This document shows positions 1 to 59,311 of a DNA stretch of 59,311 nucleotides, in pieces. The stretch's first letter is position 1, and each line of letters starts with the position of its first letter. The stretch covers positions 1 through 59,311 of the IMG/VR virus record IMGVR_UViG_3300047457_000862; one strand, 5' to 3'. Both the position numbers and the translations under genes were made by a program. The notes beneath the pieces were generated by a model that saw only the letters and a program-made list of their open reading frames with translations, did no database searches and was not told where the DNA came from. The DNA is from a virus.

Positions 1-803
1 AACGTCACTTCTCCGTCTCCCGGCACCGGACTGTCTCCGCCCTCGGCGCTGGTTCCGATGAATGTGTCCACGTAATGCAGCCCACCGCCAACCCCGCCAG
101 GTCCAGGAGGAATATTATAGGTGTATCCAGGATACGGCTCAATGTAGATCCTGATCTTTCCAGTATCCTCCGGGGTGGAGTTGAATACCTTGACGGTCGC
201 AGTGACGTCAAAAGAGAACACCCCGTCGAACGTCGCGCCGTTCAGCCCCATGTCTGCGGGCGACACGTAACCGGGAAGGCTTGTCGAGGCATAGACCGCG
301 AATACATCCAGCTCGCACGCGTAGTGATTATTCGGAGGCAGAACCGATGGAGATACGGAGGGAAAACTCTCATCGCAGCTTTCCGGGCAGGCCGGGCACC
401 GCATCACTTCCTGCCCGCCCCCATCGCGGACGACAATCCACATATCCAGGCTGAGGTCGTTAAGGCAAGCCCCACAAGGCTCGCCGGAGCCGAACAATTC
501 ATCGCGAGTGAATACTATCTCTCCTACATCTCCAGAAACAGTAGCATCCGGAGTTCCATCCACGCCCGACAGATATGCCTCAACAGTCACCTCCGAGGCA
601 GTTGTAGCACCAGCCCTATCGAGAACACACCTTGGAAGCGGAAGCGGCCATCTCAACGTGACGCTTTGAATCCCAACACATGAAGCAAGGCCGGAGACGG
701 TGCCGCGCTGCACTGTGCTTTTAAGCGCAAACTTCGAGCAGCAGCAGTCAGCAAGTGGGTCGCACGGGTCCAGGCAAGGGTCGGAGCATTTAGAAAGCCT
801 CAT
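1..803 (-). CDS. Cysteine-rich tail-region protein, cut by the window edge
   Basis: An uninterrupted frame starts at the ATG at 803-801 and is still open at base 1, giving at least 267 codons. The N-terminus is unusually rich in cysteine (residues 6-24 include a C-x3-C-x3-C pattern and three consecutive Cys), and further CxxC pairs occur near residues 117 and 145. The rest looks like beta-rich, glycine/proline-containing surface protein. Its start overlaps the stop of the upstream gene by 4 bases (ATGA). If the two window ends are joined the frame continues F-L-G-G-C-R and then stops, giving about 273 residues. Its position, third after the tape measure, suggests a tail-tip or baseplate component. 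I do not recognise the family. Confidence 0.75.
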   Translation of the reverse strand, partial: MRLSKCSDPCLDPCDPLADCCCSKFALKSTVQRGTVSGLASCVGIQSVTLRWPLPLPRCVLDRAGATTASEVTVEAYLSGVDGTPDATVSGDVGEIVFTRDELFGSGEPCGACLNDLSLDMWIVVRDGGGQEVMRCPACPESCDESFPSVSPSVLPPNNHYACELDVFAVYASTSLPGYVSPADMGLNGATFDGVFSFDVTATVKVFNSTPEDTGKIRIYIEPYPGYTYNIPPGPGGVGGGLHYVDTFIGTSAEGGDSPVPGDGEVT

Positions 804-1486
804 GGAGCCTCAGTAGAAGTCGCGCCAGGACCAGGAAGCAATGCGAAAATTTTATCCCCGTCCACGCACGTCTCCACGACCACAAGATGCGTATTCGTAA
901 GCTGAGCGATCACGAGATCATCCCCGAGGACTGGGTATTCACCAGTGTCGCTGTCTGCCGTGCTGGCCTTGCCCGTCTTCGCGGTCCTCACCTCGGCAAT
1001 CGGATGATACCACTCATTCCAAACCGTGCTTCCAGTGAACTCATATCGGGATGGATACGCGGTCCATCCATTCGCGGATGGGACGCCCTTCTTGAGCACG
1101 CATGAAGTGATTGCCCCGCTCGCGTTGAACTGAGCCATGATCCACACCTTATGGGTCGCCTTCAGCTCGATCTCGGTATCAAGATCCGTGATCGTGACAG
1201 AATCCTCCGAGTCGCTCAGCGGAGTGATCGTGCCCCATGCGACCTCCACCTTGCGGGTGTCGTTCGTTCCCTGCTTCATCCCCAGATCAATGATCTGGAA
1301 CGGGTGGTAGTCCCTACGAGCAACGAACCCTTTATCGCGAACGAGCTCCTGCTGGGATTCAATCAGCGCACGGATTGCGTCCTGGAGGGCATTTATCCTC
1401 GCTGCGGTGACGACTTTCGTGAGTCGCTCGCCTGATTTTACTCTCGTCAACTCGGCGAGAAGCCCGCTGTTAAGACGCCCTGCCAT
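800..1486 (-). CDS. Putative tail-tip protein
   Basis: 228 residues. The N-terminal ~50 residues look helical (alanine, leucine and charged residues, with a QDAIRALIESQ stretch); the remainder is beta-rich with many Thr, Val and Gly. It lies second downstream of the tape measure, overlapping both neighbours by 4-17 bases, so it is translated with the tail genes. Position suggests a distal tail or attachment protein. No catalytic motif is visible and I cannot name a family. Confidence 0.7.
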   Translation of the reverse strand: MAGRLNSGLLAELTRVKSGERLTKVVTAARINALQDAIRALIESQQELVRDKGFVARRDYHPFQIIDLGMKQGTNDTRKVEVAWGTITPLSDSEDSVTITDLDTEIELKATHKVWIMAQFNASGAITSCVLKKGVPSANGWTAYPSRYEFTGSTVWNEWYHPIAEVRTAKTGKASTADSDTGEYPVLGDDLVIAQLTNTHLVVVETCVDGDKIFALLPGPGATSTEAP

Positions 1487-2243
1487 AGAGTTCCACCTTC
1501 CATCCTGTGCGCGAGCTGGCCTTCCACTCGGTCGTGTGCTGGTAGGCTGCTCCGCGCTTTTTCTGGCTCGTTCCCATGTTCAGCCAGTTGCGCCCATCCG
1601 GGAGGGCTGGCACGGGACCCTCCGGCTTATCAATCTTCCCGGCCTTCATGATGTCGGAAAGGGTGTCTTTCTTCATCACCGTCTTGCGCCAGATAACGGA
1701 GCACGCATCGAGGTAGTTCTCGATCCCAGCGAACGGATTCTGTGCGTCTCCGATCATGTTTGAGAACTTATAGAACTCGTAATTCGCGTCCGAAGGAGGA
1801 TTCCCCTGGAGAGGGCCATACGAATCATTATGGTTTGAAACATGCCTCCAGATCGCACCGTTCAATCTAGCCGTAGGCTTTCCGGCGATTTTCGTGTCGA
1901 AATCCGGGTGCGTCTCGATCGGCTGGCTCTCCACGCCGATGATCAACTCGTACTCGGGGACATCCAGCTCCTCGGACGATACGCCCTCGTAGGAGCAGCG
2001 AGCGACCGCGAACGGACCGGAGATATCCACTTCACGCTCGACCATCCGAATGTAAGACCACAGCGGATGCGGAGACCCCCTGCGCGGAAGCTGATCCCAT
2101 CGGTCAGAACGGATCGTCCACTCGGCGGTGCATGTATCCACGCCCTTTGAATCAGTCTTCAGGGTTCCGACGCGGCTCAAGATGAGCCCCTGGTTCCCGT
2201 GGAACTCGATGTTGTTTGCGCTTTTTACTCCTGAGATCTTCAT
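1470..2243 (-). CDS. Putative distal tail protein
   Basis: 257 residues, directly following the tape measure gene with a 4-base overlap, the place normally taken by a distal tail protein in siphophages. The sequence is mixed alpha/beta with many aromatic residues (for example the W-x-Y-x-R segment near residue 64 and several WR pairs), and no signal peptide. The role is assigned from gene order alone. Confidence 0.65.
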   Translation of the reverse strand: MKISGVKSANNIEFHGNQGLILSRVGTLKTDSKGVDTCTAEWTIRSDRWDQLPRRGSPHPLWSYIRMVEREVDISGPFAVARCSYEGVSSEELDVPEYELIIGVESQPIETHPDFDTKIAGKPTARLNGAIWRHVSNHNDSYGPLQGNPPSDANYEFYKFSNMIGDAQNPFAGIENYLDACSVIWRKTVMKKDTLSDIMKAGKIDKPEGPVPALPDGRNWLNMGTSQKKRGAAYQHTTEWKASSRTGWKVELYGRAS

Positions 2244-4996
2244 TCGATGACAAGGGCCTTCGCGCGATCGGCAGCCTGCGTGATGGACTTAAGTGACTTA
2301 TTCAAGTCACTGAGCAAATCGACCTGTTCCTGCGCGAGATCCTCCATACTTGCGTAGCTTGTGGCAACCCCTCCTCCAGCGCCGATGCTCCTCATGGAGT
2401 CGGCAACAGTGGCGCTCTGGGCCGCAATGTAGTCCTCCTTAGCCCGTATTTTTGTATCCTGAATCACCGAGGCTTCAGCAGCGACCTGAGCCTCCATTGG
2501 GCTCATACCGGCTGCCAGGTTGCTTCGATAAGCATCGAGCGCAGCCGCCGCGTTCCTTACCCTGCGGGCACCCTTGAAGTCCCCATCGAGCTCCATTTGC
2601 TTGATCTGGCCGGAATATCCTCTCGCCATGTTATCCATCGTGAAGTCGCGAGCCTCCATGCCTCCCTCGCGAATGAGTCCCTGCTTCTCAAGCCGAAGTT
2701 CGTTCACCCTGCTCGTGTCGCCGCGCCCCTTGGCGGAGGCCATCTGCCTATCCAGCTCCTTGATCCTCAACTTTCGGGCGTCCTGATTGCGCTGATAGCC
2801 CTCTGACTCAAGGCCAGCGATATCAGCAGCCGAGCTCTGCTGGGCATATCGCTCGCTCATATCCCTACGGGCCTGCTCCTGCTCCGCCGTGAGAGCCTGG
2901 ATACTAGCCTCAGTTCCCTCCAGGTTCTTCTCGCGGTCCTTCGCGATACCGTGCTGCTTGAGATATCTCTGATCCCTGGTCTTGCGGAACATCGCCATTG
3001 CTTCCGTGCTAGTGAGCTGATCGATTGGTTTATTCATCGTCTCCGCGCTCATTCCAACCATCGCGCGATCTGCCTGTGCCTTCGCGAGAGCCACCTTCAT
3101 CTCAGTCTTCTTATCCACGGATACATTCCCACTGTTTGCAAGTTTGTTCTCGGCGCGCTTGACCGCAATATCGGCCTCCTTCTGCTGCGCTGAATACCGC
3201 TCCTCGGCCCTCACTCCAGTTGCGGCGAGATTCGCCTCCTTTCTGAGTTCAGCCAGTCTCTCGTTGCGCAAAACAGCCTGTGCCTCCGGAGATGATGCCG
3301 ACATCTTCTCCTGATACGCCTGCTCCCTTCTCGCTTTCGAGCGCGCTGCTGCGTCCACCTGCCCTTGTATCTCGGCGTCCTCAAGGAAGAACTTGCCTCG
3401 CGACCTCTCTACGGCAGCCTTCGATGACTTTTTGGCGTCGTCGAGCGAGATCTTCGCCTTCTTGATCTCATCCTTGTCGCCGCCAGCCACAGCCTTATCG
3501 TAAGCCTCCTGCGCGTCCGTGACGTTCGCGAGAGCCTCCGCGAGCTTGTCGTGCATCTGGGAGAGTGTTTCCACCTCACCAATCTGCTTCCTCATGGCAT
3601 CCCCGGACTTCTTCACCTCTGCCTCGAACCTGGCCATTTCATCCGCCGCCTTCTTCGAGCTATTGTACCAGTCCTTGATTGCGCCAACCAGGGCGAGCAC
3701 CATTGAGGCGAGCGTAAAGAACGCCATCGCCTTCATTGCCACGCTCAGCAGCGTTAGGGCTACGCGAACAAGCCCGACCTTTGCGGAAAGCTCGATTGCC
3801 TGGCCAGCCATCTTCTTCGCCCAGCCAATCCAACCGCCCATTGCCGTCCCGCTTTGCACAAGGGACGCTCCGTATGCCCTCATGCTGGCAGTAGCCACCA
3901 CTACGTTTGCGGATGACGCCTTGGCGGCCTTCCCGAGCTCCCAGAACCACGACACGAGCTTCGCGCCGCCCCATGCGGACACTACCGCTGCGAGTGCCAC
4001 GAAGGCCCCGACGACAACCTTGATGGCGGCCTGGAATGGACCGAATTGCGCGATCGCTTTCACGACCGATGACGTCGTGGTCGAGAACCCGTTGAACAGA
4101 ATCGCCAGTGCGTCGGAAACCGTCTTCACGACCGGAGCGAGAGCATTCAGGGCCGCGGTGTAATTCTTCGTGTTCTCAACGTCATCCGCGACCCACGCAG
4201 ATCCAGCCCCCTCGGCCATCCTCTTCTTCGCAGCCTCGAAAGCCTCCGTGGCGATGCGAACCTCCTCGGTCGCCCCGGACATTCCGCCCTTGAAGTCCTC
4301 GATCGATTGCCTGGCCTGATCCATGACTTCGCCCATCGTGGCCCCGGTGCGCTGAAGCTCCGCGAGCCGCTCGGCCGACTGCGCGGACACCATGTTCATC
4401 GCACGCATCTCTTCGGTAACGCCGGAGATCGCCCCGCCCTCCCTGAGCGTTGCGTATAGCCTGGCGGTGACGTCCGCAAGGTCATCGATCGACTCACCAG
4501 TGAAGTGAGCGATGTCGGCGAGCTTGTCGATGTCCTTGGCTGTGCCCATCGCGCCGCGGGAGAGCACCATCAGGTTCTTCGCAGCATTCGCCACTGAGTC
4601 GAACCGCAGCCCGCGCGAGTTGGCCAGATTCGTGAGCTCAGCCACCTTGCGCTTCGCCTGCTCTGCCCCTCCAACAAACGGAGCGAACACCTTCTGGAGC
4701 TCCTGCATCTTCGCGAGCTTCTTCAATGCGGCCTCAAGCGATCCGGTGCTGGCGAGAACAGACTTCAGGCCCTTGCCCATCCCGGAGAACATATTCGCAA
4801 ACGAGGCGTGAATGACATACCTCGCACCGACGATGTTCTTCAGAATATTCCAGATCGACTTCAGCCTATCCTCACCGGTGGCGAGGTTCTTCAGATCGTC
4901 AGCCATGAAGACAAAGCCGAGCCCAGCCCCCATCGGGGTCTTCAAATCCTTCATGCCCTGCTTGGCATTGTCCTTGATGAAATCACCGAGTCCCAT
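2240..4996 (-). CDS. Tail tape measure protein
   Basis: At 918 residues this is the longest tail gene. It has the composition of a tape measure: long alanine/lysine/glutamate-rich helices, a hydrophobic middle with two or three likely membrane segments (around residues 325-350 and 410-450), and long coiled-coil-like stretches afterwards. Tape measure length scales with tail length at roughly 0.15 nm per residue, which would predict a tail near 140 nm. A good Shine-Dalgarno (AAGGAG) sits a few bases before the ATG, inside the end of the upstream gene. No peptidoglycan hydrolase or peptidase motif is seen. Confidence 0.9.
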   Translation of the reverse strand: MGLGDFIKDNAKQGMKDLKTPMGAGLGFVFMADDLKNLATGEDRLKSIWNILKNIVGARYVIHASFANMFSGMGKGLKSVLASTGSLEAALKKLAKMQELQKVFAPFVGGAEQAKRKVAELTNLANSRGLRFDSVANAAKNLMVLSRGAMGTAKDIDKLADIAHFTGESIDDLADVTARLYATLREGGAISGVTEEMRAMNMVSAQSAERLAELQRTGATMGEVMDQARQSIEDFKGGMSGATEEVRIATEAFEAAKKRMAEGAGSAWVADDVENTKNYTAALNALAPVVKTVSDALAILFNGFSTTTSSVVKAIAQFGPFQAAIKVVVGAFVALAAVVSAWGGAKLVSWFWELGKAAKASSANVVVATASMRAYGASLVQSGTAMGGWIGWAKKMAGQAIELSAKVGLVRVALTLLSVAMKAMAFFTLASMVLALVGAIKDWYNSSKKAADEMARFEAEVKKSGDAMRKQIGEVETLSQMHDKLAEALANVTDAQEAYDKAVAGGDKDEIKKAKISLDDAKKSSKAAVERSRGKFFLEDAEIQGQVDAAARSKARREQAYQEKMSASSPEAQAVLRNERLAELRKEANLAATGVRAEERYSAQQKEADIAVKRAENKLANSGNVSVDKKTEMKVALAKAQADRAMVGMSAETMNKPIDQLTSTEAMAMFRKTRDQRYLKQHGIAKDREKNLEGTEASIQALTAEQEQARRDMSERYAQQSSAADIAGLESEGYQRNQDARKLRIKELDRQMASAKGRGDTSRVNELRLEKQGLIREGGMEARDFTMDNMARGYSGQIKQMELDGDFKGARRVRNAAAALDAYRSNLAAGMSPMEAQVAAEASVIQDTKIRAKEDYIAAQSATVADSMRSIGAGGGVATSYASMEDLAQEQVDLLSDLNKSLKSITQAADRAKALVIE

Positions 4997-5639
4997 TGTT
5001 CTCCTTTTCTAGTTTCTCCTTCAGCTCCTCCTGGTACTGCATCTCCTGCTCGCCGAGGAGGTCGATGTCGTTCCCCAGTATCCGCTGGTGCATCATCAGA
5101 TACCACGAAATCTTCCCCATTGGCAGATTCCACACATACTCCTCGCTCCACCCGCTGAACGCGATCACGGAAGCAGCCTCCTCCAGCTCTTGAGGGGCTC
5201 GCTCCCTGCGCGCCCCGGTCGCCCCAGTCTTCGGGATGATTGAGTATTCCGGCTTCTGGATGTAATCCCCGCAGTATTCGTAGAACTGCTCCGCGACCTT
5301 CGCGAGAGCGCGCTGGTAAGGATTCAACCCCGCCTCATTCTTGGGGTTTTTCGACAGGAGGGCCACCGCGATAGCCTTGACCATGATTAACGCCGGGACG
5401 AGCCACGGGCGACGCACCTTGCTATGTCCGTATGCGAGCTGGCAGACACCAACCGCGGTTCGAAGATCGAAGAACGTGATATCCCCGCCGACGAGCAAGG
5501 GGTTGTCCAGCGTCCGAAGCAGAAGTCGGTGCCAGAGACAAAACCGCCGCAGCTTTTTCCCTAGAACCCGATGCGGAGAGAATTCCCCTCCGTCCGAGTT
5601 GTCGATGAAAGCTGCGGCGAATGTAGGATGAACGGGCAT
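4983..5639 (-). CDS. Protein in the tail assembly chaperone position
   Basis: 218 residues, immediately before the tape measure and overlapping it by 14 bases. Siphophages usually encode a tail assembly chaperone here, often with a programmed frameshift product. The C-terminus is strongly charged (EELKEKLEKE) and probably coiled. A clear GGAGG lies about 10 bases before the ATG, overlapping the stop of the previous gene. I looked for a -1 slip linking it to the tape measure frame and saw none; the frames differ by +1. Confidence 0.6.
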   Translation of the reverse strand: MPVHPTFAAAFIDNSDGGEFSPHRVLGKKLRRFCLWHRLLLRTLDNPLLVGGDITFFDLRTAVGVCQLAYGHSKVRRPWLVPALIMVKAIAVALLSKNPKNEAGLNPYQRALAKVAEQFYEYCGDYIQKPEYSIIPKTGATGARRERAPQELEEAASVIAFSGWSEEYVWNLPMGKISWYLMMHQRILGNDIDLLGEQEMQYQEELKEKLEKENNGTR

Positions 5640-5654
5640 CGCTACCCGGCCTCC

Positions 5655-6029
5655 TTACAGTTCCGTGAGCGTGACGGAGATATCCAGCGACTCGCTCGGG
5701 GTTGCGTAGATAGTCGCCCCCGCGGCTGGCTTGAACAGCGTGAATTCACCAGGGAGCAGCGCTGCGATTGTATTCGTCGCGTCCGCACTTTGGTTGTCGT
5801 AGTGAATCGTAACGGTCCCAGTAGTGCTCCGGTTGATGATGAGCACGAATCCTCCGAGAGTGATGTCCGGGCCGACCGTGACTGCTTCGCGAGTGGTCCC
5901 GCTGAGCGACTGAATGCCCTGGTAGAATGAGTTTCCGGATAGATCTACCGAAATGGATTTCGATCCTGATGCGGAAACCCCTCCAGAGGTGATCGAAAGG
6001 GATGCTGATGCTTGGATTTCGTTGGCCAT
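5655..6029 (-). CDS. Small beta-rich virion protein
   Basis: 124 residues, rich in Ser, Thr, Gly and Val with alternating hydrophobic residues, as in immunoglobulin-like or decoration domains. It lies between the putative tube protein and the chaperone-position gene. It may decorate the tube or be a second tail protein. There are no cysteines or catalytic motifs. Confidence 0.6.
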   Translation of the reverse strand: MANEIQASASLSITSGGVSASGSKSISVDLSGNSFYQGIQSLSGTTREAVTVGPDITLGGFVLIINRSTTGTVTIHYDNQSADATNTIAALLPGEFTLFKPAAGATIYATPSESLDISVTLTEL

Positions 6030-6034
6030 AATGA

Positions 6035-6439
6035 TTAAGCGATAGTTGATGCAGGAGTGACGCCAGCTACGGACATCACGTTGAGAGTGACTTCGACGAA
6101 CTCGCCTTTCGGGCGCGGCTCGCTGATTCCGGTCACGATGAAGTGGCGATTCACGCCATTGATCGTGAAGTTGAAGTAGGTCGCGATGTCGTTCGAGCCA
6201 CCAGTGCCGGATCCCAGCGTGGTGAGGATGTAGCCAGTGAACGATCCTGTGATCTTCCGGTATGTTTTCTTCGACAGAGCGATCGACTCGGTATGGCCTT
6301 CACCATCCTTCGCCTCCGCGAGAACTTCAGGTTCGAAAGTGAGCTCAGCGCGACGCGCGGAGAATCCGGTGATCGTCGGAGCGTTCGCTGCCGTGAAACC
6401 GAAAACGTATTGGTTGCCGTGGACTTCGTAGTTCGCCAT
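6035..6439 (-). CDS. Putative tail tube protein
   Basis: 134 residues beginning M-A-N-Y, with a beta-rich pattern and a tube-like tail segment (IVTGISEPRPKGEFVEVTLN). It lies between a terminator-like protein and the chaperone/tape measure genes, the usual position of the major tail tube gene. A GTTGAC element lies 21 bases before the ATG and there is no conventional ribosome site. Identification rests on position and composition. Confidence 0.65.
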   Translation of the reverse strand: MANYEVHGNQYVFGFTAANAPTITGFSARRAELTFEPEVLAEAKDGEGHTESIALSKKTYRKITGSFTGYILTTLGSGTGGSNDIATYFNFTINGVNRHFIVTGISEPRPKGEFVEVTLNVMSVAGVTPASTIA

Positions 6440-6460
6440 GACCTGTAATCAGGTGTCAAC
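6440..6460 (-). promoter_or_regulatory. GTTGAC start-associated element (tail tube gene)
   Basis: On the minus strand GTTGACACC is followed by ATTACAGG and then the ATG at 6439, with 21 bases from the first G to the ATG. The upstream gene's TAG stop overlaps the first bases. The same arrangement recurs at five other starts in this operon. Its function is unknown; a -10 box at the proper distance is not seen. Confidence 0.5.
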
Positions 6461-6876
6461 TACCCTCCGGCCCCGCAGACGAACTTGATGATATCCGCAT
6501 GACACTGCGATTCCGAGTCCGTAGTGCTGGACATTCCTGTGATGTGGATTCCGTGGAACGAGTATGCCGCGTTCACGACCTCCGCAGGGATGCTGTCCAA
6601 TGCGCCGTAGATGCTCCGAGAGAGCGTTGCATGGGCCTGGCTGCTGATGTCCGCTACGTGCGTGATGACCTGGACAGATCCCGTGAGGAGCCACGTCCCC
6701 TCGTGCTGCATGACTTTCTCAGCGTCAACGATGGCGACCACCGACAGCGGAGGCTCCACTTCATCCTTGTTCGCAAATGCGGTCCCTCCGAAGAACGGAT
6801 AGAAGGGGTGCCCGCTGACTGCCGCGGACAACTTGCTGATGATGTGCAGTTCCGTAACTCGCTTGATGTCGCTCAT
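6460..6876 (-). CDS. Putative tail terminator / completion protein
   Basis: 138 residues starting at the ATG that overlaps the previous stop (ATGA); an earlier in-frame start at 6900 would lie inside the upstream gene. Composition is mixed alpha/beta with a conserved-looking HPFYPFFGG segment near the N-terminus. Gene order (connector, this gene, tube) matches the tail terminator slot. No family recognised. Confidence 0.6.
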   Translation of the reverse strand: MSDIKRVTELHIISKLSAAVSGHPFYPFFGGTAFANKDEVEPPLSVVAIVDAEKVMQHEGTWLLTGSVQVITHVADISSQAHATLSRSIYGALDSIPAEVVNAAYSFHGIHITGMSSTTDSESQCHADIIKFVCGAGG

Positions 6877-7205
6877 ACTTTTACTCCGGCAGGCCCGCAT
6901 ACGACCATCTGGGTGTCGTTACCATCCTTCTCGATGCCTGTGACCCGAAGGCGCTTCCCGCGCACCACGACGACGCAGCCGTCCACGAGCCCCGATGTGG
7001 CGATCACGGTATCCTTGACCCACATGACCACCTGGCTGTCGTTCTTCATGCCGCCCGGGGCAAGCGTCGCGTTGATCTGGAGGTTGTCAATGCTGATCGC
7101 AGAGTAGGTTCCAAGGTTCCCGTTCTTCACGATCTCGAACGTCTCCGCGCAGGACGCGGCCATCGCCGCGTTGCCCTCATTCATTCCATCGTCAAACTCC
7201 GACAT
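6873..7205 (-). CDS. Putative head-tail connector
   Basis: 110 residues from the ATG at 7205. A TTG four codons upstream, at 7217, has a GGGAG eight bases before it and is an alternative start. A GTTGAC element begins 21 bases before the ATG, which favours 7205. The C-terminal half is a beta-rich segment (KRLRVTGIEKDG) of the type found in small head-completion or stopper proteins. It is the first gene after the capsid gene and its terminator. Confidence 0.6.
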   Translation of the reverse strand: MSEFDDGMNEGNAAMAASCAETFEIVKNGNLGTYSAISIDNLQINATLAPGGMKNDSQVVMWVKDTVIATSGLVDGCVVVVRGKRLRVTGIEKDGNDTQMVVCGPAGVKV

Positions 7206-7226
7206 GCCTTGTCGCAAAACGTCAAC
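7206..7226 (-). promoter_or_regulatory. GTTGAC start-associated element (connector gene)
   Basis: GTTGACGTTT, then CGACAAGGC, directly abuts the ATG at 7205; 21 bases from first G to ATG. Confidence 0.45.
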
Positions 7227-7240
7227 TCCCTGAAAAGCAG

Positions 7241-7272
7241 AACGGGCTGTTCGGTTTCCCGAACAGCCCGTT
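7241..7272 (-). terminator. Terminator after the major capsid gene
   Basis: A perfect 14-bp stem (AACGGGCTGTTCGG) closed by a tetraloop, GAAA on the minus strand, followed on that strand by a short T-rich run (TTCTGCTTTT). It lies 19 bases past the capsid stop and before the connector gene. It probably limits read-through so that capsid mRNA exceeds downstream tail mRNA. Confidence 0.8.
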
Positions 7273-7290
7273 TATTCTCCCCAGAATGTC

Positions 7291-8289
7291 TTACGACGCG
7301 GAGTAGTTGGTCGTGATGAGCTCCATCGCCTTAGAGTTCACAACCTTGATCACGCGGTTGCTGCGGACGCGGAGCACCGAACTCCGGCGCTTCTCGTCAC
7401 GGTAGCTCTCGCTGGTGAAGAGACCACCGGGACTGTCTGCGTCCCAAACAATCGTGCGACCCACGCCGCCGTTCATGAAGTCACCATCAGCGAATCGGCC
7501 GATAGCGATGTAATCGTTGCCCCACACGGGAGCGAGATTCGAAGTGAGCCCCTTGGCTGCGAGGTCCACCGACTTCTTGCCGATGACGAGTCGGCTGAGA
7601 CCGAACGCCTGAGCAAACATTTGCTCGGTGATCATCGATCCGCCCTGGCTCACGTTGAGGAAGCCATACACGTAGGTCTGCATCTTCGTCGAGCGACGGA
7701 TCTGATTCCAGAGCGTCAGCGACATGACCACGGTGTCCGGTGGCTCGCCCTTGAGAGTCAGGCGCTCGATGGCCGCATTGATGTCATACGGGCAGTCGAT
7801 CGTCGCGATGAGCGTCTCGGTGTAGTTCACCTTCGGGTTCGTCGCGGTGAACGTGCTGGCGTTCATGATCGTCGCGGCGCACTCCATCTCGTAGTCGAGC
7901 ATCAGGGCGTTGCCGAGCGTCTTGGCCGTAACGACCTCCGCATCGAAGAAGGAAGCCATGCGGCTCGCCACAACATCGTCAACGCGCTCTTCGAGACCGT
8001 ATTCCTCGGTCTGGAAGCTGTCCCATGTGAACTTGCGGTCGATCTCGTTGTAGGTGCCGGTCTGGCCGCGCTTCGTCGAGCTGTTGAAGGTCGAGGCCGC
8101 ACTCGGGTTACGACCCGCGCGAAGCAGCTCGCTCTCCTGCGTGGTGAACTTCGGATAGCGACCGACTTCGGTGGGGCTGTTGTATGTCGGCAACAGAAGA
8201 TTGCCGATATACAGCCCTTCCTGGCCGACTGCCTCCATGAGAACGGTCGAGATGTCCGACCTTGGGATTGAATCAACGGTGTTGAACAT
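7291..8289 (-). CDS. Major capsid protein
   Basis: 332 residues. It follows protease/scaffold and decoration genes and precedes the connector genes and a strong terminator, which is the standard place for the major capsid gene. The sequence has the length and mixed alpha/beta composition of HK97-fold capsid proteins: an N-terminal arm, a long helix-rich segment (residues 95-140), and a C-terminal region ending in a beta strand with RSNRVIKVVN. No Shine-Dalgarno is evident upstream of the ATG. The assignment is by gene order and size; I did not recognise a specific subfamily. Confidence 0.8.
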   Translation of the reverse strand: MFNTVDSIPRSDISTVLMEAVGQEGLYIGNLLLPTYNSPTEVGRYPKFTTQESELLRAGRNPSAASTFNSSTKRGQTGTYNEIDRKFTWDSFQTEEYGLEERVDDVVASRMASFFDAEVVTAKTLGNALMLDYEMECAATIMNASTFTATNPKVNYTETLIATIDCPYDINAAIERLTLKGEPPDTVVMSLTLWNQIRRSTKMQTYVYGFLNVSQGGSMITEQMFAQAFGLSRLVIGKKSVDLAAKGLTSNLAPVWGNDYIAIGRFADGDFMNGGVGRTIVWDADSPGGLFTSESYRDEKRRSSVLRVRSNRVIKVVNSKAMELITTNYSAS

Positions 8290-8313
8290 AGCTTATAGAG
8301 TGAGTGATTGGAC

Positions 8314-9036
8314 TTAGATCGCGGCCTTCAGGACGACGAAGTTGATTGCCATTGCGGCGTTGAGTGCGTTGGACGCGTGGACGTTTGTGATAACCACATC
8401 GAAGGTGCCAGCGGTGACATTCACGACGCTCAGCATCGGAGTTCCCGCACCGTTGTAGGTGGTCGAAAGCGCGATTACGTCGCGAACACCAACGCGGGTG
8501 TTCGTAACCGTGAACCGCTCCTCCGCCGCTGCCGCGGTGGTGAGGGCGACTGTGGTGATGACGCCGGACAAGCCGCTTGCGGTAACTCCGGTCGAAGCGC
8601 TCGTCGCCTGCGTGACGTCGGCACCAGTTCCCAGCGAAGCCCCGCTCGCGCCAGAGAAGAGGATTGCGCGGAACACACCGCCATCCGAGCTGGCAGGAAT
8701 CGCATCGACTGCGATACCGATGACTTCGCCAGCAACGCGTTTCACAACGCGGCCGTCTGTCGGGTCCTGCTCCAGTTCATCGCCCATGGCGATCGCGGTG
8801 CTGTTTCCGCACGTGACGAAGTGGAGGCCATTTCCTGCGGACAGGAAGACGTCGCACGCCATTCCAACCGCGGAACCGGACTCCTTCTTTGCGTTTCCAC
8901 GAAGCAGTGTGCCGATCGGGCGGTCCGTGATGGATGCGCACAGATTGACTCCGGTGCTCGTGAGCTTCACGAGAACATGCTCGTAGGCCGACAGGTCAGC
9001 CGCCACTGGCAGCGAGATTACATTGGATGTGTTCAT
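8314..9036 (-). CDS. Capsid decoration-like protein
   Basis: 240 residues with two parts. Residues 1-120 resemble small capsid-decoration proteins (DUF2190-like pattern: a beta-rich domain with GTLL and AIAMGDELEQDP). Residues 150-240 form a second beta domain rich in Thr, Val and Ala (AEERFTVTNTRVG, then SVVNVTAGTFDVV) like those found on other phage structural proteins. It lies between scaffold/protease and capsid, where decoration proteins are commonly encoded. An AAAGGA ribosome site is 12 bases upstream. Confidence 0.65.
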   Translation of the reverse strand: MNTSNVISLPVAADLSAYEHVLVKLTSTGVNLCASITDRPIGTLLRGNAKKESGSAVGMACDVFLSAGNGLHFVTCGNSTAIAMGDELEQDPTDGRVVKRVAGEVIGIAVDAIPASSDGGVFRAILFSGASGASLGTGADVTQATSASTGVTASGLSGVITTVALTTAAAAEERFTVTNTRVGVRDVIALSTTYNGAGTPMLSVVNVTAGTFDVVITNVHASNALNAAMAINFVVLKAAI

Positions 9037-9070
9037 TGATTGAGAATTTCCTTTGGTTCGAGTTCGTGGA

Positions 9071-9907
9071 TTACGACTGCATCCGGATCACCCGGCGACC
9101 CTGGCTTTGGAGCCAGTCAGCGTGGAGCGCCGCACCACCCGGCTCCTTCATCGCGAAGTGAATGGCATTTGCCTCGGAGCACTTCTGCGTGTCGCGAATT
9201 TCCTTCACGAGCTGCTGGAAGGCATGAAGCTCGCCGTTGCCGTTTGCGGAGAAGAGTCGAACGCCGTTCTCCACGCCAGCCGCTACCGGACGAGTTCCAG
9301 TGTTGAGAGCGATTTCGAGAGCTTCGTTCTCGTTGACGAGGCGCTCGGCAAGCTCGATGGCCTGGTCGCGCTGCGCTGCGAGAGCGGTGATCTTCGACTG
9401 GACTTCACCGAACTGGATATCCTCGGCCACCTGCTGCTCCTTGGCGCGCTGCGCTTGAATCATCGAGCGGAGCTGGATGACTTCGTTGCGGAGTGCGCTG
9501 AATGCAGCACCACCAGCGGATGCGCCAGCAGCGGCTCCAGCACCAGCAGCGGCGGAGCCTTCGGCACCACCGGCTTCGCCGTAGTAGCCAGCGTAGTCGC
9601 CATCGCCCTCTTCGCCGCCAACTTCGCCTTCGCCCTCGCCTTCACCCTCGAACTGCGAGTTGAACTGATCGATGGCCGCGTTCACGTCGTCGCGCGTCAG
9701 GCCGATCTGAGCGAGCTCTTCGTCGGAAGCGTGGTTGAGAGCCTGAAGATCTTCGGGAGTGATTCCGTCTTGATCGGCACCCTGCTCATGCAGAGCGGAG
9801 ATTGCCTGCTCATGCGCGTCGAGGCGCTGATTGAGTCCGTTGATTGCGTTCAGAACATCTGCGATGCTCGGTTCGCCCTGTTGGTTTTGGTTAGTGTTTC
9901 CAGCCAT
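9071..9907 (-). CDS. Possible nested scaffold protein (internal start)
   Basis: An in-frame ATG at 9907, codon 176 of the protease gene, begins M-A-G-N-T exactly where the protease domain ends and the scaffold region begins. It is preceded by the same GTTGACACC / TTTACAGGGC element, at the same 21-base spacing, as independent genes in this operon. Lambda C/Nu3 and many other phages produce free scaffold this way. The expected product is 278 residues. Confidence 0.5.
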   Translation of the reverse strand: MAGNTNQNQQGEPSIADVLNAINGLNQRLDAHEQAISALHEQGADQDGITPEDLQALNHASDEELAQIGLTRDDVNAAIDQFNSQFEGEGEGEGEVGGEEGDGDYAGYYGEAGGAEGSAAAGAGAAAGASAGGAAFSALRNEVIQLRSMIQAQRAKEQQVAEDIQFGEVQSKITALAAQRDQAIELAERLVNENEALEIALNTGTRPVAAGVENGVRLFSANGNGELHAFQQLVKEIRDTQKCSEANAIHFAMKEPGGAALHADWLQSQGRRVIRMQS

Positions 9908-10432
9908 GCCCTGTAAATTGGTGTCAACTGGATTTTCATCACGCGCCCCGAAAAGCCCATCAGCATTTGCTGCGGGCCGTGTTACACAGTCCACTGAGAG
10001 CAGCTTCTCTGCGCGTGCGGCTTTCTTTCCAGGTGCCACTTCGACACCCTGCCCCTTGAATGCCACGGAGAGGCCGAAGCAGTCAGGCATCGTTGCCGCG
10101 CGCTCAAGCATCAGCGGGGTCTCATCATGGTTTTTCAGCAGGTGCCAGTCGCCACGCAGCTTATTCCCGTCCATGCGGAAGTTGGTGACGTAGCCATTCA
10201 TCTTCTCGATGCCGCTGCCGTGATCGAGGTTGACCGGGACCTTGCCGCGCTCCTTCGCGAGCTGGAATAGCTTGCCGACTGTTTCATCGTCCACTTGCAG
10301 GTTGTGACCCTCCGCCTCACAGCCGCATGTAATGAGCGACACGCCCTTGATCACGCAGTCGTTTGCGTCGATGGTTCCCGTCTGTCCCGCGAACAGACCC
10401 TTCTGTTGTAGATGTATGGTTTGAAGTGCCAT
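9071..10432 (-). CDS. Head maturation protease fused to scaffold
   Basis: 453 residues from the ATG at 10432; an upstream ATG at 10486 is possible, but the GTTGAC element sits 22 bases before 10432 and favours it. Residues 1-170 look like a prohead protease: a conserved Asp-His (LDHGSG, near 74-78) and a Ser in a glycine-rich turn (FGLSVAFKG, near 123-130), the His/Ser pairing used by herpes-type/S78-like phage proteases. After a disordered Asn/Gln linker the C-terminal ~280 residues are acidic and glycine/alanine-rich with long helices, as in scaffolds. The C-terminal part probably guides capsid assembly and is then degraded. Confidence 0.8.
   Translation of the reverse strand: MALQTIHLQQKGLFAGQTGTIDANDCVIKGVSLITCGCEAEGHNLQVDDETVGKLFQLAKERGKVPVNLDHGSGIEKMNGYVTNFRMDGNKLRGDWHLLKNHDETPLMLERAATMPDCFGLSVAFKGQGVEVAPGKKAARAEKLLSVDCVTRPAANADGLFGARDENPVDTNLQGMAGNTNQNQQGEPSIADVLNAINGLNQRLDAHEQAISALHEQGADQDGITPEDLQALNHASDEELAQIGLTRDDVNAAIDQFNSQFEGEGEGEGEVGGEEGDGDYAGYYGEAGGAEGSAAAGAGAAAGASAGGAAFSALRNEVIQLRSMIQAQRAKEQQVAEDIQFGEVQSKITALAAQRDQAIELAERLVNENEALEIALNTGTRPVAAGVENGVRLFSANGNGELHAFQQLVKEIRDTQKCSEANAIHFAMKEPGGAALHADWLQSQGRRVIRMQS
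9908..9928 (-). promoter_or_regulatory. GTTGAC start-associated element (inside protease-scaffold gene)
   Basis: GTTGACACC is followed by TTTACAGGGC and ATG at 9907. It is nearly identical to the element before the tube gene although here it is coding (P-V-D-T-N-L-Q-G), which argues for selection at the nucleotide level. Confidence 0.5.
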
Positions 10433-10454
10433 ACCTTGAATGCGGACTGTCAAC
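10433..10454 (-). promoter_or_regulatory. GTTGAC start-associated element (protease gene)
   Basis: GTTGACAGTC, then CATTCAAGGT, abuts the ATG at 10432; 22 bases from first G to ATG. It lies in the 92-base gap after the 1018-residue gene, which otherwise holds nothing recognisable. Confidence 0.45.
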
Positions 10455-10524
10455 GCACCGCCAGTACAGCAGAAACCCTCACGCATCGCGATGGCGACAC
10501 ATGAGGGTCTTGCCTATGAAGAAA

Positions 10525-13500
10525 CTACACGTTGGATGATCCACCGCCCAGAGCGTATCCAGCACCGAGCCCAGCGGCCCCTGCCAGAGATGCTCCGCGC
10601 CATCCACGCAGGCGATACTTCAGATTCGGCCCCGACATCGCCGTTGGCTGCTTTACGGCACCTCCGGCCATTTCTTCGGCCTGCTTCTGTGCCGCCTGCT
10701 GCGCGACAGCCTCCTGCGCTACTGGCTGCTTCGCTACTGGCTGCTGATACGGGGCAGGGTTCACTGGCTGCACCGAAGACCCAGTCTGTCCGACCGGAGT
10801 GTTCCCGTATGAAGCAGCGGTCTTCAGTCTCGGATCTGGAGCGGTCCCTGAATTAGGCGCGATCGGCCGTTCGGCGACTGGCTTTTTGAACGGAGCATTG
10901 CGAGTGGCCTTTCGGGCCTCGTTGAGCTGGCCAGCCAGGTGACTGCGAACCTTTCCGATCGTGTCTGCCCCAGCGAGATCAGCGCGACCCGCTCCTGTCG
11001 CGGCCTGATTGAATGCGCCCTGCACTCCGCGGCCAGCAGCCTCGATCGCATCGAGCTCGGCGCGGGGCGTGCTGACTCCGACCTTCTTCATGGTCCTCAT
11101 CAGGAAATCGCCTTTGGCGAAGTTGATGATGCTGTCGAGCGACTCACGAGCGCCCCAATGAAACTTTCCAGTGTAGCCAGTGGCTCGCAGCTCATCCTTT
11201 TGATAAGCCATCGCCTTCCTTAACTCAGGCAGCTCAGCCCTGAGTCTGTCGGCCAGCATTTTCCTGCTTTTGGCGAATACCGGAACCTTGTTGAACATCG
11301 CCATTTTCTCGTGCTCGGTAACTGGCCAGATCTGACGTATCGCCCTCTCGCCTCTGGCGAACCGAATCTCATCGAGGGACTCACGAGCCGACATGCGAAT
11401 CTTCTTCCCCTTCAGCTTGCGAGCGATCCCGGCCAATGCGCTTTCCTCCTGCTGTGCCACCTGCGCGCCCTGCTTATACACCGTCCCGATGGCTTCTGGG
11501 TCGATTCCGGAGCCATCTGCGCCAGTGAACATGCCAAGCGGGTTGCGTGGGCGTGGATCAGCAAAGCAGATGGCGTTGAGGGATTCACGAGCGGACATAG
11601 CCACGGGGCGCTCTTTGATCGCTTTCATGATCTTCTTCTCGCTGTTATTGGAATCGCGCTTGCTGATACCGTATTGGATAGCTGGAGGAATAACACTCCA
11701 CGCAACGATCTTACGGTTGATCTCCCCTGTCTTCTCTCGGGCAATCTTCCTGCCTTGCTCGATAATTGCCTCTCCGTCGATCCCTGCCATCTTCGCTGCC
11801 GGATGCGCTGCGGTCTTGCGAATAGCCTCTTCAACAGCAGGGGGCATGGTAGCCCCTTCTCCGGTAAAAAACCTGCGCACTGGACCCGGTATCGCCTTGG
11901 CGGCTTTATCACGCCAGCCAAACTCAATAATACTAATCAGCTCCTCCCTTGCCGACATTTCGACGCGACCAGCTTTTCTTATCTTACTTGCCGCACCAGC
12001 GGCGTAGGTTGACCATGCACGGGCAAGCGCCGGAATAGCGTCTTTCCCGAGATGCTTTACCGCCCTTCGGCTCGCATCTGCTTCGATTGCTAGATTCGGA
12101 AGCGATGCGATAACTGCTCCTGCTTTCGTTTTTGTTGGGATCTGCTTCGCGTAATTGGTTCCAGCAAACACAGCAGCAGGAGCATTCTTCGCGATCGCAA
12201 TAGCCTCGTGAGCGGGAACGCCTGCCTTCTTGGCAGCACGGTATGCGAGCACCTTGGCGATTCGAGCCTGCCTTGCGTGCCCTGCCTCATGCGCGATAAT
12301 CTCAGCAGTCGGGGATGATCTCATGGCGCTTCCGCCCGCGCTAGTCCCTGGATTGAAATGGCTGCCGCCCTTTACCGCAGTAATATCGAAGTTATCTGGC
12401 AACTTTCCGCCTGCCACTTCTCGATACATCTCCTTAGCGCGGGCTTTGCTCACTCTCGGGAATGCGGATTTGCCTGTCATAACCCGCTCCTGGATCGCAT
12501 TGAACTTTCCTATTTTCTTTTGAATAACAGGAGCAAGCTCATCTGCTTTTTCCTTGATTCTGTTAAGAAACGAAAGCTCGATAATCCCCTCAAGGATCTG
12601 CCGTGGTTGAGTGTTAATAGTGGATAATCCATAGGTTTTTTTGACGCGAGCCATAGCCTCTTCAGCCGCTTTTCGCTCGCCTGCACTTGATGAGTCTATG
12701 CGGAGCTTTTGGATGTGCCTAAGTTTATGGAGCAACCTCTCTCTTGCAGGACTGGGAATGTGTTCCAGCGACCCCCACTCTGGAGCATGTGGGCTCATCG
12801 CACTGGCAGACTCCTCTCTGACCCTTCTAGCCTGTTCAGCATGTCTAGCCCTGACCTTGTTAATATAATCCCTGCGTCCCGTTGCCCCGAGAGCAGCCCT
12901 GTTTTGCGCATCACGCGCAAGCTGTCCAATCGCTCCAGTGTCTTTACTTGCAAGCAGAGAAGACGCTGCGCCTGTTAATCTGCCAATGCTGGAATTAGCA
13001 ACAGCTCCAGAAACAACCTCGCCTGGAGAAACGGTGTTCGCCCTTCGCGCCGTGTTCGTTGCCCCAGGAGCGGCATATACGGCTATCTCCCTGCCGGATT
13101 TAGCAGCGTTTCCAACCCCGCTGACAACAATGCTTTTTCCGGCCCCTGTGAGTGGCGTGATCGCTGTCCCTATACCGCTGGATCTAATGATCGCTGGCGA
13201 CTTCAGCCCCATCATGCCGTCCGTAATACCACCCCCAACGCGCGGCATTTTTACTCCGGCCCGCCTCCATAGCGGGGTTTTTGTGATGGCCCCGATAGCC
13301 GCCAAGGTAGCTGCGCCAATCGGAACGGCTCTCGCCGTGGCTGCGTTGATCCTTCCTGCCGCATCATCGCCAGACCTGGATGCCGACCTCTCTGCTACCG
13401 CCTGCGCACCGCCCGCAATAGCAGCACCAGCAAGCCCGCCTATTGCGGACTTCTTCAATGTTTCGGCGCGAAGCAGCGCTCCGGCTACGCCACCCAGCGC

Positions 13501-13581
13501 GGCAGCTTTGGCAATACGACGCTCAGGACGCTCTTCATTATTTCCAGTTTGCATATTTGTTGTAAATATCGGTTGCGCCAC
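10525..13581 (-). CDS. Large repeat-motif virion protein with zinc-metallopeptidase domain
   Basis: 1018 residues. The N-terminal ~130 residues contain glycine/alanine-rich membrane-like segments. Near 431-435 is H-E-A-G-H, preceded by AEIIA and followed about 65 residues later by E-A-D-A-S (500-504), the layout of YugP-like neutral zinc peptidases. Beyond residue 540 a short motif recurs four times: [MG]-(S)-A-R-E-[ES]-L-x(2)-I-x-F, with the Phe at 554, 673, 741 and 821. The C-terminus has a QPVAKQPVAQEAV-type low-complexity stretch and ends in a glycine-rich hydrophobic segment. It lies between head-joining genes and the protease. It may be an internal or ejected virion protein, perhaps cut at the repeated motif; both ideas are inference. 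Confidence 0.75.
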   Translation of the reverse strand: MAQPIFTTNMQTGNNEERPERRIAKAAALGGVAGALLRAETLKKSAIGGLAGAAIAGGAQAVAERSASRSGDDAAGRINAATARAVPIGAATLAAIGAITKTPLWRRAGVKMPRVGGGITDGMMGLKSPAIIRSSGIGTAITPLTGAGKSIVVSGVGNAAKSGREIAVYAAPGATNTARRANTVSPGEVVSGAVANSSIGRLTGAASSLLASKDTGAIGQLARDAQNRAALGATGRRDYINKVRARHAEQARRVREESASAMSPHAPEWGSLEHIPSPARERLLHKLRHIQKLRIDSSSAGERKAAEEAMARVKKTYGLSTINTQPRQILEGIIELSFLNRIKEKADELAPVIQKKIGKFNAIQERVMTGKSAFPRVSKARAKEMYREVAGGKLPDNFDITAVKGGSHFNPGTSAGGSAMRSSPTAEIIAHEAGHARQARIAKVLAYRAAKKAGVPAHEAIAIAKNAPAAVFAGTNYAKQIPTKTKAGAVIASLPNLAIEADASRRAVKHLGKDAIPALARAWSTYAAGAASKIRKAGRVEMSAREELISIIEFGWRDKAAKAIPGPVRRFFTGEGATMPPAVEEAIRKTAAHPAAKMAGIDGEAIIEQGRKIAREKTGEINRKIVAWSVIPPAIQYGISKRDSNNSEKKIMKAIKERPVAMSARESLNAICFADPRPRNPLGMFTGADGSGIDPEAIGTVYKQGAQVAQQEESALAGIARKLKGKKIRMSARESLDEIRFARGERAIRQIWPVTEHEKMAMFNKVPVFAKSRKMLADRLRAELPELRKAMAYQKDELRATGYTGKFHWGARESLDSIINFAKGDFLMRTMKKVGVSTPRAELDAIEAAGRGVQGAFNQAATGAGRADLAGADTIGKVRSHLAGQLNEARKATRNAPFKKPVAERPIAPNSGTAPDPRLKTAASYGNTPVGQTGSSVQPVNPAPYQQPVAKQPVAQEAVAQQAAQKQAEEMAGGAVKQPTAMSGPNLKYRLRGWRGASLAGAAGLGAGYALGGGSSNV

Positions 13582-14281
13582 TTCCGACCTGACCAGAGAT
13601 ACCTCCGGGAATAATCCCGGCGTATGCCCCCGCGCCAGCGCCTATGGCGGCGATATTACGAACATCCCTCCAGCCTCCAATCCTCATTCTGGAACCAGCT
13701 CGAAGCATCCCCGCGATCGCCCCGCGCACCCCACCCTTCTTGGGCGATGCAATGCGGTGCGCCAGCTTGGTCATTGCGCGACCCGTAGCACCCGGCCGCT
13801 TCAGGCCAGCTAATGCGGCACCCCCGGCAAGCGCAGCGCCAATACCAGCGCCCCCTCCCACGTATTTGAGCGTTTGAACAAGAGCATGTTTAGATGCTTC
13901 ATTCTGTGCCTGAGCACGGAGTTCCGGTTTGGCTACGTTTGCTACTGCTGTTGGGTTTCCGGACTGCAATCGCGCCCAGTAGTCGGTCCTTCGTTGTTCT
14001 ATGCGGTTCAGTTTGTCTTCAAACGAGATAATTGATGTGTTCATAATTGATTGGAATGATTGGTTTCTGGAGCGGTTTGCTTTCTTGGATGTCACGCGGA
14101 GGTTGCTCGGTGCGTTGTTTGACGGATTGCGATCCTTGTGGTCAACGTCTTTGCCGTCGCCCTTCTTCACCCTGCCCTCTTTAACGAGTAAACGGCGTGC
14201 AGCATTTCGCTTTGCACGCCGTTTGACTTGTGAAGGTTTGGAGTGGTAGTCGCGGTACTCTTTGGCGTAGTCGCGAGCCAT
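13538..14281 (-). CDS. HNH domain fused to a repeat-motif membrane-like virion protein
   Basis: 247 residues. Residues 1-75 are basic and contain an HNH pattern (D-V-D-H-K-D at 45-50, with N-N-A-P-S-N-L about 6-12 residues on), as in small phage HNH nucleases. From residue 80 a new segment starts with its own Met (codon at 14044): M-N-T-S-I-I-S-F-E-D-K, which matches the repeated short motif of the neighbours, followed by two glycine/alanine-rich hydrophobic stretches. The second part may also be made alone from 14044. Its 3' end overlaps the next gene by 44 bases. Confidence 0.65.
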   Translation of the reverse strand: MARDYAKEYRDYHSKPSQVKRRAKRNAARRLLVKEGRVKKGDGKDVDHKDRNPSNNAPSNLRVTSKKANRSRNQSFQSIMNTSIISFEDKLNRIEQRRTDYWARLQSGNPTAVANVAKPELRAQAQNEASKHALVQTLKYVGGGAGIGAALAGGAALAGLKRPGATGRAMTKLAHRIASPKKGGVRGAIAGMLRAGSRMRIGGWRDVRNIAAIGAGAGAYAGIIPGGISGQVGSGATDIYNKYANWK

Positions 14282-14287
14282 GGCTGA

Positions 14288-14740
14288 TTACTTTCCGCGC
14301 AACCGTGCGATCAGCTTTGCAACCGCGCCGCCTGCCGCCGCGACACGACCCCTTCCGAGACGCTGACCGACCTTTGCTCCGCTCCCCCACTCTCCGAGTC
14401 TCGCTTCACGGTAGTCGCCTGCGACTTTTCCAGCCTGCGACTTGAGGCTTTCATAATCACCGGGAAGGGCGCGATAACCGGCTTTGATCTTGTCTCCGAC
14501 GCTACGGACCCGATTCATCGCTCCGGGTCCACGCTCTGAGCCGCCCCAGTCATTCCACACCTTTGAGCCCCTGGCGTACAGAGCGCCGGTGCCAGCTACG
14601 CCTGTCACGCCTGCTCCGATCGCGAGATTGCGCCCGAGATTGGATTCATCCTCGTCTCCGTACCGAGAGAAGTTGATTTCCAGCGCCTTGTCGGCAATAG
14701 CGTTGAGTTGAACGAGGCGGTTAATGCGATGATTGCTCAT
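14288..14740 (-). CDS. Small repeat-motif virion protein
   Basis: 150 residues. The N-terminus reads like a single unit of the neighbouring large proteins: an R-L-x-x-L helix followed by L-E-I-N-F-S-R-Y-G-D-E (Phe 24) and then a glycine-rich hydrophobic segment (LAIGAGVTGVAGTGAL). The rest is basic, ending in LIARLRGK. It is probably a paralogue or module of the 1427-residue protein encoded just upstream. No ribosome site is evident. Confidence 0.65.
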   Translation of the reverse strand: MSNHRINRLVQLNAIADKALEINFSRYGDEDESNLGRNLAIGAGVTGVAGTGALYARGSKVWNDWGGSERGPGAMNRVRSVGDKIKAGYRALPGDYESLKSQAGKVAGDYREARLGEWGSGAKVGQRLGRGRVAAAGGAVAKLIARLRGK

Positions 14741-14791
14741 AATGGTGTGTTCTTGATGATTCTGAATTACACTGTGGGTACCGATGTCAAC

Positions 14792-17700
14792 TCACAGAAC
14801 ATCGTCCAGCAGCGACGAAAGAGCGATGAGGTCTTTGGTGACTGAGGACATCCCCATGGCACGCCGCTTCGCCCCCTCCGCAATCCCCTCCCGGAGCTTG
14901 TCGGCATAGACCGATCTATCGCCGGTCACTGCGGCCCCCGCGCCCCCGCTCGTCCTGCTGCCAGCGGCTCGCCCACCCTTATGAAGTATCGCCATCAGGC
15001 CCATTCCACCCAGCCAAGATGCTGTCATCTTCGCTGGAGTGACGACCGTATCCTGCCAGTCCTTGCGCTCAAGCAGCTTCTTCTCGCGACGCTCACGGCG
15101 GCGGATGTCCTTCAGGAGAACGAGATCGCCCTCCCTGCGGGTATCCCAGCCAGGGGCGCGGTCTTCGTTGGAGATGAAGTGGATGATGCCCCGGCCCTTG
15201 CTCCGTGCGCTGAATTTACCTTCGATGATCTTCCCGTATTTCTTGACCGCATCCTGCTGGTCCTTCGCGACCTTTGCTGCCTCGATTGCAGTAGCCGCCT
15301 CGTCTCCGGCGGCACCGCGAGCTGCGGCTTTCTTAGCCTCCCTACGAGCTGCTGCGTTTCGCCTGACCCATGCCAGGCCACGCCCGGCAATGCCCGATTG
15401 ATTCACGGCAGACGCCGCCTCGTTCACGGCGTCATCGGTATATCCCGTGATGGCATTGTAAGCCTTAGCCAGTCGCGGCATCTTGTGCGTAAGAGCATCT
15501 CGGAGCTCCCCGCTTTGAACTGCATCCCTCCAGCCTGAAATCACTGTCCCCTCCCCGGTGCCCTTCACTATGCGGCGGCTTGCGAGCGCACCGCCAGTCA
15601 GAATTGTCCCGAGGATCGCATTGCGAACCCACGGCTTATCCCATTCACGCTGACGCTCGCGGCCACGGCTATCGACGTTCTTCTCACCCTTGACTGCGCG
15701 AATCACGTCTTTCGCAAGACGAGTGCCGCGCTTTCCTGCGACGATTGCCTTGTTCGCGAATATGCGGCCTTTGCGCCATTCCTTCGAACCTTCCGGATTA
15801 CGCAGGAACTCAGGATCGGTTTCAATGTCCTCCTCGTCACGGAACTGAATTGTTTTGAGCTTTGAGTTCATAAGTAGATTTGCACCGATCAGGCCAGCGC
15901 CAACGAGGCCAGCGATCTTCGCGGCTTTCTTGGCGTTCTTCGCTCCGACATTAAAGCGGTTCGCGACCCCGCGGACGCGATTGATCCCCTTGTGCGCTGC
16001 CAGAGCGCCAGCACCAAGGGCTGCGGCTTTCCAAGGAATCCCCTCGGCGCGCTTTCCTTCGCGGGTGCGCTCGCCATACATATCCTTCCCTGCTTCTGTG
16101 CGGGTCCGAATCAGCGGCACGAGCAGAGCGCCAGCACCAGCACCAGCAGCGGCTCCGCGACGGCCCTTCATAACCCCGCCGAGCGCAGCGCCAGCAAGCA
16201 TTGTCCGCATGATGTTCGCATCACGGCGGTCAAGGTCTTCATCCTGGATCCTCTTGCGATAGCGGTCTGCCGCCAGCTTTCCGCTCAACGGAGCCTCTGC
16301 GAACCGAATCTGACGAACCTTACTGGACATCTTAACTGGCTTCTTGAGGTTGCGAAGCGTGTCAGCCTGCTGCCCCTCGTCTGCCATCTGAGCGGCACCA
16401 GCGAGCGTTCCCACAGCGCCCCCAATCAGAGCGCGACGAGCCGAACCTCCATTGCCCATCGCGGCGATCGGTATCCAGTTCTTGTTCCGGCGCACCAATC
16501 CGGCCGCCTTCTTGGTCAGGCCGAACACAGCGAGCTTCTTCGGGTCAGCCCCGGCGAGCGCCCCGAGCGCAGCTCCACTGAGCCCGCCGACGACCGCGCC
16601 ACCGACCGCGCCACTCTTCGTAGCAGATGCGGCATCACGCTTATCCGGCTTTCCGAGAATAGCCCGTCCTACGAGGCTCGACGCAAGACCCGCAGCGCCC
16701 ATGAAAGCACCAGCCTTGAACGCGGCCTTGCCGATTCGATTGAACTGTTTGCGAAGCGGTGCGGCCTTTGGAGCAGGCCCTCCTTTGCGGAACGCATTCC
16801 CATCGCGAGGACGAAGCAGCGATGCTACGATTCCACCGCCAGCAGCTCCGGTCACAGCAGAGCTGATCGCCATGCGCTTCGCGTCGTCGTATTCACCACG
16901 CTCGAAACGTAGTTGCTTCTGCTTCGACTTGTTCTCGCCTGCTTCACGCATCGCACTGCTTCCGAGCGCAGCCCCGCCAACAAGGCCAGCTCCAGTTCCG
17001 ATTGCAACGTGTTTATAGCGACGACTCTGCTCGTCATACATTTGCTTGGCGTGCTGCTTACCGAGCTTATCAGCAAGAGACTCCCTAGCCCCCTCAACGG
17101 CGCTGCTAATCCTATCCTCTGATTTGATTCGAGCAGCCTCAGCGGCCCGCGCTTTTGCCTCTGCGCTTTCGACCGCGATGCTCGCCCCGTAGTTTTCTTC
17201 GAGAAGCCTGCGGTTCTCCCTGCGAAGAGCAGCCGCCTCATTCTCGACTCGCCCAAGGTTCTCGGTCACGTCTTCAATAACCATTGGTCGCTCAGCAACC
17301 TTTTCCTTCTTAGGGGGCGCTGTCTTGACGGACTTCACCCTGCCTTTTTTGTATGGCACATGCTTCCCTGTTGGAGACGAACCACTATAACCAGGAATGC
17401 TGCGCGTGGAAAACCCCTCTGCGATGTCATTCACATCTAGCACACTCTTCGGACTTGAAAAGGTATCGCGCAAATCCTCAATGCTTTCCTGCACGCCCGC
17501 GTATTCCTCCTTAACGCGCTTCCTGCGAAGGCGCATCATGTCCGCAGCGGTTTTAGCCATACTCTTATTTTTCTTTGCCTTCCACTTTGAAAAACCTGGC
17601 CTTACCCTCACGAGATCTCCGATATGCGGCCCGTTTTCTGCCAGTTGCTTCTCGATCTCTTTTCTCAGACTTGGAAACATATCCTTCAGCCTATCTCCGC

Positions 17701-19075
17701 GAGCGAACTGGAAAGCGGTGCCCGTAGCAGACATGAGCATCTTGCGCTGCTCATCTTCCTTCTTGCGACCAGACAAAGCCTTTGCAGCAAGAACACCACC
17801 ACCGATCAGTCCGGCTGCGATCCCAATCTTCTTCAGCGTAGGGTAGCTGGTCCTAGATACATCAGGCATCTTTCCTTTCCATCCTTTCGGACGGCCCCCG
17901 CTTGCGAGCGCCTCCGCTGCTGCCGTGGGGTTGAATGCTGTGCGCTTTGACCCACCTTTCCATGGAATAGCCGCGTTCTTACCAGCCTCGACCTGAGTAA
18001 TATACTCAGGCACGTTGGATGGGTTTTTGAGGTAGTTCAGCTTTTCGCGAACTTCATCAACCCGGTTCGCATCAATACCAAGTCTGTGCGCCACCTCTGA
18101 GCGCATTTTATCACGTTGCTGTATGCGGATATTCCGAGCAGCCTCGCTCGGCAGCGCACTGACTCCAGACGTGGTTGCTTTTCCAGTAATATCCTGATCC
18201 GACTTCATCAAATTCTCGAAAGCATCCAGCGTATTGCGCTGCGCGGTAGGCAGGTCCTCTCCTAGCGCCCTACCGACCACAACCCCTCGACTCTTCATAT
18301 CATCCTCTATCGCCGCAGCGCGAGCGCGTATCTTCTGAAATCCCTCGTCCATCATGCGCCGATCCGCAATATCGTACTTTCTCCGTACCGCCTTCAGCTC
18401 CTTTTCTTGAGCCGGGGTCAGATCGTATGACAGTCGCGATTTTCCTGTGTATTTTCCGCTTTGGGATTTAACACCTCCGGTACGCCAGTCTCCATCGCGT
18501 TTCTTTATCTCCCTGACAAGGTTTCGGTTGATGACCGCCTGTGCGGCAAGTGCGCGACGAGCCTCGCTGTGCTTCTTTTCAAGGAACTTAGATCCAGCCC
18601 TCTGTAAAAACGAAGGGGCGTCCGGCTTCCCGGTTTGTTTGACTTCGATACCAATGAGAGCGTGCTTGAGTCGCTTCTTATCGATGAGCGGGGCTTTCGG
18701 GTATTGGCCTTCAGCGACCCGAACCAGAGGCTCCGCTCCTTTTTCTGTTCTCACATACCTGCCTCCACCCATCACCTCATAATTCTCGACCTTCTTCTGC
18801 CTCCAGAGCTTAGGGTTATCTACGCGCTCTCCACCCTTCCAGATTTTCATCGGCTGCTTCTTGCGCATGATCTCCTCCTCGCTCACGCGCTTGCGCTCCT
18901 CGGTAACGGCCCCGTGAAGCTCTCGGCCGAGCGCAGAATCAAGCGGGACCCCCATAGCATCTCCAGCTACGAGAATCTTCTTCGACATCACCCCCGGCTT
19001 CGCGAACATGAGCAGCCGCGAGATCGAGCTATTGAGTCGGAACAGGTGGTTTTTTGAGATTGGCGCGTGTGACAT
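14792..19075 (-). CDS. Giant modular repeat-motif virion protein
   Basis: 1427 residues, the largest protein here. It alternates basic or charged helical stretches with at least seven glycine/alanine-rich hydrophobic segments (around 416-436, 690-710, 737-753, 786-806, 820-842, 955-990, 1052-1070). A short motif ending in I-x-F-[AE]-x-G-[DE] recurs with Phe at 24, 457, 724, 925, 1078 and 1300, several copies lying just before or after a hydrophobic segment. There is a coiled-coil region near 600-680. It resembles a tandem array of modules like the 150-residue neighbour. It may be an internal ejection protein or a polyprotein matured by the head protease; I know no named family. Confidence 0.7.
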   Translation of the reverse strand: MSHAPISKNHLFRLNSSISRLLMFAKPGVMSKKILVAGDAMGVPLDSALGRELHGAVTEERKRVSEEEIMRKKQPMKIWKGGERVDNPKLWRQKKVENYEVMGGGRYVRTEKGAEPLVRVAEGQYPKAPLIDKKRLKHALIGIEVKQTGKPDAPSFLQRAGSKFLEKKHSEARRALAAQAVINRNLVREIKKRDGDWRTGGVKSQSGKYTGKSRLSYDLTPAQEKELKAVRRKYDIADRRMMDEGFQKIRARAAAIEDDMKSRGVVVGRALGEDLPTAQRNTLDAFENLMKSDQDITGKATTSGVSALPSEAARNIRIQQRDKMRSEVAHRLGIDANRVDEVREKLNYLKNPSNVPEYITQVEAGKNAAIPWKGGSKRTAFNPTAAAEALASGGRPKGWKGKMPDVSRTSYPTLKKIGIAAGLIGGGVLAAKALSGRKKEDEQRKMLMSATGTAFQFARGDRLKDMFPSLRKEIEKQLAENGPHIGDLVRVRPGFSKWKAKKNKSMAKTAADMMRLRRKRVKEEYAGVQESIEDLRDTFSSPKSVLDVNDIAEGFSTRSIPGYSGSSPTGKHVPYKKGRVKSVKTAPPKKEKVAERPMVIEDVTENLGRVENEAAALRRENRRLLEENYGASIAVESAEAKARAAEAARIKSEDRISSAVEGARESLADKLGKQHAKQMYDEQSRRYKHVAIGTGAGLVGGAALGSSAMREAGENKSKQKQLRFERGEYDDAKRMAISSAVTGAAGGGIVASLLRPRDGNAFRKGGPAPKAAPLRKQFNRIGKAAFKAGAFMGAAGLASSLVGRAILGKPDKRDAASATKSGAVGGAVVGGLSGAALGALAGADPKKLAVFGLTKKAAGLVRRNKNWIPIAAMGNGGSARRALIGGAVGTLAGAAQMADEGQQADTLRNLKKPVKMSSKVRQIRFAEAPLSGKLAADRYRKRIQDEDLDRRDANIMRTMLAGAALGGVMKGRRGAAAGAGAGALLVPLIRTRTEAGKDMYGERTREGKRAEGIPWKAAALGAGALAAHKGINRVRGVANRFNVGAKNAKKAAKIAGLVGAGLIGANLLMNSKLKTIQFRDEEDIETDPEFLRNPEGSKEWRKGRIFANKAIVAGKRGTRLAKDVIRAVKGEKNVDSRGRERQREWDKPWVRNAILGTILTGGALASRRIVKGTGEGTVISGWRDAVQSGELRDALTHKMPRLAKAYNAITGYTDDAVNEAASAVNQSGIAGRGLAWVRRNAAARREAKKAAARGAAGDEAATAIEAAKVAKDQQDAVKKYGKIIEGKFSARSKGRGIIHFISNEDRAPGWDTRREGDLVLLKDIRRRERREKKLLERKDWQDTVVTPAKMTASWLGGMGLMAILHKGGRAAGSRTSGGAGAAVTGDRSVYADKLREGIAEGAKRRAMGMSSVTKDLIALSSLLDDVL

Positions 19076-19101
19076 CTTACCCTGAAGGCGAAGATGTCAA
19101 C
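19076..19101 (-). promoter_or_regulatory. GTTGAC start-associated element (1427-residue gene)
   Basis: GTTGACATCTT is followed by TTCAGGGTAAG and ATG at 19075; spacing is 26 rather than 21. The upstream stop lies 3 bases before the element. Another GTTGACA copy follows the stop of the same gene at 14786-14791. Confidence 0.4.
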
Positions 19102-19104
19102 GGT

Positions 19105-19860
19105 TCAGAGTTTCTGCACTTTCGCGAGAATCTTGCGCTTTCCCTGACGGAGAATGGCGTTCACCCGATGGTTCCCGTCCTTCAGAACATACACCCCATG
19201 GCCAAGGTGGCTCACCACCGGAGGCGGGAGGTTCTTTTTCCGGGCCATCTTGCTGACCTTGCCATTGTCGATTCCCCACTGCGGGCTCACGATGGAGCGG
19301 ATGCGGACCATGCGCTCCTTGCCCTCTCCGATGCGGTGAATGCCTGGCTTTACTCCCTTTCGGAAGATTGGGTTCTCGACTCGCTCGAACTGGATGGCGG
19401 GGAGGAGGGAGGAAAATACCGTGGCACCAGCCGCAAGCACCTGACTTGGCTGTCTGGTTCGATCCAACGCCCAGTCAAGATGGCCTGCATACCACTTTTC
19501 CGCTTGCTTCTTGTACGGCTCGACCATATCCGGCGACATCCTGCGGACAGCCGCTCGGTTGGCCATCCTCTCGCCCAATAACTTCCATCGGATGCGCTTG
19601 TCTCCTTGTGATTTCTGAAATCTCTCCACCGGGCGCTGTGCGGCGTGATGACCCGCCTCGTGATGTAGCGCGAATACAGGATGTTCGCGCCCTACCTCGA
19701 TCCCGCCGATAGGATTCTCGAATGTTCCTGGTCGATAGTAACCAGATGTAGCTTCCTTTGTCCGCGTGACTGGCAACCCCTGCCTTTTGAGGTCCCGGAG
19801 CAAACTTTTTGTGTTCCCGAGCCATCCAAACTGGATCAGATCAATGATTTGCCTGCTCAT
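19105..19860 (-). CDS. HEAGH metallopeptidase-like protein with ParB-like C-terminus
   Basis: 251 residues. It begins with one copy of the neighbourhood motif (M-S-R-Q-I-I-D-L-I-Q-F-G-W). H-H-E-A-G-H-H at 66-72 is a zinc-metallopeptidase signature. The C-terminal ~70 residues end with V-L-K-D-G-N-H-R-V-N-A-I, the sulfiredoxin/ParB-like nuclease signature. It overlaps the portal gene by 4 bases. It may be a virion-associated processing or nicking protein. The joint presence of both folds is unusual; either could be structural rather than catalytic. Confidence 0.65.
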   Translation of the reverse strand: MSRQIIDLIQFGWLGNTKSLLRDLKRQGLPVTRTKEATSGYYRPGTFENPIGGIEVGREHPVFALHHEAGHHAAQRPVERFQKSQGDKRIRWKLLGERMANRAAVRRMSPDMVEPYKKQAEKWYAGHLDWALDRTRQPSQVLAAGATVFSSLLPAIQFERVENPIFRKGVKPGIHRIGEGKERMVRIRSIVSPQWGIDNGKVSKMARKKNLPPPVVSHLGHGVYVLKDGNHRVNAILRQGKRKILAKVQKL

Positions 19861-21638
19861 TTCTTCTTCGGTGGCTGGTTGGATTCTGGAGCGTGCTCGC
19901 CTTCCGGAGTGAGCCCGGCTTCGCGATTCAAATCTTCGGTGGTCGGCTCCTGCGGAACGATCTTCTCGGCCTCGCCCTGCGGAAGCCCGAACACCTGCAT
20001 GAGCGTCTGGATGGCGCTGTCGCGGTCCATCTTCCCCTCTCCGACCGCAACGAGAATATCCGTGAGCTGCTTGACCCCCTTATCTCCGATCGCCTGAATG
20101 CTGACCGGAGGCGGCGGCGGCTGCGGGGTCGGAGACAGATATGCGGCCTTCTGCGCTGTGATGTCCGAGTAGAGTCCGCGAGCGAACACCTCCGCAGGCA
20201 GTCCGGCTTTGGCCCCTTCCGAGATTGCCGTGTTGGCAGCCTGAGCATTTGACTGGAACACCTCCTGCGGTGTGTAGCCATACTTGGATGTGACGTCGGA
20301 CACGGGAAAGATCCCTGTCTGGACACCATGAATGTCGTTCTGCATCTCGTATCCGGCATCCGTGGTGATCCACGGGCCGAAGTGCCATGCCGAGTTGAAC
20401 TGCCCCGGGCTCGCCGGAATCTCCTTCCGAGCAACTCCGAATGCGATCACCTTGTTGCGGATTCGGGTGAGGATCTTCTGGACGATGATGTTGTTCTGCC
20501 AGCCCTGAATCGTGCGGAGGTCGCCCTGAAGCTCGATGCGCTGCGAAACGCCCCCAAGGCTCGCGAGATCCCACAGGAAGCCGTAGGACAGCTTCATGGA
20601 GTGCGCCATGCGCCGGATGAGGGTCTGGACGAACACCATTGTCGAACCCGATGGACGGGCGGAAGGAGTGACCATCTGGAACATCTCGCCCTCACCCATC
20701 TTGAGGATCTTGCCCCATGCGGCCTCCTGCGATGGAGTACCCGCCGCCGTCTTGCCATCCCAAGCGCCGGGTCCAGTATTTGTGAATGGGTCTTTCGTGC
20801 CAACCAGTGCAGTGAACTGACTCTGCGCCTTCATGGAGACCTTCTCTGCGTCGATCCACTCCTTGATGTCGCGAGCGTCGTTCAGTAGACGCAGCAGCTT
20901 CGTTCTACCACGGTATTCATCCCCAGCCTCGGGATCGAACACGTGAATGAAGGCCCGTGGCTCCACCTCGCGCTTATCGACGTACTGGTTGTTCTTCGTG
21001 CGGCGGAATGTGCGATAGCTCACCACCCGTCCGGTCAACGGGTCGATCGTAATACCCCCGATGTAGTTCTCGTTCGTGTCGGACTCCTGCGGGTTGCCGA
21101 TCCTGTCCGCGCTGATCAACTGAACACAGAACTCCCCGTTCGGAGAATACGCAGGATCGACTTCGACGATGCCGCTGTCTCCGTCCACAAGGAACCCAGT
21201 GAACGCGAGCTGCACGAGCTTCGAGAAGCGGTGCCTTCCAGTGATGTCGCAGCGAGTCGTTCCATCCTGTGCTGGCAAGTCCCCGCACCATCCGTGGAAG
21301 TAGTCGTCGTAAATCTTGTTCAGCTCCGGATCACCGGAGTTCGCGTGGTTCGTGATCGTGCCGCACACGTAGTTCACGATGCGTCCGATTACACCGCCGA
21401 TCCACTGATACTGGCACAGGTCCCGGGCATCCCACATCGCCTTGATGCGATCGCGGTTTGCCAGCGAAGTTTCACGCCCTGCGTTCTGGCTCTGGCCGCC
21501 GCTTCCTCCGCGGTGAGTTGAATTCGGGTTATATCCGGTCGAGAACGCCACTTCACTGAACCGAGGATTGAAAACGGTGACGATATTGCCCTGGCCGTCA
21601 TACAATCCCTGCCCTGCTGCGAGTTTGATATCCTTCAT
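19857..21638 (-). CDS. Portal protein (lambda GpB-like)
   Basis: 593 residues, the usual size for lambda-type portals. The N-terminal half has the expected pattern: Y-N-P, then N-R-D-R-I-K-A-M-W-D-A-R-D-L, the G-F-L-V-D-G-D-S-G clip region, and a long helix (LLRLLNDARDIKEWIDAEK). The C-terminus is proline-rich and acidic. Twelve copies would form the DNA-packaging vertex, docking with terminase. It is translationally coupled to the gpW-like gene upstream and to the metallopeptidase-like gene downstream by ATGA overlaps. Confidence 0.9.
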   Translation of the reverse strand: MKDIKLAAGQGLYDGQGNIVTVFNPRFSEVAFSTGYNPNSTHRGGSGGQSQNAGRETSLANRDRIKAMWDARDLCQYQWIGGVIGRIVNYVCGTITNHANSGDPELNKIYDDYFHGWCGDLPAQDGTTRCDITGRHRFSKLVQLAFTGFLVDGDSGIVEVDPAYSPNGEFCVQLISADRIGNPQESDTNENYIGGITIDPLTGRVVSYRTFRRTKNNQYVDKREVEPRAFIHVFDPEAGDEYRGRTKLLRLLNDARDIKEWIDAEKVSMKAQSQFTALVGTKDPFTNTGPGAWDGKTAAGTPSQEAAWGKILKMGEGEMFQMVTPSARPSGSTMVFVQTLIRRMAHSMKLSYGFLWDLASLGGVSQRIELQGDLRTIQGWQNNIIVQKILTRIRNKVIAFGVARKEIPASPGQFNSAWHFGPWITTDAGYEMQNDIHGVQTGIFPVSDVTSKYGYTPQEVFQSNAQAANTAISEGAKAGLPAEVFARGLYSDITAQKAAYLSPTPQPPPPPVSIQAIGDKGVKQLTDILVAVGEGKMDRDSAIQTLMQVFGLPQGEAEKIVPQEPTTEDLNREAGLTPEGEHAPESNQPPKKK

Positions 21639-21895
21639 TGAATCTGTGAGAAATCGACAACACCGATGCCGTGGTTGATTACTGGCTTAACGATCACGGT
21701 CGCACCGCGCTCCTTGAGGACGTAGGCGATTGCATTGAGCTGATCCTGAAGCATTCGCAGATCGCGGGTGAGAGACTTCGTCCCCATCGACTGAGACACG
21801 ATGGTCGTCTCCTTCGCCTCAAGGGCGGTCTGCAACGCTTCGAGCGCGGCGGTGTCTTTGGCGCGGTAGCGCAGCAGGTAGTCCGTATAGGCCAT
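21635..21895 (-). CDS. gpW-like head-tail joining protein
   Basis: 86 residues from the ATG at 21895 (M-A-Y-T-D-Y), chosen over an earlier start because the GTTGAC element lies 21 bases before it. The S-L-T-R-D-L-R-M-L-Q-D-Q-L helix resembles gpW-type joining proteins, which are small, helical and encoded next to the portal. First gene of the minus-strand head operon. Confidence 0.6.
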   Translation of the reverse strand: MAYTDYLLRYRAKDTAALEALQTALEAKETTIVSQSMGTKSLTRDLRMLQDQLNAIAYVLKERGATVIVKPVINHGIGVVDFSQIQ

Positions 21896-21916
21896 GCTGT
21901 GTGCCTCAATGTCAAC
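21896..21916 (-). promoter_or_regulatory. GTTGAC start-associated element (first head gene)
   Basis: GTTGACATTG, then GGCACACAGC, abuts the ATG at 21895; 21 bases from first G to ATG. It lies in the divergent region and is the most upstream copy in the operon. Confidence 0.45.
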
Positions 21917-21953
21917 ACCCCGGCTTTCCACCACCAAAAATGAAAAATTCCGA

Positions 21954-21985
21954 GTTACGTTTAGTTAGAGATAATTAAGCGTAAC
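21954..21985. promoter_or_regulatory. 32-bp inverted repeat with GAGA loop in the divergent region
   Basis: Two 14-base arms (GTTACGTTTAGTTA and TAATTAAGCGTAAC) enclose GAGA. All 14 positions pair in RNA (two as G-U), and 12 of 14 are exact at DNA level. It sits between the minus-strand head operon and the plus-strand small-gene operon. There is no T-run, so it is more likely an operator or protein-binding site than a terminator. The rest of 21896-22160 holds a 7-bp stem (22084-22114) and a GGAGG at 22135. Confidence 0.6.
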
Positions 21986-22160
21986 CCAGGTTGTAGCGGG
22001 TGTTTGGGCGGCGCTGCCGGATCACACAAAATGGTTTGGCAGGCAGCCCGACCCCGCCGCACGTCCCGGGTCGCGTGACTCGGGGGAGCGCAATACTATC
22101 ATCACGACGCTCCCGTGGTAACAAACTCTAGTCCGGAGGATAAAGGGACAGCCAAAGCAA

Positions 22161-22427
22161 GTGAAAACACGCAACCAAAAGACCAGCACCGTAAACGTGA
22201 TCCTAAAGGATCGCTCATCATACGCCTTCGCCTCGCGGGATGAGGCGAAGGCATTCGCTCGCGGATCGTACCGGCCGTATGTTATGTCGGTGAAGAAGAG
22301 TCGCCCGCAGACAATCATCAACCCCCTCCAAAAACCCACGAACTCGGAGGTATCAGAGGCGATAGAGAGGTGGAGAATCGAGGATGCGAGGCGTCTGTAC
22401 CGCGACATGCTCGGCGCTGAAATCTAG
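22161..22427 (+). CDS. Hypothetical protein, first gene of the plus-strand operon
   Basis: 88 residues starting with GTG. Basic N-terminus; C-terminal helix rich in Arg and Glu (EAIERWRIEDARRLYRDML). Soluble, no recognised domain. It is likely expressed first after infection, given its place beside the divergent control region; that timing is inference. Confidence 0.6.
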   Translation: MKTRNQKTSTVNVILKDRSSYAFASRDEAKAFARGSYRPYVMSVKKSRPQTIINPLQKPTNSEVSEAIERWRIEDARRLYRDMLGAEI

Positions 22428-22436
22428 TCAGACGAA

Positions 22437-22525
22437 CTCCCCTTCTCGGCGAAAGCCGGGGAGGGGAGCGGTCTGCTTGGAAGTCCAAGCAACGGGGAAA
22501 TCAACCGCAGGCGACCCGTGCCTGC
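22437..22525 (+). ncRNA. Structured leader A (three hairpins)
   Basis: Three hairpins fill the gap before the 22563 gene. Hairpin 1, 22437-22468, is a 14-bp stem with a GAAA tetraloop. Hairpin 2, 22475-22490, is GCTTGG / CCAAGC. Hairpin 3, 22507-22525, is GCAGGC / GCCTGC. An A-rich run ending AAAACA then leads to the ATG. The order and several loop-flanking words (GTCTGCT before hairpin 2, GCAGG in hairpin 3) are shared with leader B. It may be a riboregulator, an RNA-stability element or a source of a processed RNA. Confidence 0.65.
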
Positions 22526-22562
22526 AACAAACCAAGTCTCCCGATAACGGAGCATCAAAACA

Positions 22563-22778
22563 ATGGCACGCACTGTGCGCAACGTAACCCATGCCGGATA
22601 CCTACGGCACATCAAAACCCACAACGAAGCTGCGGCATATTTCCGCTCCGTATTCGAGGCCGAGGAGACCCCCGAGTACCGCCATCGCCATCGCCGCGTC
22701 CCTCGCAGCACGCTCCCCGATGCGTGGGAGGACATCCCGCTGTCCTGCTATCGCGAGGCCCGACTCCACCGCCGCTAG
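22563..22778 (+). CDS. Small basic hypothetical protein
   Basis: 71 residues, strongly basic with a His/Arg-rich centre (EYRHRHRRVPRSTLP) and a C-terminus ending in RLHRR. It may bind nucleic acid. It stands alone between two structured leaders, unlike the tightly coupled genes further on. No family recognised. Confidence 0.6.
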   Translation: MARTVRNVTHAGYLRHIKTHNEAAAYFRSVFEAEETPEYRHRHRRVPRSTLPDAWEDIPLSCYREARLHRR

Positions 22779-22787
22779 GCAGACACC

Positions 22788-22874
22788 CCGCCCTCTTCCA
22801 ATCGGGAGAGGGCGGCAGTCTGCTCGGACAATCCGAGTGAGGCACAACACAACTCCGCAGGAGAGCCTCCCTGC
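22788..22874 (+). ncRNA. Structured leader B (three hairpins, related to A)
   Basis: Hairpin 1, 22788-22815, is a 12-bp stem with loop AATC. Hairpin 2, 22823-22837, is CTCGGA / TCCGAG. Hairpin 3, 22857-22874, is GCAGG / CCTGC. It is followed by an A-rich run ending AAAACA and the ATG at 22893. The stems differ in sequence from leader A but keep the layout, so the structure appears to be what is conserved. Confidence 0.65.
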
Positions 22875-22892
22875 ACAAGAAAAAGCAAAACA

Positions 22893-23243
22893 ATGAAAAG
22901 CAACGCAATCATCGCCCTCGCGGCGATGCTCAACAACGCCAACAAGAACCTCCGCAACGCCGCCAGCAATGGCGAGCGATTCAGCCCTGCCCTCGGCCTG
23001 GACGCTATCAGGAAGGAGACAGCAGCCCAAGCACTGAGAACCATCGGGGTTCCAGTGCTGGACCCCTACGCCGGGCAGGCAGTCGTCCGCAAGGACGGCA
23101 CGCAGTTCCGCGTGATCCACGTCTCCCTCGAAGGGGATGTGGTGGCCGAGTCGGTCCGCACGACGGAGATGTTCTCCGGAGACATCGTCTCCTTCTCGAC
23201 TCAGTTCACGGAGGCCCCACTCCCGGAGGGCTGCGAGCACTGA
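22893..23243 (+). CDS. Hypothetical protein
   Basis: 116 residues. The N-terminal third is alanine/asparagine-rich (AALAAMLNNANKNLRNAAS); the rest is beta-rich with a V-V-R-K-D-G-T-Q-F-R-V motif resembling small beta-barrel domains. No signal peptide is convincing. It lies between leaders B and C. Confidence 0.6.
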   Translation: MKSNAIIALAAMLNNANKNLRNAASNGERFSPALGLDAIRKETAAQALRTIGVPVLDPYAGQAVVRKDGTQFRVIHVSLEGDVVAESVRTTEMFSGDIVSFSTQFTEAPLPEGCEH

Positions 23244-23256
23244 GTTAGTTCCAACA

Positions 23257-23438
23257 CTGCCGGGAGCCCCCACTCCCGGCAGCATGGAGCCAACGAAGAC
23301 ACTGTTCTTCAGAAGCACCAACCGTCCGCGTCAAGTGATTCGGACTGGGCGAACACAACAGGCAGACAAGCTCTGCCGACCCGGTCGCATACGCCCTGCG
23401 ACCAACCAACCCCTGCGCACTCACTCCGGCTGTGAGTG
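23257..23438 (+). ncRNA. Structured leader C (five hairpins)
   Basis: Five simple stems precede the 23467 gene: 23257-23282 (10 bp, CTGCCGGGAG), 23324-23345 (5 bp), 23361-23377 (6 bp, GGCAGA), 23383-23403 (7 bp, GGTCGCA) and 23418-23438 (7 bp, CACTCAC). The longest lies first, as in leaders A and B, and the run ends with an A-rich segment before the ATG. No long ORF explains the 223-base gap. Confidence 0.6.
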
Positions 23439-23466
23439 TAGCGAATCAAATGCCGGAATCAAAACC

Positions 23467-24345
23467 ATGCAAAACAATGCACAAAACAACCCCCATCACG
23501 TAACCGTCCGCGAAGCAGCGGTCGCACTCCAGGCAGCCGGAGTAATCATCCCGGCAAACCTGCCAAAAATCGCCTACGCACGCGCCGTGCGCGAGGCTTA
23601 CGCAAAGCTCCAGCGCCGCAACGCGCAGGCAGCAGCGCCGAAACCCGCGCCGAAGCCGATGGTGGCTCAGGTGAAGCCCAAGCGCGTCGAGGAGCCAACC
23701 TCTCCGGCAGAGGTGTTCGCGCCTGGAACACGGTTCGTCGCATCGCGGACTGTGAACCAGCTCAGGGACATCGTCGTGTCCCTCGGAGGCCGCGACCCGC
23801 TGGCTGGTTCCAAGAGCTCGCTTGCACGTCTTGTGGTCAAGCTGACCGCCGACGACATCGAGCGTCGCAATCGCGATGTCGCTAACGCGGCGATGGCGAT
23901 TCACCGCCGCCGCCAGAAGTGGCAGGCCAAGGCAGCCCGCGCTGCGGAGCTCGGAGTGGAACTGGCGAACGAGGAGCGCCGGACGGGGATCTACCGCTTC
24001 GAGACGGAGCTGGAGCTCAAGGAGCGCATCAACCCGCTCAAGTGGGAGGACATCATCATAGACGGTCTCCGCGCCGCCCTTGAGGCACCGAAACCCAGCA
24101 ATCCACCGCAGGCATGGCGCGTCGTAACGCCTCAAGAAATTGAGGAGCACGACGAGTTCATGGACCGCGTGCTCGACGCTAACCGCCGCGCCCGCAAGGC
24201 CCGTGCGAAGCGTGACGCAGACTTCGTCAAGAAGTCACACCGCAAAGCACGCGGTCAACGCCGCGAGGAGATCGCCCCGGAAGCGGAGCCCGTGATCGTG
24301 TCGCTTATCGACAACGATCCAGCGTCGAATCCGGGGCGCTGGTAG
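23467..24345 (+). CDS. Basic helical hypothetical protein
   Basis: 292 residues from the ATG just after leader C; the frame is open upstream but contains the leader. It has a central Pro/Ala/Lys-rich linker (APKPAPKPMVAQVKPK), a helical middle, and a strongly basic C-terminal third (ANRRARKARAKRDADF, then KKSHRKARGQRR) that could bind DNA or RNA. No named domain. Confidence 0.65.
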   Translation: MQNNAQNNPHHVTVREAAVALQAAGVIIPANLPKIAYARAVREAYAKLQRRNAQAAAPKPAPKPMVAQVKPKRVEEPTSPAEVFAPGTRFVASRTVNQLRDIVVSLGGRDPLAGSKSSLARLVVKLTADDIERRNRDVANAAMAIHRRRQKWQAKAARAAELGVELANEERRTGIYRFETELELKERINPLKWEDIIIDGLRAALEAPKPSNPPQAWRVVTPQEIEEHDEFMDRVLDANRRARKARAKRDADFVKKSHRKARGQRREEIAPEAEPVIVSLIDNDPASNPGRW

Positions 24346-24554
24346 TGAAACCCGGCCTCATAGCGCTGGCCCTTATGGCCGGACTGCTCCCGTGGATACC
24401 GGGGTGCGAAAAGCAACCGACAAGAGCGAGCACTACAAAGGGTGGCTACACGCTCGAAACCATAGAGCACGATGGACACCGCTTCGTTGTATGGGAGGGT
24501 GGCAACCGAGGAGGAATCCTGCACCATCCAGGATGCCCCTGCGGCGGAAAATAA
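24345..24554 (+). CDS. Small lipoprotein
   Basis: 69 residues starting with GTG at 24345, sharing a base with the previous TAG. Residues 1-21 form a lipoprotein signal: Lys near the start, a hydrophobic core (LIALALMAGLLPWI) and a lipobox P-G-C, so Cys21 would be acylated. The mature part ends in H-H-P-G-C-P-C-G-G-K. A small phage lipoprotein could act in superinfection exclusion or lysis; neither is shown. Confidence 0.65.
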   Translation: MKPGLIALALMAGLLPWIPGCEKQPTRASTTKGGYTLETIEHDGHRFVVWEGGNRGGILHHPGCPCGGK

Positions 24555-24555
24555 C

Positions 24556-24756
24556 ATGAGTCGAGGACAAAAAGCGGTTGCGAAGAGCCGCCGCATACTA
24601 AAGCGCCGGACAGCGAAGCGCGAACGCCGCGACGGGATGTTTCTCGTCCAGGTCCAACTCCACGAGGAACTCTCGTTCGCGCTCAGCGTGCGCGAGATGA
24701 CCGAGAAGGAGTACGACCGGGTCCTTAGCGACATGATCGCGGAGGGATCGCTATGA
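24556..24756 (+). CDS. Small basic hypothetical protein
   Basis: 66 residues from the ATG just after the lipoprotein stop. The first half is very basic (SRRILKRRTAKRERRDG); the second half is an acidic helix-forming segment. It may bind nucleic acid. It overlaps the next gene by 4 bases. Confidence 0.6.
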   Translation: MSRGQKAVAKSRRILKRRTAKRERRDGMFLVQVQLHEELSFALSVREMTEKEYDRVLSDMIAEGSL

Positions 24757-25016
24757 TCGAGCTTCCAGAGCACCTAGTCATCGCGGCCAGCGTGATCGTG
24801 TTCGTCCTGGGCGCGCTGTTCGGAGTCGGGTGGCACCTGCTCATGAAGCGCAAGTTCCCGGAAAAGCGGAATCACTCGTGTCCGTACTGCGGAAGCACTG
24901 ACCTCCGCTACATGACGGACTGGAACTCCGAGACCGTCGATAAGGACGATATCGGGTTCTCCGAGACAACATCGGAGTATCTGTGCCAGGACTGCAACAG
25001 GGGGCATTGGATATGA
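24753..25016 (+). CDS. Membrane-anchored zinc-ribbon protein
   Basis: 87 residues: a transmembrane helix at about 9-30 and then a cytoplasmic-type zinc ribbon, C-P-Y-C at 43-46 and C-x2-C near 79-82. Probably inserted in the inner membrane. Function unknown. Confidence 0.65.
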   Translation: MIELPEHLVIAASVIVFVLGALFGVGWHLLMKRKFPEKRNHSCPYCGSTDLRYMTDWNSETVDKDDIGFSETTSEYLCQDCNRGHWI

Positions 25017-25126
25017 GCCAGCCAGCAATCGGGGCTCTCGCCCTGTTCGCGGCCTTCGCTGTCGCCTGCATCGTGGCTTACGCTACGGTGAAGTTCCTGA
25101 ACTGGCTCGACGGGAGCGACAAGTGA
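25013..25126 (+). CDS. One-helix membrane peptide
   Basis: 37 residues: a single hydrophobic helix (IGALALFAAFAVACIVAYA) followed by a short charged tail ending DGSDK. It overlaps both neighbours by 4 bases (ATGA in, GTGA out), which supports it being translated. Could be a holin or spanin-like helper, but there is no proof. Confidence 0.6.
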   Translation: MSQPAIGALALFAAFAVACIVAYATVKFLNWLDGSDK

Positions 25127-25359
25127 GCGACCGCATCGTAGCCCGCTGGGAGACTCGCGGAAAGGACTGGCTCCAGCTCACAAAGGACGAGAAGCCGCGC
25201 TGGTATTCCTACAAAGGAAACGGATGCGGTGGCGGGTTCGAGGCAGACTCGGACGAAGCCGCAATCAAGCGCATGGAGAACCCGTGGGGACATCCAGACG
25301 GCACCGGACAGGTCACGGTGCTGAAAAGCGACAGACCTTCGCTACGGAGGGTGAAGTGA
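25123..25359 (+). CDS. Hypothetical protein
   Basis: 78 residues starting with GTG within the upstream stop. It has a W-x-W-Y-S-Y-K-G-N-G pattern, a glycine-rich turn, and a basic C-terminus. Soluble. No family recognised. Confidence 0.6.
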   Translation: MSDRIVARWETRGKDWLQLTKDEKPRWYSYKGNGCGGGFEADSDEAAIKRMENPWGHPDGTGQVTVLKSDRPSLRRVK

Positions 25360-25535
25360 AGCGCAAGACCCAAGAGCAGCTACCGCTGCTGCTCAACACC
25401 GATCGCCAGGGACAACTGTTCCTTGGCGACGAAAAGACCAGCCGTGAAAACATGCACCGCTATCGCATGAGCAAGTTGCTCGGCGAGATGGCGCGCGGAC
25501 TGGCAATCCGAACTGGCGGAAACCACCAGAAATAA
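25356..25535 (+). CDS. Small hypothetical protein
   Basis: 59 residues starting with GTG at 25356 overlapping the previous TGA. Gln/Leu-rich N-terminus and a helical C-terminus. Translationally coupled. Confidence 0.55.
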   Translation: MKRKTQEQLPLLLNTDRQGQLFLGDEKTSRENMHRYRMSKLLGEMARGLAIRTGGNHQK

Positions 25536-25539
25536 CACC

Positions 25540-25966
25540 ATGAGCACACCAAACCTCGGAGTGGCACTGACAAAGTGCTTCTTCTGCAACAAGGATGACG
25601 CGATCATCCTCAACACCAAACTCACCCCGTTCTTCGCGAACAGGGTGAAGGAGGCGCACGGCAAAGTCATCAGCATGGACCCGTGCAACAAGTGCCGGGA
25701 CTTCATGAAGATGGGGGGTCATCGTAATCACCATCGACGACTCGAAGAGCGACCCGGGCTGGAACCGACCGGATGGAACCGACCACTGGATGCCGAACCC
25801 ATACCGCACGGGCGGATGGTTCGTCGTCAAGGATGACTTCGTGAAGCGACTTCCGGAGCCGTTATCCAGCCACGCACTGAAGCATCGCTTCATGTTCATG
25901 GAGCATGAAGCGGCGAAGCAGATAGGGCTGCTGGACGCGAAACCAACGATGGAGGAGACCGAATGA
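25540..25966 (+). CDS. Conserved phage protein with zinc site, frameshifted at a G run
   Basis: The frame opens at ATG 25540 with C-F-F-C-N-K-D-D and, about 40 residues on, C-N-K-C, a four-cysteine zinc site seen in a widespread small phage protein. At a run of six G (25713-25718) the frame changes. The sensible continuation, V-I-V-I-T-I-D-D and later N-P-Y-R-T-G-G-W-F-V-V-K-D-D, is in the +1 frame and ends at TGA 25964-25966, overlapping the next ATG as usual. Read without a shift, the frame runs to 25836 as nonsense. One extra G from sequencing, a real mutation or a programmed shift are all possible. Full product about 141 residues. Confidence 0.65.
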
Positions 25967-26226
25967 CCGCGCTCGAAAAACTGATCGCTGAAGCCACTCC
26001 TATGCCTTGGCGATGCGGACTGAGTGAGCGCGACCCACAGAAGCGCAAGGCGAACGAGAAGCTGTTCGTCCACGCCGTCAACATGCTCCCGAAGCTGGTG
26101 GCGGCGCTGGAAGAAATCGAGCGCCTCACTACGACATACAGCGAGAGCAGCTTGTCGTTCGGGGTGATTAGCAAGAAGGCTGCCGCCGTCCTCGCCGAAG
26201 CCAACAACCCGGAGGTCTCAAAGTGA
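25963..26226 (+). CDS. Hypothetical protein
   Basis: 87 residues; helical, with V-N-M-L-P-K-L-V-A-A-L-E-E-I, a pattern common in small phage proteins of unknown role. Its ATG overlaps the stop of the frameshifted upstream gene. Confidence 0.65.
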   Translation: MTALEKLIAEATPMPWRCGLSERDPQKRKANEKLFVHAVNMLPKLVAALEEIERLTTTYSESSLSFGVISKKAAAVLAEANNPEVSK

Positions 26227-27032
26227 TCCTGGCAACCGACCCAGAGGCGCGCAGGCTCCTGGAGGCAGTGGCCGACATCGCGTTCATCGCAGGAGCGAAC
26301 CACTATCATTCCGGTGATTCGCGGCAGGACACCGATCTCTTCATCAAGGGAGCGTTCGAGTTCGAGAAGAAGCGCAAGGTGGACGAGAAAAGGAATGAAA
26401 CCTACGATGGCGAGGACTACATGACCGCCATCGAGCGGTTCGCATACGACCTACTGGAATTGGAACCCCTCTGGGGCCAACAACCGCCCGCAACGGGCAA
26501 CGCCACTCCGACATTGATCGGTGATGGCGAAACACAAAAAGAGAAAATAAACATGGAAGAAACTGCAAGCAAATGGACTCGATTCATGGACATGAACTCT
26601 GGCGGAGGCCAGAAAGAGAAATGGTCGATCATCTTGATTGAAGCGCCGGAGAATGAGGCGAGAGTGATCTTCTACAACCGCTTTGGGCATAATCCGGAGC
26701 GCGTCACCTGCACCTGCTGCGGCGAGGATTACTCAATCACCGAGGGCGATTCGCTGGAGCAACTCACCGCCTACGAACGCGGCTGCCGATACGCCTATGT
26801 GCATAAGGAGACAGGCGTGGTAGCGCCACACGGCTTCGTCCCCACAGAGGGCGCAGTTGAACAATACACAAGGAAGTACGTCGAAGGCAGCGAGCACGGA
26901 ACCTCGCGCCGCTACCTGACACTGGAGGAATACCTCAAGGACGAGAAAGTGCTCGTCGTTCGAGCATCCGAGATCCCTCCCGATCAGCGCCAAGGAGACG
27001 TGCCAGCGCAAGGCTATGTATGGGCCGAATGA
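26223..27032 (+). CDS. Two-part hypothetical phage protein
   Basis: 269 residues from a GTG start. Residues 1-105 are a helical domain. Then comes a short unstructured linker and, from Met110 (ATG 26550-26552 region, preceded by an A-rich run like other starts here), a second domain with R-F-x-D-M-N-S-G-G-G-Q-K-E-K, an N-P-E-R-V-T-C-T-C-C-G-E-D-Y zinc-like segment and A-Y-E-R-G-C-R-Y-A. The second domain resembles a stand-alone conserved phage protein, so this may be a fusion of two genes or two overlapping products. Confidence 0.6.
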   Translation: MILATDPEARRLLEAVADIAFIAGANHYHSGDSRQDTDLFIKGAFEFEKKRKVDEKRNETYDGEDYMTAIERFAYDLLELEPLWGQQPPATGNATPTLIGDGETQKEKINMEETASKWTRFMDMNSGGGQKEKWSIILIEAPENEARVIFYNRFGHNPERVTCTCCGEDYSITEGDSLEQLTAYERGCRYAYVHKETGVVAPHGFVPTEGAVEQYTRKYVEGSEHGTSRRYLTLEEYLKDEKVLVVRASEIPPDQRQGDVPAQGYVWAE

Positions 27033-27634
27033 GCACCGCCAAGAAATCAGGCCCGGTGACACTGCGGGGAATTGCCGCCAATGCCGCGTGCATCGGAGCT
27101 GAAGTTCGGAACCTGATGCCAGGAACGGACATCGGCAGAATCTACGACAAGATCATCGATGCCGCACTGGCGCTTTCGGAAGTCGAAGCCGAGGAGGGAT
27201 TCTCGTGGGAGACCTCTCCGAATGATTGGGAGTCCGTTTGCTACGCAGCGGCGGGGCTGATCTCGGACTCGAAGGAAACCGACTGGAGCCACTTCTTCCG
27301 AAAGACTACCCACCCCCCATCCATCCAGAGGTCGCTAAAAGAAGCGCTTGAAAAAGTGCGCGGCGACAAACGCCATCCACTACACATCGAAGCATGGCAT
27401 CCTTCGTACTGGAGAACCAGCCAATACCCGACCTATGAGGCAGCGAAGGAACAAGGAGGGGTCTATAAAGGCGAGGTCTGCTATGGACTCTCCTCATTCC
27501 TCGATTCGATGTCCAATGTGGCAGCCGCGATGAACTGCTGCGATGGAGGATGGGACATGGAGGGGCTCATGGTTCGCATACTCGCAGACGGGGTCGATAT
27601 CGGCGACTTCGAGCTCTCAAAGGGAATCGCGTGA
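27029..27634 (+). CDS. Hypothetical protein
   Basis: 201 residues starting at the ATG that overlaps the previous stop. N-terminal helical region; C-terminal acidic region with N-C-C-D-G-G-W-D-M-E-G. No signal peptide, no recognised motif. Confidence 0.6.
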   Translation: MSTAKKSGPVTLRGIAANAACIGAEVRNLMPGTDIGRIYDKIIDAALALSEVEAEEGFSWETSPNDWESVCYAAAGLISDSKETDWSHFFRKTTHPPSIQRSLKEALEKVRGDKRHPLHIEAWHPSYWRTSQYPTYEAAKEQGGVYKGEVCYGLSSFLDSMSNVAAAMNCCDGGWDMEGLMVRILADGVDIGDFELSKGIA

Positions 27635-27852
27635 GCACCCGCATAAAATCCGCAGCAGAGTGCGAAATAGACGCACTGGCAGCGTGCAATGTCGGCGGCC
27701 GAATCAGGGCCGCGATCCACAAGATCGACAACAATGAGCCATCATCAGCGAAGCTCATTCTCGAAGAACTTCTCTGCTTCATCGAACAGATAGACCTCCC
27801 CGAACAACCCAGCGCCGACATGCTCGACGCGGGGACGAAAACACAGGAATAA
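27631..27852 (+). CDS. Small hypothetical protein
   Basis: 73 residues, GTG start overlapping the previous stop. Helical; one I-L-E-E-L-L-C-F-I-E-Q segment. Unknown. Confidence 0.55.
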   Translation: MSTRIKSAAECEIDALAACNVGGRIRAAIHKIDNNEPSSAKLILEELLCFIEQIDLPEQPSADMLDAGTKTQE

Positions 27853-27856
27853 CCCT

Positions 27857-28183
27857 ATGGCAAAAACAACCAATACTCGCCGTCGTGAACGCGACCGCGA
27901 GCAGTCAGCAGCACGCAACATCGTGATCGCTGCAATCAGCCCGCTCAAAGCGGCACTCAAGGACGAACACATCACGTTCGACGACATCGGAGTGGCTTCA
28001 TCCCCCAGCGGGGCTGCGGCCTACCGACTGGCGCTGGTGTCGCGCAAGCCGGTTACTATCACCGTGCTTTCGGACTCCCCGATGAACTTCCTCGTTCAGC
28101 AAGGAGGAACAGCCGACACATGCCCAGGCGTGGCGCGGGCTATGGCCGCCGTCACGTTTTTCCTCACAGGAGGCACCCGATGA
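27857..28183 (+). CDS. Hypothetical protein
   Basis: 108 residues. Basic N-terminus (TRRRERDREQ) followed by a mixed alpha/beta region. The start follows a non-overlapping A/C-rich gap. Confidence 0.6.
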   Translation: MAKTTNTRRRERDREQSAARNIVIAAISPLKAALKDEHITFDDIGVASSPSGAAAYRLALVSRKPVTITVLSDSPMNFLVQQGGTADTCPGVARAMAAVTFFLTGGTR

Positions 28184-28437
28184 CCCAAGTGCGCGTAATC
28201 ATTCGCACAAAGGACGGCTACTGGGCAAAGTCGTCGTCACTGGATGGGGCGGTGCGACAGCTCCGGAAAGCCGGGGCTCGCGGCGTCCTTGACGCCAGCA
28301 TCACCGTCGCAACCGGAAAGATGGAGGACATCTCCGGAGTTCAAGTAAGCAGCTACGGTGACATCACGGCACCGCACGGCACCGAGCTTCATCACATCGG
28401 GACGATTCGCATCTCCACACGGAAGGCGTCCAAGTGA
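28180..28437 (+). CDS. Small hypothetical protein
   Basis: 85 residues from the coupled ATG at 28180. Beta-rich, basic N-terminus (VRVIIRTKDG). Unknown. Confidence 0.6.
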   Translation: MTQVRVIIRTKDGYWAKSSSLDGAVRQLRKAGARGVLDASITVATGKMEDISGVQVSSYGDITAPHGTELHHIGTIRISTRKASK

Positions 28438-28646
28438 AGCGCGAAGGATGGACGAAAGTGCCATCGGCAACCCCGGGAGGAAAACCGTTCTTCTACCACA
28501 ACAAAGCACTCAAGCGATGGGTGGTATGGGACCGCGAACAAGGCGCATGGGTAGTATCCAGCGTTTCTGTTCGAGTAATCAAGTTTAGAAGACAATCGTT
28601 CTTCCAGACTCCAACACAGGCTGCAATCGCAGCGGAAGGAAAATAA
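28434..28646 (+). CDS. WW-like small protein
   Basis: 70 residues, GTG start. It carries K-P-F-F-Y-H-N-K-A-L-K-R-W-V-V-W-D, suggestive of a small beta-sheet with aromatic surface. Unknown function. Confidence 0.55.
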   Translation: MKREGWTKVPSATPGGKPFFYHNKALKRWVVWDREQGAWVVSSVSVRVIKFRRQSFFQTPTQAAIAAEGK

Positions 28647-28647
28647 T

Positions 28648-30090
28648 ATGAGACCCAACATCAGCACAACCCTCAAACAAACACTGCGGAACGTAGCGCA
28701 CCAATGCAGGCCAGCGCACATCCTGGTTCTCGCCATGGCAGACAAGTATCGCCAATACTCAGCCACATATCGATCCAGGCGCTTGTTCTTTGCCGATCAA
28801 ATGATTGGCGACTACTTCTCATGCCGAGAGCAGGAGGGGCTCATCTCCTACATGCCGCGCGGCAGGGAGCAGAAGCTCACCGCGGACGGCCGATGGGAGA
28901 GAAAAGGCAGGCAGACCATCTCCCCCGTTAAATGGCTGCGCTCCATGTTCTCCGATAGAGCCATCCGACTCCTGAAGCTCACAGAGAAGGACTTCGCATC
29001 GTTCAGTCCGGCATTCCGGGCTCACGAGAACCAGTATCGACTCACGTTCAAGGAGACGAGCTTTGAGGACGCCTACAATCCGAACAACTTCGTTGAGGGA
29101 ATCGGATCATGCATGTGGGATCGCGACGTTGGGCCGTTCTACCGATCACTAGGAGCCAAGGTTCTAGTGGCGGAGAACCCGGAAGGGAAATACCTGGCCA
29201 GGGCGATCCTGTGGGAAACAGTGACATCCGTGCCGCGAATGGGATATTCAAGCGGAGAGATGACCCTGAAAGTCATGGACCGCATCTATTCGTCTGAGCC
29301 GTGGGTCCTGACCGCGATGAAGGAGTGGGCGAGGAACAACGGCTACGCAAGCCTGATATCGCAATCCAACGGAAACGAAGGAAGGCTCAGTCTCCCAGAT
29401 GGAACAGAGCGCATCAGCAGGCTATCTGTGAAGATACCGCACGACACCTCATGCTATGACTTTGTCCCATACATGGACACATTCCGATGGGAGGATTGCG
29501 GTCGCCTATACTCATTCGCTGTCGCGGGATGGACAGCAGAGCTCAACGACACCGATGGCGGAGTAACGCACCAGGAAGAGGATGAGCCGTACGCGCATGA
29601 CGTGGACGGCGAACCGATATGGACTGAAAGCGAAGCGGATGAGGACTACCATTACGTCGATGGCCAATACTACCAGGAAGGCGACGATCGAATCGTGTAT
29701 GTAGAAAGGAACGGTGAGTATGAGCTGTGCGCAAGGTGCGTCTACACAAACGATGACCGATGGGAGCTTAGATCCGAGTGCGTACAGATCGATAGCTTAT
29801 GGTATCACACCGATGACGAGGACATAGTTTACTCAAGCCAACATGTCGACTACTACCTGCTCGAAGACTGCGTCAAACTGAACTACAACTACTACCCGGC
29901 ATGGAGTGAATACTTGTGCCAGGACGCATACGGCGAGAATCAGTTGATCGACAACTGCGTCAAGGTGGACGGAAAATGGTATCTCAGCGACAGCGACGAC
30001 ATCGTTCAGCTTAGCGACGGAACATGGATCATGCGCGAGGACGCAGTAGAGCTATCCGGCATGGCGGCATCGGTGGGAGGAACGGTATGA
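28648..30090 (+). CDS. Conserved phage protein with C-terminal aspartate/tyrosine-rich repeats
   Basis: 480 residues. The N-terminal half contains G-S-C-M (near 150), then A-R-A-I-L-W and V-M-D-R-I-Y, the order found in a common phage protein of unknown function. From about residue 340 the C-terminus has four ~30-residue repeats, each with an aromatic pair, D-D-x-D-I-V and a following C-V-x-[LIV] (for example W-Y-H-T-D-D-E-D-I-V). The acidic loops could bind metal ions. It is directly coupled to the M20-type peptidase gene, which suggests joint function. Confidence 0.7.
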   Translation: MRPNISTTLKQTLRNVAHQCRPAHILVLAMADKYRQYSATYRSRRLFFADQMIGDYFSCREQEGLISYMPRGREQKLTADGRWERKGRQTISPVKWLRSMFSDRAIRLLKLTEKDFASFSPAFRAHENQYRLTFKETSFEDAYNPNNFVEGIGSCMWDRDVGPFYRSLGAKVLVAENPEGKYLARAILWETVTSVPRMGYSSGEMTLKVMDRIYSSEPWVLTAMKEWARNNGYASLISQSNGNEGRLSLPDGTERISRLSVKIPHDTSCYDFVPYMDTFRWEDCGRLYSFAVAGWTAELNDTDGGVTHQEEDEPYAHDVDGEPIWTESEADEDYHYVDGQYYQEGDDRIVYVERNGEYELCARCVYTNDDRWELRSECVQIDSLWYHTDDEDIVYSSQHVDYYLLEDCVKLNYNYYPAWSEYLCQDAYGENQLIDNCVKVDGKWYLSDSDDIVQLSDGTWIMREDAVELSGMAASVGGTV

Positions 30091-31205
30091 CACCACTCCT
30101 AAAGTCGATTCTCGAAATCGAGAGCGAATCAGGGATGTGCGACTACATGCAGGCGTTCCTGATCGCGTTCGCCGAGCAAATGCAGTGGGAGTGCCGGATC
30201 GACAAAATCGGCAACATCTACATGCAGCGAGGAAGCGCCGAGACATACCCGTGCGTTGTGGCACACATCGACACCGTCCATAGCGTGCTCCCACCCGGGC
30301 ACGCACTAATGGCCGCAGAGGTGAAGCCAGGAGTCGTCACCGGGTTCGACGCGGCCACAATGGAGCAATCCGGAATCGGCGGCGACGATAAGTGCGGCAT
30401 CTACGCTGCACTTCGGGCAATGATCGCAACTCCGGCTTGCAAGGCCGCGTTCTTCGTGGACGAGGAGGTCGGATGCATTGGATCGGGTCGCGCAGATATC
30501 GGATTCTTCTCCAACTGCCGATTTATCCTTCAGGCCGACAGGCGAGGCGGATCGGACTGGGTGCGTGACATCCAAGGTCCGCTCGGCTCGGATGAGTTCC
30601 AGGCAGCCGTCGCGCCATACCTCAAGGCTTATGGATATTCGCCTACAAGCGGAGCGATGAGCGACGTCATGGCACTGCGGGACAACAATGTCGGAGTGTC
30701 ATGCGCGAACATGAGCGCGGGATACCACAACCCCCACCAGTCAAGCGAATGGATCGACATCCAGCAGCTTGAGAACTGCGTGGCGATGATCACCGCGATG
30801 TGCCTCGGACTGCAACAGTCGTTCCCATTCACAATGGAGCAACGACACGAGGCTGCTTACGACATAAAGTGGAACTGGCACGGCGACTGGGGAAACAACA
30901 GCCGATCCTCGACGGACAAAAAGCGCGGCAGGCGTCGCAATGGCTCGCGCAGCTCGAAAGACTCACTGGTGCTGTGTGATCGATGCGAACGAGAGCCAGC
31001 GCAGGAGCTCACCAACGATGGCGAGTATCTGTGCGAATACTGCTCAGCGGCGGAGATGGAGAGCGAAGACTCCGGCATTTGCGATTCATGCCGAGCCACG
31101 GGAGTCCTTCGTTACATCGATCCGTTCGGCAACCTGTGTGACTCATGCCACACCGACGCATCGGAATACCTCGGAATCGACAACGGATGGAGCGGGCAGC
31201 AATGA
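30087..31205 (+). CDS. M20-family-like metallopeptidase with C-terminal zinc ribbons
   Basis: 372 residues from the ATG at 30087. The expected di-zinc ligands are present: H60-x-D62 (A-H-I-D), D100/D101 in G-I-G-G-D-D, E126-E127 in F-F-V-D-E-E-V-G, D151 in Q-A-D-R, and H214 in G-Y-H-N. This is the peptidase T / aminoacylase pattern. After residue 280 it has a basic linker and then two cysteine pairs forming zinc ribbons (C-D-R-C, C-E-Y-C, C-D-S-C twice). It would hydrolyse a peptide or acyl-amino-acid bond in the cytoplasm; substrate unknown. The ribbons may direct it to a protein or nucleic acid. Confidence 0.8.
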   Translation: MTPLLKSILEIESESGMCDYMQAFLIAFAEQMQWECRIDKIGNIYMQRGSAETYPCVVAHIDTVHSVLPPGHALMAAEVKPGVVTGFDAATMEQSGIGGDDKCGIYAALRAMIATPACKAAFFVDEEVGCIGSGRADIGFFSNCRFILQADRRGGSDWVRDIQGPLGSDEFQAAVAPYLKAYGYSPTSGAMSDVMALRDNNVGVSCANMSAGYHNPHQSSEWIDIQQLENCVAMITAMCLGLQQSFPFTMEQRHEAAYDIKWNWHGDWGNNSRSSTDKKRGRRRNGSRSSKDSLVLCDRCEREPAQELTNDGEYLCEYCSAAEMESEDSGICDSCRATGVLRYIDPFGNLCDSCHTDASEYLGIDNGWSGQQ

Positions 31206-31303
31206 GCAAAAAGCTCAAGACCATCCTTGAGGTCGCAGCGGAAGTGTTCGGAGCGGTGGTAGCACTACTTCCGATCATCCGGCTGTTCCGGAGGAAGAAA
31301 TGA
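31202..31303 (+). CDS. One-helix membrane peptide
   Basis: 33 residues: a hydrophobic helix (EVFGAVVALLPIIRLF) flanked by lysines at the N-terminus and R-R-K-K at the end. Coupled by 4-base overlaps on both sides. Confidence 0.55.
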   Translation: MSKKLKTILEVAAEVFGAVVALLPIIRLFRRKK

Positions 31304-31407
31304 TCGCACACCTACTGCACATGCCGCACCTGCACATCCACGAGCAACTCGTGATCGCCGCAATCGTAATCGTGATCAGCGCACTCGCACTGAGGAGCAC
31401 GCGATGA
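31300..31407 (+). CDS. One-helix membrane peptide, His-rich N-terminus
   Basis: 35 residues: five His in the first 14 residues, then a hydrophobic helix (LVIAAIVIVISALAL) and a basic end. Coupled to both neighbours. It forms a pair with the preceding peptide; such pairs can act in lysis or membrane targeting. Confidence 0.55.
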   Translation: MIAHLLHMPHLHIHEQLVIAAIVIVISALALRSTR

Positions 31408-31823
31408 ACGTGGAGCTACTAATCCGACAGGGATCGGATGCAAAAACATGGCGTCACGTCGGACGCGGAGCCGAAGATCTGGGGATCCGCGTGAAAGCAA
31501 CGCACCTATGGTTCGAGGGTCCGGATGATCTTCACATACACCTGAAAGGTTTCGACGGTCCACTGCAACCGCTCTACTCGGGCTACTGCGGGGACTACAT
31601 CATCCCTGACCCAAGCGGTCCAGGATTCGTTCGATGCCACAGCATCATGATCAAGAATCCCAATAGGCGCTGCGCTCCGATACCGGACGCAACGCAGGCA
31701 TATATGAAGCGGCTCGCGCACGCATGGGATGCCCTTGGATGTCTGCTGAGCAGAATGCCAGCAGCGGAAAAGCGGCGTCTCAATGCGTTCATTGCGAACC
31801 TCGAAAGGAAGCCACAGGCATGA
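31404..31823 (+). CDS. Hypothetical protein
   Basis: 139 residues; beta-rich N-terminal half with H-L-W-F-E-G and a helical C-terminus. No motif recognised. Confidence 0.6.
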   Translation: MNVELLIRQGSDAKTWRHVGRGAEDLGIRVKATHLWFEGPDDLHIHLKGFDGPLQPLYSGYCGDYIIPDPSGPGFVRCHSIMIKNPNRRCAPIPDATQAYMKRLAHAWDALGCLLSRMPAAEKRRLNAFIANLERKPQA

Positions 31824-32122
31824 GCAGGCGCACATCCAAGTCGCAAAAGAGGACTGGCTTCATCAACGGGAGGCTCATCGGGCGCAACCCGAGCACGCTC
31901 ACCCCGGAGGCATACGACCTATCGGAATGTGAGACATACAAGACTCTCACGGAAGCGATCACTGACCTGACACTTCGGGTCCAGCAGACACCAGCCATCG
32001 CGCCATACTTGCAGACATTGTTCTGCGAGATGGACGCGGATGGCTCCATAACCAACTACACGCCCGTACGCTCCGGCGCGGTGGTTCAATCAATACTGAG
32101 CGCACAAAACACCCATGAGTAA
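31820..32122 (+). CDS. Hypothetical protein
   Basis: 100 residues from the coupled ATG at 31820. Basic N-terminus (SRRTSKSQKRTGF), otherwise helical. Unknown. Confidence 0.6.
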   Translation: MSRRTSKSQKRTGFINGRLIGRNPSTLTPEAYDLSECETYKTLTEAITDLTLRVQQTPAIAPYLQTLFCEMDADGSITNYTPVRSGAVVQSILSAQNTHE

Positions 32123-32297
32123 AAGAAAGCGAAAGCCCAAAACTATCATCGTGATTCCACAGCGAACCGAAGAAATCACTCCCGGCGATGTCATTCACGC
32201 AGCCAATCAGATCGGCCGAGCAATCGGCGCGGTCAGGGATGCGATTGAGGCCGCGAAGCCCATCGTCAAGCACGTGATGAAACGGAGGACGAAATGA
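32115..32297 (+). CDS. Small basic protein
   Basis: 60 residues with a K-R-K-R-K-P-K N-terminus and a helical remainder. Overlaps the AAA+ gene start by 4 bases. Confidence 0.55.
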   Translation: MSKRKRKPKTIIVIPQRTEEITPGDVIHAANQIGRAIGAVRDAIEAAKPIVKHVMKRRTK

Positions 32298-33784
32298 ACC
32301 ATCTCGACACATTCAAGTCGGCGCGTCTAGCAGGCTGCCCGATCGTGGTCATTCGGACGCCGGACTACTCCGCCACCATCAGAGAGATCGCAAAGGCAAA
32401 CGAGAAGTTCCCGATCCTCAAATGGGACGTGTGCAGGGGCGCACTCGGGATCAATGGCCCGGGGGAGCGGGCATCCGATGACATCAATGGCGGAGTCGAT
32501 CCGGCAATCACGACGGGCAATCCGGTTGAAGCGCTTCAGCTCGCGCTCGCAAAAGCCCCGGCAGGGACCATCCTGTTCATGGTGAACGCTGGAATGTTTC
32601 TCGAAGTTCCGGACAGCTCGAAGATCCCGTTCATTCAGGGCATCAGCAACGTCAGGGACGCGTTCAAGTCGTCGCAGCGCACGTTGGTCCTTATCGGGCC
32701 GGACGCGAAGCTGCCGCCCGAGCTGTCGAATGACTCGATCACGATCGATGTCGCGCTCCCAACCCCCGAGAAGCTCGCGGAAATCTCGACCGGGATCCAC
32801 AAGGCAGGAGAGGTGAAGCCGCCGAGCGAGGAAGACCAGGAGCGAATCGTCGCAGCGGTTCGCGGTCTGTCGTCGTTCTCCGCGGAACAGGTGCTCGCGA
32901 TGGCGCTGACGCAGCAGGGAATGAACATCCCGATGCTGTGGGACCAAAAGCGCGCGATCATCGAACGCGCTGGCGGGCTCAAGGTGAGCAGCAGCAAGGT
33001 GACGTTTGCTTCACTTGGCGGTCTCGACACCATCAAGGGGTTCGCAAAGATGATCCTCGGCGGCCGCAAGGTCCCGAAGCTGGTCGTGCTCATCGACGAG
33101 ATCGAGAAGCAGATGGCTGGACTCGGGGACTCCAACGGGATCAACCAGGACGCATTCGGTCAGTTGCTCGCAGCGATGCAGAACTACAACTGGTCAGGGA
33201 TGCTGCTTCCCGGCTTCCCTGGAACGGGCAAGACGGAGTTCGCCAATGCCCTCGGCAACGAGGCGGGTGGGCTGTTCGTCCAGATGGACCTTGGGGCGAC
33301 AAAGGGTTCGCTCGTTGGTCAGTCCGAGAAGATGATCCGCAACGCCATCCAGATGCTCTACGCGATGGGCGGAGAGGACGTGATGTTCGTAGGCACATGC
33401 AACAGCATGGCGGGACTACGGCCGGAGCTCAAACGACGCTTCGGGCACGGCACGTTCTTCTTCGACCTCCCGAGCGTGGAGGAAGTGGTTCCGATCTGGA
33501 ACATCTACCGCAACCGATTCGAGCTCGGGAACGACGAGACTCCAGACTGCTCCGGATGGACCGGGGCGGAGATCAGGAAGTGTTCACAACTTGCGTGGGA
33601 ATTACGCATCCCACTCAAGAAGGCTGCCGAGTTCATCACTCCGGTAGCAAAAATCATGGGCGACGAAGCAGACAAGCTCCGCGCGTCAGCCCACATGCGA
33701 TACCTGTCAGCGTCGAAGCCTGGCCTCTACCAGCGCCAGACCACGAAGGCGGATATCGCACGCGTAATCAAAGGAGGAAACTAA
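32294..33784 (+). CDS. Ycf46-like AAA+ ATPase with permuted Walker motifs
   Basis: 496 residues. Residues 1-240 resemble the degenerate N-terminal half of Ycf46-type ATPases: an R-T-L-V-L-I-G-P stretch, then L-P-P-E-L, D-V-A-L-P-T and a four-helix lid-like segment. The active half starts at F-A-S-L-G-G-L-D. A Walker B-like V-V-L-I-D-E-I-E-K (D268-E269) comes first, the Walker A G-F-P-G-T-G-K-T (307-314) follows about 45 residues later, then S-L-V-G-Q-S-E, sensor 1 (G-T-C-N370) and a likely arginine finger (R381-R382-F). In ordinary AAA+ proteins Walker B lies between S-L-V-G-Q-S-E and sensor 1; here that strand is missing and moved forward. It probably remodels a protein complex using ATP; target unknown. 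Confidence 0.8.
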   Translation: MNHLDTFKSARLAGCPIVVIRTPDYSATIREIAKANEKFPILKWDVCRGALGINGPGERASDDINGGVDPAITTGNPVEALQLALAKAPAGTILFMVNAGMFLEVPDSSKIPFIQGISNVRDAFKSSQRTLVLIGPDAKLPPELSNDSITIDVALPTPEKLAEISTGIHKAGEVKPPSEEDQERIVAAVRGLSSFSAEQVLAMALTQQGMNIPMLWDQKRAIIERAGGLKVSSSKVTFASLGGLDTIKGFAKMILGGRKVPKLVVLIDEIEKQMAGLGDSNGINQDAFGQLLAAMQNYNWSGMLLPGFPGTGKTEFANALGNEAGGLFVQMDLGATKGSLVGQSEKMIRNAIQMLYAMGGEDVMFVGTCNSMAGLRPELKRRFGHGTFFFDLPSVEEVVPIWNIYRNRFELGNDETPDCSGWTGAEIRKCSQLAWELRIPLKKAAEFITPVAKIMGDEADKLRASAHMRYLSASKPGLYQRQTTKADIARVIKGGN

Positions 33785-33785
33785 T

Positions 33786-34022
33786 ATGGCAGAACTAGCA
33801 GACCAGGAGTTCATCGATAAGGATGAAATGAGCCAGATGCTCGCGTGGCTCAATGGCAAACCAGCAGTCGAAGTCGCGAGGTACGTCATCGCGCTGGAGA
33901 AGCGCGTGCTTCGACTATCATCAACAGCCAAAGTGGTCGCGTTTATCGCCTCGAACGAGGAGTTCACGACCACAGCACCACTCGACATGATCGAGTCGGT
34001 GTTCGGCAGGAAACTGAAATAA
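33786..34022 (+). CDS. Small protein beside the AAA+ gene
   Basis: 78 residues, acidic and helical, beginning one base after the ATPase stop with a clear AAAGGAGG-like site upstream. Could be an adaptor of the ATPase, by position only. Confidence 0.6.
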   Translation: MAELADQEFIDKDEMSQMLAWLNGKPAVEVARYVIALEKRVLRLSSTAKVVAFIASNEEFTTTAPLDMIESVFGRKLK

Positions 34023-34026
34023 CACC

Positions 34027-34392
34027 ATGGCAAACGGTAAGACACATAAAACCGCGTTATCGGACGCGGCGCATAAGAAGACAGTTAAGCAGATCGCAGA
34101 TCGCTGCGGGCTGAACTCCACGCAGCGATTCAGGCTGGAGAACGCGATCAATGGAAAAGGATATTCGCATGACCCGACGATTGCGGAAGTAGTCACGGCG
34201 CTGTACCGCCAAATCGAGAAGCTTGAGAAGGAGAAGGCGAGTCTCGGGGGCAATCTCGACGACTTGCTCTTCTGCATCGAAGACTTCCAGCTTGGAGACT
34301 ACTCGCCGCTGATGGACGAAGTCTTCGATTCCAGATACGCGCTTGAGCAGGCAGGGATCACGCGTCGCCGCACACCAAGAAAGGAAGGATAG
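34027..34392 (+). CDS. Helical hypothetical protein
   Basis: 121 residues. The N-terminus has an HTH-like run (TVKQIADRCGLNSTQRFRLE), followed by a long charged helix. It might bind DNA. The start is not overlapping; TAACACC precedes it. Confidence 0.55.
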   Translation: MANGKTHKTALSDAAHKKTVKQIADRCGLNSTQRFRLENAINGKGYSHDPTIAEVVTALYRQIEKLEKEKASLGGNLDDLLFCIEDFQLGDYSPLMDEVFDSRYALEQAGITRRRTPRKEG

Positions 34393-34411
34393 GGCCATTC
34401 CTTGTTTCACG

Positions 34412-34711
34412 ATGTCTTCGATGGAAACAACTCTCGAAGCGAAAGACCCCGCAACCCTGAAAGCCGCCCTTGAGGAGATGGGATTCGCCGTGCGAGAGAT
34501 CGCAGGGCAGATCAACTTCTCGGGCCGGAACAAGGAGACCGGGATGTATGAGACTGGGAGCTACATTAACGGTGTGCTCACCGCCTCCAAGACACTGAGC
34601 GTGAACTCAGTGAAGAAATCCTACGCCGTACAGGTTGCGGCGCAGGCAGCAAAAAAGATGGGGTTCAAGTTCGGGCAACTCCCGAACGGAACTTACGTCA
34701 CATACCAATAA
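34412..34711 (+). CDS. Possible DUF1257 (Ycf35)-like protein
   Basis: 99 residues. It begins S-S-M-E-T-T-L-E-A-K-D-P-A-T-L-K-A-A-L-E-E-M-G, and near the end has S-Y-A-V-Q-V-A-A and A-A-K-K-M-G-F, which match the outline of DUF1257/Ycf35 proteins (helix L-x-x-L-x-x-M-G, a beta middle, Y-A helix, K-x-G-F). In other genomes DUF1257 genes occur near AAA+ genes, as here. The match is by eye and moderate. Confidence 0.5.
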   Translation: MSSMETTLEAKDPATLKAALEEMGFAVREIAGQINFSGRNKETGMYETGSYINGVLTASKTLSVNSVKKSYAVQVAAQAAKKMGFKFGQLPNGTYVTYQ

Positions 34712-34716
34712 CGACC

Positions 34717-34935
34717 ATGCCAAAGCACAAACAAACATGCCCGATCTGCTCTATGCCGATCGCAGAGGACGAGCAGTTGCTCGCCTACTACTTCGCCCCG
34801 AAGGGCTGGTGGGTGATGCACCACCTCAAGAAGTCCGTGAATGAGAATCTCGTCGGCAACGAAGAGAAGCTCGTAGTCGTCGGGTTCAAGAGCACATGCG
34901 CGCTGGCCTACTTCAAGGAGCCACAGCAACAATGA
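34717..34935 (+). CDS. Zinc-binding small protein
   Basis: 72 residues with C-P-I-C at 8-11, a later H-H and a Cys near 62, suggesting one zinc site. Unknown role. Confidence 0.6.
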   Translation: MPKHKQTCPICSMPIAEDEQLLAYYFAPKGWWVMHHLKKSVNENLVGNEEKLVVVGFKSTCALAYFKEPQQQ

Positions 34936-35246
34936 AGTCCGTGACTTCCGGAATGACGATCCAAGAAAAAGTGCATCTGATCGCAGAGATTGCGAGCTAC
35001 GCACTGGATGCGTCATTATACGACGAATCGGGAGACAGGAAGAATGAGATAAGCGAAGCGTACGCAGAATACGACCTTGGCGCAATCGACGCCGTCGGCC
35101 ACATGGCCGCCTGCTGCATCAGCCAGTGGATCACGAAGGACTCCGAACCCACCTCAGACATAATCGAAGCACTGAAGCTCGATAAATACCCGTCTCGCGA
35201 CAAGATTCGCAAGCGGCTCGTCAAATACCTGAAAGGAAAACTATGA
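34932..35246 (+). CDS. Hypothetical protein
   Basis: 104 residues from the coupled ATG at 34932; acidic, helical, ending in a basic stretch (IRKRLVKYLKGKL). Unknown. Confidence 0.6.
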   Translation: MKSVTSGMTIQEKVHLIAEIASYALDASLYDESGDRKNEISEAYAEYDLGAIDAVGHMAACCISQWITKDSEPTSDIIEALKLDKYPSRDKIRKRLVKYLKGKL

Positions 35247-35491
35247 AAATCGAACAACTCGACAAAGCGCCGAAGGGCACCATCTTCACACACGCCGTCC
35301 TTGAGGACGGCACTGTGAAAACCCAGAGCGGAAAGATCGCCATGCCGATCCATTCCAAGGGAGAAGCCCTGCTGCGGGACCTGATCATCGGGCTCAACGC
35401 AGGAAAGGGAGCGAACACTCGCGCCAATCTGCCGCACGCACACCGGGATACCGGGATGCACGTCCATGGCGGGGAAGGGCATCAGCACTGA
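35243..35491 (+). CDS. Small protein with His-rich end
   Basis: 82 residues. A beta-rich N-terminal half and a C-terminus with seven His in about 20 residues (PHAHRDTGMHVHGGEGHQH). May bind a metal ion. Unknown. Confidence 0.6.
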   Translation: MKIEQLDKAPKGTIFTHAVLEDGTVKTQSGKIAMPIHSKGEALLRDLIIGLNAGKGANTRANLPHAHRDTGMHVHGGEGHQH

Positions 35492-35493
35492 TT

Positions 35494-36285
35494 ATGAAAG
35501 CACATATCATCTACGCCCTTGCCGTGATATCACCAATCGCCGCTATTGCGCAGTCCACAAGCGCAATCAGCCAAGCTGCGGCGAAGCACCCGGATCTCAA
35601 AATTGCAGGGAGCCCCATCCATGCAGAATTCATGCGGTTAAAGAGAATAGCCGAAACCTCCAATGACCCGATTATGAATAACCCGAATTGGCCGGTCCTG
35701 CTCGCCGACAAAGCTGCGAAAACGCAAGCATCGGCAAAGCAAAAGCAATCCGCAACTTTGGCCGGGTTCCTGAACATTCCTTGGGGAACTCGCAAACAGG
35801 AAGCCGTTGAGATGATGCTCTCCCGTCCAGGGGTTGAAAAAGAGCCTGCGACAAAACCGACCGTTGAAACCTTCAAGGGCGGTGAGTTCGCGGGGTTCCC
35901 GGCGAAATTCTGGGTACTCGGATTCGACTCCGCGGAGAGATTCCACACGGCCAGAATCAGCATCGACACTCGACCAAGCGAACTCCTGGAGAAATTCGAC
36001 TCTGTTCGCGACCTGATCTCCGAGAAATACGGCAAGCCGGACGCTGACGTAAAAAGATATGCCTACCCGTATGACACGGATGCCAACGGTCACGAACTGA
36101 CGGCAATCAAGCTCGGGAAGGCCACGATATACGCAGCTTGGAAATTCCCAGTTGACGGGAAACCGGGCAACATTGTGACCATCGAAGTCACCGAGTTTCA
36201 GAGCATTATGATCACGTATCAGAATGGCGAGCTGATAAAAGCGGTGGTCTCCGAGAGCAAGGAAACCAAAAAGAAAGACTTATGA
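35494..36285 (+). CDS. Secreted periplasmic-type protein
   Basis: 263 residues. Residues 1-20 form a signal peptide (MKAHIIYALAVISPIAAIAQ) with a likely A-x-A cleavage site. The mature protein is helical at first and then has a domain starting F-L-N-I-P-W-G-T, a pattern seen in exported host proteins that bind or sense. It is the only clearly exported soluble protein in the operon and its codon use looks slightly less GC-rich than its neighbours. It may be an acquired host gene changing the cell surface. Confidence 0.65.
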   Translation: MKAHIIYALAVISPIAAIAQSTSAISQAAAKHPDLKIAGSPIHAEFMRLKRIAETSNDPIMNNPNWPVLLADKAAKTQASAKQKQSATLAGFLNIPWGTRKQEAVEMMLSRPGVEKEPATKPTVETFKGGEFAGFPAKFWVLGFDSAERFHTARISIDTRPSELLEKFDSVRDLISEKYGKPDADVKRYAYPYDTDANGHELTAIKLGKATIYAAWKFPVDGKPGNIVTIEVTEFQSIMITYQNGELIKAVVSESKETKKKDL

Positions 36286-36626
36286 TCGCAAGCAAACTCA
36301 AGCAAATCACCCCACTAGCGATCGACGACGGGATGGTGTCAATGAAGGACCAGGCACAAATGCTTCTGGATCACATCGGCACCGAGCGAGAATGGTGCTC
36401 GGTCGGGATTAACGATCGCGAAGGGCTCGCAGAGATCGTACTACTCACGCACCCAACCAACGCCACCCTCATCGTCCATTGCGTGAACAACTTCATTCCG
36501 CTACTGGATGCACTGGAGGAACTGGAATCCTACATGGACATGACCGAGCATGAAACTGGGGTCATAATGGAACATGGCATCATGCTGGCCCGCAAATCCA
36601 TCGCCGCCGCCAAGGAAGTCAAATGA
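36282..36626 (+). CDS. Hypothetical protein
   Basis: 114 residues, acidic and helical, with V-N-N-F-I-P-L-L-D-A-L-E-E-L-E, a small-phage-protein pattern also seen in the gene at 25963. Unknown. Confidence 0.6.
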   Translation: MIASKLKQITPLAIDDGMVSMKDQAQMLLDHIGTEREWCSVGINDREGLAEIVLLTHPTNATLIVHCVNNFIPLLDALEELESYMDMTEHETGVIMEHGIMLARKSIAAAKEVK

Positions 36627-36907
36627 TCGACCGCAAGAAACTAATCGACTGGGCAAGCACACTGCACCCAGAGAGCAGCATCGGCATCGATGATGACGGC
36701 GTCGCGCTTATCGAGATCGACAAGAAAGGCGACGATACAGGCGCATACCTTGAAGTCGGAGGCGTCCCTCGCGTTGGGCCAGAGGACTTCCCCGAGGGCG
36801 ACGACCTGTGTGATAAGTGTATGAAGTCTGACGTTCAGGTGTCGCGCACGGATGAGGCGGGAAATACCATCTGCGCCGAGTGCGACGCATACGGGACCGC
36901 GATATGA
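36623..36907 (+). CDS. Zinc-ribbon small protein
   Basis: 94 residues. C-D-K-C at about 65-68 and C-A-E-C near 85-88 form a zinc ribbon; the N-terminal half is acidic. Unknown. Confidence 0.6.
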   Translation: MIDRKKLIDWASTLHPESSIGIDDDGVALIEIDKKGDDTGAYLEVGGVPRVGPEDFPEGDDLCDKCMKSDVQVSRTDEAGNTICAECDAYGTAI

Positions 36908-37122
36908 GCAAATCATACCTCGACCCAGACTCAGAAGCCGCACGTCAATGGCTACGCAGACTCCTCGGAATGATCGCAGAAGGAGGGCGGTGGGCTATCC
37001 CGCGCTCCGACACGGTGTATGAAATCCTGCATGAGAAAAAGATCATTAAGCGGATGTCGGGACGCGGAGACGCGGACACAGAACGAGTCGCCAAGGCGAT
37101 TGGATGGAGCGTGCAGGTATGA
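36904..37122 (+). CDS. Small hypothetical protein
   Basis: 72 residues from the coupled ATG at 36904. Helical with W-L-R-R-L-L-G-M-I. The body might be a winged-helix-like fold. Unknown. Confidence 0.55.
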   Translation: MSKSYLDPDSEAARQWLRRLLGMIAEGGRWAIPRSDTVYEILHEKKIIKRMSGRGDADTERVAKAIGWSVQV

Positions 37123-37691
37123 TACCGTTCCGAAAAACATTCGAGAACTTCGCCTGCCCACCTGGCGGATACACGAAGATCGAGCTATGCACCATCCGGC
37201 GATACAAGCCTCCAGGTCTTGCCCCTTACCTGCACGGGCGCGTCACCGAGGCATTCCAATGCGATCCAGACTACGAGCTGGAGCCCGGATGCCCGACAGG
37301 ACCAGTGGAGATCGGGGTGTTCGGGTCGATCGACAACGAGAACCCGAGGCTCCTGTTCGTATGCGACACCCCGGAATGCGCGCTGGAAGCCCTCACCATG
37401 CTCGGAATCATCGCCCCGCTGGTCCCACACCATGATGAAAGAAAAACGCTGGCACCGCACGTTACCCTCGCGGAGCGGGTCGATCCGGACACGCACCGCA
37501 TCGTGGCGGCATTCAATAAGCCGAAGCGAGTGAGCCAGGAAAGGTTTTCACTCGCTGTCGCGCTGCTGAGGCAGCTACTATCACCAACTGCTGATGTGAT
37601 CGAGAGACAGGATCTCCCAGATACACTCAGCGACATCCTCCCGAACACCGACGACGCGACATCGATTGCGCCGAAGGATCAACAACACTGA
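37119..37691 (+). CDS. Hypothetical protein
   Basis: 190 residues from the coupled ATG at 37119. It contains E-L-E-P-G-C-P-T-G-P-V-E-I and a helical C-terminus. No known motif. Confidence 0.6.
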   Translation: MIPFRKTFENFACPPGGYTKIELCTIRRYKPPGLAPYLHGRVTEAFQCDPDYELEPGCPTGPVEIGVFGSIDNENPRLLFVCDTPECALEALTMLGIIAPLVPHHDERKTLAPHVTLAERVDPDTHRIVAAFNKPKRVSQERFSLAVALLRQLLSPTADVIERQDLPDTLSDILPNTDDATSIAPKDQQH

Positions 37692-37699
37692 AACAACCT

Positions 37700-38788
37700 A
37701 TGACTAAGTTCCAAGAATACGCACGCAAGAACTACACCCCAGGAAACCCCATCGATGAGATGTGGCACCCCGACATCCAGGCCGAGTGCCAGGTGATGAA
37801 CGAGGAGGAGGCTGCCCGCAAGGAGGCAGAGCGCAAGCAGCGCGAGGAAGAGCGTGAGCGCATCCGCGAAGTGGTCTCCAAGACTGCTGACATCAGCGCG
37901 GAGCTCACGGGCCGCATTGTAGTGAAGGTCTCGTTTGAGGGATCGCACGCGAAGACAAAGCGCCTTACCCCGGCAGAGCGGCGACTGGTCATCACACAGC
38001 CGGACGACGTCAAAGGCGTCATCGGCGCGGAGAAGCCGCTGTTCGATAGCGCGGCGTATGATGAGCTCATGAGCTTCATCAACGACCGCAGGAGCGATTT
38101 CGCCAACTACGGAATCCCGCACATCAACTTCGCGTCATCGCACGTGGTCGATGTGATGCGAATCCCCGAGATCGAGGCGCTGGCGACAAAGACCGAGAAG
38201 GAGCTCGCCGATAAGGTCGATGCGTTCATCGCGGACTGGCCGCGCGCAATCGAGGCCGCCAAGGAGCGCCTTGGACCGCTGTTCAACGCGGCTGACTACA
38301 AGCCCGCGGAGACGCTCCGGAACACGTTCCAGTTCAAATACGACTGGATGGCATTCGGAGTTCCCGATCAGCTCAAGCAGTTCGACATCGCGATCTACGA
38401 GAGGGCTCGGGAGAAAGCCGAGAAGGCATGGAAGCAAATCGAAGCCAATGGCGTGCTGCTCCTGCGCGAGACCATCATGGAACTCGTCGGGAACCTTGCA
38501 GACGCCCTCACACCAAAAGAGGGCGGCGAGAAGAAGCGGTTCTACGCGTCGAACGTCACGAAGATCCAGCAGTTCATCGAGGACTTCAAGAAGCGCAACA
38601 TCTGCAACGACGAGCTGCTCAACCTGGAGGTCGAGAAGCTCAACTCGATCGTCTCCGGCGTGGACGTGAAGGCACTGTCTTCGGACGACACACTTCGCGC
38701 AAGCATCAGGGCGAAAATGGAGACGGCGCGTGAGTCCATCTCCGAACTCGTTATTGACGCGAGCGCACGGAAGATCACGTTCGAATAA
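37700..38788 (+). CDS. Helical phage protein (DUF3150-like outline)
   Basis: 362 residues. A highly charged coiled N-terminus (residues 36-55, EEEAARKEAERKQREEE) and then a long helical region with repeated R/E-rich helices. The size and composition resemble DUF3150 proteins found beside AAA+ genes in phages, but the match is weak. Not assigned a function. Confidence 0.6.
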   Translation: MTKFQEYARKNYTPGNPIDEMWHPDIQAECQVMNEEEAARKEAERKQREEERERIREVVSKTADISAELTGRIVVKVSFEGSHAKTKRLTPAERRLVITQPDDVKGVIGAEKPLFDSAAYDELMSFINDRRSDFANYGIPHINFASSHVVDVMRIPEIEALATKTEKELADKVDAFIADWPRAIEAAKERLGPLFNAADYKPAETLRNTFQFKYDWMAFGVPDQLKQFDIAIYERAREKAEKAWKQIEANGVLLLRETIMELVGNLADALTPKEGGEKKRFYASNVTKIQQFIEDFKKRNICNDELLNLEVEKLNSIVSGVDVKALSSDDTLRASIRAKMETARESISELVIDASARKITFE

Positions 38789-38910
38789 TGAAACGCTTCT
38801 TCAAATGGCTCCGACTGCTGTTCACGAAACGGCCGACCAATCCGCTGCGGGAATACCTGCGCCAATTCAACGACCAGCGGAAGTTCCGCGACAAACGGGA
38901 CGAGAAGTGA
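38788..38910 (+). CDS. Small basic protein
   Basis: 40 residues; starts M-K-R-F-F-K-W-L-R-L-L-F-T-K, an amphipathic cationic helix, then R-E-Y-L-R-Q-F-N-D. Its ATG shares a base with the previous TAA and its stop overlaps the next GTG. The N-terminus could associate with membranes. Confidence 0.55.
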   Translation: MKRFFKWLRLLFTKRPTNPLREYLRQFNDQRKFRDKRDEK

Positions 38911-39533
38911 GCGAGCCTCTTCCGGTCTTTGCCGCCATATTCAAGGGCGGCGGATACGATGGCTGCTTCTGGGAGTGGAACGCCATACTCACACACCCGG
39001 ATCACTCACTGATGTTCGCTCAGAACCGCATCTCCGGCCGCATCGGCAAAGAGATGCTGAGCACCGCCAATATCGTTGGCATCGAGATTGCGATCTCCGA
39101 GGAGAAAGGGGACACGTTCTGGGTCAGAACCCAGGATGATATCGACCAGTTCACCAAGGAGTTCAACGCTGGGTTCGCACTCAAGGTTCTATCAGCGATG
39201 CACGAAGCAGCTCCGCTCGAAAAGCGGAACGCAATCACAATGCTGTGCGAGTGCTGCAAGAAGCGATTCACTCCAGCCGACATATACCACACGAAATACT
39301 CCGGAGCTGGCGGTCTCGCCATCGCCTATCACGACAACGTGTGCTACGAGTGCGCCGAGCTACAACACGACAAATGGATAGCTGAATTTGAGTGGCCGCG
39401 CATGAAGAAAAAGGAGCGCGTCGAGGCTATTCAGAAAGCAAACGCCGACGGAGCAGACATCGATCTCTCCGAGGCAGACAACGACAAGTGCCCGATCTCC
39501 GGGCGCTACGTCTATGAAATGGAACTCTACTAA
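38907..39533 (+). CDS. Conserved phage protein with zinc site
   Basis: 208 residues starting with GTG. The N-terminus F-K-G-G-G-Y-D-G-C-F-W-E-W-N is a recurrent signature of an uncharacterised phage family; C-E-C-C near 115-118 and C-Y-E-C near 148-151 suggest one zinc site. Unknown role. Confidence 0.65.
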   Translation: MSEPLPVFAAIFKGGGYDGCFWEWNAILTHPDHSLMFAQNRISGRIGKEMLSTANIVGIEIAISEEKGDTFWVRTQDDIDQFTKEFNAGFALKVLSAMHEAAPLEKRNAITMLCECCKKRFTPADIYHTKYSGAGGLAIAYHDNVCYECAELQHDKWIAEFEWPRMKKKERVEAIQKANADGADIDLSEADNDKCPISGRYVYEMELY

Positions 39534-39534
39534 T

Positions 39535-39885
39535 ATGGACCCAACAAACCTGGATGTATTCTCCCCGGATCAGATAAAAGTGACCGAACTGTTCGAGTCC
39601 AAAGGATACGACCTGTTCAAACATATGGCAGCGCTGACAATCACGACGGCATTGATGAGGATCTCGTCGGTACCACTGCCGATACTCGATCGAATCTGCT
39701 TCGAGCAGGCGCTCAAGAAGGAGCGAGGGCCTCTTTCTGAGTGCGAAGAGAATGAACTCGTGGTGCTTCTGGCTGCACGGAAACTCATTCACGAGATTTC
39801 CGATGTCGCCTATGAGTATGCCAAAAAGGGAGGGCTCGGGCAGGACATCCTTAAGTCGATCCGCAAGGCAGCGGAGGAAGATTAA
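39535..39885 (+). CDS. Last gene of the plus-strand operon
   Basis: 116 residues from the ATG at 39535; helical, with no motif recognised. It is followed by the strong terminator at 39930. Confidence 0.55.
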   Translation: MDPTNLDVFSPDQIKVTELFESKGYDLFKHMAALTITTALMRISSVPLPILDRICFEQALKKERGPLSECEENELVVLLAARKLIHEISDVAYEYAKKGGLGQDILKSIRKAAEED

Positions 39886-39929
39886 CCACAAAATGAGCAA
39901 CATGAGACGCTACTAACCGAAAAGAAAGA

Positions 39930-39965
39930 AAGGCCGGGGAGAAATCCCCGGCCTTTTGTTTTTGG
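39930..39965 (+). terminator. Rho-independent terminator
   Basis: An 11-bp GC-rich stem (AAGGCCGGGGA / TCCCCGGCCTT) with GAAA loop and then TTGTTTTTGG. It ends the 17.8-kb plus-strand operon. It lies between convergent operons and may also stop minus-strand transcripts. The rest of 39966-40071 shows no gene. Confidence 0.9.
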
Positions 39966-40071
39966 ACCCAGACAATTCGTGAAACCGATGTTCGAGATGG
40001 CGTTCACGGTCGCCACTATGCAGGAACAATTAAGACCCCTCGCGCGCACCTTCGGCTGACGCTATCTGCAA

Positions 40072-40377
40072 CTACGGAGCACTCACATTGAACTCAGACG
40101 CCACCGCAAGCAACCCCAATCTTCTCGCATCAGCCCCGTTGTCTCCGATCCAGTTGTGGCACGGTCGGCAGATCGCAAGGAAGAACCTCGCGTCACACAG
40201 AAGCCGACCAACCCTGCCGCGCTTGTGATGAATCTCCGTGGCTTTCCCGGAGCACACACCATTCACGCACGCCATGCACTTCGGATTCTCCTTCAGGAAC
40301 ACATCGCGGACCTTGTTATACTCCTGGTTCTGCCTCTGTCGCTTCTTCGAAACAGACTTCAATCGCGTGCGTTTCAC
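40072..40377 (-). CDS. HNH endonuclease
   Basis: 101 residues from GTG at 40377, overlapping the RuvC-like stop (GTGA). It shows C-M-A-C-x4-C, then E-I-H-H-K-R-G-R (H50-H51) and I-C-R-P-C-H-N-W-I (C70, C73, H74), the zinc-bound HNH fold. In phages such HNH proteins assist packaging or act as homing enzymes. Here it lies in a replication cluster rather than beside terminase. Confidence 0.75.
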   Translation of the reverse strand: MKRTRLKSVSKKRQRQNQEYNKVRDVFLKENPKCMACVNGVCSGKATEIHHKRGRVGRLLCDARFFLAICRPCHNWIGDNGADARRLGLLAVASEFNVSAP

Positions 40378-40922
40378 AGCATCATACCCCTCTCCTGCGA
40401 TATTCCGTAGTCGAGGATCAAGAGCGCGTCGCACGTCTTGAGCGTCACGTTGCACATCGGGAACCGACGCTCCGCCTCGCCCTTCAACTTCGACTTCCAC
40501 TGGCGCTTCAGCAGCGCGTTGTGAGACTTGATGCCCTTGCGCTCATCGGGGGTCATCTCCGGAGTCGCCCGCAGAAGCCCCTTGCCGCCCAGGGACAGTG
40601 ACTTCTGCCACACTTGAGGAGTTACCTCTATGATGCGAATCCCAAGAGCCTCAACGATGCACCCGACGCGCTCCACAGAGCGCCCGAATTCAAACATCTG
40701 CGAAGCCCCTCCGTCCGGGATGAATCCCGTGATTTTCTCGATGTACGCCACGGGGGCACCGTCACTGCCTCCCGTGGCGTTTTCTTCGAGTATAAGTTTC
40801 ACCGCGTCGATCACCCCGCGCCGCGTGTCCGGCATCGGAATCACCTGAACCCCGATTCGGTTCGACCATGCGAACCCTCCGGAAGCACCGGGGTCGATGC
40901 CGATGATAGTGCGCGAGGTCAT
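40374..40922 (-). CDS. RuvC-like Holliday junction nuclease
   Basis: 182 residues. The three acidic catalytic segments are present: I-G-I-D10-P-G-A-S-G-G, A-Y-I-E62-K, and C-D165-A-L-L-I-L-D-Y-G. It would cut branched DNA to clear recombination intermediates before packaging. Coupled to the HNH gene. Confidence 0.85.
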   Translation of the reverse strand: MTSRTIIGIDPGASGGFAWSNRIGVQVIPMPDTRRGVIDAVKLILEENATGGSDGAPVAYIEKITGFIPDGGASQMFEFGRSVERVGCIVEALGIRIIEVTPQVWQKSLSLGGKGLLRATPEMTPDERKGIKSHNALLKRQWKSKLKGEAERRFPMCNVTLKTCDALLILDYGISQERGMML

Positions 40923-41110
40923 TGGGTCACAATAGATGCGGCAGCGCGCCTTGCGGCACGCTTCGCGCGCTTAATGTCCACAGGGCGCGGTCCTACTCGG
41001 CGCACGGTGAATCCGCTGCCGCGCTGGCCCTTGATCACCTCCCTGCTGGCCCTCCAGCTTTCGCGCTCGGCGACGTATGGTGTTCCGCATGCATCCGTGA
41101 AGCGGCTCAC
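40919..41110 (-). CDS. Small basic protein
   Basis: 63 residues, Arg/Lys-rich C-terminus (IKRAKRAARRAAAS). May bind DNA. Coupled to its neighbours by ATGA overlaps. Confidence 0.55.
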   Translation of the reverse strand: MSRFTDACGTPYVAERESWRASREVIKGQRGSGFTVRRVGPRPVDIKRAKRAARRAAASIVTQ

Positions 41111-41661
41111 TCTGCACCTCCTTCAATTCCTGGAAGCGCGGGTTGCAGGAACCCGAAGTACACCTGCCCAGCCTCGTCGAAGATCGTCTTCGCCTGCTTA
41201 ACCTCGATACTGCTTTCACCGTGGCGCTTCGCAACAGCGTCGAACCATCCGAACTGGCGGTCATGCTTCCGCATCGACAGCTTAGGCCGCCCGTGCGTAT
41301 CCACGAGAACCTCTCCGGCGTGATTGCGGCGCACCGCAAGGAACTGAAGTTGGTGATCTAGGATCGCCTTCTTGTTCTCGTCAGTGAGCGACTCCCAGAT
41401 GTCGCCGTCGAGGATGATCTCCGCGTCTCCGCGCCCCATCACCCGGTTCTTCAGGTTCACGATCCCGGTGAGCGCGTTGGCCTGATAGCCGTGCAAGCGC
41501 ACAGCGCAGCCGACTTTCTCACCGCCGTCGTTCTCCGGCGCGAACGCCATGATTACGTCGATTTTTACGTCCTGTGTATCAAGGTCCTTGTGGAACTCCT
41601 TCACCAGCGCCTTGACGATCGCCAGTGTTTCTTTGTCCGCTTTTTCGTAACGCGAGCTCAT
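41107..41661 (-). CDS. Putative phage metallopeptidase-like protein with degenerate active site
   Basis: 184 residues matching a common phage family by eye: G-R-G-D-A-E-I-I-L-D-G-D-I-W, then L-D-H-x-x-x-x-L, then R-K-H-D-x-Q-F-G-W-F and K-R-H-G-E. In that family the middle motif is normally L-D-H-E-L-H-H, with a zinc-binding H-E-x-x-H. Here it reads L-D-H-Q-L-Q-F-L, so the catalytic Glu and second His are replaced. It may have lost enzymatic activity and serve a structural or binding role. Confidence 0.65.
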   Translation of the reverse strand: MSSRYEKADKETLAIVKALVKEFHKDLDTQDVKIDVIMAFAPENDGGEKVGCAVRLHGYQANALTGIVNLKNRVMGRGDAEIILDGDIWESLTDENKKAILDHQLQFLAVRRNHAGEVLVDTHGRPKLSMRKHDRQFGWFDAVAKRHGESSIEVKQAKTIFDEAGQVYFGFLQPALPGIEGGAE

Positions 41662-41673
41662 GTTTGTTTTGGT

Positions 41674-41693
41674 CGCTGGTTTTCCCGCCAGCG
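41674..41693. other. 6-bp hairpin between minus-strand genes
   Basis: CGCTGG and CCAGCG with an 8-base loop fill the 48-base gap between 41661 and 41710. There is no T-run. It could tune translation of the 41107 gene, whose ATG follows an AAAACAAAC context. Confidence 0.35.
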
Positions 41694-41709
41694 GTCGGGT
41701 TGTTGAAAA

Positions 41710-42042
41710 TCAGTCAGCCTCCCCTGCTCTGCGCGGCTGCTTCGCGTAATGCCCGATGATTGCATCGAGGATGTAGTTCCTCACGCGTCGAATGTGCTTG
41801 CAGCGAAACGTGTCACGCGGCTTTCGCACTTCGCTCCAGCGCGGTTTCCTGCGGGCGACGAAATCGACACATGTGCAGCTCCCCAGCCCTCCGTAGTGCG
41901 AAACATCCACCATGTATGCCACTTCTGGCTTACTCATCGAGTGGGCCAGGTATTGCCCGCGCCCTACCTTCGTGAGCCGCATTCCTTCGAGGGTCACTTC
42001 TTCAGCGTCAGATTCAGTGGTAAGTTCAGCGTTTTTCTTCAC
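41710..42042 (-). CDS. SWIM-type zinc-finger protein
   Basis: 110 residues from GTG at 42042, five bases after an AAGGAG. C-T-C-V-D-F and, about 20 residues on, F-R-C-K-H-I make the C-x-C-x(n)-C-x-H zinc pattern of SWIM fingers. Likely binds DNA or protein in the recombination cluster. Longer frames upstream are shadows of the next gene. Confidence 0.65.
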   Translation of the reverse strand: MKKNAELTTESDAEEVTLEGMRLTKVGRGQYLAHSMSKPEVAYMVDVSHYGGLGSCTCVDFVARRKPRWSEVRKPRDTFRCKHIRRVRNYILDAIIGHYAKQPRRAGEAD

Positions 42043-42044
42043 GG

Positions 42045-42470
42045 CTACTCCTTCAATTCGATACCGAGTCCGGACGCAAGCTCTTTCGCCCTTGCCTTGT
42101 TCTCCTTCTTGGAGTTCGAAGCGCACACAAATCCGACGAGCTCGTGGATTGCGGCGATTGCGGCGTCTCTCCATGCGTTGACCTCGGCGGAAAGATCCTC
42201 CGTGTATTCGACTGCAAGAACCCCGCGGGCGTGCTCGCTGCGGATGTCGATGTCGCGGCGATCCGAGCGGGAGATCGCGAGCAGCATGATCTTTCGCTCG
42301 TCGTCGGAAGCCCTGGTGACAGCCTCGCAGTCTATCGCCTGCGCACGAACCACTGGCATCCCGCACGGAAACACGTGAGGTCCGATTTGATCGATGGCCA
42401 ACTGCCATCGCTCACCAGTCGGTAGATGATCCACTACGTCGCCTGCTCTGAATAATGTCGATTCGCTCAT
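42045..42470 (-). CDS. Hypothetical protein of the replication cluster
   Basis: 141 residues. N-terminal beta-like F-R-A-G-D-V-V-D-H-L-P-T-G-E-R-W, as in many phage proteins of unknown function; C-terminus helical and basic. Ends in AAGGAGTAG, whose AAGGAG serves the next gene. Confidence 0.6.
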   Translation of the reverse strand: MSESTLFRAGDVVDHLPTGERWQLAIDQIGPHVFPCGMPVVRAQAIDCEAVTRASDDERKIMLLAISRSDRRDIDIRSEHARGVLAVEYTEDLSAEVNAWRDAAIAAIHELVGFVCASNSKKENKARAKELASGLGIELKE

Positions 42471-42985
42471 TTGAATTTTACTGTTAAAACTGCGCCGTTC
42501 GCCATCCCGGCAGCGCGGACGATCACCTCAATCGCCTCCCTGATATCAACGGCATGGCAGATCGAGTCATCGATGCCTTCCGCGTAGATGGTGATTTCGG
42601 AGTGCGTTTCGTCGGAGTCTGTTATGCTCCATCGCATCTGGATGAAGCATTTCTCGAAAGCCTCCATCATCAGATCGACGATCGCGCGGTTCCACTCTGG
42701 GTTCGGCCGGTACGGCAACTGGATCCCGCTGGATCGTTTCTTTGGGTCCAGCAACTTCACCGGAGTCTGCTTCTCGGTCCGTCGAACAGATGCAGCGGTA
42801 ACAACCGCCGAAATAGCCCAGATCGTCTTACCGTGCTTCCCAATCACCCGCCCCTGATCCTCCGGGGACACCTCAACGGCGTATCCATTCTTCACCCGAG
42901 AGATGATCGGCGGCAACGCTGGCGTCGTAAGGGAGGCGAATAGGTTTCGCACTACTTCGAAAATTTCAGAGTCAGTATCAGTCAT
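42467..42985 (-). CDS. KH-domain RNA-binding protein
   Basis: 172 residues. Residues 38-65 carry the KH signature V-S-P-E-D-Q-G-R-V-I-G-K-H-G-K-T-I (G-x-x-G loop), as in bacterial KhpA and its phage relatives. The C-terminal half is another alpha/beta domain. It probably binds RNA or single-stranded DNA. It lies next to the helicase gene. Confidence 0.75.
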   Translation of the reverse strand: MTDTDSEIFEVVRNLFASLTTPALPPIISRVKNGYAVEVSPEDQGRVIGKHGKTIWAISAVVTAASVRRTEKQTPVKLLDPKKRSSGIQLPYRPNPEWNRAIVDLMMEAFEKCFIQMRWSITDSDETHSEITIYAEGIDDSICHAVDIREAIEVIVRAAGMANGAVLTVKFK

Positions 42986-43024
42986 TTGATCGGCGATTAC
43001 ATATCGACAGCAGCGCTGTCAACA

Positions 43025-44317
43025 TTATCGGCATGTGAACATGCTGATTTTTCCAAGGAAGTCGAAAGGAACCACCGCACCGCGCGCGCCGTCGCGATTC
43101 TTGTCGATCGAGACGGAACGTGATCCGTCCTCGTTCTCGGTTACAGTCAGGATGATGTTCGCGAAGTTCTCCTTCGCCTGCGAGTAGCGAGCCTTCAACA
43201 CCCCGTCCTTGCTCTCCGTAACCTGCGACAGCAGAATCGTCGTGATCCCGAGTTCTCCAGCCACCTTCTTCCAGGACGCGGAGATTTCAGACAACCCCTC
43301 CTCCTTCGAAACCTTCGGAGGAAGCGTGAGGAGTTCGTCGTAATCCAACACGGCGAGCCCGAGGTCCCCCCTGCTGGCCCGGATCCGAGTGCGCTGGATC
43401 ACCGACTCGATCGTGGCTGGGCGCTCCTCGATGAATTCGATCTTCGAGTTCTTCACGCTTTCGGCCCCATGCTTGATTAGCCCGAGAGCACCCTTCTCGT
43501 GCAGGAGGTCGCCGCGGGACTTCATGTAGTCCTTGATGTTCGTCCTTCCGCGAAGCTGAATGAGCCGAGACACCTGCTGGCGCACGGTCATCTCGTAGGT
43601 GAAGTAGGCAGTGCCGAGCTTGTGAGCCCTGTCAAATGCCTCTGCGAGATTCAGAGCAAACGCGCTCTTTCCACTCCCGCGCGCTCCGCGGATTAGAATC
43701 ATGTCGCCCTTCTGGAATCCCCCAATCTGCTCATCGAGCGCACCAAATCCGGTGGGCATACCGAAGATGGCCTGCGAGTTCCCGGATTCGATGTCGCGGA
43801 TGATGTCGTCAACAGCAGCCTCAGTGGTGGTCTGGCGACTCCTTCCGGCAGCGCACATCCCAGCGGTTGCGGCAGCCACGGCAAGCTCGGAACAAATCTC
43901 CGCGGCAGTCTGAGCCCTGGATTCGATTCCGGCCAGGATGCCAAGACATGCCTCGCGGGCCGTGCGAACCACGTACATGTCCCTGACGATCTCCGCATAC
44001 TCGCGGACGTTGTGAGCGAACGCTACCGACGACATGATCCCGAAGATCATCGAGAAGTCGATGTGCGTGTGCCCCTTGCTGTGAAGGAACCGCAGAAACA
44101 CCACGGTATCGATCGCGTGCCCACTCAATGCTCCGCCAGAGATCACATACTCCCTCAGAGCGAGGTAGATGAATTTGTTCGTTGCGTTCTGGGAAAACCA
44201 TCCCTCGTCAGCGCCCATCTGTTCGACGACGATAAGGCACTCATGCGGGGCGTGCATGATCGATCCGAGCAAATGCTTCTCAGCTTCCTCGTTTGAATAT
44301 CGGATTGCGGAGCTCAC
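43025..44317 (-). CDS. DnaB-type replicative helicase
   Basis: 430 residues. N-terminal helical domain (residues 1-150), then the RecA-like motor: Walker A G-A-R-G-S-G-K-S (211-218), Y-F-T-Y-E-M (238-243), Walker B L-A-V-L-D325-Y, and L-L-S-Q365. It unwinds DNA at the fork as a hexamer, likely loaded by the adjacent initiator. Ends with F-T-C-R near a GTTGAC copy. Confidence 0.9.
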   Translation of the reverse strand: MSSAIRYSNEEAEKHLLGSIMHAPHECLIVVEQMGADEGWFSQNATNKFIYLALREYVISGGALSGHAIDTVVFLRFLHSKGHTHIDFSMIFGIMSSVAFAHNVREYAEIVRDMYVVRTAREACLGILAGIESRAQTAAEICSELAVAAATAGMCAAGRSRQTTTEAAVDDIIRDIESGNSQAIFGMPTGFGALDEQIGGFQKGDMILIRGARGSGKSAFALNLAEAFDRAHKLGTAYFTYEMTVRQQVSRLIQLRGRTNIKDYMKSRGDLLHEKGALGLIKHGAESVKNSKIEFIEERPATIESVIQRTRIRASRGDLGLAVLDYDELLTLPPKVSKEEGLSEISASWKKVAGELGITTILLSQVTESKDGVLKARYSQAKENFANIILTVTENEDGSRSVSIDKNRDGARGAVVPFDFLGKISMFTCR

Positions 44318-45228
44318 TTGGCACCTCCCTGCTTCAGCAAACGGGCCTCCAGCTCACGCTGGTAAGCATCCCTCTTCTCTTTTTCCGACATCTGGCGCTC
44401 CGCAGCCATTTTCGCTGGCGACGCGACCACGGGGCTCGCAGGCGCGTTAAACCGTTCGAAGTTCATCTTCCAAGTCCGGGCCGCCGCCTTCCAGTCCTTC
44501 ATCTTCGTCCGACCAAGCATCCAACCGCGGGCCGCGTGGTGATTCACGAAAGCCTCGGCCTGCTGCTGCGACGCTCCGTTCAGACCAAGAGCCTTGAAGT
44601 AGCCTTCAGCCTCATCGAGCCTCGGTGGCGAGAACCGCCTCGGTGGCGCGTCCAGCAAAAGGGGGTCGGCGACACTGGGGGTTTTGTCACTGCATTTTGT
44701 TCCTACGGTTGATGTGGTTCTTCCATCAGTAGCCACTTCCCCTTCTTGTATTTTTTTCTTTTGTTCTCCAGAACTATTTGAAGAAGTCTTTGTACCTATA
44801 TAGGGAGTCTCTCGTTTTGATAGAATGGGTTGATCAATTTGATCATCACATGATTCTATCAATCTGATAGAATGGGTGCGCCTATCGATCCTTTCTTCAA
44901 GCACCTCGATAGCATCCCAGTCGATTCGATAATAGCACCTGCGGTTGAACTTCTCCGGCTGGCATGTGATGAGCAGTCCGCGCTCCTTCAATTCAGCCAT
45001 GACGCGGTTCAGTGTCGGGACGCTCAGAAACGGGAAATACTGAGCCTGCCATTCATCTATCGAATTAAAAACCCAAAGCTCACCATCGATGACGCGCCCT
45101 GTTCGTGGCTGCTGAAGGAGGTAGGCTATCTGCTGGAGCACGAGCGCCTCATTGACCCCGATTTCAACTGCGAGTTGAGGGAGAAGGAGGAGCGGGGTCT
45201 CCCCTCCGATTGTGCGAAAGCGGCTCAT
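44314..45228 (-). CDS. Replication initiator / helicase-loading protein
   Basis: 304 residues. Residues 1-115 form a winged-helix DNA-binding domain as in phage replisome organisers (L-P-Q-L-A-V-E-I-G-V-N-E-A, then W-x-A-Q-Y-F-P-F-L-S-V-P-T-L-N-R). The middle is a low-complexity Ser/Lys/Gln linker, and the C-terminus has a helical G-W-M-L-G-R-T-K-M-K-D-W-K-A-A-A segment of the DnaD/DnaT kind. Iteron-like repeats are inside the gene, as in lambda O. It likely opens the origin and brings in the helicase. Confidence 0.75.
   Translation of the reverse strand: MSRFRTIGGETPLLLLPQLAVEIGVNEALVLQQIAYLLQQPRTGRVIDGELWVFNSIDEWQAQYFPFLSVPTLNRVMAELKERGLLITCQPEKFNRRCYYRIDWDAIEVLEERIDRRTHSIRLIESCDDQIDQPILSKRETPYIGTKTSSNSSGEQKKKIQEGEVATDGRTTSTVGTKCSDKTPSVADPLLLDAPPRRFSPPRLDEAEGYFKALGLNGASQQQAEAFVNHHAARGWMLGRTKMKDWKAAARTWKMNFERFNAPASPVVASPAKMAAERQMSEKEKRDAYQRELEARLLKQGGAK
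44800..44880. other. Candidate replication origin (iterons inside initiator gene)
   Basis: TGATAGAATGGGT occurs at 44818-44830 and again at 44865-44877, with an inverted partial copy (ATTCTATCAA) at 44853-44862 and TGATCA / GATCATCA words between. The stretch is clearly AT-richer than its surroundings and codes for the low-complexity linker of the initiator. Arrangement and place match iteron origins. Confidence 0.55.
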
Positions 45229-45536
45229 AGCGTTGCCTCCCCGAAAAGAAACACCATCCTATCCTCGTGAACATCTGCATTCCTCTCGATGCGGGTGGCC
45301 GGAAAGACCACGAACCCCGCCTCCTTCATGCGCTCATGCGCCCGGGCTATCAGTGCCGTGACACGCTCGGTCGAGTCGATTTGTATTTCGTAGCTCTCGC
45401 AAAAGTTCACAAAGTCGCAAGCATGTTCAGCGCGGGTGAAAAACGGGAAGGGAGACATGCAGTATTTATCCATTATCCCAATTATTTCCTCAGTGGTCAG
45501 CGGACACACCGAGCTATTCAAGATTTCAGTTTTCAT
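45225..45536 (-). CDS. First gene of the replication cluster
   Basis: 103 residues from the ATG at 45536 (an in-frame TTG lies two codons before). Acidic, helical, no recognised motif. It is the promoter-proximal gene of the minus-strand replication operon, so it could be regulatory. Confidence 0.55.
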   Translation of the reverse strand: MKTEILNSSVCPLTTEEIIGIMDKYCMSPFPFFTRAEHACDFVNFCESYEIQIDSTERVTALIARAHERMKEAGFVVFPATRIERNADVHEDRMVFLFGEATL

Positions 45537-45548
45537 AAGCAATAAAAC

Positions 45549-45639
45549 GGCCCATCAAGGAAATCGGTCGGAGAGAGAATTTCACAGGCGGCGTGTCTCC
45601 ACGCTCTTTGGGTTCTCCGCCCGACTTCCTAGATGGGCC
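45549..45639. repeat. 91-nt inverted-repeat element in the divergent region
   Basis: Arms of 19 bases (45549-45567 and 45621-45639) match at 17 of 19 positions: GGCCCATC, AGGAA and TCGG pair with CCGA, TTCCT and GATGGGCC. Between them lie smaller stems (GCGTG / CACGC; CGGAGA / TCTCCG). It lies between the minus-strand replication operon and the plus-strand recombination operon; the rest of 45537-45828 has no gene and no clear promoter. Could be a cruciform binding site, an attenuator, or a leader RNA. Confidence 0.6.
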
Positions 45640-45828
45640 AAAATGTTACTCGAATTGATGTTATCCCGTGCGGTTTCTCAGGCCGATCGATTGCTCGATG
45701 GGCGATGAATTGCAGAACAAAACTTTCACGTCAACGATTATTTTCGTTGCACTTCTTTCCGATAAATGATGAAAACAGCTCGCTCGACGACAAGTTCGCG
45801 AGCAGCTTACACTGACAAAAACAAAACA

Positions 45829-46548
45829 ATGACACTGATCAAAACATCCACCCCCGACAGCCAGATAACGCTGTCTGAATCAGCCGCGGAAGCGAAGAAA
45901 ACGCTCACCATGGCTTCGTCTGAAATCACCGAGGTAAAATCCCCGGAAGAGTCCACCGCGGCGAAAGCCGTGATCGCGAGAATCGACACCCACATGAAGG
46001 ACTTCGAGAAAGCGCGGGTCGCTGCAAAAGCGCCGTTCCTCGAAATCTGCCAGAAGCTCGACGCACTCAGCAGGGAGCATGTGGCATCGCTGGACTCGGA
46101 ACGGAAGCGGCTCAGCCGAATCGCAGCAGGGTTCGACGCCGAACAACTTCGAAAAGCGCAGGAGGAGGCGGCAGCGGCGCAGCGAAAGGCCGAGGAAGAA
46201 GAGCGCGAGCGGCGGAAGGCAATCGCTGAAGCTGAGAAAAAGCAGCGTGAGGCCGAGCAGTCCGGAGACGAGGCGGCAAAGCTGGAGGCGGAGATCCTCG
46301 CGGAAACCGCCAATGAGGCACCAGCGAAAGCCGTGGTCGTCGCCCCGATTCCAGAACATCTGGAGGGCATCCGGATGAAGACGGAGATCACCGTCACGGA
46401 CATCAAGGCGCTCTACGCTGCGCATCCGATGTTCGTGCGGCTTGAACCTGATCTGCGGATGATCCGCGCTGCGATCGACTCCGGGCAAACACTACCTGGG
46501 GTCAAGGTTGAGAGAGTTCCCGATGTCGCGAAGAGGAGGGGCGTATGA
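45829..46548 (+). CDS. Coiled-coil protein upstream of RecT
   Basis: 239 residues from the ATG at 45829, preceded by the AAAACA context used by other unlinked starts here (an upstream ATG at 45766 is possible). Residues 50-100 are helical (K-A-V-I-A-R-I-D-T-H-M-K-D-F-E-K-A-R). Residues 110-165 are an Ala/Glu/Lys/Arg coiled coil, and the C-terminus is a small alpha/beta domain ending K-V-E-R-V-P-D-V. Similar coiled-coil genes lie before RecT in other phages and may be accessory exonuclease-inhibiting or SSB-like helpers. Confidence 0.65.
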   Translation: MTLIKTSTPDSQITLSESAAEAKKTLTMASSEITEVKSPEESTAAKAVIARIDTHMKDFEKARVAAKAPFLEICQKLDALSREHVASLDSERKRLSRIAAGFDAEQLRKAQEEAAAAQRKAEEEERERRKAIAEAEKKQREAEQSGDEAAKLEAEILAETANEAPAKAVVVAPIPEHLEGIRMKTEITVTDIKALYAAHPMFVRLEPDLRMIRAAIDSGQTLPGVKVERVPDVAKRRGV

Positions 46549-46859
46549 GCGAAAAACGAGACAACAGCGGATCGTCGTTCCCGAACGACAGACGCCGCGA
46601 AGGGAAGAACGACCCGAACATCACAGGTTCCGTCATGATCGACGGGGAAGAATACTGGATGGACACGTGGGTCAAGAACCACCCCAAGCAGCCCAACCAC
46701 GACCCTTCGAAGAAGACCTGGTATTCGCACAGCTTCCGAAAGAAAGACTCACAGCGACAAGCTCGCCAACCACAACAACGCCGACAATCGGCACCACCTC
46801 CACCACCACCATCCGATAACGATGGAGGACTCCACCCGGACGAACAAACCTGGCAATAA
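46545..46859 (+). CDS. Small conserved phage protein, possibly ssDNA-associated
   Basis: 104 residues: F-P-N-D-R-R, G-S-V-M-I-D-G-E-E-Y-W-M-D-T-W, then S-H-S-F-R-K-K, an outline seen in a short phage/bacterial family. The C-terminal third is disordered with six consecutive prolines and ends acidic, like SSB tails. It lies between the coiled-coil and RecT genes. Confidence 0.6.
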   Translation: MSEKRDNSGSSFPNDRRREGKNDPNITGSVMIDGEEYWMDTWVKNHPKQPNHDPSKKTWYSHSFRKKDSQRQARQPQQRRQSAPPPPPPSDNDGGLHPDEQTWQ

Positions 46860-46865
46860 CACACC

Positions 46866-47930
46866 ATGAACGAACAATACACACTCGAAACAATCGCAAC
46901 CATCAGCGAGAAACTTGCCCGAAGCGGCTTGATGGGAGGAAAAACGTCACCGGACGCGGTCTTTGGACTGATGCTCCTGTGCCAGAGCGAAGGCATGACG
47001 CCGATCTCTGCCATGAAGCGATACCACGTCATCGAGGGCAAGCCCTCTATGCGCGCAGACGCCATGCTTGCGGAGTTCCTCAACGACGGCGGCCGCGTCA
47101 TCTTTCACATCCGCGATGATGACATGGTGGGCGCTACGTTTATCTCGAAGACAGTGACGGTAGGGCAGGAGCACATCGACCGCGCCAACCAGCGGTTCCT
47201 TGCGGTGTGGAAGCTATGCTCAGCCCCGGCAGGGGAGCGCACGGGCCTCTACACGACCATTGCCAAGCTGTCGCACCCGGGCGAGGAAACCATCATCCGC
47301 ACATTCGCTGACTGCGACGCCAAGGGGCTTACGACGGGCAGCGACGGAAACCTGAAGAAGAACTGGGCGCAGTCACCGCGACAGATGCTCACCGCCCGCG
47401 TGATCACCGAGGGAATCCGACTGGTGGCACCACAGCTCGTCACCGGGGTCTATACGCCGGAGGAAATCAGCGATGAATCACCGCTTTCAGGGCTGGTGAA
47501 GAAGCAGACTGCCGAAGAGTTGCGGAAGGCCGCGCTCGACGAGACAGACCCCGAGAAGCGTCGTGAGCTGCTGGGTGCCGCTTCAGATATCGCGCACTCG
47601 GAGACGAAAGAGGCAGTGCTTGTGTTGGAGCAGGACGATATCCCGATGGGAGACGCGAAGCCCGCGAAGGCCAAGCAGATCAAACAGCAGGAAACCGAAC
47701 CCGCTCCGGACGTCGAGCCGCCGCTCCAGATCGGAGTTCCGTGGCAGGACTACGTGATCACCGAACTGAAGAACAAGCAGATGAACGGGCGAAAGCTCGG
47801 GACTCTGTCGAAGGCTGAGCTCGCAATGCTTCACCGCACGCGCTGCATGCCGTTCCTCAAGTCCGACAACGACAGGCTGCGCCTTGAGGCCGAGAAGATC
47901 CTTGAAGCATGTGAATCCTTCGCGCAATGA
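46866..47930 (+). CDS. recT: RecT-like single-strand annealing protein
   Basis: 354 residues. The core matches RecT-family phage proteins: the R-Y-H-V-I-E-G-K-P-S-M-R-A-D-A-M segment (60-75), a beta-rich middle with W-K-L-C, then W-A-Q-S-P-R-Q-M-L-T-A-R-V-I-T-E-G-I-R and T-G-V-Y-T-P-E-E-I. It would anneal complementary single strands during recombination-dependent replication. The C-terminal extension is acidic and disordered with a short helical end. No obvious exonuclease partner is encoded next to it. Confidence 0.75.
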   Translation: MNEQYTLETIATISEKLARSGLMGGKTSPDAVFGLMLLCQSEGMTPISAMKRYHVIEGKPSMRADAMLAEFLNDGGRVIFHIRDDDMVGATFISKTVTVGQEHIDRANQRFLAVWKLCSAPAGERTGLYTTIAKLSHPGEETIIRTFADCDAKGLTTGSDGNLKKNWAQSPRQMLTARVITEGIRLVAPQLVTGVYTPEEISDESPLSGLVKKQTAEELRKAALDETDPEKRRELLGAASDIAHSETKEAVLVLEQDDIPMGDAKPAKAKQIKQQETEPAPDVEPPLQIGVPWQDYVITELKNKQMNGRKLGTLSKAELAMLHRTRCMPFLKSDNDRLRLEAEKILEACESFAQ

Positions 47931-48208
47931 ACAACGACGCAAACACTCCGGCAGTAAGGATCACCGCATCCGCAATCGAGGCGACCATTCTCATGTTTCT
48001 GTTCACGTGGGTCCTTGGGAAATACGGAGTCCACGCGCCGAAGATTCCGATGTGGATGTCCGTATTCATTGCGTCCTTGTTCGAGGCATGGGCGAGTAGA
48101 TGGGGATACCACCCAACGAAATTGTCAAACATGGTCCGACGCTCATTCCAGGGCTCTGTAATCATTGCGATCCTCGCGCTGATCGCAAAATGGGTCGGGA
48201 TGCTATGA
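47927..48208 (+). CDS. Two-helix membrane protein
   Basis: 93 residues with hydrophobic segments at about 15-32 (AIEATILMFLFTWVLG) and 70-88 (GSVIIAILALIAKWVG), positive residues between them. The size and topology allow a holin, but no endolysin gene is nearby. Coupled by ATGA overlap to both sides. Confidence 0.6.
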   Translation: MNNDANTPAVRITASAIEATILMFLFTWVLGKYGVHAPKIPMWMSVFIASLFEAWASRWGYHPTKLSNMVRRSFQGSVIIAILALIAKWVGML

Positions 48209-48576
48209 CAACCAAGAAGAAGCTGAGTGCAATCCGCGCGAAGTGCGTTGAGCTTTTGGCGATTGCTGAGAAGCGGACGCAAGGCCAATGGAAACGGCAG
48301 TCAATATATGGGACGGCTATTTTATGCGAGAATAGCAAGAATAACGGGAATATGGTTTGCGATTTGCCAGATTCAAGCCCTGAGTGCGATCAATTTTCAC
48401 CTAATGCAGATTTTATTGCCTCATGCGCCGGACCCGCAGAGGCAGGATGGAAAGCTACGATTGCGGCGATTGATTCACTCGAAACAGTTGCGGAATGGCA
48501 TCCAAGTGGTGCCGCTAAAAACGAAGAAGCCGCAGCGATTGACGCAATCATCGCCGCATGGGAGGGCCTGGCATGA
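48205..48576 (+). CDS. Hypothetical protein
   Basis: 123 residues from the coupled ATG at 48205; helical. The DNA here is visibly less GC-rich (AT-rich codons such as ATA, TAT) than nearby genes, which suggests recent acquisition. The pattern A-D-F-I-A-S-C-A-G-P near residue 70 resembles Ea22-like small phage proteins. Confidence 0.6.
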   Translation: MTTKKKLSAIRAKCVELLAIAEKRTQGQWKRQSIYGTAILCENSKNNGNMVCDLPDSSPECDQFSPNADFIASCAGPAEAGWKATIAAIDSLETVAEWHPSGAAKNEEAAAIDAIIAAWEGLA

Positions 48577-48824
48577 CCAAGCTGCTTCCCGGAGATCGCG
48601 TTTCGTTCATCCAGAACGGACGCAGACTGCGCGGCGTGATCGCCGATGCTTTGCAGATAAAAGTGCGCGGCGAGGAGCTGGAGCTACCCGTGGTTCGGCC
48701 ATCGCGAAGATCTGCTTCTCGCCCGCTCATGGAGCAGCAAAGGCCGCCGAAGCTGCGCTGGATCAAGCGGTCCCTGCTCAGGAAATTGCCAGTCAAGAAG
48801 GAGGGCGGAAAGGAGCAACAATGA
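48573..48824 (+). CDS. Small basic protein
   Basis: 83 residues from the coupled ATG at 48573. Starts L-L-P-G-D-R-V-S-F-I-Q-N-G-R-R-L-R-G-V-I, a small beta-barrel-like pattern, and ends in a Lys/Arg-rich tail. May bind nucleic acid. Confidence 0.55.
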   Translation: MTKLLPGDRVSFIQNGRRLRGVIADALQIKVRGEELELPVVRPSRRSASRPLMEQQRPPKLRWIKRSLLRKLPVKKEGGKEQQ

Positions 48825-49144
48825 CAGAGAAAACTGCAACGCCCGACGAATTGGGAGCAGCGCCTTTTTCGCCAGTTTCGTGTCCGCTCTGCGACGGAGG
48901 CGGGCAAATCACAAATCCCGAGCATCCCGACCACCCAAAGAACACACACGACGGCCACGACGAAACGTGGTGCCTCGGCTGCGATGGCAGCGGTCTGCTT
49001 GAAGTAAAGCGAGGCGTAGTCATGCAGGGCAGATACGAGGGCGAAAGGCTCTCGCGGCTGAAAAGGTGGCGCGCGCAGGATGGTCCGCCGAACGACAAAC
49101 ACAGCGAACCCGCCGAGGGAACGCGCAACCAACACGAAAAATGA
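48821..49144 (+). CDS. Zinc-finger (DnaJ-like CxxCxGxG) protein
   Basis: 107 residues from the coupled ATG at 48821. C-P-L-C-D-G-G-G (22-29) and C-L-G-C-D-G-S-G (around 51-58) are two halves of a DnaJ-type zinc centre. Possibly a chaperone-like or RNA-binding adaptor. Confidence 0.6.
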   Translation: MTEKTATPDELGAAPFSPVSCPLCDGGGQITNPEHPDHPKNTHDGHDETWCLGCDGSGLLEVKRGVVMQGRYEGERLSRLKRWRAQDGPPNDKHSEPAEGTRNQHEK

Positions 49145-49611
49145 CTGATACTAACCAACCCCAAAAGAAACCAGAAACGGCGGGTTCGCCTGCTGTGATG
49201 GGTTCTGATTCCCTAGCCGAAAAGCTCTTTGCTGCCGACGGACTGGATATGGAGCTATTCGACACGGTAAACATGATACTTGGGTGCGACACGGGAAAAT
49301 GCACTGACACAGGATTTTTGTGGGGTGCGACCGATACAACTTGGGATCATTACGACTGCTCGGTTGAAATCATTCGTCCTATTCACAGCGAATGGATGTC
49401 GCGCGAGCAGGCAGATCAAATCCTTGCGTTAGGCTTCGCTCAGATATTTGAAACTGTTGGCGATAAAGCGCGGCAAATCACAAGGAAAGGAATAGGCACC
49501 TGTTCGCCGCGTGAGGCAGGGGAGGTCAGAAGGCTCAAGGCGGAAATAAACGCACTCAGGAATCAGAACGCAGAAGTCAGCGACCCGACGGAGGAGGGTT
49601 CGCTGCACTGA
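49141..49611 (+). CDS. Hypothetical protein with repeat-derived N-terminus
   Basis: 156 residues from the coupled ATG at 49141. The dispersed repeat described at 49187-52505 codes for part of the N-terminus (A-G-S-P-A-V-M-G-S-D) and the C-terminal end plus stop contain another copy. The middle is a mixed alpha/beta domain (S-E-W-M-S-R-E-Q-A-D-Q-I-L). Unknown. Confidence 0.6.
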   Translation: MTDTNQPQKKPETAGSPAVMGSDSLAEKLFAADGLDMELFDTVNMILGCDTGKCTDTGFLWGATDTTWDHYDCSVEIIRPIHSEWMSREQADQILALGFAQIFETVGDKARQITRKGIGTCSPREAGEVRRLKAEINALRNQNAEVSDPTEEGSLH

Positions 49612-49631
49612 CTGGTTCGGCACATTCACCG

Positions 49632-49979
49632 ATGAAAACGAAAGACCAACTCAAACCAAACTTCGGGCCAGCCTACGCCGCCGCTATGTATCCCGGCCTC
49701 GCGGCAATTTTCCACTGCCACGGCTACGCGCTCGCGTGCCACGGAAGCCTCGCCCGCGACTTCGACCTGATAGCTGTGCCGTGGGCTGAAACTGTGTCAG
49801 ACCATGCGACGGTGCTGAAAGACGTGACGACGGAATACGCGCTGCGACTCACGGACGATGGCGAAATGAAAAACCACGGGCGAAAAGCCTACACGCTCTC
49901 ATGCGGATTTGGTGAGTGCGCGATAGACCTGAGCTTTGTGTCGAACGACCCAAGCTCAGCGACGCGGGAGACAATATGA
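49632..49979 (+). CDS. Nucleotidyltransferase-like protein
   Basis: 115 residues. The core G-Y-A-L-A-C-H-G-S-L-A-R-D-F-D-L-I-A-V-P-W has the G-S-x(n)-D-x-D outline of nucleotidyltransferases, and similar short proteins are common in phages. The start follows a repeat copy that lies between it and the previous stop. Substrate unknown. Confidence 0.65.
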   Translation: MKTKDQLKPNFGPAYAAAMYPGLAAIFHCHGYALACHGSLARDFDLIAVPWAETVSDHATVLKDVTTEYALRLTDDGEMKNHGRKAYTLSCGFGECAIDLSFVSNDPSSATRETI

Positions 49980-50464
49980 CGAACGAACGGAAACCAAAGC
50001 AGCCTGCGGTCCTTGGCGGGCCGTGTGAATGCGGCGATGGATATGCCGCGTGCAATATGGTGCTCGCCTACGAATGCACCCAGTGCGGTAGGCGGGAGGC
50101 TGCGGATGAATCGGCTAAAGCGCCGGACGAACAGGAGGCGCGTTCGCTGCAGCGCGTGGTTAGTCGCCTTGAGTGGACTTTCGAAGCAGAGTCGCGGCGG
50201 TGGCTGGGGCGGCTTCGTGGACATCCCGACCGCACGCTGTTCATCCTCAATCTCGTGGAGGGCCGCGACGACCGCTGCCACCTTCTTGGCGGGGTGATGT
50301 CCGACAGCGAGGATAGGCAACACACCCGCGCACTCGTGACTTGGGCGAAAATGGCGGCGGAGTGGTATCTCGACGACTTCGAAGCACTGCTGAAGGCGAC
50401 TAACAATCAAGCTCACCTACCCGCTCCGGCGGAGACGGTGGAGCGCAAGAAAGACAATCTATGA
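49976..50464 (+). CDS. Hypothetical zinc protein with internal repeat copy
   Basis: 162 residues from the coupled ATG at 49976. C-E-C (17-19) and C-T-Q-C (34-37) suggest a zinc site. A repeat copy encodes R-S-L-Q-R-V-V-S-R-L-E near residue 55, marking a possible join between the zinc part and the helical C-terminal part. Unknown. Confidence 0.55.
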   Translation: MTNERKPKQPAVLGGPCECGDGYAACNMVLAYECTQCGRREAADESAKAPDEQEARSLQRVVSRLEWTFEAESRRWLGRLRGHPDRTLFILNLVEGRDDRCHLLGGVMSDSEDRQHTRALVTWAKMAAEWYLDDFEALLKATNNQAHLPAPAETVERKKDNL

Positions 50465-50706
50465 ACACAGACACATCGAACGCAGAACAGCAGGAGCGGG
50501 TTAGGTGCAGCGCATGGTTAGATGCCTGTAAGCGGCGCTACGAAGCAGCAATCAAAGCGCACTCGAAAGCACAAACAGCGGACGAGGAAAATAGACTGTT
50601 TGACGAAGTGGTGGCTGCAACCGACGAATACAGAACCGCGTCGGCATCTAACGCTGAACGCAGCGGCGTAACGTCCGCTGCCGTGACTGGTTCGCCACCT
50701 TTATGA
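50461..50706 (+). CDS. Small hypothetical protein with repeat-derived ends
   Basis: 81 residues. A repeat copy codes for V-R-C-S-A-W-L-D-A near the N-terminus and another for the C-terminal S-A-A-V-T-G-S-P-P-L. The middle is a helical Ala/Glu region. It may be a cassette whose ends come from the repeat. Confidence 0.5.
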   Translation: MNTDTSNAEQQERVRCSAWLDACKRRYEAAIKAHSKAQTADEENRLFDEVVAATDEYRTASASNAERSGVTSAAVTGSPPL

Positions 50707-51065
50707 ACTCACTCGAAGTAATCAATGCCGAGAAACGCGCCTACGAGAAAGCGTGGAGATTGAAGAACATCGAAAGGTGTCGGCAATACTCGCGTGACAA
50801 TTACGCGAAGAATAAGGAACGCCGCCGCGAATATCGGTCCAAGTGGAGCAAAGCCAATCGCGCAAAGAAGAACGCCATAAACAAGCGGTGGCGCGAACGG
50901 CACCCGGATGTCGTGAAGGAATGCAATCGCCGCGAAATCGAGAACCTATCGGCAGCGTATGTAGCCAAGAAGATGCGCCTGCGTGTTAGCGAGTGCCCGC
51001 CCGAACTCATTCAACTGAAACGAACCCATATCCAACTGCAAAGAGAATTACGAAAAACCAAATGA
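50703..51065 (+). CDS. Basic helical protein resembling HNH N-terminal region
   Basis: 120 residues, extremely rich in Arg, Lys and Tyr (W-R-L-K-N-I-E-R-C-R-Q-Y-S and K-A-N-R-A-K-K-N-A-I-N-K-R). Similar Lys/Arg/Asn-rich repeats precede the HNH domain in phage homing enzymes, but no HNH motif follows here. The C-terminus has P-P-E-L-I-Q-L-K-R. Probably a truncated or helper DNA-binding protein. Confidence 0.6.
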   Translation: MNSLEVINAEKRAYEKAWRLKNIERCRQYSRDNYAKNKERRREYRSKWSKANRAKKNAINKRWRERHPDVVKECNRREIENLSAAYVAKKMRLRVSECPPELIQLKRTHIQLQRELRKTK

Positions 51066-51268
51066 CCACACCAACGAACATGCAAGAACTCCGCGCCGTG
51101 CTCTGCGAAACCATCGCCGCCGTTCGCGCAAAAGAAATCACACCCGACGCGGCGGAGGCCGTGAGTAATGCGAGCGGCAAAATAGTCGCGAGTTTCCGTG
51201 TGGAACTCGAATACCGCAGGATGCGAGGCGAAGTGCCTACACTCGGCTTCATGGAGGGCGGGAAATGA
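51062..51268 (+). CDS. Small hypothetical protein
   Basis: 68 residues from the coupled ATG at 51062; helical, Ala/Glu-rich (A-V-R-A-K-E-I-T-P-D-A-A-E-A). Resembles small phage proteins with a single helix-turn-helix-like hairpin. Unknown. Confidence 0.6.
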   Translation: MTTPTNMQELRAVLCETIAAVRAKEITPDAAEAVSNASGKIVASFRVELEYRRMRGEVPTLGFMEGGK

Positions 51269-51672
51269 ACTGCGACGACGACCACCACGCGGCTATGGGT
51301 TCCATCGCGGAATCCAGCGCCGCGCAGGAGCAGGCTGTTAAACTCGCAAACCAAATCGACAAAGCACTCGCGCTAGTGAACGAAGAATGCCCAGCAATGG
51401 ATCATTTCACAAACATCGTTCCAACCGTAGAATGGCTGATTCAGAAATGGCGCGAATGTCGGAGGCTTTGGTCTAAATCATGCCAATACCGGGACAAATT
51501 ACGCGAGGAAAATCAACGTCTCCGCGACCACTTTTCTGGCCTGATTTACAGCGCAGAACGCGCAGCCGATTTGATTATTTCCGTGAGCGACCGATACGAC
51601 ATTGATGTTGCGATAGAGTCGGCAAAGGCGGTGCTGGCGAACGATGAGATCAGCCGGGAGGCGGGAGAATAA
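51265..51672 (+). CDS. Hypothetical protein
   Basis: 135 residues, starts M-N-C-D-D-D-H-H, with a long helical middle and acidic end. A nearby weak copy of the repeat (GGTTCCATCGCGGAAT) is inside its first 20 codons but is too diverged to count. Unknown. Confidence 0.55.
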   Translation: MNCDDDHHAAMGSIAESSAAQEQAVKLANQIDKALALVNEECPAMDHFTNIVPTVEWLIQKWRECRRLWSKSCQYRDKLREENQRLRDHFSGLIYSAERAADLIISVSDRYDIDVAIESAKAVLANDEISREAGE

Positions 51673-51675
51673 TTT

Positions 51676-52110
51676 ATGAAAAACACACAAGGCTCGCAGC
51701 CCGCCTCATCGGCTGCATCGACGGGTTCGGCACTTACATTCGATGCGTTTCGTGCAGCGAACGTAGCACGCTGCCTCAAATGGCATCCCAAAGGAATCGA
51801 ATCGTGGTCGTCGTCAGACTGGCTCACCGCCGTCGCTGGCGAACTCGGAGAACTGGCATCACTGCTGAAAATGCGCAACCGAGAACGCGACGGGCTGCCC
51901 GGAAATAAGTTCAGCCCGACAGACAAACAAATCGCCGATGAAGTAGCCGACGTAGCGACCTACCTCGACCTGCTGGCATACGTGCTCGGCGTGGACATGG
52001 GCCGCGCGGTTGCGGAGAAATTCAATGCTGTCAGCGAGCGCGTGGGATTCCCCGACCGCCTCGAGGTGCCGAACGCAGAATCCACCGACGCGAAGCGTTC
52101 GGTGCGATGA
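51676..52110 (+). CDS. MazG-like NTP pyrophosphohydrolase
   Basis: 144 residues. From residue 24 the fold reads F-D-A-F-R-A-A-N, W-L-T-A-V-A-G-E-L-G-E-L-A-S-L-L-K, and near 88 A-D-E-V-A-D-V-A-T-Y-L-D-L-L, the E-x-x-E ... E-x-x-D metal site of MazG-type all-helical pyrophosphohydrolases. It hydrolyses NTPs or alarmone-like nucleotides. The first 20 residues are a Ser/Ala-rich tail coded by a repeat copy. Confidence 0.8.
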   Translation: MKNTQGSQPASSAASTGSALTFDAFRAANVARCLKWHPKGIESWSSSDWLTAVAGELGELASLLKMRNRERDGLPGNKFSPTDKQIADEVADVATYLDLLAYVLGVDMGRAVAEKFNAVSERVGFPDRLEVPNAESTDAKRSVR

Positions 52111-52130
52111 TTTGTTCGACATTTACGACT

Positions 52131-52757
52131 ATGCAAACACAAGAAGCACTCGAAACACTTGACGCCATGCAGCGTCAAGTCATTCACGGCTCGACAGTCT
52201 TCAGGGACATCGGCGACGTGATACGGAATCTCACGCTTTCATGGACCGAAAAACCGCCAGACCAAGAGGGATGGTATTGGATTCGTTTCGCTGGGGTAGA
52301 AGCGCGACTGGTCAGTGTGGCTCATAATGGGACCACTTTGGAATACTACATATCAGGAATGGGTAAATTTAACCTATTCTACCCGCCCTCGCATTTCGTT
52401 GAGTTCGCCGGACCTGTGCGCGAACCGTCGAACAATAAAATGAACGAACCAGAACCAACTCCACCAACAGACAGCGGGCGCTTGCCTGACGCTACTTGTT
52501 CGCCTGCGGACGTTTTGCGGATACGCTGCATTCACCACATTAACGTGCCGCAACAAAACACGGCAGAGCACACTGGCGCGGAATGTGGTGGATGTATTGC
52601 CGCCGAACGGGACGCACTCAGATCCAAACTGGAGCAAGTGAGGAGACTGGCTGAGCATCTTGGATTCTGCCAACAGGTCTCCCAGAGGGAGATTGCCGAT
52701 GCGCTGACAAGCATACTGAATCAGGCGAACAAGGATTCTGCAACCGATTCACTCTAA
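52131..52757 (+). CDS. Hypothetical two-part protein
   Basis: 208 residues from the ATG at 52131. Residues 1-100 form one domain with P-P-D-Q-E-G-W-Y-W-I-R-F; a repeat copy encodes R-L-P-D-A-T-C-S-P-A-D, and the C-terminal ~80 residues contain C-x2-C-type zinc residues and a helix (D-A-L-R-S-K-L-E-Q-V-R-R-L). It looks like two modules joined at the repeat. Last gene of the plus-strand cluster. Confidence 0.55.
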   Translation: MQTQEALETLDAMQRQVIHGSTVFRDIGDVIRNLTLSWTEKPPDQEGWYWIRFAGVEARLVSVAHNGTTLEYYISGMGKFNLFYPPSHFVEFAGPVREPSNNKMNEPEPTPPTDSGRLPDATCSPADVLRIRCIHHINVPQQNTAEHTGAECGGCIAAERDALRSKLEQVRRLAEHLGFCQQVSQREIADALTSILNQANKDSATDSL

Positions 52758-52781
52758 CCGTTCGTCTAATCAAAATCCGAC

Positions 52782-54632
52782 CTACCCCTGCACGTTCGCC
52801 GCGCTGGTCTCCCCGGGCATCGAAAGCAACCCGAGCTGGAGCGCCCTGATCGCAACGTGGCTCTCGCAGTCCGAGAGATGGTTCTCCTGATGAAGCTCAA
52901 CCCATGTCCACTCTACCTTGCCAGTGCGCTTATTCTTCTGCTGGCGCTTCACGCGTGAGTTCAAGTGGCGCTGGTAGCGGTCGCTCACGTTGATTGAAGC
53001 GTGCCAGATAACGGGGTCCGCGTAGCGCAGGCTCGACACGAGATCGAGGGCTCCGTTCTTCGAGAACTTCACGAATCGCACGCGCTGGACAGTGCGGTTC
53101 TCCCATGCGGTTCCGAGGAGCGGATCGCGGAACTGGACCTGTGAGTAAATCCTGGTGGTTCTCGTTCCATTCGGCCCTGGGTGGTAGAACTCCTTCGTGT
53201 TTGATCCCCAGATGCCGCGCCATCCGTAGCTGAGTATGATTCGGCCGACAGCGTTCGGTCGGTTCGCCATATCCACGGTGACGTTCTCGTCCGCAACTCC
53301 GTATTCGATCTGGACCTTCTTGATGTCGTCCTCGGTGTCCACGCGCTCCGCAAACACCAGCCAGCTCTCGCCGTGCGGCTTCTGTGGCGTCGGGCGGGCG
53401 AACTTCCGCACCAGCACCCAGTAGTGCCCCTCCTGCGCGTCCACGGCCATAAGCGGGACGGAGTCCTCCGGGGTCGATGTAATCTCCTCCAGCGGGATTT
53501 CCTTGTGATCGTAGCCGCGTGACTCGTCCCACGGTTCCGCAAGCCACGAGTTGATGAAGTTCTGCATGTCGCGCAGCAGCCCCTTGGATGTGAGATACTG
53601 AACTGCCACGGCCGACAGCGACGTCTGCTGCGACAGGATCGAGTATAGCGAGCTGAGTTGATACCCGAACCAGCCCGGGGCGCACTGCGAGTTTGTCGGG
53701 GTCCATATCCCCTCGCTGAGCATTGCCTGCCTCTCGATGTCCTGAATCTCTCCTCCGCACTCCTGACAGCGATAGAAGGCGTTCCTCGCCACTTTCTCCA
53801 TGTCCCACGCCCCATCGGTCTTCGATTCCTCCTCAGACTCTCTCCACCACCGCACCCCGCAATCGCCGTGCTCCTCCGACTTCGTTGTGAACATCAACCG
53901 GATGCGCCGTTCGCACCGCGGGCATGGGAGCATGTAGTATCGCTGGTCTGTCTTCAGGAACTCGGTCCAGATCATCCGGTTCGCCAGCGTCGGCGTGGAC
54001 GATTTCACCACCAGCGGGAACGGGTAGGTCTTCGTGCGCTCCTCCGCCAGTTTGATCGCCGCTGCCTCGAACTTCGACTCGTCGCCATACTTGTCCGTCT
54101 CGTCCATCCACAGCAGCCCTACGGGTCGGCTGGAAAGGTTCGCCGGAGAGTTGGAGCCTACAAAGTTGAGCACCATCGACGAGAAGTGCTGCTCCATGAA
54201 TCCGAAGAGATGCTTGTCGAACTCGCCGGATGCCGATCGAGGGACCATCGCCGCTGCCTGGGCGCACGCCCTGACGAACTTCTGCCACCGCGACTTCGAG
54301 AATGACTTCGCGAGCTCGCCATTCGGAAGCACCCACATGGCGTCCTGCGGATCCCGGGCCAGCCGATAGAGCATCCCGAGCTGCATGACCGAGGTTTTCC
54401 CGCTCTGCGTTCCGAACACCAGGACGAGGTGCTTTGAGTCCTTCTGCCCGATCCGCTCCAGCGGCTCCCTCAGATACGGAGTGAGCGTCATCGATGCCCG
54501 CCCCTGCACGGCACCAGTAGGGATGTCGCAGTTCGCCTCCACCCAGCTCACCACACTCTCGGTGGTCGGAGGCCTCAGTGCGTCCCTGAACCGCTGTTGC
54601 AGCTCCCTCAGTGCTTCAAGTCGATTACTCAT
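52782..54632 (-). CDS. Terminase large subunit (lambda GpA-like)
   Basis: 616 residues from the ATG at 54632, which overlaps the small-subunit end by 8 bases; the longer frame to 54683 lies in that gene. ATPase half: Walker A G-T-Q-S-G-K-T (74-80) and Walker B L-L-W-M-D177-E178. Two zinc pairs follow (C-P-R-C, C-Q-E-C), typical of the GpA group. The nuclease half begins L-M-A-V-D-A-Q-E-G. It packages DNA through the portal. It is about 31 kb from the portal gene on the same strand, an unusual arrangement. Confidence 0.9.
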   Translation of the reverse strand: MSNRLEALRELQQRFRDALRPPTTESVVSWVEANCDIPTGAVQGRASMTLTPYLREPLERIGQKDSKHLVLVFGTQSGKTSVMQLGMLYRLARDPQDAMWVLPNGELAKSFSKSRWQKFVRACAQAAAMVPRSASGEFDKHLFGFMEQHFSSMVLNFVGSNSPANLSSRPVGLLWMDETDKYGDESKFEAAAIKLAEERTKTYPFPLVVKSSTPTLANRMIWTEFLKTDQRYYMLPCPRCERRIRLMFTTKSEEHGDCGVRWWRESEEESKTDGAWDMEKVARNAFYRCQECGGEIQDIERQAMLSEGIWTPTNSQCAPGWFGYQLSSLYSILSQQTSLSAVAVQYLTSKGLLRDMQNFINSWLAEPWDESRGYDHKEIPLEEITSTPEDSVPLMAVDAQEGHYWVLVRKFARPTPQKPHGESWLVFAERVDTEDDIKKVQIEYGVADENVTVDMANRPNAVGRIILSYGWRGIWGSNTKEFYHPGPNGTRTTRIYSQVQFRDPLLGTAWENRTVQRVRFVKFSKNGALDLVSSLRYADPVIWHASINVSDRYQRHLNSRVKRQQKNKRTGKVEWTWVELHQENHLSDCESHVAIRALQLGLLSMPGETSAANVQG

Positions 54633-55248
54633 ACATTTTCTGCGCCTCCGTGATAATTTCCGTCGCTGCCGCCTCAAGCACATCGAACGCCCTGCGCGGG
54701 TCGGCTGGGTTACAGAGCGTGCATTTCGCCTGCGGGAGACGCTTCAGCCTGCCAATCATCAGATCCCACCCCTTCCTGAACATCTCCGTTGCTTCAGCCA
54801 GCGGGACAAGCACCCTGCGCTGCGCCTGCTCCTCGCGGTACGCCTTTTCCGCCGCGAACCGGGCCTCGATAGCCTTCGTGTGGATCGAGAGCGCTGGCGC
54901 GACCGCAGCGGGCTTTCCGGACGCCATGGCATCATCGAGCATCTTTTTCGCCTGAATCTGTGCCATGATCGCCGACTTCAGTGCCCCCTCCAGCGACATA
55001 TCCGCCGCGCTCGACGCATCCTTCCTCGGTCTGCCCCTTTTCCTCTTGGGTGGCTCGATCGACGCCACAACCTCCTCCATTTGCTCTGCCGCCCGCTTCC
55101 CTCCGGCCGACTTTCTCGACCTGGCATTCGCCTCCCGCCACTCCGTAGCGGCTTCTTCTGAGTCCAACGGCATCCCCTTCGTCGTGAGCTTCCTCACATA
55201 CTCCCGGGAGACGCCCCATCTGCGGGCAAGTTCAGCTTGGCGTATCAT
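54625..55248 (-). CDS. Terminase small subunit
   Basis: 207 residues. N-terminal helix-turn-helix (Q-A-E-L-A-R-R-W-G-V-S-R-E-Y-V-R-K-L), an AT-hook-like K-R-K-R-G-R-P-R-K near 70, and long helices to a C-terminus next to the large-subunit start. It binds the packaging site. A GTTGACG lies 38 bases before the ATG, but no suitable -10 box follows at the usual distance. Confidence 0.8.
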   Translation of the reverse strand: MIRQAELARRWGVSREYVRKLTTKGMPLDSEEAATEWREANARSRKSAGGKRAAEQMEEVVASIEPPKRKRGRPRKDASSAADMSLEGALKSAIMAQIQAKKMLDDAMASGKPAAVAPALSIHTKAIEARFAAEKAYREEQAQRRVLVPLAEATEMFRKGWDLMIGRLKRLPQAKCTLCNPADPRRAFDVLEAAATEIITEAQKMYE

Positions 55249-55597
55249 CTTCAGTAGTCAGTTCTACCCAGAGCCGCTCACGTCAACCTTAATTCCGTGA
55301 AATACCAAATAAAAACTCGAAACGCTGGTTCCCAGGACACCTCAAGCCCTCTGAGGGAAGAGATTCCTTGACCACCACCGCAACAATTTCACGCAATAAT
55401 GCCAGTTGACGAGGTCCGCGCCGGTGGATATGGCAGCAACACCTTCCTTGACTGCGCTACGGCTCCGGGGCTGCGGCGTGTGAGACATGCGGGATCGCAA
55501 TACCGCAGGAGGCCGAGTGGTGGCAGTAGTAGCGTATGACGATGCGTGAGGCTGCCGCTGCTCGACAGGCGAATCAGAATACACTTACACTTCGACT
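55249..55597. other. Non-coding stretch upstream of the terminase genes
   Basis: About 350 bases with no supported gene, tRNA or terminator; only short chance frames on both strands. It separates the divergent terminase operon from the genes to the right and may hold the packaging (cos/pac) site and promoters, but no direct or inverted repeats stand out. Confidence 0.35.
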
Positions 55598-55745
55598 ATG
55601 CGCTTCCTGTCTTACAATCTCGTCTCCCTCACCTGCCTCATCATTGCTGGCTCGCTCATCTGGGGCGGACAAAGACCATTGGGGATGGTTCCTGGTCATC
55701 GGTGCGTTAACGGCCGTTGTTCCGGACGGCAAATCGAAAGATTGA
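55598..55745 (+). pseudogene. Small two-helix membrane gene with probable frameshift
   Basis: From ATG 55598 the frame gives a hydrophobic helix (FLSYNLVSLTCLIIAGSLIWG). Immediately after, the frame that makes sense changes: D-K-D-H-W-G-W-F-L-V-I-G-A-L-T-A-V-V-P continues in the second frame to TGA at 55743-55745. Together they make a typical small two-helix phage membrane protein. Either a one-base indel or a chance combination. Confidence 0.4.
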
Positions 55746-55891
55746 CACGGCGATTTCTGCGCCCTAGCACGGCGACGTGACGCTCGGCGTTGTGTTGCCT
55801 CGGGAGATCCGGGGCTAGGTTAAATCGCTGGCTCGACGGCTGGTTTGGATCTTCCTCATGAATCAGAGCTGGGTGTCACAACAAATAATTT

Positions 55892-55963
55892 GAGCGCGTC
55901 GTCTAATCAGGACACCTCCACAGGCGTAGTGAAATGCAGGTTCAAATCCTGCCGCGCTCACCA
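55892..55963 (+). tRNA. tRNA-like sequence with degenerate anticodon arm
   Basis: The 7-bp acceptor stem (GAGCGCG / CGCGCTC) is perfect, the T arm is perfect (GCAGG, loop TTCAAAT, CCTGC) and A73 plus CCA are encoded (55960-55963). A short D arm (GTC / GAC) is possible. The bases 55915-55931 do not form a normal 5-bp anticodon stem and no T33-like position is found, so no anticodon can be called. Total length, 72 bases, is normal. It may be a decayed tRNA, a tRNA mimic or an attachment-site relic. Confidence 0.5.
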
Positions 55964-56154
55964 ATCTCGCCCGTAAGCAACCGGGCAAATGACCGTGACT
56001 GCGAAGTACAAGCACAGCGGACAATCGGGTAAGAGTAAATCCCGGTCGCTCTTCTCGGCGGCGTAGAACTGCCCGAGAAAGATTTTCCTTCCATTCCCCG
56101 CAGAACATGAGCTACACGCTCACCTGCCATCGAGACATGCTCTCGGCGGCAATT
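55964..56154. other. Gap between tRNA-like sequence and RNA ligase
   Basis: About 190 bases. A small CCCG / CGGG stem lies next to the CCA end (55971-55986 region). No gene, terminator or promoter is evident. Confidence 0.3.
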
Positions 56155-56176
56155 ACTGAACATACACTGAACATAC
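56155..56176. repeat. Tandem 11-bp repeat before the RNA ligase gene
   Basis: ACTGAACATAC is repeated twice without a gap (56155-56165, 56166-56176), ending two bases before the RNA ligase ATG. Could be a regulator site or chance duplication. Confidence 0.5.
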
Positions 56177-56177
56177 A

Positions 56178-56789
56178 ATGAATAACGAACTCGAATTCAC
56201 TGAATTCCCAAAGATAGCGCGACTCTCTCGCGACTGCATCATTACTGAGAAGCTGGATGGCACAAATGCCCAGATCTGCATCACCGAGGACGGCGTAATG
56301 TACGTCGGATCTCGCTCCAGATGGATCACCCCGGAAGATGACAATTACGGATTTGCAAGCTGGGCTCGCGACAACAAGGAAGAGTTATTGAAGCTCGGGC
56401 CAGGCCGCCACTTCGGCGAGTGGTGGGGGCAGGGCATCCAGCGCAAATATGGGATGACAGAAAAGCGCTGGAGCCTATTCAACGTCGCTCGCTGGTGCCT
56501 TCACGGTACCGAGCCGCAGCGCATCATCACAGAAGACCCACGTATTGAGAAATACCAAGAAGTGCTTCCTTCCTGCTGTCATCTCGTTCCGTTGATGTAT
56601 CGAGGCCCATTTGTCACATCGACTATCGAATGGCATCTCGACCTTTTGCGCAAGAATGGAAGCCTTGCATCACCTGGCTTCATGCGGCCAGAGGGCATCG
56701 TGTGCTACCACATCGCTGCTGGGGTTGCGTTCAAGAAAACGGTCGAGAATGACGCGTCCAGGAAAGGTTTTTCGAAAACGATCATCTAA
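56178..56789 (+). CDS. RNA ligase
   Basis: 203 residues. Motif I is E-K25-L-D-G-T-N, where the Lys takes AMP; then Y-V-G-S-R-S-R-W, motif III H-F-G-E-W-W-G, motif IV P-E-G-I-V-C-Y and motif V F-K-K-T follow in order. This is a short nucleotidyltransferase-fold RNA ligase of the Rnl type. In T4 and other phages such ligases repair tRNAs cut in the anticodon loop by host defences. The tRNA-like sequence lies just upstream. Confidence 0.85.
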   Translation: MNNELEFTEFPKIARLSRDCIITEKLDGTNAQICITEDGVMYVGSRSRWITPEDDNYGFASWARDNKEELLKLGPGRHFGEWWGQGIQRKYGMTEKRWSLFNVARWCLHGTEPQRIITEDPRIEKYQEVLPSCCHLVPLMYRGPFVTSTIEWHLDLLRKNGSLASPGFMRPEGIVCYHIAAGVAFKKTVENDASRKGFSKTII

Positions 56790-56798
56790 TCACTCGCA

Positions 56799-56944
56799 AT
56801 GAAAAACATAGAATCAATCCGGCATCTCAAGAATGCCGCGCAAACACTCAGAACGCTCCGCCCGAATTTCCTCAAGGAGATCGCGGAGCCTCGGTGCGAC
56901 AAGCCCGCAACGCCATCGACGCAGCCATGAAAGGAGCCGAATGA
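56799..56944 (+). pseudogene. Small helical gene with probable frameshift
   Basis: ATG 56799 opens M-K-N-I-E-S-I-R-H-L-K-N-A-A-Q-T-L-R-T-L and stops at TGA 56928-56930 after 43 codons. In another frame from about 56888 the sequence A-S-V-R-Q-A-R-N-A-I-D-A-A-M-K-G-A-E ends at TGA 56942-56944, overlapping the next ATG as most genes here do. Together they fit a known small two-helix phage protein type, so one base may be missing or added near 56880-56890. Confidence 0.45.
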
Positions 56945-57033
56945 GCGACGATCAAATAGAATTCATCGGGCAAGTCGCGATCCTCATCGTGGCAATAATT
57001 TGCATCACGGCACTCATCATCAAATTCGGTTAA
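56941..57033 (+). CDS. One-helix membrane peptide
   Basis: 30 residues: short acidic start, then VAILIVAIICITALIIKFG. Overlaps the previous stop by 4 bases. Similar tiny membrane peptides occur at 25013, 31202 and 31300. Longer frames through it begin in unrelated sequence. Confidence 0.55.
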   Translation: MSDDQIEFIGQVAILIVAIICITALIIKFG

Positions 57034-57036
57034 TTT

Positions 57037-57960
57037 ATGGGAAAAGACTCAGCAATCAGCTGGACGCACCACACGTTTAATACGTGGTGGGGATGCGAGA
57101 AAGTATCACCGGCCTGCGCTCACTGCTACGCCGAAACGTGGTCGAAGCGCACGGGGCTTGATTCGCTATGGAAGGGTGAGCGTCGATTCTTCAGCGACAA
57201 GCATTGGAACGACCCGATTCGCTGGAACAAGGCGGCGGAACTGGCGGGGGAGCGTCGGCGGGTGTTTTGCGCGAGCATGGCGGATGTGTTTGAGGACAGG
57301 GAGGAGTTGATTCCGCATCGGGCGCGGTTATTCGACCTCATCCGCCGCACTCCAAACCTCGACTGGCTGCTGCTCACGAAAAGGCCGGAGAACATCGGCA
57401 TTCACATGAAACAAGTCTGGCATCAAGCGGATGATACAGGAATGTCGGAATTGAGGACGTTCGTGAAGGAATGGCTGCAAGGCACCGCGCCCGCAAACGT
57501 GTGGATTGGGACTACGGTGGAAAATCAGGAAATGGCGGAGAAGCGGATTCCTTCGCTACTCAAAGTTCCGGCTGCTGTGCATTTCCTAAGCTGCGAGCCG
57601 TTGCTTGGGCCGGTTGATATTTCTTTGTTTTTGGATGACTGCAACGGAATCCCTCGCACGCCTTGGGTGATTTGCGGCGGGGAATCCGGCGCACACGCAC
57701 GCCCAATGAACCCCGATTGGGCGCGAACACTCCGGGACCAATGCGCCGCCGCTGGCGTGCCGTTTCATTTCAAGCAGCATGGGGAATGGTGCCCCGGTGC
57801 ATTCGGGACAAACATTCCCGATTGTTTAACGCCGGAACAGCGCGCCGATAAACGGTTTTACCATTACTTTGATCCACCCGGAGGTAAAACTTGGCGCGTC
57901 GGCACCAAGCGCGCCGGACGGCTGCTCGATGGTGTGCTCCATGATGAATTCCCTCGATAG
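57037..57960 (+). CDS. Gp37/Gp68-like (DUF5131) protein
   Basis: 307 residues. It starts S-A-I-S-W-T-H-H-T-F-N-T-W-W-G-C-x(3)-S-P-A-C-A-H-C-Y-A, the characteristic opening of DUF5131 proteins, whose three cysteines recall radical-SAM iron-sulfur binding. Also V-F-C-A-S-M-A-D-V-F, L-L-T-K-R-P, W-I-G-T-T-V and G-G-E-S-G, in the order of a TIM-barrel core. Biochemical role is not established for the family. Confidence 0.8.
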   Translation: MGKDSAISWTHHTFNTWWGCEKVSPACAHCYAETWSKRTGLDSLWKGERRFFSDKHWNDPIRWNKAAELAGERRRVFCASMADVFEDREELIPHRARLFDLIRRTPNLDWLLLTKRPENIGIHMKQVWHQADDTGMSELRTFVKEWLQGTAPANVWIGTTVENQEMAEKRIPSLLKVPAAVHFLSCEPLLGPVDISLFLDDCNGIPRTPWVICGGESGAHARPMNPDWARTLRDQCAAAGVPFHFKQHGEWCPGAFGTNIPDCLTPEQRADKRFYHYFDPPGGKTWRVGTKRAGRLLDGVLHDEFPR

Positions 57961-57962
57961 CC

Positions 57963-58163
57963 ATGGGCAGGAAGCCAGACGCGCGAATAGACCTCGGGCT
58001 TGCCATCCTGTCCACCCGCCCGCGCAAGCCGCGCACGCTGGAGGAGATTGCCGCCTTCTGTGGCTGCCACAACACCGCGATCAGCCGGATAGAGCGGTCG
58101 GCCCTGAAAAAGCTCAAGGCGAGGCTCCTGGAGCGCCAGGCGACCCATTCCGCAATGCGATGA
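57963..58163 (+). CDS. Sigma-region-4-like helix-turn-helix protein
   Basis: 66 residues. R-P-R-K-P-R-T-L-E-E-I-A-A-F-C-G-C-H-N-T-A-I-S-R-I-E-R has the R-x-L-E-E-I-A ... I-x-R-I-E-x-x-A-L-x-K-L outline of sigma-70 region 4. It is too short for a sigma factor and may steer host RNA polymerase or act as an anti-sigma-like factor. Coupled to the next gene by ATGA. Confidence 0.7.
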   Translation: MGRKPDARIDLGLAILSTRPRKPRTLEEIAAFCGCHNTAISRIERSALKKLKARLLERQATHSAMR

Positions 58164-58444
58164 CAACGAACATTGAGATATCGAAGCAGATATTCACCGC
58201 GGGATGCGCCATGAAGCTGAGCACGCACGGGATCCAACTGATCACATTCGTCGGATCCAAGACGATGAACGAACTGACGCGTGAGCTATCGGTGGATTCG
58301 CACCCCGGCGTGATTGAGGCCGGGGATGGCAATCGATACTACCGCAGCTACGTTGTGGACTCCGGGATCGATGGATACGGCTCCATCACGATCCGGATCA
58401 AAGATATGACCCCCGAAATGAAACGAAACCTGAACGAACAATGA
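58160..58444 (+). CDS. Hypothetical protein
   Basis: 94 residues from the coupled ATG at 58160. Beta-rich, S-V-D-S-H-P-G-V-I-E-A-G-D-G-N-R-Y. No motif recognised. Confidence 0.6.
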   Translation: MTTNIEISKQIFTAGCAMKLSTHGIQLITFVGSKTMNELTRELSVDSHPGVIEAGDGNRYYRSYVVDSGIDGYGSITIRIKDMTPEMKRNLNEQ

Positions 58445-58659
58445 CCAAGAAAACCGACTCATGGCTTACTCGAACAAGCCGACCTGAAAAACCGACGCGA
58501 CGCAAAGGATTCCGACTCGGAGCTCTCGTGTTCCATTCTAGATGGGGATACGGGCACATCGAGAGGTTGTTGGGGCATCTGGAAGCCTGTGTGAAGTTCA
58601 ACAGAACAGGCGACGTCCGCGTGATAAGGAGAACTCAAGTGAAATGCTTCAAGCCATGA
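58441..58659 (+). CDS. Small basic protein
   Basis: 72 residues; Arg/Lys-rich N-terminus (TSRPEKPTRRKGF), then a beta-like segment. Overlaps its neighbours by 4 bases. Unknown. Confidence 0.55.
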   Translation: MTKKTDSWLTRTSRPEKPTRRKGFRLGALVFHSRWGYGHIERLLGHLEACVKFNRTGDVRVIRRTQVKCFKP

Positions 58660-58868
58660 AAAGGGTAAGAATCGTATTCGCTGACGAACTTCCAGACTGT
58701 GAGTGCTGCGAAGACAAGTGGTGTCTGGAGCACAAGATGCACTACGCAGACTGCCCATGCGTAGGCCCAACGAACGCGGAAGAGCTCGGATACAAGCTCG
58801 TAGAGGACGGGGATGGGGTGCTGTGGGGGGTTCAGGCTTCTATGATCGATCGCCGGACCTCGTCGTAG
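58656..58868 (+). CDS. Cysteine-rich small protein, convergent with tail gene
   Basis: 70 residues from the coupled ATG at 58656. C-E-C-C-E-D-K-W-C and H-K-M-H-Y-A-D-C-P-C suggest one or two zinc sites. Its last 37 bases overlap the end of the minus-strand gene at 58832. Confidence 0.6.
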   Translation: MKRVRIVFADELPDCECCEDKWCLEHKMHYADCPCVGPTNAEELGYKLVEDGDGVLWGVQASMIDRRTSS

Positions 58869-59296
58869 AACGAAGCCATAGGGCGCAGGGTATTCAGCAC
58901 ATCCGAAGCTGCGCTCTTCCCCATCTCGACCACGCCGCGCACTCCTCCAACCCTGCGGGACCACAATGCGAACTCGGCTTTCACTCCCTGCACTGTCGCA
59001 ACTCCTCCGCCCCCATCCTTGGCCCGGAGGATCTTCGCGGCCAGCTTCAGCTTCCTGCGGTTACACCCCGCCTTCGTGCCCTCCTCGGGAACCGGAATGC
59101 CTAGTCGCTCACACCATTCGTCCCTGCCCCTGCGGATCCACTCACGGGACACTCCGCAAGCCTCCGCACTCTTGTTCATCGATGAGAACCCGTTGATCAC
59201 CGCAAGGCGCGGGATGGAGTGAAGTAGCTGATGAATTCGAGCCCTTAGATTCGCAGTCTCGCAGTGAACAAGGATGCAAACGATGGTTGAGATCAT
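58832..59296 (-). CDS. HTH-containing protein at the end of the tail operon
   Basis: 154 residues from the ATG at 59296 (an upstream in-frame ATG at 59302 exists). Near residue 39 is N-K-S-A-E-A-C-G-V-S-R-E-W-I-R-R-G-R-D-E-W, a helix-turn-helix. The C-terminal half is basic then helical. If the window is circular this gene starts within the stop of the left-edge gene (ATGA) and is the last gene of the structural operon. Its role (regulator, packaging partner or structural) is open. Confidence 0.6.
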   Translation of the reverse strand: MISTIVCILVHCETANLRARIHQLLHSIPRLAVINGFSSMNKSAEACGVSREWIRRGRDEWCERLGIPVPEEGTKAGCNRRKLKLAAKILRAKDGGGGVATVQGVKAEFALWSRRVGGVRGVVEMGKSAASDVLNTLRPMASFYDEVRRSIIEA

Positions 59297-59311
59297 CTGC
59301 ATCCGCCCAAG

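Follow-up and report, generated by a model that had tools for sequence, protein, structure and literature searches.

The window (the whole stretch of DNA that was analysed, 59,311 nucleotides of a virus) encodes five consecutive proteins that carry a short motif with the consensus [LM]-S-[AS]-[KR]-x(0-3)-L-D-x-[IL]-I-[EQ]-[FL]-[AGS], in which F is replaceable by L. The motif is real and occurs far above chance. Its best reading, judged from sequence, is a T4-like capsid-targeting sequence (CTS) that is reiterated on polyvalent, ejected cargo: we put the probability that it serves as a CTS-like head-loading leader and is then cut by the prohead protease at about 0.52.

A short motif in the cargo genes of the head block

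All features described here are on the minus strand. The head block starts with the portal gene (593 aa, 19857..21638; Phage_portal_2, E 6e-34; phrog_21). The cargo genes sit between it and the genes of a candidate prohead protease with a coiled-coil scaffold as fusion partner (471 aa, 9071..10486, with an invariant His and Ser) and of the major capsid protein (7291..8289; phrog_1005, E 2e-25), and this gene order suggests that the five cargo proteins are virion proteins. The 251-aa protein (19105..19860) consists of a motif, a HEAGH peptidase-like module, a second motif and a ParB-like module, the latter a hint only (phrog_1033, E 0.01); the 1427-aa protein (14792..19075) has glycine-zipper segments and six to seven motif copies, and a comparison with 50,697 phage records gave no match for it; the 150-aa protein (14288..14740) has an N-terminal motif and a Gly-rich membrane-like segment; the 247-aa protein (13538..14281) has an HNH domain (HNH_3, E 1e-8) followed by a Gly-rich cargo segment. 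The 1018-aa protein (10525..13581) has five motif copies and, between the copies at residues 336 and 554, a HEAGH metallopeptidase-like module (11923..12573) with a match to Zn_peptidase_2 that is below the Pfam cut-off (E 3e-5); the HEXXH of this module is invariant in four phages. AlphaFold returned a model of the peptidase module that was too poor for use (pLDDT 48). Motif copies had been described in the initial annotation as flanking membrane-like segments: four of the five proteins do have Gly/Ala-rich hydrophobic segments, and several of those in the 1427-aa and the 150-aa protein lie 5-26 residues from a motif copy.

Motif copies were scored with a profile trained on related phages only, with the window excluded, and copies of at least 8 bits were regarded as strong. 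In the 251-aa protein these are F11 (SRQIIDLIQFG, 19825..19857, 14.2 bits) and F158 (FSSLLPAIQFE, 19384..19419, 15.2 bits); the ParB-like module has the F158 copy at its left edge, the position where the module homology in five other phages begins. The 1427-aa protein has strong copies at F24, close to its N-terminus (19001..19036, 11.7 bits), F925 (16298..16333, 12.1 bits), F1078 (15839..15874, 20.1 bits), F1300 (15173..15208, 10.6 bits) and L1419 (14816..14851, 8.3 bits), a copy of 7-8 bits at F457 (17702..17737), where the orthologue of the related phage G001 reads LIELARMDR, and a weak motif-like copy below 7 bits at F724 (QLRFERG, 16901..16936), of which G001 retains L-x-F. After L1419, the C-terminus of the protein contains a second, truncated copy (LSSLLDDVL), and likewise in G001. 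The copies of the 1018-aa protein are L336 (12571..12606, 9.4 bits), F554 (11917..11958, 11.6 bits), F673 (11560..11598, 8.6 bits; followed by a DPRPRN module), F741 (11356..11394, 15.6 bits) and F821 (11116..11154, 18.6 bits). F24 of the 150-aa protein (14666..14701) scores 7-8 bits, and the HNH-fused protein has a weak motif-like copy at Met80-F87 (14018..14044, below 7 bits).

Every copy listed in the initial annotation is present in the window at the residue given: nine of them have at least 8 bits, F457 and F24 of the 150-aa protein have 7-8 bits, and F724 and Met80/F87 are doubtful when taken alone. The list had missed F158, L336 and L1419, and the RG[DE] tail of its outline is found in some copies only.

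The five cargo proteins have 12 sites of at least 8 bits, compared to 0.53 in residue-preserving shuffles. In three further unseen phages, the region upstream of the capsid gene has 32 sites (0.7 in shuffles) and the region downstream of it has none, and phages at 33-44% capsid identity have 22 copies (4.3 expected). The other 68 genes and ORFs of the window have five matches compared to 3.3 in shuffles, which is chance level. A back-translated motif search of 2.9 million viral contigs had matches confined to this family of uncultivated phages. A second DNA pattern matched one contig, which was judged a chance match because of its unrelated tail genes, and a prophage search for the host, with portal and capsid profiles against genome contigs, found no relative.

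Modules exchanged at motif joints

Copies of the motif occur N-terminally and at the joints of modules. A copy lies within the first 35 residues of 15 of 36 cargo proteins (7.6 expected), and one protein can have up to nine copies. The first residues of a 641-aa protein of the phage L041 are exactly the motif, and proteins of L003 and L050 have the putative P1 residue exactly as their C-terminus. Many internal copies start with Met; these as internal translation starts were uninformative, as real gene starts here also lack a Shine-Dalgarno signal.

The modules carried are metallopeptidase-like, ParB-like, DNA ligase and glycine-zipper modules, and between phages they are permuted, fused or split, with the breakpoints at the motif. 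Of the homology ends, 30% are no more than 15 aa away from a motif copy, compared to 16% (0/60 nulls). For example, segments 559-659 and 678-727 of the 1018-aa window protein match residues 324-420 and 255-304 of a G001 protein, in reversed order, and the giant proteins of G004 and G009 are permuted. The ParB-like module occurs in several gene contexts across phages. Modules are found both free-standing and fused, and stand-alone genes retain the motif too. The proteins are not assembled from one module, as had initially been proposed; instead, different domains share one short joint.

A putative cleavage site and a candidate prohead protease

In 80 held-out copies, picked without use of the +1 column, the residue after F/L is A, G or S in 46 (57% versus 29%, p=8e-8), and positions +2 to +8 are flat, with no preference. 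A bias at +1 with flat positions beyond is the signature of a cleavage site, and the putative cut is probably directly after the F/L of the motif; about 40% of motif copies have no A/G/S at +1.

The gene next to the cargo may provide the protease. Its 471-aa product has an invariant H70 (in DHG) and S121 (in G[LM]S.AFK) in seven phages, and these are the likely catalytic residues. Confidence in the structure model is low (mean pLDDT 52); the model's top PDB match is T4 gp21 (Z 7.5 over 124 residues), followed by many herpes proteases, with all Foldseek E-values above 0.001, such that the match rests on the consistent top ranks. No sequence library calls the protein a protease. Within the limits of this model, the gene would encode a prohead protease of the T4 gp21/herpes type fused to a scaffold, and a nested scaffold may start at a conserved internal Met-Ala. 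The candidate protease is present in every record whose block reaches the region, except G003, where only the scaffold-like segment was matched. Its protease domain is followed by an invariant GLF-[SG], and an invariant LF-[SAG]-A lies close to the end of the scaffold; these resemble the positions at which herpes proteases cut for release and maturation. Both share the F-small step with the motif and differ from it at P3/P2, which is suggestive only. An I-Q-F-G in the scaffold (residue 359) was not counted as a site, because it lies within a predicted long helix and is replaced in G009 and G006; the portal N-terminus is a doubtful further site (V-A-F-S in the window), as its spacing is variable and I-x-F is absent in most relatives.

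Under the favoured reading, the amphipathic stretch ([LM]-S-[AS]-[KR]-x-L-D-x-[IL]-I) would bind the prohead core or scaffold and the bound leader would carry its module into the head during assembly. The protease from the downstream gene would then cut I-[EQ]-F-[AGS] after the F/L and before the small residue, freeing metallopeptidase-like, ParB-like, DNA ligase and glycine-zipper membrane modules for ejection with the DNA. With a leader at the N-terminal side of each module, modules could stand alone, be strung together or be reshuffled. Head localisation, docking partner, cleavage and ejection are what we infer for the cargo. The initial annotation had offered a protease site, a docking peptide or a cut polyprotein; a combined tag and cut site, with the cleavage putative, is favoured by the module shuffling, the bias restricted to +1, the gp21-like protease, the CTS-like N-terminal placement and the mimicry of the capsid protein N-terminus: in five relatives, the N-terminus of the giant cargo protein resembles that of the capsid protein (FNTTESVPRAE versus FNTTDSVPRAD) with different codons. 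Against cleavage, neither the motif nor an obvious propeptide is seen in the capsid protein, the scaffold I-Q-F-G is lost in some relatives, and the proteases of T4 and phiKZ cut after Glu, unlike the proposed Phe site. A whole head polyprotein system of tailed phages, in which giant cargo chains are cut by the prohead protease at a reiterated, combined loading and cutting element with a new specificity (I-[EQ]-F before a small residue) and the ejected enzymes, DNA ligase included, are gained, lost or reordered as cassettes, is proposed tentatively.

Alternative readings and known systems

The motif could instead serve docking only, as an uncut short linear motif with the scaffold, portal or capsid shell as its binding partner and the giant proteins packaged and ejected whole, as the virion RNA polymerase of N4 is packaged without processing. 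The conserved upstream stretch and the hydrophobic spacing fit a binding helix, F and L are freely interchangeable, and some C-terminal copies (LSSLLDDVL, LSVKLDYLIS) stop before the F and would have a docking role only. However, docking alone would not predict the A/G/S bias at +1 with flat positions beyond, and both the occurrence of the same modules free and fused and the presence of a gp21-like protease gene argue against it; we consider it unlikely, while the most serious rival. Cutting in cis, by HEXXH metallopeptidase modules of the cargo that recognise the motif, is improbable: such modules are recurrent in the cargo of several phages and processing of this kind was proposed for polyvalent proteins, but G004, G007 and G009 are rich in the motif and the examined cargo proteins of these phages lack HEXXH, and the prohead protease gene is present in all records whose block reaches it except G003. 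Even less probable are functionless relics, the start regions (M-S-A-R...) of once separate genes fused by chance: the Met at many internal copies and the L041 protein that opens with the motif would fit, but conservation at 33-44% capsid identity, the strict I-x-F and the +1 bias require selection, and stand-alone genes have kept the motif. A chance likeness of proteins with biased composition (Ala/Gly/Lys-rich) is contradicted by the shuffles (0.5 versus 12 in the window, 0.7 versus 32 in unseen phages) and can be neglected.

The initial annotation knew of no described system of this kind; polyvalent proteins and the N-terminal CTS of T4 and P1 are in fact known, and what stands is that we found no report of a single short element that recurs at each of the module joints. 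Polyvalent proteins are large, multidomain, encoded beside portal and head genes and predicted to be co-injected with the DNA, and their processing was proposed to be mainly by metallopeptidases in cis (Iyer et al. 2017, PMC5512222). This phage family is similar in combining metallopeptidase-like, ParB-like and DNA-acting domains beside portal and head genes, and in having at least two disparate activities in one polypeptide: a 546-aa protein of G004 has a DGNHR ParB-like module followed by LigD_N-like and DNA ligase OB domains, and the 251-aa window protein joins peptidase-like and ParB-like modules, both weak by profile. The passages of PMC5512222 that were read report neither a short element reiterated at every domain joint nor cargo in which a DNA ligase is joined to a LigD phosphoesterase-like domain. 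If the reading is correct, the motif may explain how polyvalent proteins are loaded, divided and reshuffled, would suggest a new prohead-protease specificity and could be used as a sequence tag to spot ejected cargo without known domains in uncultivated phages.

In T4, CTSs are N-terminal propeptides of 10-20 residues and gp21 cuts after L/I-x-E (PMC9026906). The aliphatic residue at the putative P3 is shared, the short N-terminal leader on internal proteins and the protease fold (here from a low-confidence model) may be shared as well, and T4 gp22 is cut before alanine, like the small +1 residue here (PMC9026906). In T4, each small protein has a single leader, which is cut after Glu; here, there are up to nine copies in one protein, with F/L in place of the E and a putative Phe/Leu cut, and the likeness is one of how the element may work rather than of membership. 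In phiKZ and SPN3US, giant myophages with other genes, many head proteins are ejected and their propeptides are cut at a single short motif, for some of them at more than one site, but this motif is S/A-x-E and is in propeptides rather than at module joints (PMC5694885, PMC7411985). DarB of P1 is a head protein of 250 kDa of which 30 N-terminal residues suffice for a reporter to be taken up into heads; repeated copies of its signal, unlike here, are not described (PMC9024508). A portable head-loading peptide is likewise a possible tool for packing proteins into capsids.

Motif distribution in the head block and among related phages

In this virus record of 59 kb, the genes of the head block are arranged on the minus strand in the order portal, five cargo proteins of 251, 1427, 150, 247 (HNH-fused) and 1018 amino acids, two proteins of 471 and 240 amino acids, and the major capsid protein. 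A 13-column motif profile, trained on 40 copies from relatives only (neither the window nor G001, which is nearly its twin, contributed), has 12 matches of at least 8 bits in the five cargo proteins versus 0.53 in residue-preserving shuffles, and 5 versus 3.3 in the remaining 68 genes or ORFs. The motif copies listed in the initial annotation are all present at the residues given; F724 of the 1427-aa protein and the Met80 copy of the HNH-fused protein are weak by profile, and good copies at F158 (251-aa protein), L336 (1018-aa protein) and L1419 (1427-aa protein) had been overlooked.

Relatives were collected by portal (nine, later more) and by capsid protein (80 loci, identity down to ~33%). 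Three phages outside the training set have 32 matches of at least 10 bits upstream of the capsid gene, versus 0.68 in shuffles, and zero in the block downstream of it. Across 18 distant phages, 22 matches lie upstream (4.3 expected) and 3 downstream (4.8 expected); thus, the motif extends to distant relatives, some of which are without it. Among 2.9 million viral contigs, three matched a degenerate DNA pattern encoding LS[AS]KLDx-I-[EQ]-F-[AG], and these belong to this phage family. The outcome that the initial annotation named as refuting, equal frequency of the motif in unrelated proteins, is thus not observed.

One related locus (L004:9917-12271) encodes a portal whose C-terminal extension includes one copy of the motif (MTARLDRIIQFG) as well as a tail rich in Pro and Val. 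At the head-block gene starts of the window (7291-21638, minus strand) the Shine-Dalgarno signal is no higher than at random internal ATGs, which is a clue to host identity.

The putative cut and a candidate protease

For residue preferences, copies from the window, G001 and the training-excluded phages were chosen using nothing but columns -10 to 0; position 0, the putative P1 residue, is F or L through this choice. Position -2 is I in 68/81 copies and position -1 is E or Q in 53/81. At position +1, 46 of 80 copies have A, G or S (background 29%, p=8e-8), with no such preference at +2 to +8. This sharp end of conservation past one small residue looks like a protease site. T4 gp21, of the herpes-protease family, cleaves after L/I-x-E and, in gp22, before Ala (PMC9026906).

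The 471-aa protein, a putative protease fused to a scaffold, has an invariant His and Ser in its N-terminal domain. The AlphaFold model of this protein is poor (pLDDT 52), which makes the protease fold a low-confidence prediction. Herpesvirus proteases nevertheless take up the first 22 places in Foldseek (E 0.02-0.19), and in a second structural comparison T4 gp21 ranks first (Z 7.5). Past the protease domain, a Met-Ala is invariant in all seven phages (window 9907 and relatives L020-L025) and may serve as an internal translation start yielding the scaffold alone, as in lambda C/Nu3.

In two related loci, L003 and L050, one protein each has its C-terminus exactly at the putative P1 residue; C-termini of further proteins stop short of it and can be accounted for only by a docking role. 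The main rival explanation, docking alone with no cut, draws on these shorter C-termini, but it leaves unexplained why conservation ends after the small +1 residue as at protease sites. On these observations taken together, we favour a bipartite element that would combine a docking stretch with a cut, as in the capsid-targeting sequence of T4.

Proposed head localisation and known systems

Five relatives have a giant cargo protein (starting at L017:14978, L016:7557, L006:11814, L009 near 5729 and L019:3620) whose N-terminus resembles that of the capsid protein of the same phage family (VFNTTESVPRAEG versus MFNTTDSVPRADI). The likeness covers the first dozen capsid residues and is kept at the protein level, with most codons different; an all-frame scan of all loci collected up to that point found this sequence at these two kinds of N-terminus only, and the 1427-aa protein of the window is without it. 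The capsid-like start is possibly a docking arm for shell or scaffold and independently hints at head localisation. We infer that the cargo proteins are localised to the head and ejected.

The cargo proteins fit the published class of polyvalent proteins, as outlined in PMC5512222, and N-terminal head-targeting sequences are already described for T4 and P1 (PMC9026906 and PMC9024508). A single short element repeated at module joints was not found in passages of these papers or by full-text search of an open library that covers a minority of subscription journals.

Modules and their shuffling

In stand-alone cargo proteins the motif is found near the N-terminus, in long ones between the modules. 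Recognisable modules are HEXXH peptidase-like (weak by profile: E 3e-5, below the Pfam cut-off), ParB-like (also weak, E 0.01), a DNA ligase with a LigD phosphoesterase-like domain, glycine-zipper segments and a DPRPRN module. Segments 559-659 and 678-727 of the 1018-aa protein correspond to 324-420 and 255-304 in G001, hence in swapped order, with motifs at every edge. The giant proteins of the relatives G004 and G009 have five common segments in different order, and the last segment of the G004 protein is a gene of its own in G002. Preceded by its motif, the ParB-like module lies at the end of the 251-aa protein and of a giant protein of L019; in G004 and G009 the ligase fusion starts with it. 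When motifs were masked prior to BLAST, 30% of internal homology ends were within 15 residues of a motif, versus 16% for a control with an equal number of displaced sites masked (0/60 controls).

Three head-block loci (L006:17617-19257, L038:2996-4957, L009:9412-11328) each encode a fusion in which a LigD phosphoesterase-like domain and an ATP-dependent DNA ligase follow the ParB-like module, with the motif at the joint; this is a candidate packaged ligase. An HNH domain is fused ahead of differing cargo proteins in three phages (window 13538-14281; L002:17982; L055:1703) and could itself be cargo. Between the cargo and protease genes, L003:20438-21352 and L013:20135-21382 have an ORF with sequence that, judged by eye, is GIY-YIG-endonuclease-like.
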